Source: Sulfurimonas sp. HSL3-1 (GTDB taxonomy: Bacteria; Campylobacterota; Campylobacteria; Campylobacterales; Sulfurimonadaceae). Taken from it: 64,000 nucleotides of DNA. The stretch lies in NCBI RefSeq assembly GCF_039645995.1, contig NZ_CP147920.1:372001-436000 (forward strand), written 5' to 3'. The position numbers and the translations under genes are program-made. The notes under the pieces were generated by a model, which had not been told where the DNA came from, made no database searches, and worked only from the letters and a program-made list of their open reading frames with translations. Position 1 is the stretch's first letter; each line of letters opens with the position of its first letter. Shown one piece after another: positions 1 to 64,000 of the stretch.

Positions 1-374
1 ACTTCGACGTCGTTGTCGCTGCACCGGACTGTATGGGTGTCGTCGGTAAGATCGGCCGTATCCTCGGGCCAAAAGGTCTGATGCCGAACCCGAAAACGGG
101 TACGGTTACACCGGACGTTGCTACCGCAGTCAAAAACGTCAAAGGCGGCCAGGTCGCTTTCCGTGTTGACAAAAAAGGTAACATCCACGCCGGTATCGGT
201 AAAGCAAGCTTCGACGCTGACAAGATCGCCGAGAACGTCAAAGCGTTCGTCGCCGCGATCAACAAGCAGAAGCCGGCTTCTTCCAAAGGCCGCTACATCA
301 AGAACGCTGCGCTCTCTCTGACGATGAGCCCGGCGCTCAAATTTGACGTCGCCGAACTGGCAGACATCAAGTAA
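1..374 (+). CDS. rplA: Ribosomal protein L1, C-terminal part
   Basis: This is the 3' part of the gene for 50S protein L1, which binds 23S rRNA at the L1 stalk and takes part in release of deacylated tRNA. The reading frame is open from base 3 and encodes about 123 residues ending at TAA 372-374; the start lies upstream of the window. The L1 signature around [19 protein letters not shown] is present, followed by the usual domain I return segment ending in [11 protein letters not shown]. It heads the L1-L10-L12-RNA polymerase gene series. In other bacteria L1 also represses its own operon, but that target would lie outside the window. Confidence 0.97.
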
Positions 375-549
375 TTTCTTCCCCTCCGGGGGACGGAAGT
401 CTTGCGTTTGACATCACGGATGCCAGACGCAAGATTTTCACGAAACGAAGATCTGAAATCTTTGGACTGAAGAGAGTTGGGGGCAGCCTGTGCTGCTTAA
501 TCGGCCTTTCCCCGCCCCGCTTGAAGTTAAAGTCTGGAAAGGAGAACGA
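375..549 (+). promoter_or_regulatory. Probable L10 leader (rplJ-rplL autoregulatory mRNA region)
   Basis: The 175 bases between rplA and rplJ contain no gene but can fold: CTTGCGT at 401-407 pairs with ACGCAAG at 427-433, and AGATTT near 432 can pair with AAATCT near 454. Known biology: the L10(L12)4 complex binds a structured leader upstream of rplJ and blocks its translation. The position, length and fold potential fit, but I could not score it against the Rfam L10_leader model, so the call is an inference. A strong ribosome binding site (GGAAAGGAG) ends the region just before the rplJ ATG at 550. Confidence 0.55.
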
Positions 550-1032
550 ATGACAAGAGCTGAAAAAACGGAAGTCGTCAACTATCTCACCGGTGAATTC
601 GGAAGTGTTGCGGCCGTCGTTATCTGTGACTATAACGGTCTTGGTGTTGCTGACCTGGAAGAACTCCGCGGTATGGCACGTCAAAGCGATGCGAAGGTTC
701 AGGTTGTTAAAAACACCCTGGCGAACATTGCTCTGGCAAACGCAGAGATGTCAGGTGTCGAGCTGAAAGATATGAACATCTTCATCTGGTCCGACGACGT
801 TATCGGTGCGGCGAAAGTTGCGGCGGATTTCGCAAAGAAAAACGAGAAACTGAGCATCAAAGCCGGTTACCTCGACAAAGAGCCTGCGGACAAAGCGAAA
901 ATTGAAGCTTTCGCAAAACTCCCGGGTCGCAACGAACTGCTTGGCATGCTGGCTGCTACCTGGATGGCACCGCTCACCAACTTTACGATCGGTCTCGATG
1001 CGCTTAGAAAGAAGCGCGAAGAAGAGGCTTAA
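550..1032 (+). CDS. rplJ: Ribosomal protein L10
   Basis: This encodes the 160-residue stalk-base protein L10, which joins L12 dimers to 23S rRNA and recruits translation factors. The start at ATG 550 is chosen because it follows AAAGGAG at a normal distance and gives the family N-terminus MTRAEKTE; an upstream in-frame start at 490 would add residues with no family match. The body has the conserved VVKNTLANIAL segment, and the C-terminal helix (LRKKREEEA) is where L12 binds. It lies 32 bases upstream of rplL, the usual pair, and is probably autoregulated through the preceding leader. Confidence 0.97.
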   Translation: MTRAEKTEVVNYLTGEFGSVAAVVICDYNGLGVADLEELRGMARQSDAKVQVVKNTLANIALANAEMSGVELKDMNIFIWSDDVIGAAKVAADFAKKNEKLSIKAGYLDKEPADKAKIEAFAKLPGRNELLGMLAATWMAPLTNFTIGLDALRKKREEEA

Positions 1033-1064
1033 TTACTATTACTAACTACCATTAGGAGATAAAA

Positions 1065-1439
1065 ATGGCTGTAACTAAAGAAGACGTACTCGAGTACATC
1101 TCTAACCTTTCCGTTCTCGAACTGTCCGAACTTGTTAAAGAGTTCGAAGAAAAATTCGGCGTATCTGCTCAGCCGGTCGCTGTTGCTGGTGTTGCCGGTG
1201 GCGACGCTGGTGCTGCTGCTGAAGAGAAAACTGAATTCGACGTTATCCTCAAAGACGCTGGTGCGAAGAAGATCAACGTTATTAAAGTTGTCCGCGGCCT
1301 GACTGGTCTCGGCCTCAAAGAAGCGAAAGAAGCGGTCGAAACTGCCGGTTCTGTTATCAAAGAAGGCGTCGACAAAGAGACTGCCGAAGCTGCAAAGAAA
1401 GAACTCGAAGAAGCCGGCGCTTCTGTCGAACTCAAGTAA
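1065..1439 (+). CDS. rplL: Ribosomal protein L7/L12
   Basis: This encodes the 124-residue stalk protein L12, present in several copies per ribosome and contacting EF-G, EF-Tu and IF2. The three parts are visible: an N-terminal dimerisation helix pair ([25 protein letters not shown]), an Ala/Gly/Val-rich flexible hinge at about residues 37-52, and a C-terminal globular domain with [27 protein letters not shown] lies 6 bases before the ATG. A strong hairpin with a T-run follows, which probably lets L12 be made in excess of the RNA polymerase subunits downstream. Confidence 0.98.
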
Positions 1440-1453
1440 GTTTCACTATCATA

Positions 1454-1482
1454 TCGGAAGGCCTCGCCTTCCGAGCTTTTTT
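1454..1482 (+). terminator. Rho-independent terminator or attenuator after rplL
   Basis: TCGGAAGGC at 1454-1462 pairs perfectly with GCCTTCCGA at 1466-1474 around a 3-base loop, followed by GCTTTTTT. This is a textbook intrinsic terminator. Since rpoB follows in the same direction and I see no clear promoter between, it is probably partial, as the rplL-rpoB attenuator is in E. coli. Confidence 0.85.
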
Positions 1483-1484
1483 CC

Positions 1485-1528
1485 GGGCGCTTTTGCCATC
1501 CGTTTTTGTACGGCTGGCAAAAGTGCCC
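1485..1528 (+). other. Long stem-loop in the rplL-rpoB spacer, possible RNase III site
   Basis: GGGCGCTTTTGCCA at 1485-1498 pairs over 14 positions with TGGCAAAAGTGCCC at 1515-1528, with one G-U pair, and the 16-base loop can add CCG/CGG pairs. It starts 3 bases after the rplL terminator. In E. coli the same spacer has an RNase III-cleaved hairpin; a matching role here is inference from position and shape only. Confidence 0.6.
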
Positions 1529-1569
1529 TTACGTCGTTTATGGCAGGGACGCCTGCTTAGACACTGCAC

Positions 1570-10274
<8,705 letters not shown>

Positions 10275-10422
10275 GCAACTCTCCCGCGGGGCTTCCCCGC
10301 ACCCTCTCTCCCCTTTCACTTAAGATAAGCTAAAATTCAACTAAACTTTAGTATTATTTCGCGTTCAATACTCTCTCGTGAGAAGTATCTACTGGAACAT
10401 TTTAAATTATGAAAGGATTCAA

Positions 10423-10797
10423 ATGCCTACAATCAACCAGTTGATTCGTAAAGAGCGCAAGGCTGTGATCAAGAAGTCCAAGTCTCCTGCACTCGTAAAC
10501 TGCCCGCAGCGCCGCGGCGTCTGTACGCGCGTTTACACGACAACACCGAAGAAACCGAACTCGGCGCTTCGTAAAGTCGCAAAAGTCCGCCTGACATCAG
10601 GATTCGAGGTTATCTCTTACATCGGTGGTGAAGGCCACAACCTGCAAGAGCACTCCATCGTTCTCGTACGCGGCGGCCGTGTCAAAGACCTTCCGGGTGT
10701 TAAGTATCACATCGTTCGCGGTGCGCTCGATACTGCCGGTGTTGCCAACCGTACGGTTGCACGTTCTAAATACGGTACGAAACGTCCGAAGAAATAA
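10423..10797 (+). CDS. rpsL: Ribosomal protein S12
   Basis: This encodes the 124-residue decoding-centre protein S12. ATG 10423 follows GAAAGGA and gives the family start [10 protein letters not shown]; a GTG at 10378 in the same frame is rejected. The streptomycin-relevant lysines are wild type (K43 in TPKKPNS and K88 in GRVKDLPG). The 148-base spacer after rpoC holds a GC hairpin at 10286-10300 without a T-run and an AT-rich stretch near 10325-10360 that could carry a promoter, so rpsL-rpsG-fusA may be transcribed both with rpoBC and alone. Confidence 0.98.
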
Positions 10798-10902
10798 GAA
10801 CGACCCTATAGTCAAGCATTGAGTATCGGGGGATTGCCCTGAGAAGATGTGAATACAAAGCGAGAGCTTTGAGTAAATTTTGAAAAAAATTGAAGCAAAT
10901 AA

Positions 10903-11379
<477 letters not shown>

Positions 11380-11463
11380 TCGTTATGCAACCCTTCCGTG
11401 CTACTATCGCGTCTCGCTTTAGGGCACGGTCCCCTCTAACTACTATATCTAAGGCTAATAACA

Positions 11464-13554
<2,091 letters not shown>

Positions 13555-13567
13555 GCCGTTGCCCCCG

Positions 13568-13586
13568 GAGCCTACGGGCTCTTTTT
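13568..13586 (+). terminator. Terminator of the rpsL-rpsG-fusA unit
   Basis: GAGCC at 13568-13572 pairs with GGCTC at 13577-13581 around TACG, followed by TTTTT. The stop codon of the convergent DUF3108 gene (13572-13574) lies inside the hairpin, so the two genes end within 20 bases of each other. Confidence 0.75.
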
Positions 13587-14321
13587 CAACCACTCCCGCT
13601 CCACTTTCAAATCACCAAACAGCAGAACATCCTTTAAGATAGCACTTTTAACGTAAAACGCTTCGTCCGTTTCGATTGCCATCTCCCCGTGGGCACTTCG
13701 GAAAATGTCCTGATCCAGCTGGACCCTGTAGCGGTACGGTAGGAGAGTACGTTCGATATGTACTTTTCCCCTGCCTGCCCCTGCGGCATTGAAGGTCAGG
13801 GAGTGCTCCGGTGCGAGCGTCGCAAGCTGCTGCCGTACATTGAAATAGAGGGTCAGGAGGTCATTGTCGGCGCGATAAGGTTCGAGTTGGAAAGAGCGGC
13901 GTTCGGCGGGTCTGGTCGTCGTGACATAGCGCATGGATGCGGCGTCGAACCGCCGCAGGGTGACGCGCATTTTTTCGTGCTGGGCCCGGAGGATGCCGCT
14001 GGGCCCGAAACGGTAGAGCTGTTCGCGGCGGTAGTCGTCCATCGTCCGCAGGACGCGGTAGCGTTCGGGAACGAGACGCCCCGCGGCGTCGATGTGCCCT
14101 TCGCTCTGAAAATATTCGCTGTGATGGTGCGCGAGCAGGGCGGCAACGCCCTGGAGCGTCGCGTTTGCTTCGATGCGGTAACGGCCCGCGTCCCTCTGCA
14201 GCTTCAGTGTGGCGCTCCCCACCTGCCCGATCACCCAGAATGAGATGGCGTAGCGCGCTTCGATCGTTGCGGCGTTCAGGCTGAATGCGGCAGCGGTGAG
14301 CAGGGAGAGGATACGCATCAT
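13572..14321 (-). CDS. DUF3108 family exported protein
   Basis: This encodes about 249 residues with an N-terminal signal peptide (MMRILSLLTAAAFSLNAATIEA), so it is probably periplasmic. The mature part resembles DUF3108, with YAISFWVIGQVGSATLKL followed by several beta-strand-like stretches and the RLVPERYRVLRT segment. DUF3108 proteins have no settled function; a lipid- or envelope-related beta-fold is often suggested. ATG at 14321 and at 14318 are both possible. It sits 6 bases after bpt in a four-gene unit with prfB and a lipoprotein, so it is probably transcribed from the prfB promoter. The family call rests on recalled motif resemblance only. Confidence 0.75.
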   Translation of the reverse strand: MMRILSLLTAAAFSLNAATIEARYAISFWVIGQVGSATLKLQRDAGRYRIEANATLQGVAALLAHHHSEYFQSEGHIDAAGRLVPERYRVLRTMDDYRREQLYRFGPSGILRAQHEKMRVTLRRFDAASMRYVTTTRPAERRSFQLEPYRADNDLLTLYFNVRQQLATLAPEHSLTFNAAGAGRGKVHIERTLLPYRYRVQLDQDIFRSAHGEMAIETDEAFYVKSAILKDVLLFGDLKVEREWLKKSP

Positions 14322-14327
14322 ACGCGC

Positions 14328-15071
14328 CTAGGAGGGGAGGTCGGTCCAGATGTCGGTCTCTTCGTCGGCGGGGCGTCCCTGCAGCTGCAGAAGAGGGGTA
14401 TAGGCGCGTTTGTACATCAGGCTCTGGCACCCTTCGACATAGTAGCCCAGATAGATCCAGGGCAGGCCACGCTCCTTGGCCATTTTGATCTGCCGGAGCA
14501 GGGAGTATTTGCCGAGGGAGCGGCCGGCGTACTCTGGATCATAGTAGAAGTAGATCGAGGAGATGCCGCTGGGGAGGATATCGATGAGATCGACGCCGAT
14601 GAGGCGTTCGCGGTCGAAATAGAGCACTTCGTAGCCGAAGTCGTTGTAGCCGTGCACAAAGGAGCTGTAGTAGTTGCGGGGGGTGACGGGCTGCTCGTCC
14701 CATCCGCGGTGGTGGTGCATATAGTGGTGATAGTCGGTGAAGAGCTCGAGATGTTTCCGGCTCATGCCGGGACGGCGGATCATGACGCTGAGGTCCTCGT
14801 TTTTTCGCAGGACCCGTTTTTCCGAACGGCTGAACCGGTAGGCAGCGACGTCTATTTTGATACTTTCGCAGGCGCGGCAATCGCTGCAGATGGGCCGGAA
14901 GAACATCTCGCCGAAACGGCGCCAACCCCGGCGAATGAGGTGATCGCAGTAGGTCGGGGAACAGTGGGCGATGATCTTGTAGTGGGTCGTCTGCCCCTGT
15001 TCGGGGAGGTAGGCGCACTTCTCTTCGAGGGCACACTCCTTGAGCAGCCGGTTCGCGCCCTGGGTTTTCAT
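14328..15071 (-). CDS. bpt: Aspartate/glutamate leucyltransferase (Bpt/ATE family)
   Basis: This encodes 247 residues of the bacterial arginyl/leucyl-tRNA-protein transferase family, which adds Leu from Leu-tRNA to proteins with N-terminal Asp or Glu and so feeds the ClpS-ClpAP N-degron pathway. The cysteine-rich N-terminal ATE domain is present (EEKCAYLP, HCSPTYCDHLIRRGWRRFG, CSDCRACESIKIDV), as is the C-terminal GNAT-like part with IYFYYDPEYAGRSLGKYS and YLGYYVEGCQSLMYK. The choice of Leu over Arg follows the bacterial family, not a residue I can prove. Its start overlaps the lipoprotein gene by 4 bases (ATGA), which implies coupled translation. Confidence 0.93.
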   Translation of the reverse strand: MKTQGANRLLKECALEEKCAYLPEQGQTTHYKIIAHCSPTYCDHLIRRGWRRFGEMFFRPICSDCRACESIKIDVAAYRFSRSEKRVLRKNEDLSVMIRRPGMSRKHLELFTDYHHYMHHHRGWDEQPVTPRNYYSSFVHGYNDFGYEVLYFDRERLIGVDLIDILPSGISSIYFYYDPEYAGRSLGKYSLLRQIKMAKERGLPWIYLGYYVEGCQSLMYKRAYTPLLQLQGRPADEETDIWTDLPS

Positions 15072-15670
15072 CGCTTCTGCTCGATCAGCTTCGTGGTGGT
15101 GTGTTCGAGGGTGTCGATGAGACGGTTCTCCTGTTCGGGGGAGAGTTTGCCGGAGGTGATAGAGTCGAGCATCTTCTCGGCCATCTTCATCTTCATCTCC
15201 TGCTCCTGGACCCGGAGCTTGTAGAGGAGCTCGTCCTCGTGGATCTTGAGGCGCTCCTTGCGGTTCTTGCCGGTGTAGTAGAAGAGGAACCAGAAGAGCA
15301 GGAGCAGCGCGGCGCCGATCAGCCAGACAAAATAGGTCGCCTCTTCATGCTCTTTCTCAATGGCGATCTTTTTGGTCTGGGCCTCCTCCATCGCCACCTC
15401 TTTGGTGATGCCGGCCTTGGCGACGTCGGTCTCGGAAATGAGCTTCTGGACTTCGATGTCGCGCGCTTTGTTGATCAGGGCGATCTCTTTGTCGGCGTCG
15501 GCTTTGATCTTGGCCGTTTCGACCTTCTCGGAGCGTTCGCGGAGTTGTTGCGGTGTCGCGTAGGGGCCTTGGGGATTCTGTCCCATCAGGTAGGGCTGCT
15601 GGCGGCTGTTACTTTCACCGCAGCCCAGGAGCAGCAGCAGCGGAAACAGAGCGAGGATCAGCCCGCGCAT
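15068..15670 (-). CDS. Lipoprotein with coiled coil and internal membrane helix, unknown function
   Basis: This encodes 200 residues I cannot assign to a named family. The N-terminus is a lipoprotein signal with a lipobox at LLLLGC (lipidated Cys about 17). A charged, probably coiled-coil stretch at about 45-108 (EKVETAKIKADADKEIALI and onward) is followed by one clear membrane helix at about 111-131 (YFVWLIGAALLLLFWFLFYY) and a second helical, Lys/Glu-rich tail. If both signals are used, the coiled coil is periplasmic and the tail cytoplasmic. It lies 1 base after prfB and overlaps bpt by 4 bases, so it belongs to that unit. Confidence 0.8.
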   Translation of the reverse strand: MRGLILALFPLLLLLGCGESNSRQQPYLMGQNPQGPYATPQQLRERSEKVETAKIKADADKEIALINKARDIEVQKLISETDVAKAGITKEVAMEEAQTKKIAIEKEHEEATYFVWLIGAALLLLFWFLFYYTGKNRKERLKIHEDELLYKLRVQEQEMKMKMAEKMLDSITSGKLSPEQENRLIDTLEHTTTKLIEQKR

Positions 15671-15671
15671 G

Positions 15672-16769
15672 CTAGCTCCTGCTCTGCGCGATCAGTACCC
15701 CTTCGAGCATCTTGTCGATGTCGCCGTCGAGGATGCCCGTGACGTTGGAGTAGGCCTCGTTCGAACGGGTGTCCTTGACCTGCTGGTAGGGCTGCATGAC
15801 ATAGGAGCGGATCTGGTGGCCCCAGCCGATCTCGCTCTTCTCGATCCCCGCCTCCTCCGCGCGTTTGAGTTCGAGTTCGTATTCGTAGAGGCGGGATTTG
15901 AGCATCTTCATCGCCGTCGCCTTGTTCTTGTGCTGGCTCCGGTCGTTCTGGCACTGCACGACGATATTCGTCGGGATATGGGTGATGCGAATGGCCGATT
16001 CGGTTTTGTTGACGTGCTGGCCGCCGGCGCCGGAGGCGCGGTAGGTGTCGATACGGATGTCTTTGTCCTCGATGACGATGTCGATGTCATCCTCGATTTC
16101 CGGGGAGACGAGCACCGAGGTAAAGGAGGTGTGGCGCTTGGCGTTGGAGTCGAAGGGGCTGATGCGCACGAGGCGGTGAATGCCGTTTTCGACCTTGAGA
16201 TAGCCGTAGGCGTTCTCGCCCTTGATGATGATGGAAGCGTCTTTGATCCCCGCCTCTTCGCCGCTCTGGTAGTCGAGGGTCTCGACGCTGAAGCCGCGCC
16301 GCTCCGCCCAGCGGGTATACATCCGCAGCAAAATGGAGGCCCAGTCCTGGGACTCGGTACCGCCCGCACCCGGGTGGATGGAGACGATGGCGTTGTTGCC
16401 GTCGTTGGGACCGCTGAGCAGCACCTCTATCTCCATGGTGCGGACGTTCTCTTCCAGATCGGCAGCTTCGTCGAAGAGGGTCTGGACCGTCTCCTCGTCA
16501 CCCTCCTCCTTGGCCATCTCGTAGAGGTCGGCGGCGTCGTCGAGGGCCCCGGCTGCGGTCGCGTATTTGGCGAGTTTGCGTTCCAGCTGGGTCTTCTCTT
16601 TCTGCACGACCGCTGCGTTGGCGGCGTCGTTCCAGAAGTCCTGGGAGTTTTCCAGCTCCGCGATCGCTTCCAGGCGGGTATTGATGGCATCGGGCTGGAC
16701 GACGCCCGTAATGTTCTGCATCTTCGTTTTAAGGGTTTTCAGCAGTTCGCCGTATTCGTAATGGTCCAA
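15672..16769 (-). CDS. prfB: Peptide chain release factor 2
   Basis: This encodes the 365-residue RF2, which reads UGA and UAA stop codons and triggers peptide release. The codon-recognition tripeptide SPF is present in [12 protein letters not shown], and the peptidyl-transferase GGQ motif is at residues 249-251 ([11 protein letters not shown]). The frame is open throughout from a TTG at 16767-16769, with GGAGAG a few bases upstream. The in-frame UGA and +1 shift near codon 26 that autoregulate E. coli prfB are therefore absent. It is first in a unit with the lipoprotein, bpt and the DUF3108 gene, and is divergent from panC. Confidence 0.96.
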
Positions 16770-16795
16770 AAATGTCTCTCCAAAAATAGATCAGA

Positions 16796-16811
16796 TATAA
16801 TGCCGATTATA
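16796..16811. promoter_or_regulatory. Face-to-face -10 boxes for panC (+) and prfB (-)
   Basis: TATAAT at 16796-16801 is a good -10 box for panC, 29 bases before its ATG. ATTATA at 16806-16811 is TATAAT on the - strand and serves prfB, 36 bases from its TTG. The two form one dyad, TATAATGCCGATTATA, with only 4 bases between. Polymerases on the two promoters would collide or exclude each other. Neither has an obvious -35. Confidence 0.6.
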
Positions 16812-16830
16812 TTCAATAGAGGCTTAAAAC

Positions 16831-17652
16831 ATGGAGATTATCAAGAGCCCCGATGCCCTGAAAGCCGCGCTTAAAGCGACGCAGGGCAGTGTCGGCTTCG
16901 TGCCTACGATGGGAGCGCTTCACATCGGTCACAAGACGCTGATCCAGGCGGCCAGAGAGGCGAACGACATTGTCGTTGTCTCCATCTTCGTCAATCCGAC
17001 GCAGTTCCTGGCCGGGGAGGATCTCGAGAGCTATCCGCGCCGCAAAGAGGCGGACGAAAAGATCTGCAGCCTGGCCGGGGTGGATTACCTCTTCTACCCC
17101 GATGTGTCTGACATGTACGGCGAGGACGAAGTGAGCCTCATCGCCCCGGATGTACGCGGCTACATTCTCGAAGGAACGTCGCGCCCGGGGCATTTTAGCG
17201 GGGTGCTGACGGTCGTCAACAAGCTGCTCAATATCGTCCGTCCCGACCGCGCCTATTTCGGCCGGAAAGATGCCCAGCAGCTGATGCTCATCCAGACGAT
17301 GGTCAAGAACCTTTTTATGGACGTTGAGATCGTGCCGTGCCATACGGTACGCGACAGCGACGGGCTGGCACTGAGTTCGCGCAACGCCTACCTCTCCGCC
17401 GACGAGCGCGGCGAAGCGCTGAAGATCTCCCGCGCGCTCACCAAGGCGTCGCATCTGGTCGGGAAGGGGGTGTTGGAAAGCGACCGTCTCTATGCGGAGA
17501 TGCTGGCCGTCCTGGAACCGCTGGAAGTCGAACACGTCGCCATCGTCAACCGGGCGTTTACGCCGCTTGACACGGTGGAAGTCGGCAATACGATCATTCT
17601 TGTCGAGGCGGTTGTCGGGACGACGCGGCTTTTGGATAACGTCTGGATATAG
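16831..17652 (+). CDS. panC: Pantothenate synthetase
   Basis: This encodes the 273-residue enzyme that joins pantoate and beta-alanine with ATP to make pantothenate, the precursor of coenzyme A. The ATP-binding PTMGALHIGH (HIGH motif) is at about residues 25-34, followed by VSIFVNPTQF, TSRPGHFSGV, YFGRKDAQQL and the KMSKS-like region LSSRNAYLS. Length and motifs are normal. It stands alone; the next gene is convergent, with a repeat element between. Other pan genes are not in the window. Confidence 0.97.
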   Translation: MEIIKSPDALKAALKATQGSVGFVPTMGALHIGHKTLIQAAREANDIVVVSIFVNPTQFLAGEDLESYPRRKEADEKICSLAGVDYLFYPDVSDMYGEDEVSLIAPDVRGYILEGTSRPGHFSGVLTVVNKLLNIVRPDRAYFGRKDAQQLMLIQTMVKNLFMDVEIVPCHTVRDSDGLALSSRNAYLSADERGEALKISRALTKASHLVGKGVLESDRLYAEMLAVLEPLEVEHVAIVNRAFTPLDTVEVGNTIILVEAVVGTTRLLDNVWI

Positions 17653-17653
17653 C

Positions 17654-17784
17654 TTTTGTTCCCCTTCTTTTTTGCTTATCCAAAAAAGAAGCCGAACCGG
17701 GAAGAAAAAAGGATAAAAGGCTACCGCTTTCGGGACATTCCACTCCCAGGCGATCCGGCTGACACGCTAATTACCGTTTCGGCC
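17654..17784. repeat. Dispersed palindromic intergenic repeat, copy 1
   Basis: This 131-base element recurs at 55498-55675. It begins with TTTTGTTCCCC and contains a perfect 10-base inverted repeat, CTTCTTTTTT at 17663-17672 and AAAAAAGAAG at 17682-17691, around GCTTATCC. A shared tail through CCGAACCGGGAAG, CGCTTTCGGGACA and CTGACACGCTAAT follows. It fills the gap between the convergent genes panC and ftsI. The palindrome could act as a two-way terminator. The short ORF across it is not thought to be real. Confidence 0.85.
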
Positions 17785-17818
17785 TTGATGGGAAAAATAA
17801 TCCCGCTCTAGTCTTTGC

Positions 17819-19621
17819 TCAGTGCTTGGCGCTGATTGCTACTTCTTCCGCTGCCGTGTTTGCATCCGGCACGAGGTACCCCTCCCGCACCATCATATCG
17901 ATCACTTTTTTGTTGACCGCGACGGCGGTCAGGGAAGCGAAGTGGTATTTCTTCGGCTTGATGACGGTGACGCCGATCGTGTAGCGGTGCCCCTGCGTGT
18001 CGTTGGCGAAGCCGAGGAAAGAGGTGTTGTACTGGTTGACGTAGTGGCCCCCTTCGGCGATGTGGGCCGTTCCCGTTTTGCCGCCGAGCTCGAGGCCGGG
18101 GGTGATCGTCCCCGTCCCGGTCCCCTCCCGGACGGTTTTGATCAGGATCTTTTTCATCCTCGCGGCCGTGGCGGGGGTGAGGACCTGGACCGGGTCGTCG
18201 GTTTCAAGGGCGATGGTCTCGCCCGTGGCGGGGTCGATGAGCTTGTTGGCGACGATCGGCGTGACCGCTTTCCCGCCGTTGTTGAAGACGTTGTAGGCCT
18301 TGATCAGCTGCATCAGGTCGACGCGCAGGCCGTAGCCGTAGGCGGTGGTGGCCTTGTAGATCTCGGCATTCAGTTGCCGGATGCTGGGGAGGACCCCGCG
18401 TTTTTCGTAGGGAAACTCCATCCCCGTCGGCCGGGTCAGACCGAAGTTCCGCAGCCCTTCGGCGAATTCGTCCCCTTCGAGCTTTTGGGCCAGCTGGGCT
18501 ATGCCGATGTTCGAGGAGTGGACGATGACGTTCTCCGCGCTGATCCAGTTGAACTTGTGCTCATCGGTGATCACCTTGCGCCCCATCCTGAAGCGTCCGC
18601 CGTGGCCGTTGACGATGTCAAAGGGATTAACCTTCCCGTGTTCAAGCAGAATGGAGAAGACGAGGGGTTTGAGGACCGAACCCGGTTCGAAACTGTACTC
18701 AAGGGCTCCCGTATTGAGGGCACTGTAGTCGCTTTTTTTGATCTGCGTCGGCAGAAAGCGGTTGGAGCTGGCCAGGGAGAGCACTTCCCCGTCGTCGCTG
18801 CGCATGATCACGACCATGATCTCTTCGGCATCGAGGTAGGCTTTCATGGCGTCTGCGATGCGTTCGACCCTTATCTGCAGCGTGACGGGTATGGTGAGCT
18901 GAAGGTCATAGCCGTCCAGGGGCGGGGTAAAGAGGCTCTCTTTGGTCAGACGCTTGTAGTTGTTGGCGTCGCGGGGAGCATAGGTGTAACCGTTGCGGCG
19001 GGCCTGCAGCGAATCGTCGAACTGTTTCTCCAGCCCCTTGATCCCCCGGTTGCGGGTATAGCCGTCCTCTTCGAACTTGCGGGGGTAGCCGATGAGCGGG
19101 GTGAGGAGGTCGCCGTAGGGGTAGACGCGCGCTTCGCCGCTTTCGACGACGTTGAGTCCGTGCAGGATCGTATCCCCCGAGGGGGTTTCGTACTCGACGA
19201 AGATCCCCAGCCTGCGCAGTTCGAACGCGAGGCTTTTGAGGTACTGGGCCCGCTTGGGGGAGATGTCGTAGCTGAGCACGACATTGCCGCGACGTTTACC
19301 GAGTTTTTGGCGGATCTTTTTATCCGGGATGCCGCTGTAGATGGAGAAGAGCTGCACGAAGAGCTCTTTTTTGTCGGGGTCGATGTTACGGGTGTTGACG
19401 GTCGCTTTGTAGAGTTTGCGCGTCGTCGCAATATGGAAACCGTCGGCGCTGATGAGGCTGCCGCGCATCGCCTTGGTCGTGCCGGAGGTGTAGAGGCGCG
19501 GCGTGTGGCGCTCGCCCAGGGCCTTGCCCGCCATCACGAGGGCGAAGACGGCAAAGGCGAAGGTAATCAGCAAAAAGAGGATGACGATCTTTTTCTTTTT
19601 GTTCAGTTCAACGTTGGCCAT
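17819..19621 (-). CDS. ftsI: Class B penicillin-binding protein (FtsI/PBP3 type)
   Basis: This encodes a 600-residue peptidoglycan transpeptidase. ATG 19621 is preferred over 19642 because GGCGGAAG lies a normal distance upstream. A short cytoplasmic tail (NKKKKI) and one membrane helix (about 12-34) anchor it; the RGSLISADGFHIA segment is the class B pedestal-domain motif. The transpeptidase motifs are SVLK (in EPGSVLKP), SSN (in VHSSNIG) and KTG (in GGKTGTAH). Septal FtsI is more likely than the elongation enzyme from overall shape and from nearby ftsW-murG, but this is an inference. It ends convergently with panC. Confidence 0.88.
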   Translation of the reverse strand: MANVELNKKKKIVILFLLITFAFAVFALVMAGKALGERHTPRLYTSGTTKAMRGSLISADGFHIATTRKLYKATVNTRNIDPDKKELFVQLFSIYSGIPDKKIRQKLGKRRGNVVLSYDISPKRAQYLKSLAFELRRLGIFVEYETPSGDTILHGLNVVESGEARVYPYGDLLTPLIGYPRKFEEDGYTRNRGIKGLEKQFDDSLQARRNGYTYAPRDANNYKRLTKESLFTPPLDGYDLQLTIPVTLQIRVERIADAMKAYLDAEEIMVVIMRSDDGEVLSLASSNRFLPTQIKKSDYSALNTGALEYSFEPGSVLKPLVFSILLEHGKVNPFDIVNGHGGRFRMGRKVITDEHKFNWISAENVIVHSSNIGIAQLAQKLEGDEFAEGLRNFGLTRPTGMEFPYEKRGVLPSIRQLNAEIYKATTAYGYGLRVDLMQLIKAYNVFNNGGKAVTPIVANKLIDPATGETIALETDDPVQVLTPATAARMKKILIKTVREGTGTGTITPGLELGGKTGTAHIAEGGHYVNQYNTSFLGFANDTQGHRYTIGVTVIKPKKYHFASLTAVAVNKKVIDMMVREGYLVPDANTAAEEVAISAKH

Positions 19622-19656
19622 CGTGCTGCTTCCGCCCTGCATGTTTCAGTAATCGG

Positions 19657-19697
19657 ACTATAGCGTTTTGTGCTTGAAAGGGGGGTTAGTGTATAGT
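19657..19697. promoter_or_regulatory. Divergent -10 boxes for ftsI (-) and the 19704 gene (+)
   Basis: ACTATA at 19657-19662 reads TATAGT on the - strand and would give ftsI a leader of about 30 bases. TATAGT at 19692-19697 on the + strand lies only 6 bases before ATG 19704. The two boxes are back to back, the ordinary divergent layout. They are assigned by eye from the -10 sequence alone. Confidence 0.5.
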
Positions 19698-19703
19698 GTG
19701 CGC

Positions 19704-20543
19704 ATGATAATACGCACCCTGACGCTGCTGCTGCTCTTTTTGCCGGGAATCCTCGCTGCCGAAACGTTGGCGGCAGGAAAGGTCTACACCGGACCGCAGA
19801 AGCTTAGTGCCCCGAATTTGGGGGCATCGCTGATGCTTCCCGCGCAGTGGCAGGCACAGCTTGTCGGCGAACGCGGTCCCCTGGTGCTGCAGTCGCCGGA
19901 CGGTGCGGGGCGCATCCTGATGGAGGCCAACACGAGCGTCCTGGGCGACCCCCGGCAGATGCTCCCGCAGCAGATGCGGTATTACGGACTGGAGCTCCGC
20001 TCCCCGTCACAGATCGCGGCGCTGCGGCCGTCGCTGCTCTACCGCCTCTACCGGGTCCAGGGCGAAGAAGCCTTTACCCGGGCATTGATCCATGTCGTGT
20101 TGGGGCCGCAGGGGCGTGCGGTCGTATTGTACGGCTTTTTTACCCCTGAGGGGTACGAGGGGATGCGCCAGACGATGATCACGCTCGGCGACAGCATCGG
20201 CTTCACGCCCCTGCGGGCCCTGCCCGCACACGCGGAGGGGCTGTACCAGCGCGTTAACGGGGGCCATTTCGTCTTCTACCTGAACAGCGGCGCTTTTACC
20301 GAAAAAAGGGAAGTGTGGCTCTGCCGCAACGGCGACACGCTGCTGAGGGGGGTCCATACCGTGGCGAACGAAACGTCGCGTCAGCGGGTGCTGCGCCGGG
20401 GGGAGTGGCATCTTGAAGGAGACGATCTGCTGCTGAACTTCGGCGACGGGAGCAAGGAGCGCTACCGCGTGCGCCTGGAGAATAATACGCTCTATTTCGG
20501 CGGCGCCCAGACGTTCCGGCTCCCCAACCACACCTGCGATTAG
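19704..20543 (+). CDS. Exported protein of unknown function
   Basis: This encodes about 279 residues I do not recognise. It opens with a signal peptide (MIIRTLTLLLLFLPGILAAE), so it is probably periplasmic or surface-exposed. The remainder is soluble, with many short strand-like stretches and only a few cysteines. The start is uncertain: ATG 19704 has no ribosome binding site, and GTG 19689 in the same frame has GGGGG only 3 bases away. It is divergent from ftsI and 100 bases upstream of ftsW, so an envelope role is possible by context only. Confidence 0.75.
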   Translation: MIIRTLTLLLLFLPGILAAETLAAGKVYTGPQKLSAPNLGASLMLPAQWQAQLVGERGPLVLQSPDGAGRILMEANTSVLGDPRQMLPQQMRYYGLELRSPSQIAALRPSLLYRLYRVQGEEAFTRALIHVVLGPQGRAVVLYGFFTPEGYEGMRQTMITLGDSIGFTPLRALPAHAEGLYQRVNGGHFVFYLNSGAFTEKREVWLCRNGDTLLRGVHTVANETSRQRVLRRGEWHLEGDDLLLNFGDGSKERYRVRLENNTLYFGGAQTFRLPNHTCD

Positions 20544-20643
20544 CGGCGGGTGCTGCCGCACGGAGCGTACCGGGGGCGAAGCGTGCAGAGGTGCCCATAA
20601 GCCTTCGGCGGCTAAAATACATCCAAAAAAAGCCGGAGTGCGC

Positions 20644-21804
20644 ATGCCCGATAGAACCCTGTTCGTCACCGCCTCGACGCTGATCGCGATCAGCATCGTG
20701 ATGATCTACTCCCTCTCGGAGTACACGGTGGTTCTCTTTGACTACGCCCCGATGCACTTTGCCCTGCGCCAGATGGCGTTCGGGCTCTTCTCCATTTTGC
20801 TCATGTGGGGCATCGCCCAGCTTGACCCCGACGTCTGGCTCGGCCGGCTCGGCTTCCTGCTCTTTCTGGGGGCACTCGTGCTGATGATGGGGATGCCCTT
20901 TATGCCTTCGTCGCTGGTGACGGAAATCGGCGGGGCGAAACGGTGGATCCGTTTCGCCGGGGTCTCCCTGGCCCCCGTCGAGCTCTTCAAGATCGGGTTC
21001 GTCTATTTTCTCGCCTGGAGTTTTTCGCGCAAGATCCGCCACCACAGCGAACTCGGAATCAAGGGGGAGTTCCGGCAGTTTATCCCCTATGCTGCCTTCT
21101 TTATCCTGGTGATGGTCCTGATCGCGGTGATGCAGAAGGATCTGGGGCAGGTGATGGTCCTGGCGATGTCGCTGCTCTTCATGCTGATGCTCGCGGGCAG
21201 CAGTTTCCGCTTCTTCCTGGTGCTGATGGCCTTTGCCGTGGGCGCCTTTGTCGTCTTCATCTTTACGGCCCAGCACCGGGTCGCGCGCATCATCTCCTGG
21301 TGGTCGCTGGCACAGGACTCCATCCTCTCATTGATGCCCGAGTTTATCGCCGCGCATCTGCGGGTGCAGTCCCACGACGAGCCCTACCAGATCAGCCACT
21401 CCCTCAACGCGATCCATAACGGCGGGATCATCGGTACGGGCCTCGGGAACGGGACCTTCAAGCTGGGGTTTCTGAGCGAAGTGCATACGGACTTTATCCT
21501 GGCGGGGATCGCCGAAGAGTTCGGTTTTATAGGCATTGCCGTCGTGACGGGCCTCTTTCTCTGGATGCTCAAACGCATCTTTACGATCGCCAACCGCATC
21601 GGGAACGCCCGCTACTCGCTCTTCTGTGTCGGGATCGGGCTGCTGCTGGCTTTCGCGTTCCTGCTCAACGCCTTCGGCATCAGCGGCATTACCCCCATCA
21701 AGGGGATCTCGGTACCCTTCCTCAGCTACGGCGGCTCGGCGATGATGGCGTCGGCTGTCGGGGTGGGGATGGTCCTGATGATCTCGAAAAAGGCACAGTA
21801 TTGA
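20644..21804 (+). CDS. ftsW: Peptidoglycan glycosyltransferase FtsW (SEDS family)
   Basis: This encodes a 386-residue SEDS membrane protein, which polymerises lipid II into septal glycan strands together with FtsI. About ten membrane helices are visible. Conserved SEDS features are GGAKRWIRFAGVSLAPVELFK, the MQKDLGQ motif holding the catalytic Asp, and the C-terminal GISVPFLSYGGSAM. ATG 20644 is used because CCGGAG lies 6 bases upstream; GTG 20638 is a possible alternative. A TAAAAT box about 30 bases upstream may be its promoter. It overlaps murG by 4 bases, a classic division and cell-wall pairing. Confidence 0.95.
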   Translation: MPDRTLFVTASTLIAISIVMIYSLSEYTVVLFDYAPMHFALRQMAFGLFSILLMWGIAQLDPDVWLGRLGFLLFLGALVLMMGMPFMPSSLVTEIGGAKRWIRFAGVSLAPVELFKIGFVYFLAWSFSRKIRHHSELGIKGEFRQFIPYAAFFILVMVLIAVMQKDLGQVMVLAMSLLFMLMLAGSSFRFFLVLMAFAVGAFVVFIFTAQHRVARIISWWSLAQDSILSLMPEFIAAHLRVQSHDEPYQISHSLNAIHNGGIIGTGLGNGTFKLGFLSEVHTDFILAGIAEEFGFIGIAVVTGLFLWMLKRIFTIANRIGNARYSLFCVGIGLLLAFAFLLNAFGISGITPIKGISVPFLSYGGSAMMASAVGVGMVLMISKKAQY

Positions 21805-22817
21805 AATTCGTATTGACAGGCGGCGGGACCGGCGGACACCTGGCTATCGCCAAGGCCCTTCTGGACGCGATCACCGCGGCGGGGGACGAAGCGATCTTTA
21901 TCGGTTCGACCACCGGGCAGGACCGGATGTGGTTCGGGGAGGGCTCCGCGTTTGAACAGACCCACTTTCTGGAGACGACGGGGGTCGTCAACCGCCGCGG
22001 GATCGCGAAACTGGCGGCACTGTGGCGGGTGGCCCGGTCGGCACTGGAGGCGCGACGGATCATGAAGCGCTACCGGCCCGACGCCGTCATCAGCGTCGGG
22101 GGCTTCTCGGCGGCGCCGGCCTCTTTCGCGGCCCTCTCCCTGAAGATTCCCTATTTTATCCATGAACAAAACGCCGTGACCGGGCGGCTCAACCGCCTGC
22201 TGCGGCGTTACGCCCGCTGTTTCTTCAGCTCCTACGACCCCGAGAGCCCCGTCAAGAGCTACCCCGTGAACCGCGCGCTCTTCGAGACGGCGCGGGTGCG
22301 CGAGCGCGTAGAAACGGTCATCTTCCTCGGCGGTTCGCAGGGGGCGAAGGCGATCAATGATTTTGCCCTTGCCGTCGCCCCGGCATTGGCACGGCGCGGG
22401 ATCGCTATTATCCATCAGTGCGGCGAACGCGATTATGAACGGGTCCGGGAGGCGTACGCGGCCATGGGAATAGGGGCGGAACTGTACGGGTTTACGAAGG
22501 AACTCCCCTCCCTGCTCGCGCGCAGCGACCTCGCCGTCAGCCGGGCCGGGGCGAGCACGCTCTGGGAGCTGGCGGCGAACGGACTGCCGGCGCTCTACAT
22601 TCCCTACCCCTACGCAGCGGGGGATCACCAGTACTACAACGCGATGCACCTGGCCGAGCAGGGGCTCTCCCGGGTCGTCCGGGAAGCGGAGCTCCGCCCC
22701 GAACTGCTTGAACAGATGCTTGACGATGGGGTCGAAGCGGCGAGCCGGGGACTGCGGGCGCTGGAAGGCGACGACGCGGCTGCAGCGATCATTTCTGCCG
22801 TCCGGGAGGCGTGCTGA
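21801..22817 (+). CDS. murG: Lipid II synthase (MurG N-acetylglucosaminyltransferase)
   Basis: This encodes the 338-residue inner-membrane-associated enzyme that adds GlcNAc from UDP-GlcNAc to lipid I to make lipid II. The N-terminal GGGTGGH loop (about residues 7-13), the HEQNAVTGRLNRLL segment, the GGSQGAKAIND motif and the donor-binding SRAGASTLWELAANGLPALYIPYPYAAGDHQ stretch (each conserved) are in order. It uses TTG 21801, which overlaps the ftsW stop codon by 4 bases, implying coupled translation. Its product is the substrate of FtsW and PBP1A elsewhere in the window. Confidence 0.97.
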   Translation: MKFVLTGGGTGGHLAIAKALLDAITAAGDEAIFIGSTTGQDRMWFGEGSAFEQTHFLETTGVVNRRGIAKLAALWRVARSALEARRIMKRYRPDAVISVGGFSAAPASFAALSLKIPYFIHEQNAVTGRLNRLLRRYARCFFSSYDPESPVKSYPVNRALFETARVRERVETVIFLGGSQGAKAINDFALAVAPALARRGIAIIHQCGERDYERVREAYAAMGIGAELYGFTKELPSLLARSDLAVSRAGASTLWELAANGLPALYIPYPYAAGDHQYYNAMHLAEQGLSRVVREAELRPELLEQMLDDGVEAASRGLRALEGDDAAAAIISAVREAC

Positions 22818-23434
22818 TGCTGGCGGAACTGACGCAGTGGCTCGTCGAGGCGGTCCTGGGACTGGGCTATGTCGGGATCTTCGCCCTGATGGCGGTGGAG
22901 AGCTCCTTTGTCCCCTTCCCCAGCGAAGTGGTGCTTGTGCCGGCGGGCTATCTGATCGCCCAGGGGGAGATGCATCCCGTGATTGTCATGCTCATGGCGC
23001 TGCTGGGATCGCTGAGCGGGGCGCTCATCAACTACTACCTGGCGCTCTCGCTCGGCCTTCCCCTGCTGCGCCGCTACGGGCGCTACGTCTTTATCTCCGA
23101 AAGGAGCCTGGAACGGCTCGATGCCTTTTTCCGGGCGCACGGCCCCATTTCAACCTTTTCGGGGCGCCTGCTGCCGGGAATAAGGCAACTGATCTCCATC
23201 CCCGCCGGCCTGGCACGGATGCCCCTGGCGCCCTTTGTGGCATATACGGCGCTCGGAGCGGGGCTGTGGAGCCTGATCCTGGTGCTGGTGGGCTACCTGA
23301 TCGGCGAGAACGAGGCCCTGCTGAAGAGCTACCTGCGCGAGATAACCCTGGCGGTTTTCGTCGGGGTGGTCGTGCTGGTCGCCTTCTATATCTACCGCAG
23401 GAGAGGACCGCGCGAAACCTCCGATGAGGTTTGA
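22817..23434 (+). CDS. DedA family membrane protein
   Basis: This encodes about 205 residues with four to five membrane helices, including the DedA signatures ESSFVPFPSEVVL near the N-terminus and the central FSGRLLPGIRQLISIPAGLARM. Members of this family are proposed to recycle undecaprenyl phosphate or other lipid carriers, which fits its place right after murG; the substrate here is an inference. ATG 22817 shares one base with the murG stop codon. GTG 22811 is an alternative start. The tail after the last helix is short and basic. Confidence 0.9.
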   Translation: MLAELTQWLVEAVLGLGYVGIFALMAVESSFVPFPSEVVLVPAGYLIAQGEMHPVIVMLMALLGSLSGALINYYLALSLGLPLLRRYGRYVFISERSLERLDAFFRAHGPISTFSGRLLPGIRQLISIPAGLARMPLAPFVAYTALGAGLWSLILVLVGYLIGENEALLKSYLREITLAVFVGVVVLVAFYIYRRRGPRETSDEV

Positions 23435-23465
23435 GTGACTCTTTAGGAAAACTTATGTATCATGG

Positions 23466-23483
23466 GGCACCGAATGCGGTGCC
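23466..23483 (+). promoter_or_regulatory. Hairpin next to the ribosome binding site of the 23494 gene
   Basis: GGCACCG at 23466-23472 pairs perfectly with CGGTGCC at 23477-23483 around AATG. It ends 1 base before AGGAG, the ribosome binding site for ATG 23494. It has no T-run, so it is not an intrinsic terminator. It may protect the mRNA end or affect initiation. Confidence 0.45.
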
Positions 23484-23493
23484 AGGAGACCCC

Positions 23494-23835
23494 ATGAAAG
23501 AGACGATCGAGTCGATCAACAGGCAGTTTGATGCCCTCATCGCCAAAATCGATCCGCTGTCGGCCGAGATGCTGCGCGATCGCGACTATGCCGTGCAGCT
23601 TGCCGATTGCGTCACCCGTTCGTATGTGATGCTCAACGACGGCATGAACAGCGAGCACGAGGTCTGCTGCGCCTGTGCCCTCGAACGGGACTATCTGCGC
23701 GAGGCGATGGAGCGCCTGGAGCTGATCGGGCAGACGGGGGAGGTTGACACGGAGACGGAACGTTTCTATTTCGAGTTCGTCGCGAGCCTCTGGACCATCC
23801 GCCGCCATATCGCCGCCGCGCTTTCCCGCCTTTAG
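23494..23835 (+). CDS. Small helical protein of unknown function
   Basis: This encodes 113 residues that I do not recognise. ATG 23494 is chosen because AGGAGAC lies just upstream; the frame is open back to 23431, overlapping dedA, but has no good start there. The protein is acidic and mostly helical, with a Cys cluster CCAC at about residues 58-61 and no signal peptide or membrane segment. A metal or redox role for the cysteines is possible but unproven. It lies between dedA and the alaS promoter, and a hairpin abuts its ribosome binding site. Confidence 0.7.
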   Translation: MKETIESINRQFDALIAKIDPLSAEMLRDRDYAVQLADCVTRSYVMLNDGMNSEHEVCCACALERDYLREAMERLELIGQTGEVDTETERFYFEFVASLWTIRRHIAAALSRL

Positions 23836-23859
23836 AGCTACCCTTAATCCCCGCTTCGC

Positions 23860-23865
23860 TATAAT
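23860..23865 (+). promoter_or_regulatory. -10 box for alaS
   Basis: TATAAT at 23860-23865 in the context TTCGCTATAAT is 46 bases upstream of the alaS ATG. The same TTCGCTATAAT string occurs before purE at 39322, which suggests a preferred sigma-70 promoter form in this genome. Confidence 0.65.
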
Positions 23866-23911
23866 CGCGCATATTTTACGCGGTGAAATGCCGCATTAAA
23901 GTGATGAGAGT

Positions 23912-26457
<2,546 letters not shown>

Positions 26458-26461
<4 letters not shown>

Positions 26462-26994
26462 AAGAGGCCATGGTTACCTTTTTCTGGGAGTACAGTACCC
26501 TGATCGTTTTCCTGCATGTGCTCAGCGCCGTCGTCTGGGTCGGCGGGATGATCGCCATGCGTTTTGCCGCGCACAACGCCTTCCTGGAGCTGGAACCCCC
26601 GGTGCGCCTGGCGCGCACCGCCCATGCGCTCAAGCGCCTTTTTGCGATCGTCAGCCCCTTTGTCGTCATTCTGATCATTACGGCGGTGTTGATGGCGGTC
26701 GGCTGGGGCTTCCGCGCCGCGTCGGTGGACGCGAACGGCAACGTCATCGACGAAGCGGCGTTCGCGACCTATCAGCTCGTGCATGTCAAAGAAGCGATCT
26801 GGCTCATCATGGCCCTCAACCTCGGGGCCATGATCCTGCGCCGCAACAAGGCGCAGAAAAAGATCGACGCTGGCGATTTTGCCGCGGCCAAGGGGCTGCT
26901 GGGGCTGATCGGGAAGTACATGGTCCCGCTCAACATCATCCTCGGCGTTATCGCCATCTACCTGGGAGTCACGCTGCGCTACTCGCACGCGTAA
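26458..26994 (+). CDS. Four-helix membrane protein, CopD/HemJ-like
   Basis: This encodes 178 residues with about four membrane helices (roughly 8-35, 60-85, 110-127 and 150-172). Histidines near the membrane face (H20 in [15 protein letters not shown] and the one in [12 protein letters not shown]) and the pattern of small residues recall CopD and HemJ-type heme-binding membrane proteins. This is a resemblance, not a firm family assignment. Its ATG overlaps the alaS stop codon (ATGA) and maf begins 4 bases after it, so it is co-translated with unrelated housekeeping genes. Function unknown. Confidence 0.7.
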
Positions 26995-26998
26995 GGTC

Positions 26999-27562
26999 AT
27001 GGCCGCTCCCCTCCGCCTCGCCTCCGCCTCGCAAAGCCGGGCCCTGCTGTTAGAGCAGGCCGGGATCGACTTTATCCAGACCCCGATGGACTATGACGAG
27101 GAACAGATCGTCGCCTCTTCGCCGAAAAATTTCGTCTACCAGGCGACGGTAGGGAAGTACGGGGCGGGTGTGAGCACATTCGGCATCGAGGAACATCCGC
27201 TCCTCGTCGCCGATTCCGTCGTGACGTCTCAGGGACAGATCCTGCGCAAGGCGCGCTGTCTCGATGATGCTCGCAACATCCTGATGACGCAGAGCGGCAG
27301 CGTCACCTCCATCATCACCTGCATGATCTACCACTCCCCCCGTCTGAAGCTCATCGACATCTCTGCGACGGATTACCTCTTCGCCCCTTTCGACCCCGAG
27401 GACCTGGAGCGCTATCTTGCCTCCGGTGAGTGGCGCGGCAAGGCGGGGGGCTGCATGGTCGAAGGCTTTTGCAAACCCTATATCCGCAGCGTCCGCGGCA
27501 ATGAAAGCACCGCGATGGGGCTCAACGTCGAGGCACTGAAACCATTCCTGGAGGGCTTATGA
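26999..27562 (+). CDS. maf: Maf family nucleotide pyrophosphatase
   Basis: This encodes 187 residues of the Maf/YceF/YhdE family, which hydrolyse non-canonical or canonical nucleoside triphosphates to monophosphates. The family start LASASQSRALLLEQAGI and the acidic catalytic region (VADSVVTSQGQILRKA) are present, with the QSGS and GKAGG segments further on. The common DTVV form of the active-site loop is DSVV here, a mild change. Which nucleotide is cut cannot be read from the sequence. It overlaps the downstream peptidase gene by 4 bases. Confidence 0.92.
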   Translation: MAAPLRLASASQSRALLLEQAGIDFIQTPMDYDEEQIVASSPKNFVYQATVGKYGAGVSTFGIEEHPLLVADSVVTSQGQILRKARCLDDARNILMTQSGSVTSIITCMIYHSPRLKLIDISATDYLFAPFDPEDLERYLASGEWRGKAGGCMVEGFCKPYIRSVRGNESTAMGLNVEALKPFLEGL

Positions 27563-28311
27563 AACGACTTGCTACCGCAGTGATGCTCATGCTGATGATC
27601 GCCGGCTGTGCGAAGACCCCGGTGACGGGGCGTACCCAGCTTATCCTGATCTCCAACGAGCAGGAGGTCGCCCTGGGGCTCAGCGAATCCGAGAAGCTCA
27701 AAAAGAGCGCGAAACTCTCAACGAACAGTGCGCAGGTGGCACGGGTCCGCCGCATCGGGGAACGGATTGCCGCGGTCAGCGGCAGGGACGACTTTCAATG
27801 GGAATTCAACGTTATCGAGTCCGACACCCTTAACGCCTTCTGCCTGCCCGGGGGGAAAGTCTACTTCTATACGGGGCTGCTCAAGCTGACGGAGAACGAC
27901 GACCAGATCGCCACGGTGATGGGGCACGAGATCGCCCACGCCCTCGCGCGCCACGGGGCGGAACGGATGTCGATGCAGATGGTCAGTAATGCCGGGGCGC
28001 AGCTGCTCGGCGCCGCCCTGGAGATCCCCGCGCAGTACCAGGGGCTGTACAACCAGGCCTATGGCCTCTCCACCCAGCTGGGCGTTCTGCTGCCTTACAG
28101 CCGCAAGCATGAATCGGAGGCCGACCAGATCGGCATCTACCTGATGTGGAAAGCGGGGTTCGATCCGCACCAGGCTGTACGGTTCTGGGAACGGATGCAG
28201 GCGGCCTCGGGCGGGAAAAAGCCGCCGGAGTTCCTCTCGACGCACCCCTCGGACCAGTCGCGCATCGACGCGATCAACGCCTTCATCAAAAAACTCCCCG
28301 CGCAGCGATGA
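27559..28311 (+). CDS. M48 family metallopeptidase, lipoprotein
   Basis: This encodes 250 residues of a zinc peptidase of the M48 family (BepA/LoiP-like). The N-terminus is a lipoprotein signal with a lipobox ending in MIAGC (Cys about 17), so it should be membrane-anchored in the periplasm. The zinc motif HEIAH is in MGHEIAHALARHG, and the third ligand is the first Glu of ESEADQIG. Family members degrade or help fold outer-membrane proteins; the target here is unknown. ATGA overlaps join it to maf before and the BioF-like gene after. Confidence 0.92.
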   Translation: MKRLATAVMLMLMIAGCAKTPVTGRTQLILISNEQEVALGLSESEKLKKSAKLSTNSAQVARVRRIGERIAAVSGRDDFQWEFNVIESDTLNAFCLPGGKVYFYTGLLKLTENDDQIATVMGHEIAHALARHGAERMSMQMVSNAGAQLLGAALEIPAQYQGLYNQAYGLSTQLGVLLPYSRKHESEADQIGIYLMWKAGFDPHQAVRFWERMQAASGGKKPPEFLSTHPSDQSRIDAINAFIKKLPAQR

Positions 28312-29405
28312 AGTATTACGACAACGAGCTCGCCGCCCTGAAACGTTCGGGGCGCTACCGCGAACGCCGGGTGTTCGATCCGGCGATCACGGATCTCGCC
28401 TCCAACGACTACCTGGGGCTGGCGGAGAAACCGGAACTCTTTAACGCGGCCGTCGCGCGGCTAAGCGGCGAGAGGGTGCACGCTCCCAAGGCGTCAATGC
28501 TCGTCAACGGCTACCATGCCGTTCACCGCGAATTCGAAGCGGCGCTCTGCGAAGCGAACGGGTTTGAATCCGGCATCGTCATGGGGAGCGGATTCAACGC
28601 GAACCTGGCGATGATCGAGGCCCTCGTGCGCCGGGGCGACGAGCTCTTTATGGATGAGAAATACCATGCCAGCGGGGTGCTCGCTTCGAAACTGGTCGAG
28701 GGGAAGGTGACCCTTTTCGGTCACAACGACGCAGCAGAACTGGAGAAGAAACTTTCCGCTTCCGATGCCCGCCGGCGCATTATCGCCGTCGAAGGGATCT
28801 ACTCCATGGACGGGGATCTGATGGCGCGGGAGATCTTTGAGCTCGCGGAGCGTTACGACGCCCTGCTGATCGTGGACGAGGCGCACAGCAGCGGGGTGGT
28901 CGGTTCGCGGCTGCTGGGCGTCTTCGACCTCTACGGGATCACGCCGAAACCCAACCACATCAAGATGGGGACCCTGGGCAAGGCGTACGGCAGTTTCGGG
29001 GCCTACGTGCTTTCGTCAAGCCATATCGCGGATTACCTCGTCAACCGCGCGAAGCCCGTCATTTACGCCACGGCGCCGTCGCTCTTTGACACGGCACTGG
29101 CGCAGGCGTCGCTGCACTATATTTTGGAGAATGGCGAGGAACTGAAGGCACAGATCGAGGCGCGCCGCGCGATGATGAACGGGCTCCTCGGTACCGAGGC
29201 GGACGGTCTTATCGCGGCCGTTCCCGTCGGCGACAACCGGAAGGTGATGGCGATCCAGGCGGCACTGCTGGAGGAGGGGATGCTTGTCGGCGCCATCCGG
29301 CAGCCGACGGTGGAGCGGGCGATCATCCGGCTAATCGGGCGGCTCGGAGTCGAAGAGGGGAGCCTGCGGCGCGGTTGCGAGATTATCGCCCGTTGGGTAA
29401 AATAG
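28308..29405 (+). CDS. bioF: 8-amino-7-oxononanoate synthase-like PLP enzyme
   Basis: This encodes 365 residues of the alpha-oxoamine synthase family of PLP enzymes (BioF, KBL). ATG 28308 is used; the frame is open farther upstream but only over the peptidase gene. The PLP-binding lysine is in MGTLGKAYGSFGAYV, with DEAHSSGVVG before it and LASNDYLGLA near the N-terminus. BioF, which joins pimeloyl thioester and alanine in biotin synthesis, is the likeliest role; a related 2-amino-3-ketobutyrate ligase cannot be excluded. Other bio genes are not in the window. It overlaps the upstream peptidase gene by 4 bases. Confidence 0.8.
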   Translation: MKYYDNELAALKRSGRYRERRVFDPAITDLASNDYLGLAEKPELFNAAVARLSGERVHAPKASMLVNGYHAVHREFEAALCEANGFESGIVMGSGFNANLAMIEALVRRGDELFMDEKYHASGVLASKLVEGKVTLFGHNDAAELEKKLSASDARRRIIAVEGIYSMDGDLMAREIFELAERYDALLIVDEAHSSGVVGSRLLGVFDLYGITPKPNHIKMGTLGKAYGSFGAYVLSSSHIADYLVNRAKPVIYATAPSLFDTALAQASLHYILENGEELKAQIEARRAMMNGLLGTEADGLIAAVPVGDNRKVMAIQAALLEEGMLVGAIRQPTVERAIIRLIGRLGVEEGSLRRGCEIIARWVK

Positions 29406-29410
29406 GCGCA

Positions 29411-30106
29411 ATGATTCAGATTAAACGTTTGCGGATCGATTATGCCGGCGGTACGCTGGTGGATATCGCCTTTGGCATCGAGAGCGCGCTGGCCCTGGTG
29501 GGACAGAGCGGCAGCGGGAAGAGCCTGACGCTCAAGGCGCTGCTGGGAATGCTCCCGCCCGCGATGTCGTCGACGATCGAGATGGATGCCCCCTTTGAGC
29601 TCCGCCGCGGCGACACCGTCGCCTTTGTACCCCAAAACCCCTTTACCGCCCTCTCGCCGCTGACCAGGGTCGGCGGCCATTTCGAGGGGGTTCCGCCGGC
29701 GGAAGCGGCGGCGCTGATGACACGGGTCGGGCTGGATGCGGCGCTGCTCGAGCGCTTCCCGCCGGAGCTTTCGGGCGGGCAGTTGCAGCGGGCCGTGATC
29801 GCCATCGCCCTGTCGCACACGCCCAAACTGCTCCTGCTCGATGAGCCAACGACGGCCCTCGACCCCGAGACACGCCGCGTCATTATCGCGCTGCTGCGGG
29901 AGCTGCAGACACAGATGGGCTTCCAGATGCTCTTTGTGACCCACGATATCGTCTCGGCGCGTGCGCTGTGCGACGAGGTGTGCGTCATCCGCGAGGGCAG
30001 CGTGGTCGAGCAGGGGGCAATGGCACAGGTGATGGCGTCGCCCGAACATGCGTATACACGCACACTGATTGAATCTAGTTTCGCCGGGAGGGAGTATAGA
30101 ACGTGA
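29411..30106 (+). CDS. ABC transporter ATP-binding protein, peptide/nickel type
   Basis: This encodes a 231-residue ABC ATPase. ATG 29411 begins the family start MIQIKRLRIDY; an upstream start at 29375 would overlap the BioF-like gene. Walker A is GQSGSGKS (about residues 32-39), the Q-loop FVPQNPFTALSP, the signature LSGGQLQR and Walker B LLLLDEPTTALD, followed by the VTHD switch. The overall form is closest to the DppD/OppD/NikD importers. No permease or binding protein is adjacent, so its partners are unknown. Its stop overlaps the GTG of the PBP1A gene by 4 bases. Confidence 0.88.
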   Translation: MIQIKRLRIDYAGGTLVDIAFGIESALALVGQSGSGKSLTLKALLGMLPPAMSSTIEMDAPFELRRGDTVAFVPQNPFTALSPLTRVGGHFEGVPPAEAAALMTRVGLDAALLERFPPELSGGQLQRAVIAIALSHTPKLLLLDEPTTALDPETRRVIIALLRELQTQMGFQMLFVTHDIVSARALCDEVCVIREGSVVEQGAMAQVMASPEHAYTRTLIESSFAGREYRT

Positions 30107-32049
30107 AAAAAATTCTGCTGTGGGGAGGCCTGGCCGGTGTGGTCGCCCTTATCCTTTTTATCGGTTACTTTGTGGCGCAGTACGGTCACGAGACCCGGAA
30201 GCTTGTCCAGTACAACCCGCCGATGACCACGTACATTTATGACCGGAACGGCGAGAAGATCGCCAATATTTTCGATAAGCAGAACCGCGCCTACGTCACC
30301 TTTGACGAGATCCCGCCGCTGGTGATCGAAGCCCTGCTGGCCATTGAAGATACGACCTTTTTCGAACACCGCGGCGTCAATGTCGACGCGATCTTCCGTG
30401 CGATCATCAAGGATATCAAGGCGGGGAAACTCGTCGAGGGGGCGAGTACGATTACCCAGCAGCTGGTCAAGAACACCCTCTTGACGCGGGAGAAAAAGTT
30501 TTCGCGCAAGCTCAAAGAGCTTATCTTCTCGCTGAAACTCGAAACGGAACTGAGCAAAGAGGAGATCCTGGAGCGCTACCTCAACGCCATCTACCTCGGC
30601 CACGGTTACTACGGGATCAAAACGGCGGCACAGGGGTATTTCCACAAGCCGCTGAACCGCCTGACACTCAAAGAGACCGCCATACTCGTCGGCCTGCCCA
30701 AGGCCCCCTCTTTTTACGCACCGACACGCAACTACGAACTCTCCCTGGGACGGGCGAACCGGGTGATCTCGCGGATGCATGCGCTGGGGTGGGTGGATGA
30801 CGAGAGCTACAATACGGCGCTGCAGGAGCGCCCGGGGGTCTTTGACGAGACCCTGACGCAGAACCGCGCACCCTACGTCACGGACGAGGTCCTGCGGCGG
30901 GCGGCGGTGCTCTACCCCGATATCCGGACGGGCGGCTATACGATCAATACGACCGTGGACCTGCGCCTGCAGGAGGCGGGACGGGAGGCCCTGTCGTACG
31001 CCTATGACGGCATTCTCGAACGGGCGATGAAAAGGGATGAAGACGCCAACGCGAGCCAGTTCGGTGAGCTCAACGGCGCGCTGGTGAGCATCGAGCCCGC
31101 GACGGGAGAGATCCTCGCGCTCGTCGGCGGTGTGGATTACACAAAAAGCGCATTTAACCGGGCGACGCAGGCGCGCCGTCAGCCGGGGTCCGCGTTCAAA
31201 CCTTTCATCTATCAGGTCGCGCTGGATCTGGGCTATTCGCCGGCGACGGAGCTGGTCGATATCGCCCGGACCTATGATTATGAAACGGAAGGGAGCGAGA
31301 AGAAGTGGCAGCCCAAGAACTATGAGCGCGATTACAAAGGGCTGATTACCCTGCGCGAAGCGCTGGTGCATTCGCGCAACCTTGCGACGATCAACCTGGT
31401 GACGGATATCGGGCTCTCGCGCATCTACCGCGAACTCTCCCGCTACCAGTTCGCCGGGCTGCCTTTGGACCTCTCCCTGGCCCTGGGCAGTATCACGCTT
31501 TCACCGGTCGAACTGGCCGGTGCGTACAGCTCTTTTGCCGCGGGCGGGGTGCAGAGCGACCCCTACCTCATTACGAGCATCGACAAACGGGGGACGCATT
31601 ACGATGCCGAGCCGAAGCAGCGTGAGGTGACGAGCCCGGCCCAGGCCTACTTGATGACGACAATCCTGCGCGACGTCGTGCTGCGGGGTACCGGCCGCGC
31701 CTCTGCGGTCGGGGGCATTGAGACAGCGGGCAAGACCGGGACGACGAACAACTCCATCGATGCCTGGTTCGCCGGCTATTCGCCGAGCGTGGAAACGGTC
31801 GTCTGGTTCGGGAACGACGACAATACCCCGCTGCCCAAACGGGAGACGGGGGGCCGGGCGGCGGCTCCGGCGTTTCGGAAATTCTATACCCAGCTCTTGC
31901 ATCTCTTCCCGCAGGTCCCGCGTAAATTCGTGATGCCCGAAGGGGTGACGAAGGTTGAGCGCAACGGGGCCGAGGAGTTCTTTACCAAGGCGTCGCCGCC
32001 GCCGGTGGAGAAGATGCCTTCCGAAGCGGAGGACGGTCTGCTCTTCTAG
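30103..32049 (+). CDS. Penicillin-binding protein 1A
   Basis: This encodes a 648-residue bifunctional (class A) penicillin-binding protein that polymerises and cross-links peptidoglycan. One membrane helix lies at about residues 5-27. The glycosyltransferase domain has EDTTFFEHRGV with the catalytic Glu, then GASTITQQLVKN and YLNAIYLGHGYYGI. The transpeptidase motifs are SAFK (in QPGSAFKPFIY), SRN (in VHSRNLATINL) and KTG (in AGKTGTTNN). It starts at GTG 30103 after GGGAGGGAG. It is the last large gene of the alaS-initiated run. Confidence 0.95.
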   Translation: MKKILLWGGLAGVVALILFIGYFVAQYGHETRKLVQYNPPMTTYIYDRNGEKIANIFDKQNRAYVTFDEIPPLVIEALLAIEDTTFFEHRGVNVDAIFRAIIKDIKAGKLVEGASTITQQLVKNTLLTREKKFSRKLKELIFSLKLETELSKEEILERYLNAIYLGHGYYGIKTAAQGYFHKPLNRLTLKETAILVGLPKAPSFYAPTRNYELSLGRANRVISRMHALGWVDDESYNTALQERPGVFDETLTQNRAPYVTDEVLRRAAVLYPDIRTGGYTINTTVDLRLQEAGREALSYAYDGILERAMKRDEDANASQFGELNGALVSIEPATGEILALVGGVDYTKSAFNRATQARRQPGSAFKPFIYQVALDLGYSPATELVDIARTYDYETEGSEKKWQPKNYERDYKGLITLREALVHSRNLATINLVTDIGLSRIYRELSRYQFAGLPLDLSLALGSITLSPVELAGAYSSFAAGGVQSDPYLITSIDKRGTHYDAEPKQREVTSPAQAYLMTTILRDVVLRGTGRASAVGGIETAGKTGTTNNSIDAWFAGYSPSVETVVWFGNDDNTPLPKRETGGRAAAPAFRKFYTQLLHLFPQVPRKFVMPEGVTKVERNGAEEFFTKASPPPVEKMPSEAEDGLLF

Positions 32050-32082
32050 CTTCCTGTGCTACAATGGCCCAAAGGAGAGCGC

Positions 32083-32556
32083 ATGACAAAGATCACCCTT
32101 GGCATCACGGCGACGGCACTTCTGCTTCAGGCGGGGGTCTTTGACGCCGGAACAAAGAGCGTGGCGCTGACAGTGGGCACCGGCAGCGGTTTTGACAGCA
32201 CCTACACGATCGTAGGCGTCAGCGCGAACTACTTCGCCTTTAACGGCCTCTCCGTCGGTGTCGGCTACCGGGGGTGGTTCGGCGGCACGCCGACGATGAA
32301 CGAGGTTGACCTGCCGGTGACCTACTATCTCCCTCTCTCGCCTACCTTTCGTCCCTATGCCGGTGTTTTTTACCGGCACACTTTCATCAGCGGCCATTAT
32401 GACGATTACGAGACCGTCGGCGCACGGGCGGGGATCGCCTACGCCGAAGGACGTGCCTGCCTGTCGGTGGGGTGGGCCGAGGAGTGGTACAGCCGCAGCA
32501 ACGGCGATACGATCCGCCGCGGTTACCCGGAGATCACCGCCGCCATCAGTTTCTAG
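32083..32556 (+). CDS. Small outer-membrane beta-barrel protein, unknown function
   Basis: This encodes 157 residues with a signal peptide at the N-terminus (MTKITLGITATALLLQAGVF) and alternating strands ending in AISF; a terminal Phe is typical for proteins inserted by the BAM complex. ATG 32083 follows AAAGGAG; the in-frame start at 32056 has none. A TACAAT box about 25 bases before the ATG may give it its own promoter, separate from PBP1A. I see no match to a named porin family. A hairpin and a repeat follow before the convergent leuA. Confidence 0.75.
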   Translation: MTKITLGITATALLLQAGVFDAGTKSVALTVGTGSGFDSTYTIVGVSANYFAFNGLSVGVGYRGWFGGTPTMNEVDLPVTYYLPLSPTFRPYAGVFYRHTFISGHYDDYETVGARAGIAYAEGRACLSVGWAEEWYSRSNGDTIRRGYPEITAAISF

Positions 32557-32661
32557 GCTTTACGGTAACAAGCAACGTAGCGGTTAGAGTGAAAAAAATA
32601 GATTGTCGAGTGGGAAGAGTGGTATAGCAAGACGGGGCGTTGCATTTGATGCATGATGATG

Positions 32662-32680
32662 ACGCTGCCGGGAGCAGCGT
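32662..32680 (+). terminator. Hairpin after the 32083 gene
   Basis: ACGCTGC at 32662-32668 pairs with GCAGCGT at 32674-32680 around CGGGA, followed by TGTACTTTTG. The T-run is short and displaced, so it is a weak terminator candidate 106 bases after the stop codon. The bases between (32557-32661) show no gene. Confidence 0.45.
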
Positions 32681-32690
32681 TGTACTTTTG

Positions 32691-32725
32691 TCCTCGCATT
32701 GCTGCGGAATTCCGCTGTGCTACAT
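32691..32725. repeat. Short palindromic repeat with GCGGAATTCCGC core, copy 1
   Basis: TCCTCG, a perfect 12-base palindrome GCGGAATTCCGC, and GCTACAT recur with the same order and spacing (within 2 bases) at 39918-39950. It lies in the gap between the convergent 32083 gene and leuA. The flanks differ between the two copies apart from scattered short matches. Confidence 0.7.
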
Positions 32726-32778
32726 GCGCCACAGCGGCCGAGCGTAGCTATACGGGGCTTTGCTCCCTATCGCGTGTA

Positions 32779-34449
32779 TTAAGAATGATACGCTCGGTTC
32801 AGCGCGCTGAACATTGCCATGACTCCGGCGATGGTGATGTCGTTGTCGCGGCCGACGCCGAAGAACGCACCGAAATCTTCCGTTTCGATCTCGATGTAGG
32901 CCACGGCCTTGGCCGACGACTGCTCCCCGCAGGAGTGCTCGGAGTACGAACGCAGCACGAAGGCGTGCGGGAACTTTTCGCCGAGGGCTTTGCGGCAGGC
33001 GTCGATAGGCCCGTTGCCCTGACCCGTGCTCGTGATCTCCTCGCCCTCAAACCGGTAGGTCAGTTTGACCGTCACGATGCCGCTTTTTGATGTCTCCGAG
33101 TTGACGGCCATATCCACGAACTCAATGTACTGCGGCACCTCGAAATAGGTCTTTTCGAAAATGCCCAGGATCTCTTCTGCCGTCAGTTCGCGCCCCTCGA
33201 CGTCCGTGATACCCTGAACGATGCGCCCGATCTCGGGGTGCATTTTTTTGGGGAGCTGGTAGCCGAACTTGTCCTCGAGGATGTAGGCGACGCCCCCTTT
33301 GCCCGACTGCGAATTGATGCGGATGATACTCTCATAAGTCCGGCCGACGTCGGCGGGGTCGATCGGCAGGTAGGGCACCTCCCAGAACGGTTCGCTCTTC
33401 GCGCGCTGGTAGGCCAGCCCTTTGTTGATGGCATCCTGGTGGGAGCCGGAAAAGGCCGTATAGACCAGTTCGCCCACGTAGGGGTGGCGTACATGCGTCT
33501 CGATGTCGGTACAGCGCTCGACGACGTCGACGACGGTGTTGACGTCGCCGAAATCGAGTCCGGGGTCCACTCCCTGGGTGTACATGTTCAGCGCCAGGGT
33601 GATGATATCGACGTTCCCGGTCCGTTCGCCGTTGCTGAGCAGGGTCCCCTCGACGCGGTCCGCCCCCGCCAGCAGTGCCAGCTCGGTCGCCGCGACGGAG
33701 GTGCCGCGATCGTTGTGCGTATGCGTCGAGATGAGAATGTGCTCGCGGTTGTCCAGGTGGCGGCTCATCCACTCGATCTGGTCGGCATAGATATTCGGTG
33801 TCGCCATCTCTACCGTCGCCGGGAGGTTGATGATGACCGGGCGTTCCGCGCTGATGCCCCAGCGTGCCGTGACGGCGTTACAGATCTGGGCGGCGAACTC
33901 CATCTCGGTCCCGGTAAAGCTCTCCGGCGAATACTCCAGCGTGATCTCGCCGTCAAAAGAAGCCGCACGGCTCTTGACCATGTCGACGCCTTCGAGCGCG
34001 AGGGCGGTGATGTCGTCCTGCTCTTTTTTGAAGACGATCTTGCGCTGGGCCGTCGACGTCGAGTTGTACAGGTGCACGATCGCCTTTTTAACGCCCTGGA
34101 GCGCCTCGAAAGTTTTGTCGATCAGGTGCTCTCTGGCCTGGACGAGCACCTGGATGGTGACGTCGTCCGGGATCAGCCCTCGCTCGACCAGGGTCCGCAA
34201 AAAGTCGAATTCGACCTTGGATGCGGAGGGGAAGCCCACCTCGATATGTTTAAATCCGAGTTTGAGCAGGAGGTCGAATAGTTCAAGTTTTTGATCCAGA
34301 TTCATCGGAGTCACCAGCGCCTGGTTGCCGTCGCGCAGGTCGACGCTGCACCACAGAGGCGCTTTGTCGATGGTGTTGTCCGGCCACTGGCGTTGTGGCA
34401 AATCAATCTTGGGGTATGGGCGGTATTTACCGCTTTGAGCATTTTTCAT
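32779..34449 (-). CDS. leuA: 2-isopropylmalate synthase, type 2 (LeuA2)
   Basis: This encodes 556 residues of the first enzyme of leucine synthesis, which joins acetyl-CoA and 2-oxoisovalerate. The HMGL-like barrel has CSVDLRDGNQALVTPM near the N-terminus, LPATVEMATPN, the metal-binding STHTHNDRG and the GNVD motif; the C-terminal regulatory domain follows from about 430. The PYPKIDLPQRQWPDNTI leader and length match the yeast and actinobacterial form, not the about 510-residue enterobacterial form. AAGGAGGAG precedes ATG 34449. No other leu gene is nearby. It is followed convergently by the 32083 gene. Confidence 0.94.
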   Translation of the reverse strand: MKNAQSGKYRPYPKIDLPQRQWPDNTIDKAPLWCSVDLRDGNQALVTPMNLDQKLELFDLLLKLGFKHIEVGFPSASKVEFDFLRTLVERGLIPDDVTIQVLVQAREHLIDKTFEALQGVKKAIVHLYNSTSTAQRKIVFKKEQDDITALALEGVDMVKSRAASFDGEITLEYSPESFTGTEMEFAAQICNAVTARWGISAERPVIINLPATVEMATPNIYADQIEWMSRHLDNREHILISTHTHNDRGTSVAATELALLAGADRVEGTLLSNGERTGNVDIITLALNMYTQGVDPGLDFGDVNTVVDVVERCTDIETHVRHPYVGELVYTAFSGSHQDAINKGLAYQRAKSEPFWEVPYLPIDPADVGRTYESIIRINSQSGKGGVAYILEDKFGYQLPKKMHPEIGRIVQGITDVEGRELTAEEILGIFEKTYFEVPQYIEFVDMAVNSETSKSGIVTVKLTYRFEGEEITSTGQGNGPIDACRKALGEKFPHAFVLRSYSEHSCGEQSSAKAVAYIEIETEDFGAFFGVGRDNDITIAGVMAMFSALNRAYHS

Positions 34450-34500
34450 ATGCTCCTCCTTGAACTAAAATAGTCGATCTCCTGCTAGAAATCGTGCGCA

Positions 34501-34506
34501 ATTATA
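34501..34506 (-). promoter_or_regulatory. -10 box for leuA
   Basis: ATTATA at 34501-34506 is TATAAT on the - strand, in the context TTTTGCTATAAT, and would give leuA a leader of about 45 bases. I see no leucine-rich leader peptide in it. Confidence 0.55.
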
Positions 34507-34582
34507 GCAAAACTGTCGGCGGGTTCGGGTTCACGGCAGCACAGGGGTGCACTTGCTCAGGCAGTCGTAAAGTTTTCGGGGG

Positions 34583-35479
34583 TCAGGGGAGGGGGAGCTC
34601 CAGGCGGAAGATGGCGCCGCGCTTCGCGTTTTCGACGGTCAGCGAGCCCTGCATCTTCTGGGCGATCTGGGTGCTCATATAGAGCCCGATACCCGTGCCC
34701 TTGTCGTCGCGCTTGGTCGTGAAGTTCGGTTTGAAGATCTCTTCGAGCAGTTCCGGGTCGATCCCGCCGGCGCTGTCCTCGACCTCGATGTAGATATGTC
34801 CGCCTTTTTTGTAGAAGCGGATCAGAATCTCCCGCACGCTGCTTTCGCGCTCGATGAAGGCGTCTTTGGCGTTGGCGAGCAGGTTGAGCAGCAGGTGCTT
34901 GAACTCGTTCTCGATCCCGCTGACGATGATCTCGCGCCCCTCTTCGACGGTAACGGCGATATTGTTGCGGAGCATCTCGTCATGCACCAGCAGCAGGACC
35001 GACTGGGTACAGCGCTTCAGCCCGAAGGGGCCGCTCTCCTTGTCGGGGCGGAAGAAGGTGCGGAACTCGCTCAGCGTCGAGACCATGTGGGTAATCTGCT
35101 CCTGGATGTCCTCGACGAACTTTTCGACGTATTCCAGGGTAACGTCCCCGGCTTCAAAATCCATCTTGAGCAGGTCACCGTACATGCTGAGCGCATTCAG
35201 CGGCTGTTTCCACTGGTGGGCGACGGCATCCATCATTTCGCCCATGGCCGCCATCTTCGCCTGGTTCTGCAGCACTTTTTCGCGCTCCAGGCGTTTATCG
35301 ATCTCTTCAAGGACCCGCGACTCCAGCATCTGCTCGCGTGTGGTACCTTCGGTCGTATAGCTTGCGATCAGGAGTTCGATCTTCTCGCGCAACCCGTTGT
35401 CACACTGTGTTGAGAGGGCAAGGATGTCTTCGATAAGTGTCTGGGTCTTTGGCGCTTTCACTCGTTCCTGTCTTTGCAT
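34583..35479 (-). CDS. Cytoplasmic sensor histidine kinase
   Basis: This encodes 298 residues with no membrane helix or recognised sensor domain, so it must take its signal from the cytoplasm or a partner. A coiled-coil-like N-terminus leads to the H-box VAHQWKQPLNAL (the His is the phosphorylation site), then the N-box LLLNLLANAKDAF, G1 VEDSAGGIDPE and G2 GTGIGLYMS. The HQWKQPLN form is typical of Campylobacterota kinases. No response regulator gene lies next to it, so its partner is unknown. It stands between glnA and leuA on the same strand. Confidence 0.9.
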   Translation of the reverse strand: MQRQERVKAPKTQTLIEDILALSTQCDNGLREKIELLIASYTTEGTTREQMLESRVLEEIDKRLEREKVLQNQAKMAAMGEMMDAVAHQWKQPLNALSMYGDLLKMDFEAGDVTLEYVEKFVEDIQEQITHMVSTLSEFRTFFRPDKESGPFGLKRCTQSVLLLVHDEMLRNNIAVTVEEGREIIVSGIENEFKHLLLNLLANAKDAFIERESSVREILIRFYKKGGHIYIEVEDSAGGIDPELLEEIFKPNFTTKRDDKGTGIGLYMSTQIAQKMQGSLTVENAKRGAIFRLELPLP

Positions 35480-35506
35480 TAAATAATGTTTAGAATATAT
35501 GATTTA

Positions 35507-35512
35507 TTTATA
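35507..35512 (-). promoter_or_regulatory. Possible -10 box for the histidine kinase
   Basis: TTTATA at 35507-35512 reads TATAAA on the - strand, in the context TTTCGCTATAAA, about 28 bases before the kinase ATG. It resembles the TTCGCTATAAT promoters seen elsewhere in the window. Confidence 0.45.
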
Positions 35513-35547
35513 GCGAAACTAGGATAAAGGGGGGCTGATTTTAGCGG

Positions 35548-35585
35548 AAAAAAACAAGAGGGGTTTACCCCCGTAACAGGGGGTA
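35548..35585 (-). terminator. Probable terminator of glnA
   Basis: On the - strand TACCCCC/GGGGGTA form a 7-base stem (35566-35572 with 35579-35585) around 6 bases, and a run of seven T lies 11 bases later (35548-35554 as A). The gap between stem and T-run makes it an imperfect intrinsic terminator. The stem begins 6 bases after the glnA stop codon. Confidence 0.5.
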
Positions 35586-35590
35586 TGTGA

Positions 35591-37021
35591 TTAGCACATG
35601 TAAGTTGTTTTGAATTCGTAGGCAGTCGGGCGACCTTCGTCCGGCCAGACGTCACGTTCAAATTTGTAGTGCTGGTATGTCGTGATGAATTCATCCGTAA
35701 AGACCGGCTTGAGGAACTCGTTGTCGGCGATAAGGGCTTCCAGCGCTTCGCGGAGGGTATGCGGCATCTGCGGGATACCTTTTTCGCGGATCTCGTCCAG
35801 CGTCAGTTCGAAGAGGTCTTCGTCCATCGGACCGACCGGAACTTCTTTGCTCTTGATACCGTCGAGGCCGGCCATCATCATGACGGCGAAGGCAAGGTAC
35901 GGACATGCAGTAGAGTCCGGGAAGCGCATTTCGATACGCGTCGCTTTTTCGCCCGCACCGTACGGGATACGGCAGGAAGCGGAGCGGTTCTGGCTGGAGA
36001 ACGTCAGGATGCTCGGTGCTTCGAAGCCCGGGATCAGACGCTTGTAAGAGTTCGTAGAAGCGTTGGTGAACGCCGCAACGGCTTTCGCGTGTTTGAAGAT
36101 ACCGCCAACGTAGTTGAGTGCCGTATCGGAGAGGTTACCGTAGTTACCCTCTTTGTAGAAGAGGTTCTTGCCGTCTTTCCACAGGGACTGGTGCGTGTGC
36201 ATACCGTTACCGTTGTCGCCGAAGAGCGGCTTCGGCATGAACGTCGCCGTTTTGCCGTTGAGGTGTGCGACCATTTTGACGACGTACTTGTATTTCTGGA
36301 CGTTGTCGGCTGCACCGATGATGTCGGAGAAGACGACACCGATTTCGCCCTGGCCCTGGGCAACTTCGTGGTGGCCGAGGGTGACTTCGAGACCGATCTG
36401 CTCGAGGACCATCATCATTTCCGCACGCAGGTCGACCATGGAGTCAGTCGGCGCTACCGGGAAGTAACCGCCTTTTGTCCCCGGGCGGTGACCGGTGTTG
36501 TACGTCTCTTCGAAACGGGTGTTGGAGTTCCACTCACCCTCTTCGGAGTCGACACGGTATCCCGCTTCGTTGATGGAGTCGACAAAGTGAACTTCGTCGA
36601 AGATGAAGAATTCGTTCTCAGGACCGAAGTATGCTGCATCGGCGATACCGAGCTCTTCAGCGTGCTTGAGGGCTTTTTTCGCGATGGAACGCGGGCATTT
36701 TTCGTACATTTCACCTTTGTAGATGTCATAGACGTCACAGAAAAGGATGATGGTCGGATCTGCAGTAAACGGGTCGAGGAAGGCTGTCGGCACGTCTGCT
36801 TTGAGGAGCATGTCGGAGCGGTTGATCGGCTGCCATGCTTCGATGGAAGAACCGTCGAAAGGGAATCCGTTTGTAAGATTATCGGCGTTGACGGCGCTCA
36901 TGCGGTAAGTGAGGTGGTGCCATGCACCTTTGATGTCCGTGAAACGAAGGTCGACAAACTGGACGTCGTTCTCTTCACAGTATTTAAAGAACTCGTCAAT
37001 GCTGTTAACGAATTTTCCCAT
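35591..37021 (-). CDS. glnA: Glutamine synthetase, type I
   Basis: This encodes the 476-residue enzyme that makes glutamine from glutamate, ammonia and ATP as a dodecamer. The N-terminal beta-grasp has [11 protein letters not shown], the catalytic domain has [33 protein letters not shown] and [27 protein letters not shown]. At the site where E. coli has the adenylylated Tyr397 (NLYDL) this protein has DLFEL with F404 (nt 35810-35812), so it cannot be adenylylated there. H. pylori glutamine synthetase is known to lack the same regulation. A good ribosome binding site (AGGAGA) precedes ATG 37021. Confidence 0.98.
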
Positions 37022-37051
37022 TGATTTCTCCTGTTGTGAAAGTTTGCGGTA

Positions 37052-37057
37052 AGTATA
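37052..37057 (-). promoter_or_regulatory. -10 box for glnA
   Basis: AGTATA at 37052-37057 reads TATACT on the - strand, in the context GGCTATACTT, about 30 bases before the glnA ATG. I see no sigma-54 GG/GC promoter pair in the 126-base gap, so nitrogen control by NtrC is not indicated. Confidence 0.55.
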
Positions 37058-37147
37058 GCCGAATGTCCTTTACGCTAGCGAAAGAGGTGTGATTAAAAAT
37101 TAGTCAATTTGTCGCTTTTTGTAGGGGGAAGGGGAGTAAATGCGCTG

Positions 37148-37927
37148 TTACAGCGCGACGCTGTAGGGCTTTCTGTTACGGAAGTATACACATTCCGTAT
37201 ACCCCGTTTCGCGGGCGAGGGCCTCTGCCTCATCTCTGAACAGGCCGATCTGCCCCGGCGTGTGGGCGTCGGAACCGAAGGTGACGGGGATGCCGCGCTC
37301 GAAGGCGGCTCGCAGCAGGTCCGGGGAGGGGTAGGCTTCGGCAACGGGCTTGCGGTAGCCCGCCACGTTGATCTCCATCGTCATCCCCGCCGCGGCGACG
37401 GCATCGAGGGCAGGAGACGCGATGGAGACGATGTCGCGTTTGGGCATGAACTTGAACACTTTGATAAGGTCGAGGTGGCCGACGATATCAAAGAGGCCGC
37501 TTTTGGCCATCGCCTCGACCTGTTCGAAATAGCGCTCCCAGATGACATCGATATCCTCGTGCTCGTACTGCCCGATGAATTCGGGATTGTCGAACCCCCA
37601 CTCGTCCAGGAAGTGCACGGAGCCGATCAGGTAGTCGACATCGGCACTCAGAACGCGCGTGTCCATATGGCCCTCGAGGTAATCGACCTCGTAGCCGAAG
37701 AGAATGTCGATCTTCCCCTCATACTTTTCCCTCGCGTCCATGACCATCCCGTGGTACTGCTCCATCTCTTCGAACTTCATACGGTATTTGGGGTCGAAAT
37801 CCATCGGCGCGTGGTCGGAAAAACCGAAAACGTCGATACCCGCGGCGACGGCCGCGGCGACGTATTCGTCCACCGAGCCTTCGGCGTGGTTGCAGAGTGA
37901 GGTGTGGTTGTGCAGGTCGATTTTCAT
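37148..37927 (-). CDS. hisK: Histidinol-phosphatase, PHP family
   Basis: This encodes 259 residues of the PHP-type histidinol-phosphatase, which dephosphorylates L-histidinol phosphate in histidine synthesis. The metal ligands appear in order: MKIDLHNHTSLCNHA at the N-terminus, FSDHAPMDF, the Glu in GYEVDYLEGH, GSVHFLD, VGHLDL, and the C-terminal GSDAHTP. The W-containing segment HFLDEWGFDNPEF is typical of HisK. Other PHP enzymes cannot be fully excluded. It is unlinked to a his operon in the window and is transcribed divergently from the U32 gene. Confidence 0.88.
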   Translation of the reverse strand: MKIDLHNHTSLCNHAEGSVDEYVAAAVAAGIDVFGFSDHAPMDFDPKYRMKFEEMEQYHGMVMDAREKYEGKIDILFGYEVDYLEGHMDTRVLSADVDYLIGSVHFLDEWGFDNPEFIGQYEHEDIDVIWERYFEQVEAMAKSGLFDIVGHLDLIKVFKFMPKRDIVSIASPALDAVAAAGMTMEINVAGYRKPVAEAYPSPDLLRAAFERGIPVTFGSDAHTPGQIGLFRDEAEALARETGYTECVYFRNRKPYSVAL

Positions 37928-37952
37928 AGCTTGATTCCCATATTAATTGTGT

Positions 37953-37987
37953 ATTATAGGCTGAGAACCAAGAAGGTCGGGTAAAAT
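37953..37987. promoter_or_regulatory. Divergent -10 boxes for hisK (-) and the U32 gene (+)
   Basis: ATTATA at 37953-37958 is TATAAT on the - strand, 26 bases before the hisK ATG. TAAAAT at 37982-37987 on the + strand is 27 bases before the U32 ATG. They are back to back, in contrast to the face-to-face pairs at 16796 and 50521. Confidence 0.5.
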
Positions 37988-38013
37988 ACGCAAAAAGATT
38001 CAAAGAAAAAAGA

Positions 38014-39303
38014 ATGCATAAAGTTGAACTACTCTCCCCGGCGGGCAACCTGGAGAAATTGAAGATCGCGATCGACTTCGGGGCCGATGCCGTCTACGGC
38101 GGCGTCAGCCACTTTTCCCTGCGGATCCGTTCGGGCAAAGAATTTACGATGGAGAGCTTCAAAGAGGGGATCGACTATGCCCATGCGCGGGGCAGAAAGG
38201 TCTATGCGACCATCAACGGATTCCCCTTCAACTCCCAGCTGAATCTGCTGGAGAAACACATCCTCGCGATGGCGGCGCTGGAACCGGACGCCTTTATCGT
38301 CGCGACACCGGGCGTGCTGCAGCTGGCGCACAAACTCGCCCCGCAGATCCCGCTGCACCTCTCCACTCAGGCCAACGTCATGAATGTGCTCGATGCGAAA
38401 GTCTACTACGAGATGGGGGCGCGCCGCATCATCGCCGCCCGGGAGATTTCGCTCAAAGACCTCAAGCAGATCAAAGCGGAGCTGCCGGACCTCGAACTCG
38501 AGGTGTTCGTCCACGGCTCGATGTGTTTCGCCTACAGCGGCCGCTGCCTTATCTCGACCGTGCAGAGCGGCCGGGTCCCCAACCGCGGCAGCTGCGCCAA
38601 CGACTGCCGCTTCCCCTATGAGCTCTACGCAGCCAACCCGGAGACGGGAACGCTGTTCCGGCTGGAAGAGGACCCGGGCATCGGCACCTACATTATGAAC
38701 TCGAAAGACCTCAACCTCGCTTCGCACATCAAGGAGATCCTCGATGCCGGGGCGGTCGACTCGCTGAAGATCGAGGGGCGCACGAAGGCGAGCTACTACG
38801 CCGCCATCACGGCCAAGGCGTACCGCATGGCCATCGACGATTACTATGCGGGCCTGGAGCCGAGCGAACGCTACCAGGAGGAGCTGAACACGATGCAGAA
38901 CCGCGGCTTTACCGACGCCTACCTCGTCAACCGCCCCTTCGAGAAGCACGATACCCAGAGCCTCGATTTCACGATGCAGATGGGGACCCACCAGGTGAGC
39001 GGCATGGTAACCGAAGACGGCGGGCACTTTCTTTGCAAGTATACGACCCGCCCCGGCGACGAGGCGGAGATCGTCGCGCCTTGGGATGCGGTGCTCTCAC
39101 CCTATGAAAACGAGTACGGGTCGATTTTTGAGCGCGACGGACGCTGGTATGTCCGTTTCAATAAGCTCGTGGCGGAAAATGGACGGGAGTGGGACGCGGT
39201 GCACAGCGGCAACGTCAACCCCATCGTATTGCCGGGCGCACTGCCCCAGTACAGCTTCCTCCGCATCCCTGCCGACGGGATCGACCAGTCGCCGCCCGTC
39301 TAA
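38014..39303 (+). CDS. U32 family protein (TrhP/YegQ-like)
   Basis: This encodes 429 residues of the U32 family, long called collagenase-like peptidases but including TrhP, which helps hydroxylate U34 of tRNAs. The LLSPAGNLEKLKIAIDFGADAVYGG start, the HGSMCFAYSGRCLIS segment and the cysteine pair in NRGSCANDCRFPYEL are family hallmarks and may be metal or cluster ligands. No signal peptide is present, so it is cytoplasmic. TrhP-like function is more likely than proteolysis, but the sequence alone does not decide. It is divergent from hisK and 50 bases before purE. Confidence 0.88.
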   Translation: MHKVELLSPAGNLEKLKIAIDFGADAVYGGVSHFSLRIRSGKEFTMESFKEGIDYAHARGRKVYATINGFPFNSQLNLLEKHILAMAALEPDAFIVATPGVLQLAHKLAPQIPLHLSTQANVMNVLDAKVYYEMGARRIIAAREISLKDLKQIKAELPDLELEVFVHGSMCFAYSGRCLISTVQSGRVPNRGSCANDCRFPYELYAANPETGTLFRLEEDPGIGTYIMNSKDLNLASHIKEILDAGAVDSLKIEGRTKASYYAAITAKAYRMAIDDYYAGLEPSERYQEELNTMQNRGFTDAYLVNRPFEKHDTQSLDFTMQMGTHQVSGMVTEDGGHFLCKYTTRPGDEAEIVAPWDAVLSPYENEYGSIFERDGRWYVRFNKLVAENGREWDAVHSGNVNPIVLPGALPQYSFLRIPADGIDQSPPV

Positions 39304-39321
39304 CGCTTGCCGTGAATTCGC

Positions 39322-39327
39322 TATAAT
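39322..39327 (+). promoter_or_regulatory. -10 box for purE
   Basis: TATAAT at 39322-39327 in TTCGCTATAAT, about 26 bases before the purE ATG. No hairpin follows the U32 gene, so purE may also be read from upstream. Confidence 0.65.
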
Positions 39328-39353
39328 TCCGCATCAAAATACAGGGGCATGAA

Positions 39354-39848
39354 ATGAAATTCGTTTCAATCATTATCGGATCCAAAAGTGACTATGACGT
39401 CATGAAATCGTGTGCGGATACGCTGGAAACCTTCGGGGTACAGTATGAGCTGATCATCTCCTCGGCGCACCGTTCGCCGGAACGTACCAAAGAGTACATC
39501 CTTGAAGCGGAAGCCAAAGGGGCCCAGGTCTTCATCGCCGCGGCGGGCATGGCGGCGCACCTCGCGGGCGTCCTGGCCTCCAAGACGGTCAAGCCGATCA
39601 TCGGCGTGCCGATGAGCGCCTCGGCGCTGAGCGGGATCGACGCGCTCCTCTCCACCGTCCAGATGCCGGCGGGCATGCCGGTTGCGACCGTCGCCATCGG
39701 CAAGGCGGGCGCGATCAACTCGGCCTACCTCGCGATGCAGATCATGGCGCTGGAGAGCGAAGACCTGCGCATCAAGCTCCAGGAAGACCGCGTCGCCAAG
39801 GCGAAAAAAGTCGAGATGGACTCCCTCGAGATCGAGACCAAGTTATAA
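39354..39848 (+). CDS. purE: N5-carboxyaminoimidazole ribonucleotide mutase
   Basis: This encodes the 164-residue class I PurE, which converts N5-CAIR to CAIR in purine synthesis. The substrate-binding GSKSDYDVMK (about 9-18) and SSAHRSPERT, with its catalytic His, are present, as are AAAGMAAHLAGVLAS and GVPMSASALSGIDALLSTVQMPAGMPVATVA. Length is normal. No purK is adjacent. A palindromic repeat follows before the DUF89 gene. Confidence 0.97.
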   Translation: MKFVSIIIGSKSDYDVMKSCADTLETFGVQYELIISSAHRSPERTKEYILEAEAKGAQVFIAAAGMAAHLAGVLASKTVKPIIGVPMSASALSGIDALLSTVQMPAGMPVATVAIGKAGAINSAYLAMQIMALESEDLRIKLQEDRVAKAKKVEMDSLEIETKL

Positions 39849-39917
39849 TTGAACGCGCTCAGGAGCAAAACAAGGGTACCGCTCGGCAAAGCCGATGTTT
39901 CCCTGAACGCTGCTGTG

Positions 39918-39950
39918 TCCTCGTTCCTGCGGAATTCCGCTAGGCTACAT
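39918..39950. repeat. Short palindromic repeat with GCGGAATTCCGC core, copy 2
   Basis: TCCTCGTTCCT, the 12-base palindrome GCGGAATTCCGC at 39930-39941, and GCTACAT match the element at 32691-32725. This copy lies between two co-directional genes, purE and DUF89. The surrounding 39849-39983 holds no gene. Confidence 0.7.
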
Positions 39951-39983
39951 CGGCAGCGTCGTAAACCAAGGAAAGTGATTTAG

Positions 39984-40841
39984 ATGAAAATCGAAAATGC
40001 TTGTGTTGAGTGTATTATCGGGCAGACGCAGCGTGTTGCCGACGCGATCGGGGCTGATGACGCGCTGCGCGAGAAGATTCGGGAAGACGTTTTGGCAATG
40101 TCGAAAGCTTTCGATTTTGCCAAGTCGCCGCCGGAAGTCGCCCGGGAAGTCTACGAACACCTGGCCGTGCTTGCCGGGAAAAAGGACCTCTATGATGAGG
40201 TCAAGCGCCACTCCTCCGACAAAGCGAAAACCTTCATTCCTTTCCTGCGCGAACAGATTTCCAAGGCTGACGACCCCTTCCTGACGGCGGTCAAAGTCGC
40301 CGTCGCCGGGAACGTCATCGACCTGGCCGCCGAGGTGAGCTTCGACCTCGACACGGAAATCGACAGGCTCTTCCACACCCATTTCGCCCACGACGACGTC
40401 GATGCGTTGCGGCAGCGCCTTTCCGGGGCGAAGACGCTGCTCTATATCGGCGACAACGCCGGCGAGCACCTCTTTGACGCTCTGGCGATCGAAGCCGTCG
40501 CGGCGCTCTACCCGCAGCTCGCGATTACCTACATGACCCGGGGCAAACCGATTATCAACGACGTCACCTTCGACGAGGCGATGGCGGACGGTCTGGCGGA
40601 GGTCGCCGCCCTCGTCGACAGCGGCGTCGACACCCCGGGCTTCGTCTATGAACGCGCGTCCGAGGAGGCGCAGCGCCTCTTCGATGAGAGCGACGTGGTG
40701 CTCACCAAGGGGATGGGCAACTACGAATGCCTCTCCCCCGCGCCGCGCGGCGACCTCGTCTACCTGCTTAAGGTCAAATGCAACGTCGTCTCCCGCTCCA
40801 TCGGCGCGGAGATCGGCAGCATTATCTGCAAACTCGTCTGA
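39984..40841 (+). CDS. DUF89 family metal-dependent phosphatase
   Basis: This encodes 285 residues of the DUF89/ARMT1-like family, whose members are metal-dependent phosphatases acting on damaged or surplus phosphometabolites. The N-terminus has the CVECIIGQTQR cysteine pair of the prokaryotic subgroup; the metal and phosphate site is in GDNAGEHLFD (with Asp and Asn ligands) and KGMGNYECLS near the C-terminus. The natural substrate is unknown. It has AAGGAAAG just upstream and stands alone between a repeat and an orphan gene. Confidence 0.85.
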   Translation: MKIENACVECIIGQTQRVADAIGADDALREKIREDVLAMSKAFDFAKSPPEVAREVYEHLAVLAGKKDLYDEVKRHSSDKAKTFIPFLREQISKADDPFLTAVKVAVAGNVIDLAAEVSFDLDTEIDRLFHTHFAHDDVDALRQRLSGAKTLLYIGDNAGEHLFDALAIEAVAALYPQLAITYMTRGKPIINDVTFDEAMADGLAEVAALVDSGVDTPGFVYERASEEAQRLFDESDVVLTKGMGNYECLSPAPRGDLVYLLKVKCNVVSRSIGAEIGSIICKLV

Positions 40842-40908
40842 CATACCAACCCGCTTTTCATCCTGCCCCGTCCGTTTATGGTATGGTTTCACAAAGGCAT
40901 ATCCAAAT

Positions 40909-40924
40909 CCCACGCATGGGTTTT
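40909..40924 (+). terminator. Small hairpin with T-run between DUF89 and the 40951 gene
   Basis: CCCA at 40909-40912 pairs with TGGG at 40917-40920 around CGCA, followed by TTTT. The stem is short, so this is a weak terminator candidate. A TATGGT string at 40880 upstream could instead be a promoter for the 40951 gene, in which case the hairpin is in its leader. Confidence 0.3.
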
Positions 40925-40950
40925 AGCTATGCCCTGAAAAAGGAACTGGA

Positions 40951-41274
40951 ATGACGGGTGAAATGATGATTAAGTATATTGTACTCTGCGACGGTGATCT
41001 GGAAATTAGTGTTACGTTGGCGGATCTGCTCCAGAACGAAGCGGTGGCACGGGCAATCAAAAATGCTTATGCCAAAGGCAAAAGGGATATCGAGGCCGTG
41101 GTGACGGACCCCGGCGCGCTGACGATCAAGAACAAAAAGGCGATCCAGACGGTGACCATCCCCAAAGAGAGTTTTATGGATGCGCTGACCCTCGCAGAAG
41201 AGGACGCGAAAGCAAAAAAGCTTCTGAAGAAAGGGTGCGACCGTATCGAGATCGTCGATATCGAGACGCTCTGA
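40951..41274 (+). CDS. Conserved-looking small protein of unknown function
   Basis: This encodes 107 residues that I do not recognise. ATG 40951 follows AAAGGAACTGG; internal ATGs at 40963 and 40966 are alternatives. The protein has no signal peptide or membrane segment; it alternates helix and strand, is rich in Lys and Asp/Glu, and ends in a IEIVDIETL strand. It lies 1 base before the HAD hydrolase gene, so the two are probably made together. Codon use looks like that of its neighbours. Confidence 0.75.
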   Translation: MTGEMMIKYIVLCDGDLEISVTLADLLQNEAVARAIKNAYAKGKRDIEAVVTDPGALTIKNKKAIQTVTIPKESFMDALTLAEEDAKAKKLLKKGCDRIEIVDIETL

Positions 41275-41275
41275 C

Positions 41276-41914
41276 GTGCGAGGCAAAAAGTACATTCTCT
41301 TCGATAACGACGGCGTACTCGTCGAGACCGAGGCGTGGTACTTCCGGGCCAACGTCGAAATTCTTAACACCATGGGCATCACCCTTGAAGAGACGCGTTA
41401 CCGGGAGATCATGATCAACGGCCAGAGCGCGTTCCTGCTCGCGGAGGAGGCGGGGTACGACACGGAGACGGTCGAAGCGGCCCGCAGCAGACGCAACGAT
41501 CTCTATCAGCACTACCTGCAGACGGAGGAGATCGCCATTCCCGGTGTGCATGAGGTGCTTGGAGCCCTCAAGGAACGCTACCGGATGGGAATAGTCACCT
41601 CGGCGCGACGGGAGGATTTTGAACTGATCCATACCGGCAGAGGGATAGCGGATGCGATGGAGTTCGTGCTCTGCAGCGGCGAATATGCCCGCGCGAAACC
41701 CCACCCTGACCCCTATCTGAAAGGGCTGGAACTGCTCGGTGGCACAAAGCATGAAGCTGTTGTCGTCGAGGATTCGCAGCGGGGGCTGCGTTCGGCGGTG
41801 AGCGCAGGGATTGAGTGCGTCATCGTCGATAACGCCTTTACGGCACAGCACGACTTCTCGGCCGCGACCCATCGCATCGGCACTATCGAAGCGTTGCTGG
41901 GGCTGCTGGATTAA
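41276..41914 (+). CDS. HAD superfamily hydrolase (phosphatase/phosphoglucomutase-like)
   Basis: This encodes 212 residues of a HAD subfamily I hydrolase. Motif I is LFDNDGVLVETE near residue 10, motif II is VTSARREDF, and motifs III/IV lie in KPHPDPYLKGLELLG and VVVEDSQRGLRSA. The cap insert after motif I is helical, as in beta-phosphoglucomutase-like phosphatases. The substrate cannot be read from the sequence. It uses GTG 41276. Its stop codon overlaps that of convergent proB within TTAA. Confidence 0.88.
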   Translation: MRGKKYILFDNDGVLVETEAWYFRANVEILNTMGITLEETRYREIMINGQSAFLLAEEAGYDTETVEAARSRRNDLYQHYLQTEEIAIPGVHEVLGALKERYRMGIVTSARREDFELIHTGRGIADAMEFVLCSGEYARAKPHPDPYLKGLELLGGTKHEAVVVEDSQRGLRSAVSAGIECVIVDNAFTAQHDFSAATHRIGTIEALLGLLD

Positions 41915-42690
41915 CCTGCCGCCTGCGGCCGAGGTTCGAAGAGCGTTCCCAGCGTCTGTTCACCGTGGATCAGGAACTGGACCGCCGTGGAGAGTTCGAA
42001 GCCGTTGCAGAGGAACATCCTTTTGCCGCGCCGCAGCAGGAAGTCCGCAGCCATCAGCTTGGTAACGATCCCGCCGGTGGCAAAGGGGTCGTTGGGCGTG
42101 GAGTCCGCCTGCAGCGCCTCCGGCGGGACGGCGTGGAGCACCCGGTGGCGTTTCGCATCCTCATGTTCGCGGGGGTTTTTGTCGTAGTAGCCGTGGATGT
42201 CGCTGAGGATCACGAGCAGATCGGCATCCGTCGCATAGGTGACGTGGGCGGAAAGCTGGTCGTTGTCCCCGAAGAGCTGCTCGGGGGTGGAGGTGATGTC
42301 GTTCTCGTTGATGATGGGGAGGATGTCGTTGGCCAGGTGCGCGTTGATGATCTCTTGGAACATCGCCGTGCGTTTGCGCGAATCGAAGTCGTCCTCCGTC
42401 AGAAGAATCTGCGCCGTATCGATATGGTAGGTGTCGAACTCTTTTTTGTAGCTGCTCATCAAAATGGGCTGGCCGGCGGCCGCCAGGGCTTTTTTGCCGA
42501 CCCGTTCGCGTTTGTCGAGTTTCAGCGCGCAGTAACCGGCCGCCACTGCTCCCGAGGTAACGAGGATGACGTCGTACTGCCCGCGGATGTCGGCGATCAT
42601 CTGTACGAGGGCGAGGATACGCTCCCTGGCGATCCGGTTGCCCTCGGTGAGGACGGCACTGCCGACTTTGATGACGATACGCTTGCTCAC
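41911..42690 (-). CDS. proB: Glutamate 5-kinase, short form
   Basis: This encodes 259 residues of glutamate 5-kinase, the first enzyme of proline synthesis. The amino-acid-kinase fold shows IVIKVGSAVLT at the N-terminus, VTSGAVAAGYCAL, INENDIT, FGDNDQLSAHV and GTGGIVTK-like ATGGIVTKLMAA. The PUA domain of the E. coli protein is absent; a short form occurs in several bacteria. GTG 42690 overlaps the putP stop codon by 4 bases, so this biosynthetic gene is translated from the proline-degradation operon putA-putP. proA is not nearby. Confidence 0.92.
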   Translation of the reverse strand: MSKRIVIKVGSAVLTEGNRIARERILALVQMIADIRGQYDVILVTSGAVAAGYCALKLDKRERVGKKALAAAGQPILMSSYKKEFDTYHIDTAQILLTEDDFDSRKRTAMFQEIINAHLANDILPIINENDITSTPEQLFGDNDQLSAHVTYATDADLLVILSDIHGYYDKNPREHEDAKRHRVLHAVPPEALQADSTPNDPFATGGIVTKLMAADFLLRRGKRMFLCNGFELSTAVQFLIHGEQTLGTLFEPRPQAAG

Positions 42691-44171
42691 GCTTCCCCTT
42701 TCTTGCGTCTGAAATCGCCGCTAGTCTCTTCAACGCGGTGCAAGATCGATTCGGGGACCGGGGGCGTTACCGGTGAAACGAGCCTGATGGCCACCCAGCC
42801 TGCCACAAACCCCGGCAGCAGTTCATAGAGTTCAAAAAGGCCCCCTTCGAGCTGTTTCCAGACGATGACCGTGAGCGCTCCCGTTACCATACCGGCAATC
42901 GCCCCGCCTTTGGTAATGTCGCGCCGGTAAAGCGAGAGGATGATCAGCGGCCCGAAGGCCGCCCCGAAGCCGGCCCAGGCATAGGCGACGAGGGAGAGGA
43001 CGCTGGAGTTTTTGTCCGTGGAGAGGTACCAGGCGATCAGGGCGATCGCGATGACCGTTGCCCGTCCGACCCAGACCAGCTCGCTGTCCGAGGCTTTTTT
43101 GCGCAAGGTGGCATGGTAAATGTCCCGCGTCAGGACCGACGAGGAGACCAGCAGCTGCGAATCGATCGTGCTCATGATGGCCGCGAGGATGGCGGCGAGG
43201 AGGAAGCCGGCGATCCAGGGGTCGAAGAGCAGCTGCGAGAGGGTGATAAAGATCTTTTCGGGATCGGCGAGGTCTGTACCCGACGAGACGACGTAGGCGA
43301 GGCCGAAGAAGCCGACGGCCAGCGAGCCAATAATAGAGAGGCCCATCCACCCCATGCCGATCGCCTTGGCGTGGTGCATCTCGTCCTCGCTGCGGATCGA
43401 CATGAAGCGTACGAGGATGTGGGGCTGCCCGAAGTAGCCCAGCCCCCAGGCCATCAGGGAGAGGATGCCGATGACGCCGGTGCCGTGGACGATGTCGAGG
43501 TGGGTGGGGTCGATCGACTCCATCAGCTCCAGAGCGGCGGAGAGGCCGCCGAGGTGGGTGATGACGACCGCGGGCGTGACGATAAGGGCGAGCATCATCA
43601 AGATCCCCTGGATGAAGTCCGTCCAGCTGACGGCGTTGTAGCCGCCCAGGAAGGTGTAGGAGACGATGATGATGCTGCCGACGGCCAGGGCGACGGCGTA
43701 GTCGAGGTGGAAGGTCGCTTCGAAGAGCTTGGCCCCGCCGACGAGGCCCGAGGAGGTGTAAAGGGTATAGAAAAGCAAAATCACGAGGGCGGTGATGACG
43801 CGCAGATGGCCCTTGGCATCGCCGAAACGGTTGGCGAAGTAGTCGGGAATCGTGATGGCGTCGTCCAGGCGGTGGGTCATGATGCGCAGCGGCCGGGCGA
43901 CGTAGTGCCAGTTCAGGTAAGCGCCGATCAGCAGACCGACGGCGATCCAGCTGCCAGCGATCCCGTCGCTGTACATCATACCGGGCAGCCCGAGCAGCAG
44001 CCAGCCGCTCATATCCGAGGCCCCCGCGCTCAGCGCCGTGACGCCGGGACCGAGACCCCGCCCGCCGAGCACATAGTCGCCGAGGTCCTCGGTTTTAAAG
44101 TAGAAATAGAGGCCGATGGCCACCATAACAAGCATGTAAAGGCCGAACGAGATCAGTACGGGTGTCTGCAT
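42687..44171 (-). CDS. putP: Sodium/proline symporter
   Basis: This encodes 494 residues of the sodium:solute symporter family, importing proline with Na+. About thirteen membrane helices are visible. The family start FYFKTEDLGDYVLGGRGLGPGVTALSAGASDMSGWLLLGLPG, with the Na+-binding ASDMS, and the GGYNAVSWTDFIQGILM segment match PutP. It follows putA with no gap (putA TAA ends one base before the putP ATG) and is followed by proB with a 4-base overlap. The gene order supports proline as the substrate. Confidence 0.95.
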   Translation of the reverse strand: MQTPVLISFGLYMLVMVAIGLYFYFKTEDLGDYVLGGRGLGPGVTALSAGASDMSGWLLLGLPGMMYSDGIAGSWIAVGLLIGAYLNWHYVARPLRIMTHRLDDAITIPDYFANRFGDAKGHLRVITALVILLFYTLYTSSGLVGGAKLFEATFHLDYAVALAVGSIIIVSYTFLGGYNAVSWTDFIQGILMMLALIVTPAVVITHLGGLSAALELMESIDPTHLDIVHGTGVIGILSLMAWGLGYFGQPHILVRFMSIRSEDEMHHAKAIGMGWMGLSIIGSLAVGFFGLAYVVSSGTDLADPEKIFITLSQLLFDPWIAGFLLAAILAAIMSTIDSQLLVSSSVLTRDIYHATLRKKASDSELVWVGRATVIAIALIAWYLSTDKNSSVLSLVAYAWAGFGAAFGPLIILSLYRRDITKGGAIAGMVTGALTVIVWKQLEGGLFELYELLPGFVAGWVAIRLVSPVTPPVPESILHRVEETSGDFRRKKGEA

Positions 44172-47100
44172 TTATACCTCCTCTTCCGGGTGCAGGCCGG
44201 CAATGCCGAGGTTGCCGTAGCGGTGATAGCTGTTGGAGATGCTCTGTTCGATGAAGTAGTGCATCAGTTCGATCCGCCCGTGGGCGACGAAGGGTTCCCT
44301 GGCGATGTAGACGGCCCGGTCGGCAATGGCGTCGAAGAGGGCCGGGGAGACGTTCTCGGGGCGGAGAGAGCGGACCCGTTCGTAATGGGGGATCCGGTCG
44401 ATGAAGACCGCCTCGCTGTCGCGGGTGATGGCGTCGTGCTCCCCGAGCAGGCTCGCTTGCTTCGATTCGAGCCAGAGGAACTCCGCCTGCTTAGAGTGTT
44501 CGGGCAGGGAGATGTGCAGGCGCGCACCGACCATCCTGACAGCCATGATCGTGGCAAGCGCCTCCTCCAGGCGGTCCCCCTCCACGAGGCGCATCAGGAC
44601 GCTTTCGACCGGCAGGTAGCGGATGACGTTGGACTCCCCGCGGATATGGGCATAGTCATGGGGTTTCATAAACTCGGTCTCGTGCCAGTGTGCGAAGTGG
44701 CAGAGGTGGCGCAGGGCCTTCTCGCACTCGTCGTGAAAGACGGTGTCGCGCTGGAGCATCACCCGCATACGGTCGGTGAAGGGCGTGGAACAGGACTCGT
44801 AGAGGTTAGTTTCACGGTAGGTGATATCCATAAACTGGCTGACGTAGTTGAAGCCGCCCGCTTTCCTGCCGCTGCCGATGGCCGATTTGCGCATCCCGCC
44901 GAAGGGCTGACGCAGCACGATCGCCCCGGTTGTGCCGCGGTTGATATAGAGGTTCCCCGCGAGCAGCGTCGCTTTCCACTGCTCCTGTTCGCGGTGGTCG
45001 AGGGACTCCAACCCGGAGGTGAGGCCGTAGCCGGTGGCGTTGACGATCCCGATGGCGTCTTCGAGGTCCTCGGCGCGCATCACGCTGAGGACGGGGCCGA
45101 AAAGCTCGTTCATGTGGCAGAAATCCCCCGACGCGGTTCCCCAGCGGATCGAGGGGGTGAGCATATAGGGATTGCCTCTGTCGGCATAGTCGGGTGCCAG
45201 CAGCCACTCCTCTCCCTCGTCCAGGAGCTCGAGGGCTTGCGCCAGTTTGCCCGCGGGGCGGTCGACGAGGGTACCGACGCGGTTGCTGAAATCCCAGACG
45301 GAACCGGTCTGCATGGACTCCGCCGCCTCTTTGAGCTGCCGTTTGTACTCCTCGTCGTCGTAGAGCTCTTTTTCCAGTACAAGCAACGATGTCGCCGAGC
45401 ACTTCTGCCCGGAGTTGTGAAAGGCCGAGGCCATGACGTGGCCGATCGCCTGGTCCCTGTCCGCCATCGCCGTGACGATGGTAGCGTCCTTGCCTCCCGT
45501 TTCCGCACTCAGGTGAATGTCGGGACGGGCTTTGATGATGCGGTAGGCCGTCTCTTCGCCGCCGGTGAAGATCGTAAAATCAATCCCCTTGCTGGGGATC
45601 ATATGCTCCCCGACCGCTGACCCGCGTCCCGGGATGAACTGCAGGGTGTTCATGCTGACCCCCGCTTCCCAGAAGCATTGGCAGAGGCGGTAGGCGGTGA
45701 GGATGGAGGCTTCGGCGGGTTTCAGGATCACCGTGTTGCCTGCCGCGAGGGCCGCGGCGATCCCCCCGGTGGGAATGGCGACGGGAAAGTTCCAGGGGCT
45801 GATGATGAGGCCGACCCCTTTGCCTTTGGCCTCTACTCCCGTCAGCCCCGCCAGCTTGGTGACGCTGTAGGGGTAGAAGTTGACGAAATCGATCGCCTCG
45901 CTCACTTCGACATCGGTCTCGGTGAAGACCTTGCCCACCTCCGCCGCGGCAATGCCGATGAGGTCGCCCCGGGCAACCCGGATTGCGTGGGCGACCTCCA
46001 TCATGATCTTCTGGCGCGCGTGGGGCGTCAGCTTTCGCCAGCCGTCGGGGTCGGCTTGGGCCGTGTCGATGGCAGCGGCCATATCTTCCGGAGTCGCTTC
46101 GACATAGGAGCCCGCGCGTTTGTTCTCGTGGTATTGGGACTTGTCAATCACCGTGACCGTTTCGTCGCGCTGCACGATCCTGCCGCCGATGACAGGGTAG
46201 GCACTGAAGCCTCCCTCGCGCTCACCGATATGCTGCCATTTGTCGCGGATCGCTTCCGCCCAGGCGCGGTTGGCGGGGAGGATAAAGTCCGTATCGGGCT
46301 CGTTCTCAAAATGATAGACGGCGGGATCGACGGCGATCTTTTCGACCGGCCGGGTGCGGTCCTGGGTGCGGTTGGGCGCTTCGGACACGGAGGGGAGGAG
46401 GGCGACGGCATCGTCGAAGGTCTTGACGAGCTGCTCCCACTCCGGTGTGTCCACCTTCAGGCCGAAACTGTGGCGCAGGAAGTTCTGCTCGGCGGTGTTC
46501 TCATCAAAGCGGCGCACCAGGTAGGCGATGGCATTGGTAAAGGTCTCCTTCGTCGCCGTCGGGGCGTAGAGGATGACATTGCGTCCTTCAGCTTTGAGGA
46601 GCCGGTAGGCCGCTTCGCTCATCCCCTCCAGCATCTCGGCGGTGACATACTGCTCAACCCCGCGCGCCTTCGCCAGCAGCATGGCCATGGCATGGTCGAA
46701 GAGGTTGTGCGAGGCGACACCGGTATGCACGTAGGGGGCGACGGCGGGGTCGAGCAGGTAGTCCATCGCTTTTTTGTAGTTGGCGTCCGATTCCGCTTTG
46801 TGCGCGTAGGTGACGTTGGGCCAGCCGCGCAAGGAGGCCTCTGTCAGCTCCATCTCCTGGTTGGCCCCCTTGACGATGCGGATTTTGATCGGCGCGCCTC
46901 CGGCGTCGACGCGGGCTTTGGCCCAGTCGGCCAGTTCCCGGATGTAGGTGAGGGCATCGGGGAGGTAGGCCTGGACGACGATGCCCGCATGCAGCTGCGT
47001 GAACTCCTCCCTGGAGAGGACCTTTTTGAAGGCGTCGATGGTGATGCGGACGTCGCGGTACTCCTCCATATCGAGGTTGACGAATTTGGGCTGTGTCTTT

Positions 47101-47777
47101 TCCTCCCTGTCACGGCAGGGGTTGGCGATGGCCGCCCGGTAGACCCGCTCGAGCCGGGAAGAGACATGCGCGACGTTGTTGTCGTGAGCCAGGGGAAGGA
47201 TCTGGGAGAACATGTTGGAGATCTTGAGCGAAAGGTAGTCGATATCCGGGTTCTCGAGCATCGCGATATATTTTTCGACCCGCCGTGCGGCTTCGGCCTC
47301 GCTGTGGACGACCTCCCCGATGACGTTGATATTGACCCGGGTCCCCTCGGCCCGGCGCGCTTTCATGTGCTTGGAGAGGACGGGGTCTTCGCCCTGAATG
47401 ACGATGGCGCTGATGTCGTTGCGCAGGTAGTTGATAAACATCGGCACGGAGAGGGAGCTGACGTAGATGCCGACGTCGCGGAAGAGCCAGATAAGGATCT
47501 GTTCGAAGTGGCTGAAGAAATCCGTACGTTTGTATTTTTCGAAGATGTATTCGAGCTGGTCGGCGACCCGGTCGGGGTTTTTGGAACGGAAGCTTTGGTC
47601 GAGCAGTTCGATGAGGAAGATCTTGTTAATAGGGTTTTTCAGCATGCGCTGCATCATCGCGTGAAGTTTCTGCTCCTCCTTCCCGATATGGTGCGAGATC
47701 TCCTCCTGCCACCGGCGGGCGACGGCTTTTGTCTCTTCGAATAGTTCGGGGGGAATGGGCATAGGCAGGTCCTTCAT
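44172..47777 (-). CDS. putA: Bifunctional proline dehydrogenase / P5C dehydrogenase
   Basis: This encodes 1201 residues that oxidise proline to glutamate in two steps. The FAD-binding proline dehydrogenase barrel occupies about 100-470 (KIRIVKGANQEMELTEAS, HNLFDHAMAM), and the NAD-binding aldehyde dehydrogenase about 520-1000 (SPWNFPVAIPTGG, FTGGEETAYRI, ETGGKDATIV, catalytic Cys in NSGQKCSA). The protein starts directly with a helical arm and lacks the N-terminal ribbon-helix-helix domain that makes E. coli PutA a repressor, so it is probably not self-regulating. Electrons from proline enter the respiratory chain through quinone. A hairpin lies in the leader. Confidence 0.97.
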   Translation of the reverse strand: MKDLPMPIPPELFEETKAVARRWQEEISHHIGKEEQKLHAMMQRMLKNPINKIFLIELLDQSFRSKNPDRVADQLEYIFEKYKRTDFFSHFEQILIWLFRDVGIYVSSLSVPMFINYLRNDISAIVIQGEDPVLSKHMKARRAEGTRVNINVIGEVVHSEAEAARRVEKYIAMLENPDIDYLSLKISNMFSQILPLAHDNNVAHVSSRLERVYRAAIANPCRDREEKTQPKFVNLDMEEYRDVRITIDAFKKVLSREEFTQLHAGIVVQAYLPDALTYIRELADWAKARVDAGGAPIKIRIVKGANQEMELTEASLRGWPNVTYAHKAESDANYKKAMDYLLDPAVAPYVHTGVASHNLFDHAMAMLLAKARGVEQYVTAEMLEGMSEAAYRLLKAEGRNVILYAPTATKETFTNAIAYLVRRFDENTAEQNFLRHSFGLKVDTPEWEQLVKTFDDAVALLPSVSEAPNRTQDRTRPVEKIAVDPAVYHFENEPDTDFILPANRAWAEAIRDKWQHIGEREGGFSAYPVIGGRIVQRDETVTVIDKSQYHENKRAGSYVEATPEDMAAAIDTAQADPDGWRKLTPHARQKIMMEVAHAIRVARGDLIGIAAAEVGKVFTETDVEVSEAIDFVNFYPYSVTKLAGLTGVEAKGKGVGLIISPWNFPVAIPTGGIAAALAAGNTVILKPAEASILTAYRLCQCFWEAGVSMNTLQFIPGRGSAVGEHMIPSKGIDFTIFTGGEETAYRIIKARPDIHLSAETGGKDATIVTAMADRDQAIGHVMASAFHNSGQKCSATSLLVLEKELYDDEEYKRQLKEAAESMQTGSVWDFSNRVGTLVDRPAGKLAQALELLDEGEEWLLAPDYADRGNPYMLTPSIRWGTASGDFCHMNELFGPVLSVMRAEDLEDAIGIVNATGYGLTSGLESLDHREQEQWKATLLAGNLYINRGTTGAIVLRQPFGGMRKSAIGSGRKAGGFNYVSQFMDITYRETNLYESCSTPFTDRMRVMLQRDTVFHDECEKALRHLCHFAHWHETEFMKPHDYAHIRGESNVIRYLPVESVLMRLVEGDRLEEALATIMAVRMVGARLHISLPEHSKQAEFLWLESKQASLLGEHDAITRDSEAVFIDRIPHYERVRSLRPENVSPALFDAIADRAVYIAREPFVAHGRIELMHYFIEQSISNSYHRYGNLGIAGLHPEEEV

Positions 47778-47792
47778 ACTGGTGTGGATTGG

Positions 47793-47816
47793 CCCCGTAC
47801 AGGTGACAATACGGGG
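47793..47816 (-). promoter_or_regulatory. Stem-loop just upstream of the putA start codon
   Basis: On the - strand CCCCGTA pairs perfectly with TACGGGG around a 10-base loop, ending 15 bases before the putA ATG at 47777. It would occupy or abut the ribosome binding region, so a translational effect is possible. The 252-base gap from putA to the tRNA gene (47778-48029) otherwise holds no gene that I can support. Confidence 0.45.
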
Positions 47817-48029
47817 GGCGGAGTGATACCCGGCTTCTTGGCGGCACCCTCCGACAGCTGATAGGCCCTACAATAACATATTAGGTTTAGTGCAAGCTAA
47901 AATCATTCCGGGGAGCGCGTGTGAGCAGGTATGATAGTGAGGCGATATACGTGTATGGAAGCAAACAAAATGAACAGGCAGTGGCTGTTTTTGAATCGTG
48001 GATAAAATGATTGGAAAAATAGTGTTTCG

Positions 48030-48105
48030 TGGTGGCCTGTCTCGGAATCGAACCAAGGACACAGGGATTTTCAATCCCTTGCTCTACCGACTGAGCTAAC
48101 AGGCC
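48030..48105 (-). tRNA. tRNA-Phe (anticodon GAA)
   Basis: On the - strand the 76-base sequence folds as a full cloverleaf: acceptor GGCCTGT/ACAGGCC, D arm TAGCTCAGTCGGTAGAGCA, anticodon stem AGGGA/TCCCT with loop TTGAAAA (anticodon GAA, Phe), a normal variable loop, and the T arm GGTTCGATTCC. The 3' CCA is encoded at 48030-48032. It lies between murD and putA on the same strand. Confidence 0.97.
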
Positions 48106-48123
48106 TTTTGTAAGGAGGCCGAA

Positions 48124-48129
48124 ATTATA
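48124..48129 (-). promoter_or_regulatory. -10 box for tRNA-Phe
   Basis: ATTATA at 48124-48129 is TATAAT on the - strand, in the context TTGCTATAAT, 18 bases before the 5' end of the tRNA. It lies in the 42 bases between murD and the tRNA gene. Confidence 0.6.
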
Positions 48130-48147
48130 GCAACGGCATATTGAAGC

Positions 48148-49386
48148 CTAGCTTAAATTGGAGACGGCTTCTTTAAACGTGTTACCGCGCACGGCATAGG
48201 AGGGAAACTGGTCCAGGCTGGCGCAGGCCGGGGAGAGCAGCGCGACGCTCTGCAGGGTGTGTACGTCGGCGATGCGCTTGACCGCTTCGGTCAGGACGCC
48301 GCAGCTCTCAAAGGGGATGCCGAAGCGCGCGCTGAGAGCGTCGAGTTTCGCCTGGTTGCTGCCGATGGTATAGAGGGTGACGTCAACGTCGGTGAGGGCC
48401 TCGAAGAGCGGCGTCATATCGACCCCCTTGTCGTCGCCGCCGACGATGAGGTGGATGGGGCGGTCGGCGTAGCGCCGGACGGCGGCCAGGGCCGCATCGA
48501 TATTGGTCGCCTTGGTGTCGTTGACCCAGAGGCGGTTCTGAGCGTCGCTGAACTCCTCCTGGCGGTGCGGGTCGAGCACAAAGGCGTTCATCTTGGCATA
48601 GTCGATCCGGTCAAAAAGAATGCGGTCGACGGCCATCGCCAGCAGGGCGTCGAGGAGGAAGGGACCTTTGAAATGGATATGGTCGGTCTCGAAACCGAAA
48701 AAGGCGGCGAGATCGTCGGCATCGTCGTAGGGGATGACAAAGGCGTCCGTCGGGGTGTCGGCATAGGCGCGCGGCAGCAGGACGGTCTCGCCCTCGCGCA
48801 TCTGTGCCAACGGCTTCAGTTTGTCGTCGATGTAGGCCTGTTCGCTGCCGTGCCAGCTCAGGTGGTCCGGGGTGATCGGCAGCACGACGTAGAGGTCCGG
48901 TTTCGCCTCATGGGTATAGTGCAGGGTAAACGAGCTCGTCTCCAGGACCCAGAGCGGCGACGCGGCATCCAGCGCGGCCAGGGGAGTGCCGATGTTGCCG
49001 CCGGAGAGCGCCCCTTTGTCGGCAAGGAGGTGGGTGAGCATCTGCGTCGTGGTCGTCTTGCCGTTAGTGCCGGTGATCCAGACGGTAAAAGGCTTTTGTT
49101 CCGGCGTATAGGGGGGACGCGCCAGCGGCGAGAGGAAGAGGTCGTACTCGCTGACAAGGTGTTCCGACTGCCGGATCAGGGGGTGTTCCGGGGGGATGCC
49201 CGGCGAAGGGATCTCCAGGTCGGAGTAGCGCGGATCAAACTCCGCCGTCGGACGGACCCGGTTCCCCTCCTCGTCGGTGAAGGGCTTGTGGACGTGGTCG
49301 TCATAGAAGGTGCAGGGGCCGAAGGTCTTGGCGATCGCCCGGGTTGTGACGCCGTAGCCGAAAAGGGAGGTGCGGTTATGCTGCAT
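48148..49386 (-). CDS. murD: UDP-N-acetylmuramoyl-L-alanine--D-glutamate ligase
   Basis: This encodes about 412 residues of the Mur ligase that adds D-glutamate to UDP-MurNAc-L-Ala. The ATP-binding loop is TGTNGKTTTTQM (about residues 109-120), followed by GGNIGTPL, LETSSFTL, HLSWHGS, and the C-terminal WVNDTKATNIDAALAAV and GGDDKGVD motifs. The N-terminal domain is short for the family, as in other Campylobacterota. ATG 49386 is preferred over TTG 49389. It begins 9 bases after mraY, the usual dcw order, but the remaining mur genes lie elsewhere. Confidence 0.95.
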   Translation of the reverse strand: MQHNRTSLFGYGVTTRAIAKTFGPCTFYDDHVHKPFTDEEGNRVRPTAEFDPRYSDLEIPSPGIPPEHPLIRQSEHLVSEYDLFLSPLARPPYTPEQKPFTVWITGTNGKTTTTQMLTHLLADKGALSGGNIGTPLAALDAASPLWVLETSSFTLHYTHEAKPDLYVVLPITPDHLSWHGSEQAYIDDKLKPLAQMREGETVLLPRAYADTPTDAFVIPYDDADDLAAFFGFETDHIHFKGPFLLDALLAMAVDRILFDRIDYAKMNAFVLDPHRQEEFSDAQNRLWVNDTKATNIDAALAAVRRYADRPIHLIVGGDDKGVDMTPLFEALTDVDVTLYTIGSNQAKLDALSARFGIPFESCGVLTEAVKRIADVHTLQSVALLSPACASLDQFPSYAVRGNTFKEAVSNLS

Positions 49387-49395
49387 CAAGGGGCC

Positions 49396-50457
49396 TTAGC
49401 GGATTTTGAGGGTAATGAGCGCGGCGAGGTTCGAGAGCATGGCGATGATCCAGAAGCGGACGATGATCTTGTTCTCCGCCCAGTTCTTCATCTCGAAGTG
49501 GTGGTGGATGGGGGCCATCAGGAAGACCCGCTTTTTGCGCAGTTTGAAGCTGCCGACCTGGATAATGACGGAGACGGTCTCGATGACGAAGATGAAACCG
49601 ATGAGCAGCAGCAGGAACTCGCTCTTGGCGACGATGCCGAGGTAGCCGATAAAGGCGCCGATGGCGAGCGAACCGCTGTCGCCCATAAAGACCTCGGCCG
49701 GATGGGAGTTGAACCAGAGAAAGCCGATGAGCGCACCGATGAGCGCCGCGGCGACGACGGAGGCTTCCCCGACGGGGAAGTTCGGCATCAGCAGGTAGGC
49801 GGAGAGACCGGCGTGTCCGATGATGTAAACGAAAATGCCCAGGGTCATCAGGGCAAAGACGGAGGGCACCGTAGCGAGGCCGTCGAGCCCATCGGTGAGG
49901 TTCACGGCGTTGGAGGCCGCGACCATAACGAGGCTCCAGAAAAAGAGGGCGAAAAGCTGCATGTCAAAGAGCGGGTACTTGTAAAAGGGGACATACAGTT
50001 CCGTATCCAGTCCCGCCGCGAAACGCAGGAAAAGGGCGCCTGCGAGGGCGGCGACGATCTGGAACAGCAGTTTGGCCCTGGCAGTGAGGCCGGCAAGGTT
50101 GTGCTGCTTGTCGATCTTGGCGTAGTCGTCTTTGAAGCCGATCAGCATAAAGAGCGCGAGCACGAGCATCCCGCCCAGGGCGAAAAAATTGTCGTACCGG
50201 ACGGTGATCGCCGATGCGATGAGGGTTGAAACGATGAAGACGACGCCCCCCATCGTCGGGGTCTTCGCTTTCTCGCGGTGGCGGTCGGGCGCGTAGTCGT
50301 TAATGGGTTGGACGCTGGAGGTCTTCTGCGCCCAGCGGATGAAGCGGGGCATCAGGAAAAGGGTCATGCAGAGCGCCAGGAAAAAGGCGACGCCGGCACG
50401 GACGGTAATGTATTGCAGCAGGTTGATATCCAGAAGTTCGTAAAACCAGTAAAGCAT
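49396..50457 (-). CDS. mraY: Phospho-N-acetylmuramoyl-pentapeptide transferase
   Basis: This encodes about 353 residues of the membrane enzyme that makes lipid I from UDP-MurNAc-pentapeptide and undecaprenyl phosphate. About ten membrane helices are visible; the active-site motifs are [18 protein letters not shown] and the C-terminal [11 protein letters not shown] 50457 (MLYWFYELL) matches the family start better than the in-frame GTG at 50481. It is divergent from gpmI with paired -10 boxes between them, and it feeds murD, murG and the polymerases in the window. Confidence 0.96.
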
Positions 50458-50520
50458 TATCAGTCCATAAAGAGTTTTCACTTATACCGGGGATAAAGTG
50501 AGTAAAAAGTGCTATTTTAA

Positions 50521-50539
50521 TATAATTGCCGTCATTATA
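50521..50539. promoter_or_regulatory. Face-to-face -10 boxes for gpmI (+) and mraY (-)
   Basis: TATAAT at 50521-50526 is a -10 box for gpmI, and ATTATA at 50534-50539 is TATAAT on the - strand for mraY, separated by 7 bases. The layout is the same as at 16796-16811. Transcripts from the two would overlap by a few bases. Confidence 0.55.
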
Positions 50540-50551
50540 TGTTTAAGGGGA

Positions 50552-50594
50552 TTTCCGGAGTTCCGACAGCTCCCGGAAAACCCTTCGTGAAGGA
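50552..50594 (+). promoter_or_regulatory. Two stem-loops in the gpmI leader
   Basis: TTTCCGGAG at 50552-50560 pairs with CTCCCGGAAA at 50570-50579 with one bulged base, and CCTT/AAGG at 50582-50593 can form a second small hairpin whose AAGG is the gpmI ribosome binding site. Pairing could therefore mask initiation. The function is an inference from fold potential only. Confidence 0.4.
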
Positions 50595-50599
50595 TTTTT

Positions 50600-52075
50600 A
50601 TGGGACAAAAGACTGTACTCGTAATTACGGACGGGGTCGGCTACAGCCAACGGACGGAAGCGAACGCTTTTTACCATGCCCAAAAGCCGACCTATGAGAA
50701 ACTCTTTGCCGAAGTACCCCACGCGCTGATCGACACCTTCGGTCTCAGCGTCGGCCTGCCCGAGGGGCAGATGGGGAACTCTGAAGTGGGGCACATGACC
50801 ATCGGCAGCGGCCGCGTACTCTACCAGGACCTGGTCAAGATCTCCCTCGCCGTCGCCGAGGGCACCCTGGCGGGCAACCCGGCCTTGACGGCGCTGCTGG
50901 AGAGCTCCGACACGCTGCACCTCGTGGGTCTCTTCAGCGACGGTGGGGTCCATTCGCACCTCGACCATACGATCGCGCTGGCAAAGATCGCCGAAGCGGC
51001 GGGCAAGAGGGTATGGCTCCACCTCATTACCGACGGGCGCGACGTTTCACCGACATCCGCGCCCCACTACCTGGAGAAACTGCAGGAGGCGCTGAGCGCG
51101 AAGGTGCGCATTGCGACCATCGGCGGACGTTTCTATACGATGGACCGGGACAACCGCTGGGAGCGTGTCCAGAGCGGCTACGACGCCATCGTGTCGGCGC
51201 AGCCCGCCTCCGACCTCGCACCCGCGGCCTATATCGAAGCCTCCTACGCCAGGAAAGAGACGGACGAGTTCATCGTGCCGGCGGCCTTCGACGGCTATGA
51301 GGGGATGAAAGCGGGCGACGCCGTCCTCGTCACCAACTTCCGCAGCGACCGCGTGCGCGAGATCACGACGGCGCTGGCCTCGCCGGATTTTGCCGAGTTT
51401 GATCGCCCCTTCGCCGTGGCGAATCTGGCAACGATGACGGAGTATGACAAAAGCTTCACCTACCCGGTCCTCTTCCGCAAAGAGACGCCGAAAAACACCC
51501 TGGCGGAAGTGATCAGCAACCAGGGGCTTCGCCAGTTCCATACGGCGGAGACGGAGAAGTACGCCCACGTCACCTTCTTCCTCAACGGCGGGATCGACGA
51601 GCCCTATACGAACGAAGCGCGGGTGCTCGTGCCGAGCCCGAAGGTCAAGACCTATGACCTGCAGCCGGAGATGAGCGCCTCCGCAGTCGGCGATGCCGTC
51701 TTGACCGCGATGGATGAAGGGTACGATTTCATCGTCGTCAACTTCGCCAACGGTGACATGGTCGGGCACACGGGTGTTTATGACGCCGCCATCAAGGCCG
51801 TCGAAGCCGTCGACCATGAACTCGGCCGTATCGTGGAGAAAGCGAAAGCAGATGATTATGCGATGGTCCTCACCTCCGACCACGGTAACTGCGAGGAGAT
51901 GTGGGACGAGAACGGCAACGTCCTCACGAACCACACCGTCGGCAAGGTTTGGGCTTTTGTCATGGCGAATGGTGTCGAAAAAGTACACCCCGGCGGCCTC
52001 AACAACATCGCCCCGACGGTCCTCGAACTGATGGGCGTGGCAAAACCGGCCGAGATGGACGACAGCCTGTTGTAA
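50600..52075 (+). CDS. gpmI: 2,3-bisphosphoglycerate-independent phosphoglycerate mutase
   Basis: This encodes the 491-residue manganese enzyme that interconverts 3- and 2-phosphoglycerate in glycolysis and gluconeogenesis. The phosphorylated Ser is in QMGNSEVGHM (about residues 58-67), and the metal ligands are in LVITDGVG, GDMVGHTGVYD and TSDHGNCEEM. The internal phosphotransferase domain (about 75-300) includes GLFSDGGVHSH and HLITDGRDVSP. Length is normal. It starts at ATG 50600 after AAGGA and is followed 31 bases later by fabG. Confidence 0.97.
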   Translation: MGQKTVLVITDGVGYSQRTEANAFYHAQKPTYEKLFAEVPHALIDTFGLSVGLPEGQMGNSEVGHMTIGSGRVLYQDLVKISLAVAEGTLAGNPALTALLESSDTLHLVGLFSDGGVHSHLDHTIALAKIAEAAGKRVWLHLITDGRDVSPTSAPHYLEKLQEALSAKVRIATIGGRFYTMDRDNRWERVQSGYDAIVSAQPASDLAPAAYIEASYARKETDEFIVPAAFDGYEGMKAGDAVLVTNFRSDRVREITTALASPDFAEFDRPFAVANLATMTEYDKSFTYPVLFRKETPKNTLAEVISNQGLRQFHTAETEKYAHVTFFLNGGIDEPYTNEARVLVPSPKVKTYDLQPEMSASAVGDAVLTAMDEGYDFIVVNFANGDMVGHTGVYDAAIKAVEAVDHELGRIVEKAKADDYAMVLTSDHGNCEEMWDENGNVLTNHTVGKVWAFVMANGVEKVHPGGLNNIAPTVLELMGVAKPAEMDDSLL

Positions 52076-52106
52076 TCCGGGCAAACTAAACAATCAAAGG
52101 AGTGAG

Positions 52107-52853
52107 ATGAAATTCAGTGGTAAAAACGTATTGGTAACAGGGTCGAGCCGGGGAATCGGCGCGGAGATCGCGAAGGTGCTGGCCGGGTACGGTCTGAAAG
52201 TCTGGGTCAACTACCGCAGCGGCGCGGATGCCGCCGAAGCGGTCAAGGCGGCGATTATCGCCGCGGGCGGCGAAGCGGAAACGATCGGCTTTGATGTCGC
52301 GGACGAAGCGGCCTACGTAGCCGCGATCAAGACGATCGTCGACACCGACGGCGAACTGGGCTACCTGGTTAACAACGCGGGGATCACGAATGACAAACTG
52401 GCACTGCGCATGAAAACGGAGGAGTTTCTTTCCGTGATCAACGCCAACCTCACCTCCGCCTTTATCGGCTGCCGCGAAGCGATGAAAGTGATGCGCAAGA
52501 AGAAGCAGGGCGCCATCGTCAACATCGCTTCCATCGTCGGCGAGACGGGTAATGCCGGGCAGACGAACTACGCGGCTTCCAAGGGCGGCCTGATCGCGAT
52601 GACGAAGAGTTTTGCCATCGAAGCGGCCTCGAGCGGGCTGCGTTACAACACGGTCACACCGGGCTTTATCGCCACCGATATGACCGACGAACTCAGCGAC
52701 GATATCAAGTCGAACTTTACCTCCAAAATCCCCATGGGACGCTTCGGCGAAGCGCGGGAAGTCGCGGAAGCGACGGCCTTCCTGCTCTCCGACTCGGCCT
52801 CTTATATTACGGGTGAAACCCTCAAAGTCAACGGCGGGATGAACATGGCCTAA
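52107..52853 (+). CDS. fabG: 3-oxoacyl-ACP reductase
   Basis: This encodes 248 residues of the NADPH-dependent reductase of type II fatty-acid synthesis. The nucleotide-binding TGSSRGIGAEIAK, NNAGIT, and the catalytic Ser-Tyr-Lys (NIASIVGETG and YAASKGG) are present, and the C-terminal TGETLKVNGGMNMA is the FabG form. AAAGGAGTG precedes ATG 52107. It opens a fatty-acid block fabG-acpP-fabF-accA, but a strong terminator follows it. Confidence 0.96.
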   Translation: MKFSGKNVLVTGSSRGIGAEIAKVLAGYGLKVWVNYRSGADAAEAVKAAIIAAGGEAETIGFDVADEAAYVAAIKTIVDTDGELGYLVNNAGITNDKLALRMKTEEFLSVINANLTSAFIGCREAMKVMRKKKQGAIVNIASIVGETGNAGQTNYAASKGGLIAMTKSFAIEAASSGLRYNTVTPGFIATDMTDELSDDIKSNFTSKIPMGRFGEAREVAEATAFLLSDSASYITGETLKVNGGMNMA

Positions 52854-52857
52854 GGCC

Positions 52858-52888
52858 GGAGGGGGGACCCCCCTTCAGCGCTTTTTTT
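52858..52888 (+). terminator. Terminator between fabG and acpP
   Basis: A G-run and C-run (52858-52866 with 52868-52876) form a short GC stem, and CTTTTTTT follows at 881-888 of the same kilobase. It starts 5 bases after the fabG stop codon. acpP, 53 bases further, would then need its own promoter; TATGCTATACTT near 52896 is a candidate. Confidence 0.65.
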
Positions 52889-52940
52889 TATATTCCGTAT
52901 GCTATACTTCCGGAATTTCAAATTGGAAAGAGGAGCTATA

Positions 52941-53171
52941 ATGGCACTTTTGGATGACATCAAAGAAGTCGTAGTTGAACAACTGAGCGTAAACCCGGAT
53001 GAAGTAAAACCGGATGCGAAATTCGTTGAAGATCTCGGAGCGGACAGCCTCGACGTCGTTGAACTGGTCATGGCACTTGAAGAAAAATTCGATATTGAAA
53101 TCCCGGATGATGAAGCTGAAAAAATTCAGACTGTCCAGGATGTCGTAAACTACGTCGAAAACAAGGCGTAA
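52941..53171 (+). CDS. acpP: Acyl carrier protein
   Basis: This encodes the 76-residue carrier of growing acyl chains. ATG 52941 follows AAAGAGGAG; the frame is open upstream but without a ribosome binding site. The phosphopantetheine site is Ser36 in [10 protein letters not shown]. The protein is strongly acidic with the usual four helices ([16 protein letters not shown] forms helix III). Hairpins lie on both sides, so it can be made in larger amounts than its neighbours, as is usual for ACP. Confidence 0.98.
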
Positions 53172-53176
53172 GTTTC

Positions 53177-53203
53177 TTTGCGGGTAGCCCCGCAAATGGT
53201 TTT
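53177..53203 (+). terminator. Hairpin between acpP and fabF
   Basis: TTTGCGGG at 53177-53184 pairs perfectly with CCCGCAAA at 53189-53196 around TAGC, followed by TGGTTTT. It starts 5 bases after the acpP stop codon and looks like a partial intrinsic terminator. GGTATATAAAG at 53223 may be a promoter for fabF. Confidence 0.65.
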
Positions 53204-53260
53204 GTATTGCCGTCCTCGGACGGGTATATAAAGCTATACACATATTTTTCAGGAGTTGCT

Positions 53261-54487
53261 GTGAGAAGAGTTGTCGTAACGGGTATGGGCATGATCAATG
53301 CTGTCGGACACAATAAAGAAGAGTCGTTTAAAGCGATGTGTGACGGCGTGAGCGGCATTGACAGAATTACCCTTTTCGATGCCGAAGCCGAAGGGCAGGG
53401 TGTTCTGATTGCCGGCGAGGTTAAAGATTTCGACCCCACAACGGTCATGGCGGCCAAAGAGGTCAAAAAAGCGGACCGTTTCATCCAGCTCGGCCTTAAA
53501 GCGGCCCAGGAAGCGATGGAAGATGCGGCTTTCAACGAGATTGAGATCGAATATGAGCGTTTCGGCGTCGCCGCGGCATCCGGTATCGGCGGTCTGCCGG
53601 CGATTGAGAAAAACTCCATCGTCCTTGAGACCCGGGGTCCGCGCCGTATCTCTCCGTTCTTCATTCCGAGCGCCCTGGTCAACATGCTCGGCGGTTTTGT
53701 TTCCATCGAACACGGTCTGAAAGGCCCGAACGTCGCGGCGGTCACGGCCTGTGCGGCGGGGACCCACTCCATCAGCGAAGCGGCGAAGACGATCATCTGC
53801 AACGGTGCGGACCGTATGCTCGTCGTGGCGGCGGAATCCGCGGTCACCGGCGTCGGTATCGGCGGGTTTGCCTCCATGAAAGCGCTCTCTACGCGCAACG
53901 ACGACCCGAAAACAGCTTCCCGTCCCTTCGATGCGGAGCGTGACGGCTTCGTCATGGGCGAAGGGGCGGCAGCCCTGGTCCTCGAAGAGTACGATGCGGC
54001 CGTTGCCCGCGGCGCGAAGATCTACGGCGAGCTGATCGGTTTCGGCGAGAGCGGCGACGCCAGCCACATCACAAGCCCGAGCATGGACGGCCCGCTGCGT
54101 GCGATGAAAGCGGCGATGACAATGGCCGGCACCCCGAAAATTGACTACGTCAATGCCCACGGTACGAGTACGCCGACGAACGACAAGAACGAGACGGCGG
54201 CCCTTAAAGAGCTCTTCGGCGGCAAAGAGAACTGTCCGCCGGTAACGTCTACCAAGGGCCAGACGGGTCACTGTCTCGGCGCGGCCGGCGGTATCGAAGC
54301 GGTCGTCTGTCTGATGGCGATGCAAGAAGGCATCATCCCGCCGACGATCAACTACATCAACCCGGATGAGAACTGCGATCTGGATATCGTTCCGAACGCG
54401 GCGCGCAAGGCGGAACTGAACATTGTCATGAGCAACTCCTTCGGGTTCGGCGGCACCAACGGCGTCGTTATCTTTAAGAAGCTCTAA
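53261..54487 (+). CDS. fabF: 3-oxoacyl-ACP synthase II
   Basis: This encodes 408 residues of the condensing enzyme that elongates acyl-ACP with malonyl-ACP. GTG 53261 is chosen because CAGGAG lies 6 bases upstream and it gives the family start MRRVVVTGMG; the frame is open from 53207 with no support. The catalytic triad is Cys in TACAAGTHSI, His in NAHGTSTPTND and His in KGQTGHCLGAAGG. The C-terminal NSFGFGGTNGVVIF is conserved. accA follows 9 bases later. Confidence 0.97.
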   Translation: MRRVVVTGMGMINAVGHNKEESFKAMCDGVSGIDRITLFDAEAEGQGVLIAGEVKDFDPTTVMAAKEVKKADRFIQLGLKAAQEAMEDAAFNEIEIEYERFGVAAASGIGGLPAIEKNSIVLETRGPRRISPFFIPSALVNMLGGFVSIEHGLKGPNVAAVTACAAGTHSISEAAKTIICNGADRMLVVAAESAVTGVGIGGFASMKALSTRNDDPKTASRPFDAERDGFVMGEGAAALVLEEYDAAVARGAKIYGELIGFGESGDASHITSPSMDGPLRAMKAAMTMAGTPKIDYVNAHGTSTPTNDKNETAALKELFGGKENCPPVTSTKGQTGHCLGAAGGIEAVVCLMAMQEGIIPPTINYINPDENCDLDIVPNAARKAELNIVMSNSFGFGGTNGVVIFKKL

Positions 54488-54496
54488 GGTCCGGCA

Positions 54497-55435
54497 TTGG
54501 CTACCTACCTCGATTTTGAGCAGAAGATCCAGCAGATCCAGGAAGAGATCGTCAGCGCCGAGGTGCGCCATGACGTCCACGCCGTCGAGATCCTGAAAAA
54601 GGATCTGGAGAAAGAGGTCAGTAAAACCTACAAGAACCTCTCTCCCTACCAGGAGCTGCAGCTGGCGCGTCACCCCGACCGTCCCTACGCCCTGGATTAC
54701 ATCAATCTGCTGCTCGAAGACAAATACGAGCTGCACGGCGACCGCCATTTCCGTGACGATGCGGCGATCCTCTGCTATATGGGTTACATCGACGGCCAGC
54801 GGGTGATGGTCATTGGCGAACAGAAGGGGCGCGGCACGAAGAACAAGCTCAAGCGCAACTTCGGTATGCCGCACCCCGAAGGGTACCGCAAGGCGCTGCG
54901 CTGCGCGCAACTGGCGGACAAGTTCAACATCCCCGTCGTCATGCTCATCGACACCCCGGGTGCCTATCCGGGACTGGGCGCCGAAGAGCGCAACCAGAGC
55001 GAGGCGATCTCCCGCAACCTGCTGGAGCTCTCCAAGCTGGAGACGATCACCATCTCCATCGTCATCGGCGAGGGGGGTAGCGGCGGCGCCCTGGCCATTG
55101 GCGTTGCCGACCGGCTGGCGATGATGCGCTACTCCGTTTTCAGCGTTATCTCCCCGGAAGGGTGTTCTGCGATTCTCTGGAACGATCCTGCCAAGGCGGA
55201 AGCGGCGACGAAGGCGCTCAAGATCACGAGCAGCGACCTCAAAGCGCTCGACTTGATTGACGATGTCATCGACGAGCCGCTCATCGGGGCGCACCGCGAC
55301 AAGTCCGGTGCGGCCGACGCGATGAAAGGCTACATTCTCGAGCGCATCAACGAGCTCTCTAATTTCAGCGGCTCCGAACGCCGCCACAAGCGCTATGACC
55401 GTTTGACGGGTATGGGCGCTTACTCCGAAAACTAA
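54497..55435 (+). CDS. accA: Acetyl-CoA carboxylase carboxyltransferase subunit alpha
   Basis: This encodes 312 residues of the alpha subunit that, with AccD, transfers CO2 from biotin to acetyl-CoA to form malonyl-CoA. Conserved stretches are [22 protein letters not shown], the CoA-site [14 protein letters not shown], and [20 protein letters not shown] and [16 protein letters not shown]. The start is TTG 54497 with AAGGT upstream. It ends the fatty-acid block; accD is not nearby. A long repeat follows before the convergent exonuclease gene. Confidence 0.97.
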
Positions 55436-55497
55436 TACTCCAAAGCTTTTTTCTTGGGGTGGCTGAGCTGCTCCATGCTCTCTATTTTCTTTAACTG

Positions 55498-55675
55498 TTT
55501 TGTTCCCCTTCTTTTTTACGACGAGGCATTTAGTGCCTCGCATGTATTGCGCTTTAGCGCTTATGCTTATCCAAAAAAGAAGCCGAACCGGGAAGAAAAA
55601 AGGATAACAAGCTGCCGCTTTCGGGACATGCCAATCCCCGGTGATCCTACTGACACGCTAATGTCCGTTACGGCC
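55498..55675. repeat. Dispersed palindromic intergenic repeat, copy 2, with 47-base insert
   Basis: This 178-base element matches 17654-17784 over its whole length except for an extra 47 bases at 55518-55564, placed exactly between the two arms of the CTTCTTTTTT / AAAAAAGAAG palindrome. The insert holds two hairpins of its own (GAGGCA/TGCCTC and GCGCT/AGCGC). Like copy 1 it lies between convergent genes, accA and the exonuclease gene. It occupies most of the gap 55436-55703, in which I see no real gene. Confidence 0.85.
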
Positions 55676-55703
55676 CCTATAATTTAAATATATTGGAAAG
55701 TGC

Positions 55704-56495
55704 TTAGGCTTCGGGAGTTGTCTGCTCCGGGGGCTGGGGCGGGAATTTTGGGCGTTTGAGGCGTTTGGCCTTCTTGGAGAAGGTGATGAGCTCCTCGACG
55801 GTCTGGATCTCTGTTGGGATGCATTTGAGGGTGCGTTTGAAGAGCTTTGCCGTCGTCATCGCGTCGGAGAGGGCGCGGTGGTGGGTCGCCTCTTTGTAGA
55901 GCTCGAGCTGTTCGTTCAGGAAGGCGAGGCCGTAGCGGTAGGAGCTGATGGTGCGCTCGGCGAGGTCGATGGTGCAGAGGGTGCGGTTGAGCAGGGGCGC
56001 CATCCCGACACGCTCCATCATCTTCGAGGTGAACTGGAAGTCGAATTTGACGTCGTGACCGACGAAGATGTCGTTGCCCAGGAACTGTTTGAAATCCGAC
56101 AGTACTTCTCGCAGACCAGGAGCATCCTGGGTGTCTTCCTCCGCGATGCCGGTGATCTCGGTGATGTGCCCCGAGATATGGTCGCATCGTACCAGGCTCT
56201 CGAAGCGGTCGATGATGTGGAGGTTCTGCACCTTAACGGCGCCGATTTCGATGATCTGGTGTTTGTCGGGTTTGGAGCCGTTGGTTTCGATGTCGACGAT
56301 GCAGAAGGTCGCCGCCGAGAGGAGCTGGTCGCAGCTATGGGGATAGTAGCGTGTGCCGTCCCGGCTGACGAGTTCGAGCCCCTGGGCGCGCATCAGCTCG
56401 ACGGCCAGTTCGGCGTTTTCGCCGGTCAGCTGCTCGATCTGGTAGGCGGTGAGCCCTTCGCAGAGCTTCTGGGGGAGTTGGGAGGCTTCGATCAT
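55704..56495 (-). CDS. DnaQ-like 3'-5' exonuclease
   Basis: This encodes 263 residues of a DEDDh exonuclease related to the DNA polymerase III epsilon subunit. ATG 56495 overlaps the trpF stop codon by 4 bases and is preferred to a longer frame. About 60 N-terminal residues form a helical domain of unknown role; then Exo I is CIVDIETNG, Exo II is GHDVKFDFQF and Exo III is HRALSDAMTTAKLF. The C-terminus is a basic and proline-rich tail. It may be the proofreading subunit or a general nuclease; the sequence does not decide. Confidence 0.88.
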   Translation of the reverse strand: MIEASQLPQKLCEGLTAYQIEQLTGENAELAVELMRAQGLELVSRDGTRYYPHSCDQLLSAATFCIVDIETNGSKPDKHQIIEIGAVKVQNLHIIDRFESLVRCDHISGHITEITGIAEEDTQDAPGLREVLSDFKQFLGNDIFVGHDVKFDFQFTSKMMERVGMAPLLNRTLCTIDLAERTISSYRYGLAFLNEQLELYKEATHHRALSDAMTTAKLFKRTLKCIPTEIQTVEELITFSKKAKRLKRPKFPPQPPEQTTPEA

Positions 56496-57079
56496 GCTTT
56501 GGCCTTTGCAATAAACAGGCCAACCTTCTGCGGGTCTTTTTTCCCCTTGGACGCTTCGACACCGCTGCTGACATCGAGGGCGTAGAAGCCGTAGGGGAGG
56601 CACTCCTCGACGTTATCGGGGGAGAGTCCGCCGGCGAGGATGATTTTCGAACAGTCGACCCCCTCGAACCACTCGAGGTTGAGCCGCTTGCCCATCCCGC
56701 CGTAGGCGTCGCAGTAGGCGTCGACGAGTCGGTATTCGTCGGCGTGCGCGTTGACGTCTTCGGGGCTTTGTGCCCGGATCACACGGACATAGGGGCACTC
56801 CAGGGCGTCAAAGAGGGCATCGGGCGCATCGAAATGGATCTGGGCGAGGGTGATGCCGCTCGTTCGGGCCGCCGCGTTGATGGCCGGGGCCTCCTCGTTG
56901 ACGAAGAGACCGACCTTTTCGACGAAGGGCGGAAGTCTGCGGATGATCGCCGCGGCCGCCTCGGGGGTGATATGGCGCGGCGAGGGGGGATAGAACACAA
57001 AACCGAGCGCGTCGGCCCCGGCATCGATCGCACTCATGGCGTCTTCGTAGGAGGTGATGCCGCAGATCTTGACGCGCAC
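56492..57079 (-). CDS. trpF: Phosphoribosylanthranilate isomerase
   Basis: This encodes 195 residues of the TIM-barrel enzyme of tryptophan synthesis. The catalytic Cys is in VKICGIT at residues 3-9, and the Asp in ALDVSSGVEASKGKKD; GLFVNE and LAGGLSPDNV are also conserved. GTG 57079 is the start, 8 bases after the rpe stop codon. It is separated from any other trp gene in the window and lies in a unit with rpe and an exonuclease. Confidence 0.96.
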   Translation of the reverse strand: MRVKICGITSYEDAMSAIDAGADALGFVFYPPSPRHITPEAAAAIIRRLPPFVEKVGLFVNEEAPAINAAARTSGITLAQIHFDAPDALFDALECPYVRVIRAQSPEDVNAHADEYRLVDAYCDAYGGMGKRLNLEWFEGVDCSKIILAGGLSPDNVEECLPYGFYALDVSSGVEASKGKKDPQKVGLFIAKAKA

Positions 57080-57086
57080 GGAAGGC

Positions 57087-57728
57087 TCAGACTTTCAGGC
57101 TGCCGATGGCCGCTTCGAGGCCGTCTGCATGTTTGAAGACGTAGCTGCCGGCGACACAGACGTCGACGCCCGCGTCTTTGAGCGCGCCGATATTCGCGTC
57201 GTTGACCCCGCCGTCGACTTCGATGAGGCAGTCGGGGTTGATGCGGTCGCGCAGGTCGCGCAGGCGGCGGAGCTTCTCATAGACATCGATGAACTTCTGC
57301 CCGCCGAACCCGGGGTTCACGCTCATGACGAGGACCATGTCGATGTAGGGCAGCAGGTACTCGAGGCTTTCGGCCGGCGTATGCGGGTTGAGGACGATGG
57401 CGGGCTTGATGCCGAGGCTGCGGATGTACTGGGCCAGGCGGTGGGGGTGCTTCTCCTCTTCGATGTGGAAGGAGATGTACTCCGGATTCAGCGGCGCGAA
57501 GAGGTCGACGAAGAAGGTGTTGTTTTCGACCATCAGATGGATGTCGAGGGGTTTCGTGGCGGCTTCGGCGACGGCGGAGACGACGACGGGTCCGATGGTG
57601 AGGTTCGGCACGAAGTGGCCGTCCATGACGTCGACGTGCACGAGGTCGCAACCGGCGTCGCAGATCGCTTTGACGTCGCGCGCAAGGCTGCCGAAATCGG
57701 CGGAGAGAATACTGGGGGCTACAAGCAT
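57087..57728 (-). CDS. rpe: Ribulose-phosphate 3-epimerase
   Basis: This encodes 213 residues of the TIM-barrel enzyme that interconverts ribulose 5-phosphate and xylulose 5-phosphate. ATG 57728 gives the family start MLVAPSILSADFG and has AAAGGG upstream; ATG 57755 and a TTG at 57764 are in frame but add a Lys-rich extension. Catalytic and metal residues are in HVDVMDGHFVPNLTIGP, DIHLMVEN, SVNPGFGGQKF and IEVDGGVN. It heads the rpe-trpF-exonuclease unit and is divergent from rpmB. Confidence 0.96.
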   Translation of the reverse strand: MLVAPSILSADFGSLARDVKAICDAGCDLVHVDVMDGHFVPNLTIGPVVVSAVAEAATKPLDIHLMVENNTFFVDLFAPLNPEYISFHIEEEKHPHRLAQYIRSLGIKPAIVLNPHTPAESLEYLLPYIDMVLVMSVNPGFGGQKFIDVYEKLRRLRDLRDRINPDCLIEVDGGVNDANIGALKDAGVDVCVAGSYVFKHADGLEAAIGSLKV

Positions 57729-57844
57729 TGAGCTACCCTTTCTTTTTTTTGCCATTTTATCCAATTAGTGCGTGCTTTGCGCTAAAATGTAGGTACGCAC
57801 CGTGCTACCGTGGTTATTTAAGGAACTCTTTTGATTTTAGAGGA

Positions 57845-57850
57845 TATAAT
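57845..57850 (+). promoter_or_regulatory. -10 box for rpmB
   Basis: TATAAT at 57845-57850, 32 bases before the rpmB ATG. Another AT-rich box, TAAAAT at 57783, lies further upstream in the 153-base gap and could be an extra + strand promoter. Confidence 0.6.
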
Positions 57851-57881
57851 GCGCCACTAAATTTACGCAAGGAGCCTACAA

Positions 57882-58073
57882 ATGGCAAGAAAATGTGCTA
57901 TTAGCGGTAAGGGCCCAATGAGCGGGAACAACGTTTCTCACGCGAAAAATCGCACGAAAAGACGTTTCATGCCTAATCTTCGCACCGTCCGCGTCCAGAT
58001 GGAAGACGGTACGACTAAGAAGATTAAGATCTCTGCTTCTGAGCTTCGTACTATGAAGAAAAAACAGGCGTAA
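57882..58073 (+). CDS. rpmB: Ribosomal protein L28
   Basis: This encodes 63 residues of the 50S protein L28. The family start [33 protein letters not shown] is clear, and the C-terminus is basic. A CxxC zinc ribbon is not present: only Cys5 remains, as expected of a zinc-free form. AAGGAG lies upstream of the ATG. It stands alone between divergent rpe and the channel gene, 28 bases upstream of the latter. Confidence 0.97.
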
Positions 58074-58101
58074 CTCCCTTACGCCGACAACTGAGCGCCG
58101 T

Positions 58102-59232
58102 TTGAATCTGATCCAAAAGATTCGCGCCTTTCTTCATTGGGAGACTCCTCCCAAACCCCAATACGATCTACTTCCCGATATTTACAGCCACCTCAAACCG
58201 TTTCGTCTGCCGCTGATTTTTACGGCAATCATCATGTTCCTCGGCACCATCGGCTACATGGTGATAGACGATTTTTCGCTGATAGACGCCATCTACCAGA
58301 CGGGGATCACCTTTACGACGGTCGGCTTCGGGGAGATCGCCCCCATTTCCGATGCGGGGAGGCTCTTTACGATCACGCTGATCATTACCGGTTTCGCCGT
58401 CTTCTCGATGGCGGTCGGTATTCTCGTCAACGAGATCAACCGCGGGAACATCTATAAAACCATAAAGGAGCGGGACATGCTCTACAAGATTGCGCGCTTG
58501 AAAAAGCATTTTGTCATCTGCTACCACAACGATTACACCATCGAAGTGACGAAGGAGCTGCGCCGTTCGCACATCCCCTTCGTCGTGATCGATCCCCGCG
58601 AGGAGATCGAAGCGTGGGCGAAACAGCACAAGTACCCCTATTTCCTCCGCGAAGAGCCCCATACGGAGGTGGCGATGCTCAAGGCGCATCTGAGCTCGGC
58701 GAGCGGGATGATCACCCTGTCGCCGCTGATCGCGGACAACATCGCGATCATTGCGTCGGTGCGTCTGTTTGAGAAGGAGCACCACCTGCCGCGGCCCTAC
58801 AACCTGATCAGCTCGGCCGAGACGATGAGCGACGTCGAAAAGCTGAAAAAGCTGGGGGCCGACACCGTCGTCTCGCCGACGAAGCTGACGGCGCAGCGCA
58901 TCACCTCCATGGCGGCGCGCCCGGATATGGAGAACCTTCTCGAGGAGTTCCTCTACCGCAGCGACACCCCGCTGGACATGGAGGAGATCTTCGTGCCAAA
59001 ATACAGCTGGATGGTCCTCAACCGCCTCAAGGAGACCCACCTCAGAGAGATCGCGAACGTCTCCGTCGTCGGGGTGACGCGCAAAGACGGCAAATTCGTT
59101 GCCATGCCCAAGGGGGACGACCTCGTCACCAGCGAGTCGAAACTGCTGGTCGTCGGGACCGAGAAGGGGATCAAAATGACCAAAGAGCTGGTACGCCAGC
59201 GTAAAAAACCGCAGGAGTTGCGTTATGTTTGA
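58102..59232 (+). CDS. K+-channel-like protein with an RCK-type domain
   Basis: This encodes 376 residues with two membrane helices (about 37-58 and 88-110) around a pore loop with the filter TTVGFGE at 72-78, the TVGFG variant of the K+ filter. A TrkA-N/RCK-like domain (about 134-250) and a TrkA-C-like domain (about 290-370) follow. The glycine-rich nucleotide loop of the RCK domain is missing: residues 140-147 read CYHNDYTI where GxGxxG is expected. It uses TTG 58102. It overlaps argJ by 8 bases. Ion selectivity and ligand are not proven. Confidence 0.88.
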   Translation: MNLIQKIRAFLHWETPPKPQYDLLPDIYSHLKPFRLPLIFTAIIMFLGTIGYMVIDDFSLIDAIYQTGITFTTVGFGEIAPISDAGRLFTITLIITGFAVFSMAVGILVNEINRGNIYKTIKERDMLYKIARLKKHFVICYHNDYTIEVTKELRRSHIPFVVIDPREEIEAWAKQHKYPYFLREEPHTEVAMLKAHLSSASGMITLSPLIADNIAIIASVRLFEKEHHLPRPYNLISSAETMSDVEKLKKLGADTVVSPTKLTAQRITSMAARPDMENLLEEFLYRSDTPLDMEEIFVPKYSWMVLNRLKETHLREIANVSVVGVTRKDGKFVAMPKGDDLVTSESKLLVVGTEKGIKMTKELVRQRKKPQELRYV

Positions 59233-60412
59233 GATGAAAAAAGTCGGCGGCGGCGTCTGCGCGCCGGAGGGGTTCTTTGCAGGGTCGGCCAGTGCCGGCC
59301 TTCGCCCGAACGGGGCGGACGACGTCGCCTTTATCTATGCCGACACCCCCTGTGAAATGGCGGCGGTCTTTACGACGAACAAGATGACGGCGGCACCGAT
59401 CCGCCACTACCGGGCCAAGGGGAGCTTCAAGAGCAACTTCGTGCTGATGAACGCCAAGAACGCCAACGCGATGACGGGCCCGGCGGGGATCGCCGACATC
59501 GACGAGGTCCTCGGGGAGCTGCAGGCGCATTACGGCAACCTGCACAACCCGGTGATGAGTTCGACGGGGGTCATCGGAGTGCGTCTGCCCAAAGCGAAGA
59601 TCACGGCGGCGGCAAAGAGCTTCGACCTCGGCAGCCGGGACAGCCTGGCGGCCGCGAAAGCGATCATGACGACGGACACCTTTTACAAGATGGTGTCGAC
59701 GGAGATCGTTTTGGAAGAGGGCAAACGTTTCCGCCTCGGGGCGATCGCCAAGGGTGCGGGAATGATCAACCCCGCGATGGCGACGATGCTCTGCTTCGTG
59801 ACGACCGACGCGGATGCTGAAGCGGCCGAGCTGCAAGCCTGCCTCGAAGCGGTCATCCCGACGACATTTAACGCGGCCAGCGTCGACGGGGATACCTCCA
59901 CGAACGATACGGTGATGCTCTTTTCCAACCGCAAAAGCGGCGCGTTTGATGCCGAAGCGTTCAAAACGGCCCTGCACGAGATGCTGCTGGAGCTGGCGCA
60001 GATGATGGTCAGCGACGGGGAGGGGGCGACGAAGATGGTCACTTTCCATGTGACGGGCGCGGCCAGCGACGACGAGGCGGAGACGGCGGCGAAGGCGCTT
60101 TCGAACTCCCTGCTGATGAAAACGGCCATTTACGGCGAAGATCCCAACTGGGGACGTGTCGCATCGACCATCGGCGCCAGCGGCGTTGCGTGCGACGAGG
60201 CGACACTGACGGTCAGTTTCGACGACGTCTGCGTTTATGACAAGGGGACGATCCTCTTTGATGCGGAGACGGAAAAGCTGGCGGCGGCGGTGATGAAGCG
60301 CGAACGCTTTACGATCAGCTGTGCACTGGGGATGGGCGAGGGGGCGTTTGACGCCTACGGCTGCGACCTCGGGCACGAATACGTCAAGATCAACGCCGAC
60401 TACAGAACGTAG
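59225..60412 (+). CDS. argJ: Glutamate N-acetyltransferase / amino-acid acetyltransferase
   Basis: This encodes 395 residues of ArgJ, which moves the acetyl group from N-acetylornithine to glutamate and so recycles it in arginine synthesis. The self-cleavage site is in KGAGMINPAMATML, with the Thr that becomes the N-terminal nucleophile of the beta chain. Upstream, MNAKNANAMTGPAG and MSSTGVIGVRLP are conserved; the C-terminus has GEDPNWGRV. Whether it also uses acetyl-CoA (bifunctional) cannot be read. It overlaps the channel gene by 8 bases. Other arg genes are absent here. Confidence 0.97.
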   Translation: MFEMKKVGGGVCAPEGFFAGSASAGLRPNGADDVAFIYADTPCEMAAVFTTNKMTAAPIRHYRAKGSFKSNFVLMNAKNANAMTGPAGIADIDEVLGELQAHYGNLHNPVMSSTGVIGVRLPKAKITAAAKSFDLGSRDSLAAAKAIMTTDTFYKMVSTEIVLEEGKRFRLGAIAKGAGMINPAMATMLCFVTTDADAEAAELQACLEAVIPTTFNAASVDGDTSTNDTVMLFSNRKSGAFDAEAFKTALHEMLLELAQMMVSDGEGATKMVTFHVTGAASDDEAETAAKALSNSLLMKTAIYGEDPNWGRVASTIGASGVACDEATLTVSFDDVCVYDKGTILFDAETEKLAAAVMKRERFTISCALGMGEGAFDAYGCDLGHEYVKINADYRT

Positions 60413-60425
60413 CGGCGTCTCCAAA

Positions 60426-60451
60426 GCCGAAATCGGCGGCCCTGCGGGCCG
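60426..60451. terminator. Tandem hairpins between convergent argJ and the 60453 gene
   Basis: GCCG/CGGC at 60426-60437 and CGGCCC/GGGCCG at 60437-60451 form two adjoining GC hairpins in the 40-base gap between the two stop codons. There is no clear T-run on either side, so termination is only a possibility. Confidence 0.35.
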
Positions 60452-60452
60452 T

Positions 60453-61076
60453 CTAAAAGCGGTAGCCTGCCTTGAGAAGGGTCCGCCAGTTGTCCAGGCT
60501 GTATTTCTTCGTAGTACCGAAATCGTTTTCGGTGGTCCATGTGCGGCGGATATCCACCCCCGCCAGGAAACTCCCCATATAGTATTTCAGACCCGCACCG
60601 GCCTGCAGCGTAAAGAGCCAGTCATTCGCGTTGTCGGTGGATGTCGTCGGAAACAATCCGCCTGTGGTCGTGGTCACTGGGTACTCGGTGTACATCGCGC
60701 CGATGCCGGGCCCGACGCCGAGAACGAGGTTCCGGGTGAAATGGATGAAATAGTAGGGGTTCATTTCGATCGCGGTAATGGTCACATCATCTTTATCGTA
60801 ACGGCTCAGGCTCAGCTGCTGCCGCAGCAGGTTGTCGCCGGGCAGGGTGAATACGGGACAGTCGAAAGAGAATTCGAGACCGTAGTTGTAGTCATCTTTG
60901 ACGGAACCGTTGTCAAAGTCCATCGTCCCGCCGACGGCGGCGAGTTCAATGTTGGCTTTCCAGTCCGGATCGGTAAAGATGGGCAGCAAGACGAATTTGT
61001 CCGCGGCGGAGAGCGCCGATGCGGACAGAATCGCGGCGCCGGCAAGGACGCTGAGCAGTTGGGTCGTTTTCTTCAT
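60453..61076 (-). CDS. Outer-membrane beta-barrel protein, unknown function
   Basis: This encodes 207 residues with a signal peptide (MKKTTQLLSVLAGAAILSASALSAADK) and alternating strands that end in KAGYRF; the terminal Phe is the usual BAM signal. ATG 61076 follows AGAGGAG; an in-frame ATG at 61130 is rejected. The size and strand spacing suggest an eight-stranded barrel. It could be an OmpW- or OprH-like small barrel, but I see no decisive motif. It has a TATGAT promoter box at 61133-61138 and is convergent with argJ. Confidence 0.8.
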   Translation of the reverse strand: MKKTTQLLSVLAGAAILSASALSAADKFVLLPIFTDPDWKANIELAAVGGTMDFDNGSVKDDYNYGLEFSFDCPVFTLPGDNLLRQQLSLSRYDKDDVTITAIEMNPYYFIHFTRNLVLGVGPGIGAMYTEYPVTTTTGGLFPTTSTDNANDWLFTLQAGAGLKYYMGSFLAGVDIRRTWTTENDFGTTKKYSLDNWRTLLKAGYRF

Positions 61077-61132
61077 TTTTACTCCTCTCTTGAAGAAAGA
61101 TGGTATGCACGATAGGCAAACTTTTTTCATTT

Positions 61133-61138
61133 ATCATA
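61133..61138 (-). promoter_or_regulatory. Possible -10 box for the 60453 gene
   Basis: ATCATA at 61133-61138 reads TATGAT on the - strand, giving a leader of about 50 bases before ATG 61076. The 139-base gap is AT-rich, unlike the surrounding genes. Confidence 0.45.
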
Positions 61139-61215
61139 CAAACAATCACATTTTAGTGACATTTTTCTGAAAAATTAGAAAAAGTTATCTGAGTATCAGA
61201 GCAGAAGCGGGAGTG

Positions 61216-61836
61216 TCAGCGCGGGGGAAGATCGAGGTGGGGAAGGTGCCAGCCGCGGTAGTGGGCGACGAGGCGGAGCACGGTGGCAAAGAGGGCGACG
61301 GCAAGGACGGCGGTGTCGTTCAGCCACCCCAGGGCGTCGAGCACGATCAGCATGACGGCGACGATGACGGCGATGGTGCCGTAGAAGTCGCTGGTCAGGA
61401 TGGCGGGAACGGTATTGACGAGCACGTCGCGGGTGACCCCGCCGCCGATGGCGGTGAGAAAGCTGACGATGATGACGCCGAAGAAGTTAAACTCCGCCGC
61501 GATGCCCAGCAGGGCGCCGGTGATGCTGAAGGCGACAAGGCCGACGGTATCGCTGATGATGAAGAGCCATTTGCGCTCAAGCGCGTCCCGGCGGTAGAGG
61601 CGCAGGGCCAGGGCGATCATGACGCTGGTGATGACGGTCACTGCCGGGTAGTAGTGGTTAAAAGCGAAGGGGGTGCGGTCGAGCATAAGGTCGCGGATCA
61701 CCCCGCCGCCGAGCGCCGTCAGGGAGGCGACGATGATGAGCCCCAGCAGGTCGAGCCGGTGGCGTACCCCGGCGAGGAAGCCGCTCAGGGCGAAGGCGAC
61801 GATGCCGATGATGTCGGCGAGGATAAAAAAGTCCAT
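61216..61836 (-). CDS. Trimeric intracellular cation (TRIC)-type channel family protein
   Basis: This encodes 206 residues of the UPF0126/YicG family, which includes bacterial TRIC cation channels. Two homologous halves are visible, each with three membrane helices and a GGGVIRD or GGGVTRD motif (about 44-50 and 129-135), and a seventh helix at the end. The permeant ion here is not known. It is 12 bases downstream of the gamma-carbonic anhydrase gene and probably transcribed with it. Confidence 0.9.
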   Translation of the reverse strand: MDFFILADIIGIVAFALSGFLAGVRHRLDLLGLIIVASLTALGGGVIRDLMLDRTPFAFNHYYPAVTVITSVMIALALRLYRRDALERKWLFIISDTVGLVAFSITGALLGIAAEFNFFGVIIVSFLTAIGGGVTRDVLVNTVPAILTSDFYGTIAVIVAVMLIVLDALGWLNDTAVLAVALFATVLRLVAHYRGWHLPHLDLPPR

Positions 61837-61848
61837 GGTTCCGGTATT

Positions 61849-62385
61849 TTAGGCGCCCGCCATGCGGAAATCCTCTTTGAAGGCGACGTAGCGCTCCGCC
61901 GAGGCGTAAAGCTCTTTGACCTCTTCATCAGAGAGCTCTCTGACGACTTTGGCCGGCGAGCCCATGATGAGCGAACGTGGCGGGAAGACCTTGTTCTTCG
62001 TCACCAGGGCCCCGGCACCGACGATGGACTCCTTGCCGATGACGGCGCCGTCGAGGATGGTCGCGCTCATCCCGATCAGGCAGGCGTCCTCGACCGTACA
62101 GCCGTGGAGCATGACGCGGTGGCCGATGGTGACGTCGCTGCCGATGATGGTCGGATGGCCGTCGCTCATGTCGGGTTTTTTGTAGTGGGTGACATGGATC
62201 ATGGAGAGATCCTGGATATTTGTGCGGTCGCCGATGACGATGCGGTGCACGTCTCCGCGTACGACGCAGCCGAACCAGACGGCGCACTCCTCGCCCATGG
62301 TGACATTCCCGATGACGTCGGCGCTTTTTGCGATCCAGGTATTGTCACCGAGCTTGGGTTCCCACTGTTTAAAGGGGTAGGTCAT
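61849..62385 (-). CDS. Gamma-carbonic anhydrase family protein
   Basis: This encodes 178 residues of a left-handed beta-helix built from hexapeptide repeats (VIGNVTMGEECAVWFGCVV and onward). Histidines in the MIHVTHY and IGHRVMLHG segments fit the zinc sites of gamma-carbonic anhydrase; the R and Q near VRGDVHRI and TNIQDLS are also conserved. Many proteins in this YrdA/CaiE-like group have weak or unproven carbonic anhydrase activity, so the reaction is uncertain. It lies between ppk and the TRIC-like gene on the same strand. Confidence 0.9.
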   Translation of the reverse strand: MTYPFKQWEPKLGDNTWIAKSADVIGNVTMGEECAVWFGCVVRGDVHRIVIGDRTNIQDLSMIHVTHYKKPDMSDGHPTIIGSDVTIGHRVMLHGCTVEDACLIGMSATILDGAVIGKESIVGAGALVTKNKVFPPRSLIMGSPAKVVRELSDEEVKELYASAERYVAFKEDFRMAGA

Positions 62386-62409
62386 TGTCGTTTCCTTGCT
62401 GTCGCGGCC

Positions 62410-64000
62410 TCAGCTCTCTTTGAAGAGACGGGAGGCCAGCTTGTTGATATAGGTCGTATCGCGTTTTTTGGATGATTTGTAGAGCTTGGTCGTATGCTGC
62501 TCGAGCAGGAGCTGGGAGTTGACCGCTGTCTCGCCGGTCTCGACCCGGTGGTAGCTGCCATCGCTCTGCAGTTCATGGGCAAGGACGTTGTCCGTGAGCT
62601 GGAGGGTAAGCAGCTGCAGGAGCTTCTCTTTGGACTCTTCATCCTCAATGCCCGTCATCAGCTCGATACGGCGCACGAGGTTGCGCGGCATCCAGTCGGC
62701 GCTGGAGATGTACATCTGCGGATGGCCGTGTTTGAAGTAGAAGACACGGGCGTGTTCGAGATATTTTCCGATCAGCGAGGTGACCCGGATGTTTTCGCTC
62801 ACCCCTTCAATGCCCGGGACGAGGCAGCAGATCCCGCGGACGATCAGGTCGACTTTGACCCCGGCCTGCGACGCTTTATAGAGCGCGCGAATGACATCCT
62901 CGTCGACGAGGGAGTTGACCTTGACGATAATGCGCCCCTCCGTCCCCATACGGGTTTCGTTCTGGATCAGGGAGAGGACCTTCGGCTTGGTCTGGGTCGG
63001 CGACATGTAAAGCTTGTTGAGTTTCCCTTTTTTGCTGAAGCCCGTCAAAAAGTGGAAGAAGCGGGTCATGTCGTTGGTGATTGCCTCGTTGGAGGTCATG
63101 TAGCTGACATCGGTATAGATCTTCGCCGTACTGGGGTTGTAGTTCCCCGTGCCGAGGTGGGCGTACTGTTTGAGCTTGTCGCCGACCTTACGGGTGACGA
63201 GGGCGGCCTTGGCGTGGACTTTGAAGCCGGGGATGCCGTAGATGACGTGCGCCCCCGCGCTCTCCAGCGCTTTGGCCCAGATCAGGTTGTTCTCTTCGTC
63301 GAAACGCGCTTTGAGTTCGACCATGGTCGTGACCTGCTTGCCCGATTCGGCCGCCTGCATCAGGGCGTTGACGATGGGGGAGTTCGTCCCGCTGCGGTAG
63401 AGCGTCATCCGGATGGAGACGACATCGGGGTCCTTGGCCGCTGCCTGGATGAACTTGACGATGGGCTCGAAACTCTCGTAGGGGTGGTAGAGCAGGATAT
63501 CCTGTTTGTCGAGGACGGAGTAGATGCTGTCCTCGGAATCCAGCGGGGGGAGGTTGCGCGGTTTGTACGGCGCCGCGACGAGGTGCGCAAAATCCTTGTT
63601 GCCGACGATCTGCCAGAGGCTGGCGAGGTTGAGCACGATCTTGAAGCGGTAGAGGTCGTCTTTGTAGACGTTGGTATGGCGGTTGAAAAAGTCGATCAGT
63701 TCGTCGTCGGCGTCGATCCCGATCTCGAGACGGACCAGCTCCCCTTTTTTGCGAAGTTTCAGCCCCTCTTCGAGCATCTCCATGAAGTCGTCCGCTTCCT
63801 CCTCCTCGATGGTGATGTCGGCGTTGCGCGTGACGCGGAAGGGGGTGTACTGCAGCAGGGTGTAGCCCGGGAAAAGCTCGTCGATGTGCTGGGCGACGAT
63901 GCTGCCGATGGGGACGTAGATCCCGGTGCCGATCTGCACGAAACGGGGCAGGACCCGGGGGATGCGCACGAGCCCGTAGCGCTGGACGCTGGGATCGTCA
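62410..64000 (-). CDS. ppk: Polyphosphate kinase 1, C-terminal part
   Basis: This is the 3' part of the gene for PPK1, which makes polyphosphate from ATP. The frame is open to the window edge (about 529 residues here; the usual total is near 690), so the start lies beyond 64000 on the - strand. The phosphorylated His is in [14 protein letters not shown], with [18 protein letters not shown], and the second conserved His in [15 protein letters not shown]. The upstream residues [20 protein letters not shown] match the PPK1 middle domain. It is first in a unit with the gamma-carbonic anhydrase and TRIC-like genes. Confidence 0.97.

Follow-up and report, generated by a model that had tools for sequence, protein, structure and literature searches.

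A dispersed intergenic repeat from Sulfurimonas sp. HSL3-1 with covarying helices, a mirror-image purine tract and an orientation linked to replication

The window analysed here, a stretch of 64,000 nucleotides from Sulfurimonas sp. HSL3-1 (contig NZ_CP147920.1, positions 372,001 to 436,000), holds two copies of a palindromic intergenic element, one between panC and a penicillin-binding transpeptidase gene, the other between accA and a 3'-5' exonuclease gene (Table 1). A sequence-only reading of the window had placed both copies and the perfect 10-base inverted repeat within each, and its positions proved right, as did the order of every block that it named and the convergent arrangement of the genes on either side. 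Scored against NCBIfam models and their curated cut-offs, panC, accA and the exonuclease gene lie above these, while the gene that had been called ftsI lies below them and is a transpeptidase of the PBP2/FtsI group. Short open reading frames had been expected to cross the element, and frames of 74 and 77 aa do cross the two copies, a warning for annotation in that such frames need not be genes.

The core of the element, about 70 nt long, consists of GTTC, CC, a pyrimidine tract Y1 (CTTCTTTTTT), GC, TTATCC, a purine tract R1 (AAAAAAGAAG), CC, GAAC, CGG, a second purine tract R2 (GAAGAAAAAA), GGATAA and a AAGGCTGCCGC-like block. Three pairings are predicted within it, namely Y1 with R1 (stem S1), GTTC with GAAC in an outer helix (P0) around that stem, and TTATCC in the loop with the downstream GGATAA (lock helix S2), a loop-to-tail pairing that makes a pseudoknot; R2 is R1 reversed, as an intrastrand purine triplex requires. 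The copies span 131 and 178 nt, the difference arising from 47 nt inserted into copy 2's hairpin loop, and the 3' module of both window copies is absent at sites 11, 13 and 15 elsewhere, where the core stands alone. The earlier reading had neither the pairing of loop with tail, nor the second purine tract as a mirror image, nor the polarity relative to replication that is described below.

Table 1. Positions in the window of the two repeat copies, their parts and the neighbouring genes
Feature	Positions	Strand	Remark
Copy 1 (site 1)	17654..17784	+	foldable Y-R-R strand is the + strand
Copy 1 outer helix P0, 5' strand GTTC	17658..17661	+	partner GAAC at 17694-17697
Copy 1 pyrimidine tract Y1 (CTTCTTTTTT)	17664..17673	+	5' strand of stem S1
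Copy 1 2-nt linker GC	17674..17675	+	long-insertion point in nine other genus copies
Copy 1 loop segment TTATCC	17676..17681	+	lock helix S2, 5' strand; partner GGATAA downstream
Copy 1 purine tract R1 (AAAAAAGAAG)	17682..17691	+	3' strand of stem S1
Copy 1 outer helix P0, 3' strand GAAC	17694..17697	+	
Copy 1 second purine tract R2 (GAAGAAAAAA)	17701..17710	+	exact mirror of R1; proposed third strand
Copy 1 lock helix S2, 3' strand GGATAA	17711..17716	+	
Copy 1 end of core module (AAGGCTACCGC)	17717..17727	+	CTGNCG-type block after S2 in many copies elsewhere (other genera)
Copy 1 second, 3' module (TTTCGGGACATTCC...CTGACACGCTAAT...)	17728..17784	+	missing at three of 19 sites
Copy 2 (site 3)	55498..55675	+	
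Copy 2 Y1	55508..55517	+	
Copy 2 47-nt loop insertion	55518..55564	+	two small hairpins; site 3 lacks it in the other three species
Copy 2 loop segment TTATCC	55567..55572	+	S2, 5' strand
Copy 2 R1	55573..55582	+	
Copy 2 R2	55592..55601	+	mirror of R1
Copy 2 GGATAA	55602..55607	+	S2, 3' strand
panC	16831..17652	+	upstream neighbour of copy 1; TIGR00018, 299.6 bits against cut-off 212.75
Penicillin-binding transpeptidase (PBP2/FtsI group)	17819..19642	-	convergent neighbour of copy 1; below curated cut-offs of all listed models
accA	54497..55435	+	upstream neighbour of copy 2; TIGR00513 above cut-off
3'-5' exonuclease	55704..56603	-	convergent neighbour of copy 2; NF006316 above cut-off

In the window's own genome (G000, one contig of 2,499,021 bp), copy 1 matches 16 places by blastn (E 1e-79 to 1.5e-18), and a covariance model of the core finds 17 copies (E 1.1e-24 to 1.3e-16), its further matches being the opposite strand of the same palindromes or having E values of 0.075 or more. 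This recurrence is far beyond chance, and the whole-genome check bears out the earlier proposal of a dispersed intergenic family with further copies. Seven of eight genomes of the window's genus (g1) carry the repeat; G044, which is 99% complete, has no copy at all, so the repeat is dispensable. A first covariance model matched 15 of 200 genomes in a family sample and a second matched 14 of 397 in a phylum sample, namely four of g1, seven of a second family (f4) and three (G520, G377 and G503) whose matches look unrelated and were not counted, those of G520 being plain long hairpins; a model trained on seven f4 elements matched 78 of 175 f4 genomes. All these counts are lower bounds, because the large samples were scored with stricter filters. 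One exact pattern, run across genome contigs, matched three Campylobacterota contigs from metagenome-assembled genomes, one of them named Sulfuricurvum; another handle for one of the three, L020, is probably the same g1 genome as G050 and hence no independent find. Distant blastn with copy 1 gave no match in a plasmid collection, and each of three typed triplex patterns gave 0 matches among viral contigs. In genus g8, that of G025, the core sits inside a longer conserved repeat, roughly 230 bp by eye, and at L079 (G025:C1:1848546-1850164) four g8 copies lie within 1.6 kb in the same direction.

The helices can be judged by covariation. Among 16 rows (15 distinct) selected on sequence alone, with structure playing no part, 97.3% of the 300 cells are paired, against 47-56% for slid versions, and 6 of 20 pairs show changes on both sides. 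Within the lock helix of these 15 rows, four of the six pairs change on both sides and one on a single side, the outermost being open in 5 of 15; its variants include TTATCC/GGATAA, TCGCAC/GTGCGA, TTGTGC/GCACAA and CATAC/GTATG. The outer helix covaries across genera as GTTC/GAAC, GTCA/TGAC, GTTA/TAAC, GCTA/TAGC and TCAA/TTGA. When 26 sequences from g1 and g8 are taken together, all three helices covary, with both-side changes at 15 of 19 pairs, the stem and lock figures of this set being inflated because stem, lock and a limit of one mirror mismatch had served to select its 18 g8 rows. The outer helix, not used in choosing rows, is 84.2% paired in the same set, with double changes at 4 of 4 pairs. 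A free test of the lock used 23 copies of G025 in which the second tract was placed by its mirror and the lock played no part in the choice: 100 of 115 cells are paired, against a mean of 68 and a maximum of 81 in 1000 shuffles. Vienna folds, which admit neither pseudoknot nor triplex, give a moderate z-score of -2.7 on the + strand.

The second purine tract follows the stem as a third strand should. Across 67 of the 68 copies from four complete g1 genomes (the decayed L120 escaped the anchored parser), 659 of 670 positions are T-A.A or C-G.G, whereas 1000 shuffles that re-deal the R2 tracts average 593 and reach 623 at most, and all ten triples are canonical in 57 of the 67. When the offset is free and copies are taken regardless of R2, a mirror accounts for 265 of 270 positions in 27 distinct g1 copies, against 228 for a direct repeat, and over 48 distinct copies of g1 and G025 the mirror is better in 37, tied in 11 and worse in none. 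The corresponding figures for 21 distinct G025 copies (two of 23 loci were dropped as duplicates) depend on the closing G-C pair, being 198 against 173 of 203 with that pair left open and 174 against 167 of 206 with it taken into the stem, which shifts the tract by one. In 19 distinct tract sets of g1 and g8, with R2 taken as the stretch immediately ahead of the lock strand and no demand on it except a mostly purine composition, 183 of 189 positions fit the mirror and 141 the direct repeat. For 25 f4 elements the observed pairing of 285 exceeds the maximum of 278 in 500 shuffles, the mirror (285) and the direct repeat (281 of 338) being inseparable there because most f4 tracts are nearly symmetric.

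The mirror tract thus changes jointly with the stem over about ten tract types. No polymerase copies a strand in mirror image, and so strand copying or conversion alone cannot create such a match, which we take as evidence for a triple helix. The + strand would form a purine-motif (R.R:Y) triplex and the - strand the pyrimidine one. Distinct G-T wobble states that keep the pairing number 11 for the + strand against 3 for the - strand (p 0.057; leaving out the chimera described below, 0.039), as counted over 87 copies of which 67 are from g1 and 20 are others picked with at most one mirror mismatch; the asymmetry weakly favours the + strand. A bottom-strand RNA reading, with a telomerase-like U.A-U triplex, was ranked lower because the wobbles favour the opposite strand.

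In g1 and f4 the orientation of the copies nearly always follows chromosome replication. In the window's genome all copies are on the + strand between 123 and 897 kb and all on the - strand between 1.97 and 2.27 Mb (n=17), with dnaA at 389-865 (nearly the same position as in G010, G027, G036 and G025) and a change of sign in GC skew near 1.2 Mb. Flank comparison resolves the 68 copies of the four complete g1 genomes into 19 sites, of which 15 occur in all four genomes, one in three, two in two and one in a single genome. Every one of the 19 is oriented with the replication fork (p 3.8e-6), and the origin-proximal half contains 18 of them (p 7.6e-5; two sites that G000 lacks were placed by synteny for this second count). 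The complete f4 genomes, each of which begins with dnaA-dnaN by ORF reading and three of which were sampled for GC skew and flip about half-way (weakly in the second half of G252), have 8 of 8 (G252), 4 of 5 (G407), 4 of 4 (G619) and 1 of 1 (G443) copies with the fork. Their total of 17 of 18 drops three G252 matches on the opposite strand of stronger ones, keeps both an against-fork match of G407 (L268) that has no proper second purine tract and a decayed co-oriented one (L271), and includes three G252 copies within about 5 kb that may not be independent. In g61, nine of the ten sites were compared, and these share no flank. Genus g8 breaks the rule: G025 has 8 copies with the fork and 19 against it, partly clustered (27 matches with E up to 0.01, counted by hand with the terminus taken at half the contig). 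Of the four genera with complete carrier genomes examined, three accordingly have the Y-R-R strand in the lagging-strand template at almost every copy.

That both window copies lie in convergent gaps had been read as a pattern of two for two; the enrichment is real, but genome-wide 12 of the 17 gaps are convergent, 4 are tandem, 1 is undecided and none is divergent (gap types were read by hand from tables of a codon-phase ORF heuristic), compared with 9 convergent ones in a sample of 55 gaps, each 100 bp or longer, from 20 stretches of 12 kb (one-sided Fisher p 5.5e-5). Three of the four copies in tandem gaps run against the genes and with the fork, so that replication, not transcription, seems to set their direction. 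That nearly every copy is fork-oriented in most of the complete genomes examined suggests a part for the repeat in chromosome copying rather than in the ending of genes. The two-way terminator put forward in the sequence-only reading is not supported: the test for an intrinsic terminator found A/T-rich stems in place of a G+C-rich one and no T-run, in the genus each replichore has a single orientation, and a lack of terminator activity is reported for the related PIT elements (PMC4666352). A terminator scan returned 0 terminator-like sites at either window copy, which is weak evidence given chance expectations of just 0.6 and 0.8. A terminator indifferent to replication was rejected on orientation and sequence.

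Although the sites are largely fixed, their contents are not. Core identity exceeds 97% in 26% of 92 orthologous pairs but in only 10% of 530 pairs within a genome and 10% of 1589 other pairs, and one orthologous site often has different core types in different species; at site 11, two different core types are followed by one and the same unique 3' tail. The chimeric copy L092 combines the hairpin of one type with R2 and the lock strand of a second type, which breaks the fold. Exchange between copies is the simplest reading of this allele pattern. Loop insertions occur in nine of the 67 parsed genus copies, eight alike of 47 nt and a different one of 46 nt, all nine in the 2-nt linker that separates Y1 from the 5' strand of the lock; no site has an insertion in every species that possesses the site. 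The 47-nt piece of copy 2, with its hairpins GAGGCATTTAGTGCCTC and GCGCTTTAGCGC, is itself a recurring one, its eight alike copies being spread over six sites in four genomes and coming and going between species at fixed sites. Each of the four sites not common to all four genomes shows replaced intergenic DNA, and comparison of these non-shared sites with their empty counterparts showed no clean junction and no target duplication. At L141, L142 and L143, sites of G000 or G027 without the repeat, the intergenic stretch differs, so the contents of the gaps seem to be exchanged as blocks; L143 has an extra open frame that looks OmpA-like.

Structures of this kind have precedents. Catalogues of bacterial intrastrand triplex motifs go back to 2000; the literature examined deals with their biophysics and copy numbers and contains no test of third-strand covariation. 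On the sequence criteria of Y-R-R order and mirror rule the repeat is of the intrastrand triplex kind and is not TM-ECO. Like the PIT elements BoxC and TM-ECO, as these are set out by Holder and colleagues (2015, PMC4666352), it has the class II order of pyrimidine, purine and purine on one strand with an antiparallel purine third strand, is intergenic, numbers about twenty copies and clusters in the origin half, as in E. coli K-12; according to the same source, TM-ECO copies occupy the first half of each replichore in K-12 and not in other strains, and earlier work saw neither promoter nor terminator activity. In g1 and g8 a tract Y, a complementary R and an antiparallel matching second R lie on one strand at class II lengths of 6-15 nt. 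The loops of the g1 form, 8 and 9 nt, exceed the 1-6 nt of the ITxF criterion and fall within the range of 0-10 nt from Hoyne 2000, as quoted in PMC4666352.

The differences from TM-ECO are nevertheless considerable. The TM-ECO/BoxC consensus, CCCTCNCCC-N3-6-GGGNGAGGG-N3-GGGNGAGGG, has loops of 3-6 and 3 nt and does not fit the present copies, whose tracts are A/T-rich (for example CTTCTTTTTT or TTTCTTTCTT) and not CCCTCNCCC. These tracts are mostly A, whereas PMC4666352 ascribes the stability of the purine motif to G-G-C triplets. The present repeat also has a covarying outer helix and a loop-to-tail lock, the word 'pseudoknot' being absent from the text of PMC4666352, and is strictly fork-oriented in three genera, whereas TM-ECO/BoxC, the main class II case, is described as intergenic with no strand bias (PMC4666352). 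By our hand recount of the published table, given the positions assumed for oriC and terminus, 13 of 23 TM-ECO copies are with the fork. Triple-helix H-type pseudoknots of the telomerase RNA type likewise have a loop that pairs downstream and a connecting strand along the stem; their third strand differs from the purine one of Y-R-R, the pyrimidine version here would lie on the other strand, where the wobble evidence is weaker. No description of a locked or fork-oriented form was recognised among openly available papers judged by titles and abstracts. Within a known kind, the A/T-rich loop-locked form, present in two Campylobacterota families, appears to be new. Joint change of mirror tract and stem is evidence of the sort by which folds are established; taken with the polarity, it makes the function of such motifs testable.

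The three helices, mirror rule, polarity, fixed sites and allele turnover that sequence comparison shows for this repeat could all be accommodated by a strand-specific DNA structure, neither gene nor terminator, that folds in the lagging-strand template and whose alleles are exchanged between fixed sites, a reading to which we give about an even chance. In the single-stranded Y-R-R strand, Y1 and R1 would form the stem, the loop would pair with the tail and so lock it, and the second purine tract would lie back along the stem as a reverse-Hoogsteen, purine-motif third strand. Since in three of the four genera the Y-R-R strand is almost always the lagging-strand template, which is exposed at each passage of the fork, we infer that it folds there; folding in vivo, in DNA rather than RNA, is likewise inferred, as is every step at the fork. 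The fold would slow lagging-strand synthesis or leave a gap, and the folded or gapped site would then be acted on by repair or by strand exchange from other copies. Folding at the fork followed by repair would explain both the polarity and the replacement of alleles at fixed sites by those of other sites. PMC4666352 records that PIT elements block DNA polymerase in vitro without effect in vivo, that DMS footprinting in vivo gave no support for a stable TM-ECO triplex, and that its authors link intrastrand triplex motifs to local genome instability.

A non-autonomous mobile element, of IS200/IS605 or REP/RAYT-like type, entering the lagging-strand template in single-stranded form would turn the polarity into an insertion scar and the fold into a recognition signal for the enzyme; we regard this as possible but on the unlikely side. 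It predicts exactly the polarity observed, IS608 and ISDra2 being described in PMC6006769 as targeting the lagging-strand template, and the copies are dispersed between unrelated flanks with a common end block, four of the 19 sites being not in all four genomes. Among 16 genomes tested for a Y1 transposase, nine of them carriers, five of the nine carriers have a match, but the other four (G010, G027, G036 and G401) have none to PF01797 at E up to 0.001. The 15 sites common to all four genomes are old, so insertion is not frequent, and the non-shared sites show no clean empty site or target duplication. The repeat resembles REP/RAYT systems in being a short palindromic intergenic repeat in a genome with one RAYT gene, and resembles MITEs in its length of about 70-180 bp and its multiple intergenic copies. 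The earlier suggestion of REP- or MITE-like mobility is not shown: the genome's sole REP-type transposase is flanked by a different palindrome, so the repeat neither flanks nor accompanies the RAYT gene, the three other complete g1 carriers have no match to the transposase family, and the aligned copy ends have, by eye, no terminal inverted repeats. That REP-associated tyrosine transposase (L018:1255-1788; G000:C1 about 2318325-2318858, - strand; NF047646, 97 bits) has its own palindrome, CGTTCCCACCG-CGGTGGGAATG.

KOPS and Chi are sites whose orientation is kept by selection, and they are the model for a reading in which the repeat would be a selected directional fork signal, a locked three-stranded knot that forms at about 17-20 places in the lagging-strand template, almost all of them in the origin-proximal arms, with a job such as the loading of primosome or recombinase or a programmed pause. 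We consider this unlikely.

It is improbable, in our judgement, that the repeat is an RNA element of 3' untranslated regions, in which a pseudoknot in the + strand transcript of the upstream gene would block 3' exonucleases or end transcription where convergent gaps need insulation of 3' ends. The excess of convergent gaps (12 of 17) with none divergent and the wobbles in favour of the + strand would fit such an element, and a 2-nt linker over a 6-bp helix is ordinary in RNA H-type pseudoknots; against it, three of the four tandem gaps have the repeat oriented by replication and not by the gene, and there is neither T-run nor G+C-rich stem. The mirror rule, too, fits a purine third strand in the major groove, which is a DNA motif, and a search of Rfam 15 with copy 1 only gave a best E of 0.057, far under the gathering score of that family.

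Finally, the copies could be fossils, old insertions tolerated in convergent gaps, kept alike through gene conversion only and presently inactive, which we also hold to be improbable. The replacement of alleles at fixed sites, the one chimeric copy and the dispensability seen in G044 agree with this, as does earlier work, quoted in PMC4666352, that saw no effect of PIT elements in vivo. Different tract types each with their own mirror, which conversion would not create, speak against it, as do the full set of canonical triples in most parsed copies and a polarity found in three genera of two families.

Two further sequence features adjoin the repeat. Tandem units of 7 nt (CTTAGCA), varying in number, lie just downstream of several copies (L006, L097), and near the repeat at these same loci there is another recurring block like CGCCCCGGAGGAAG.
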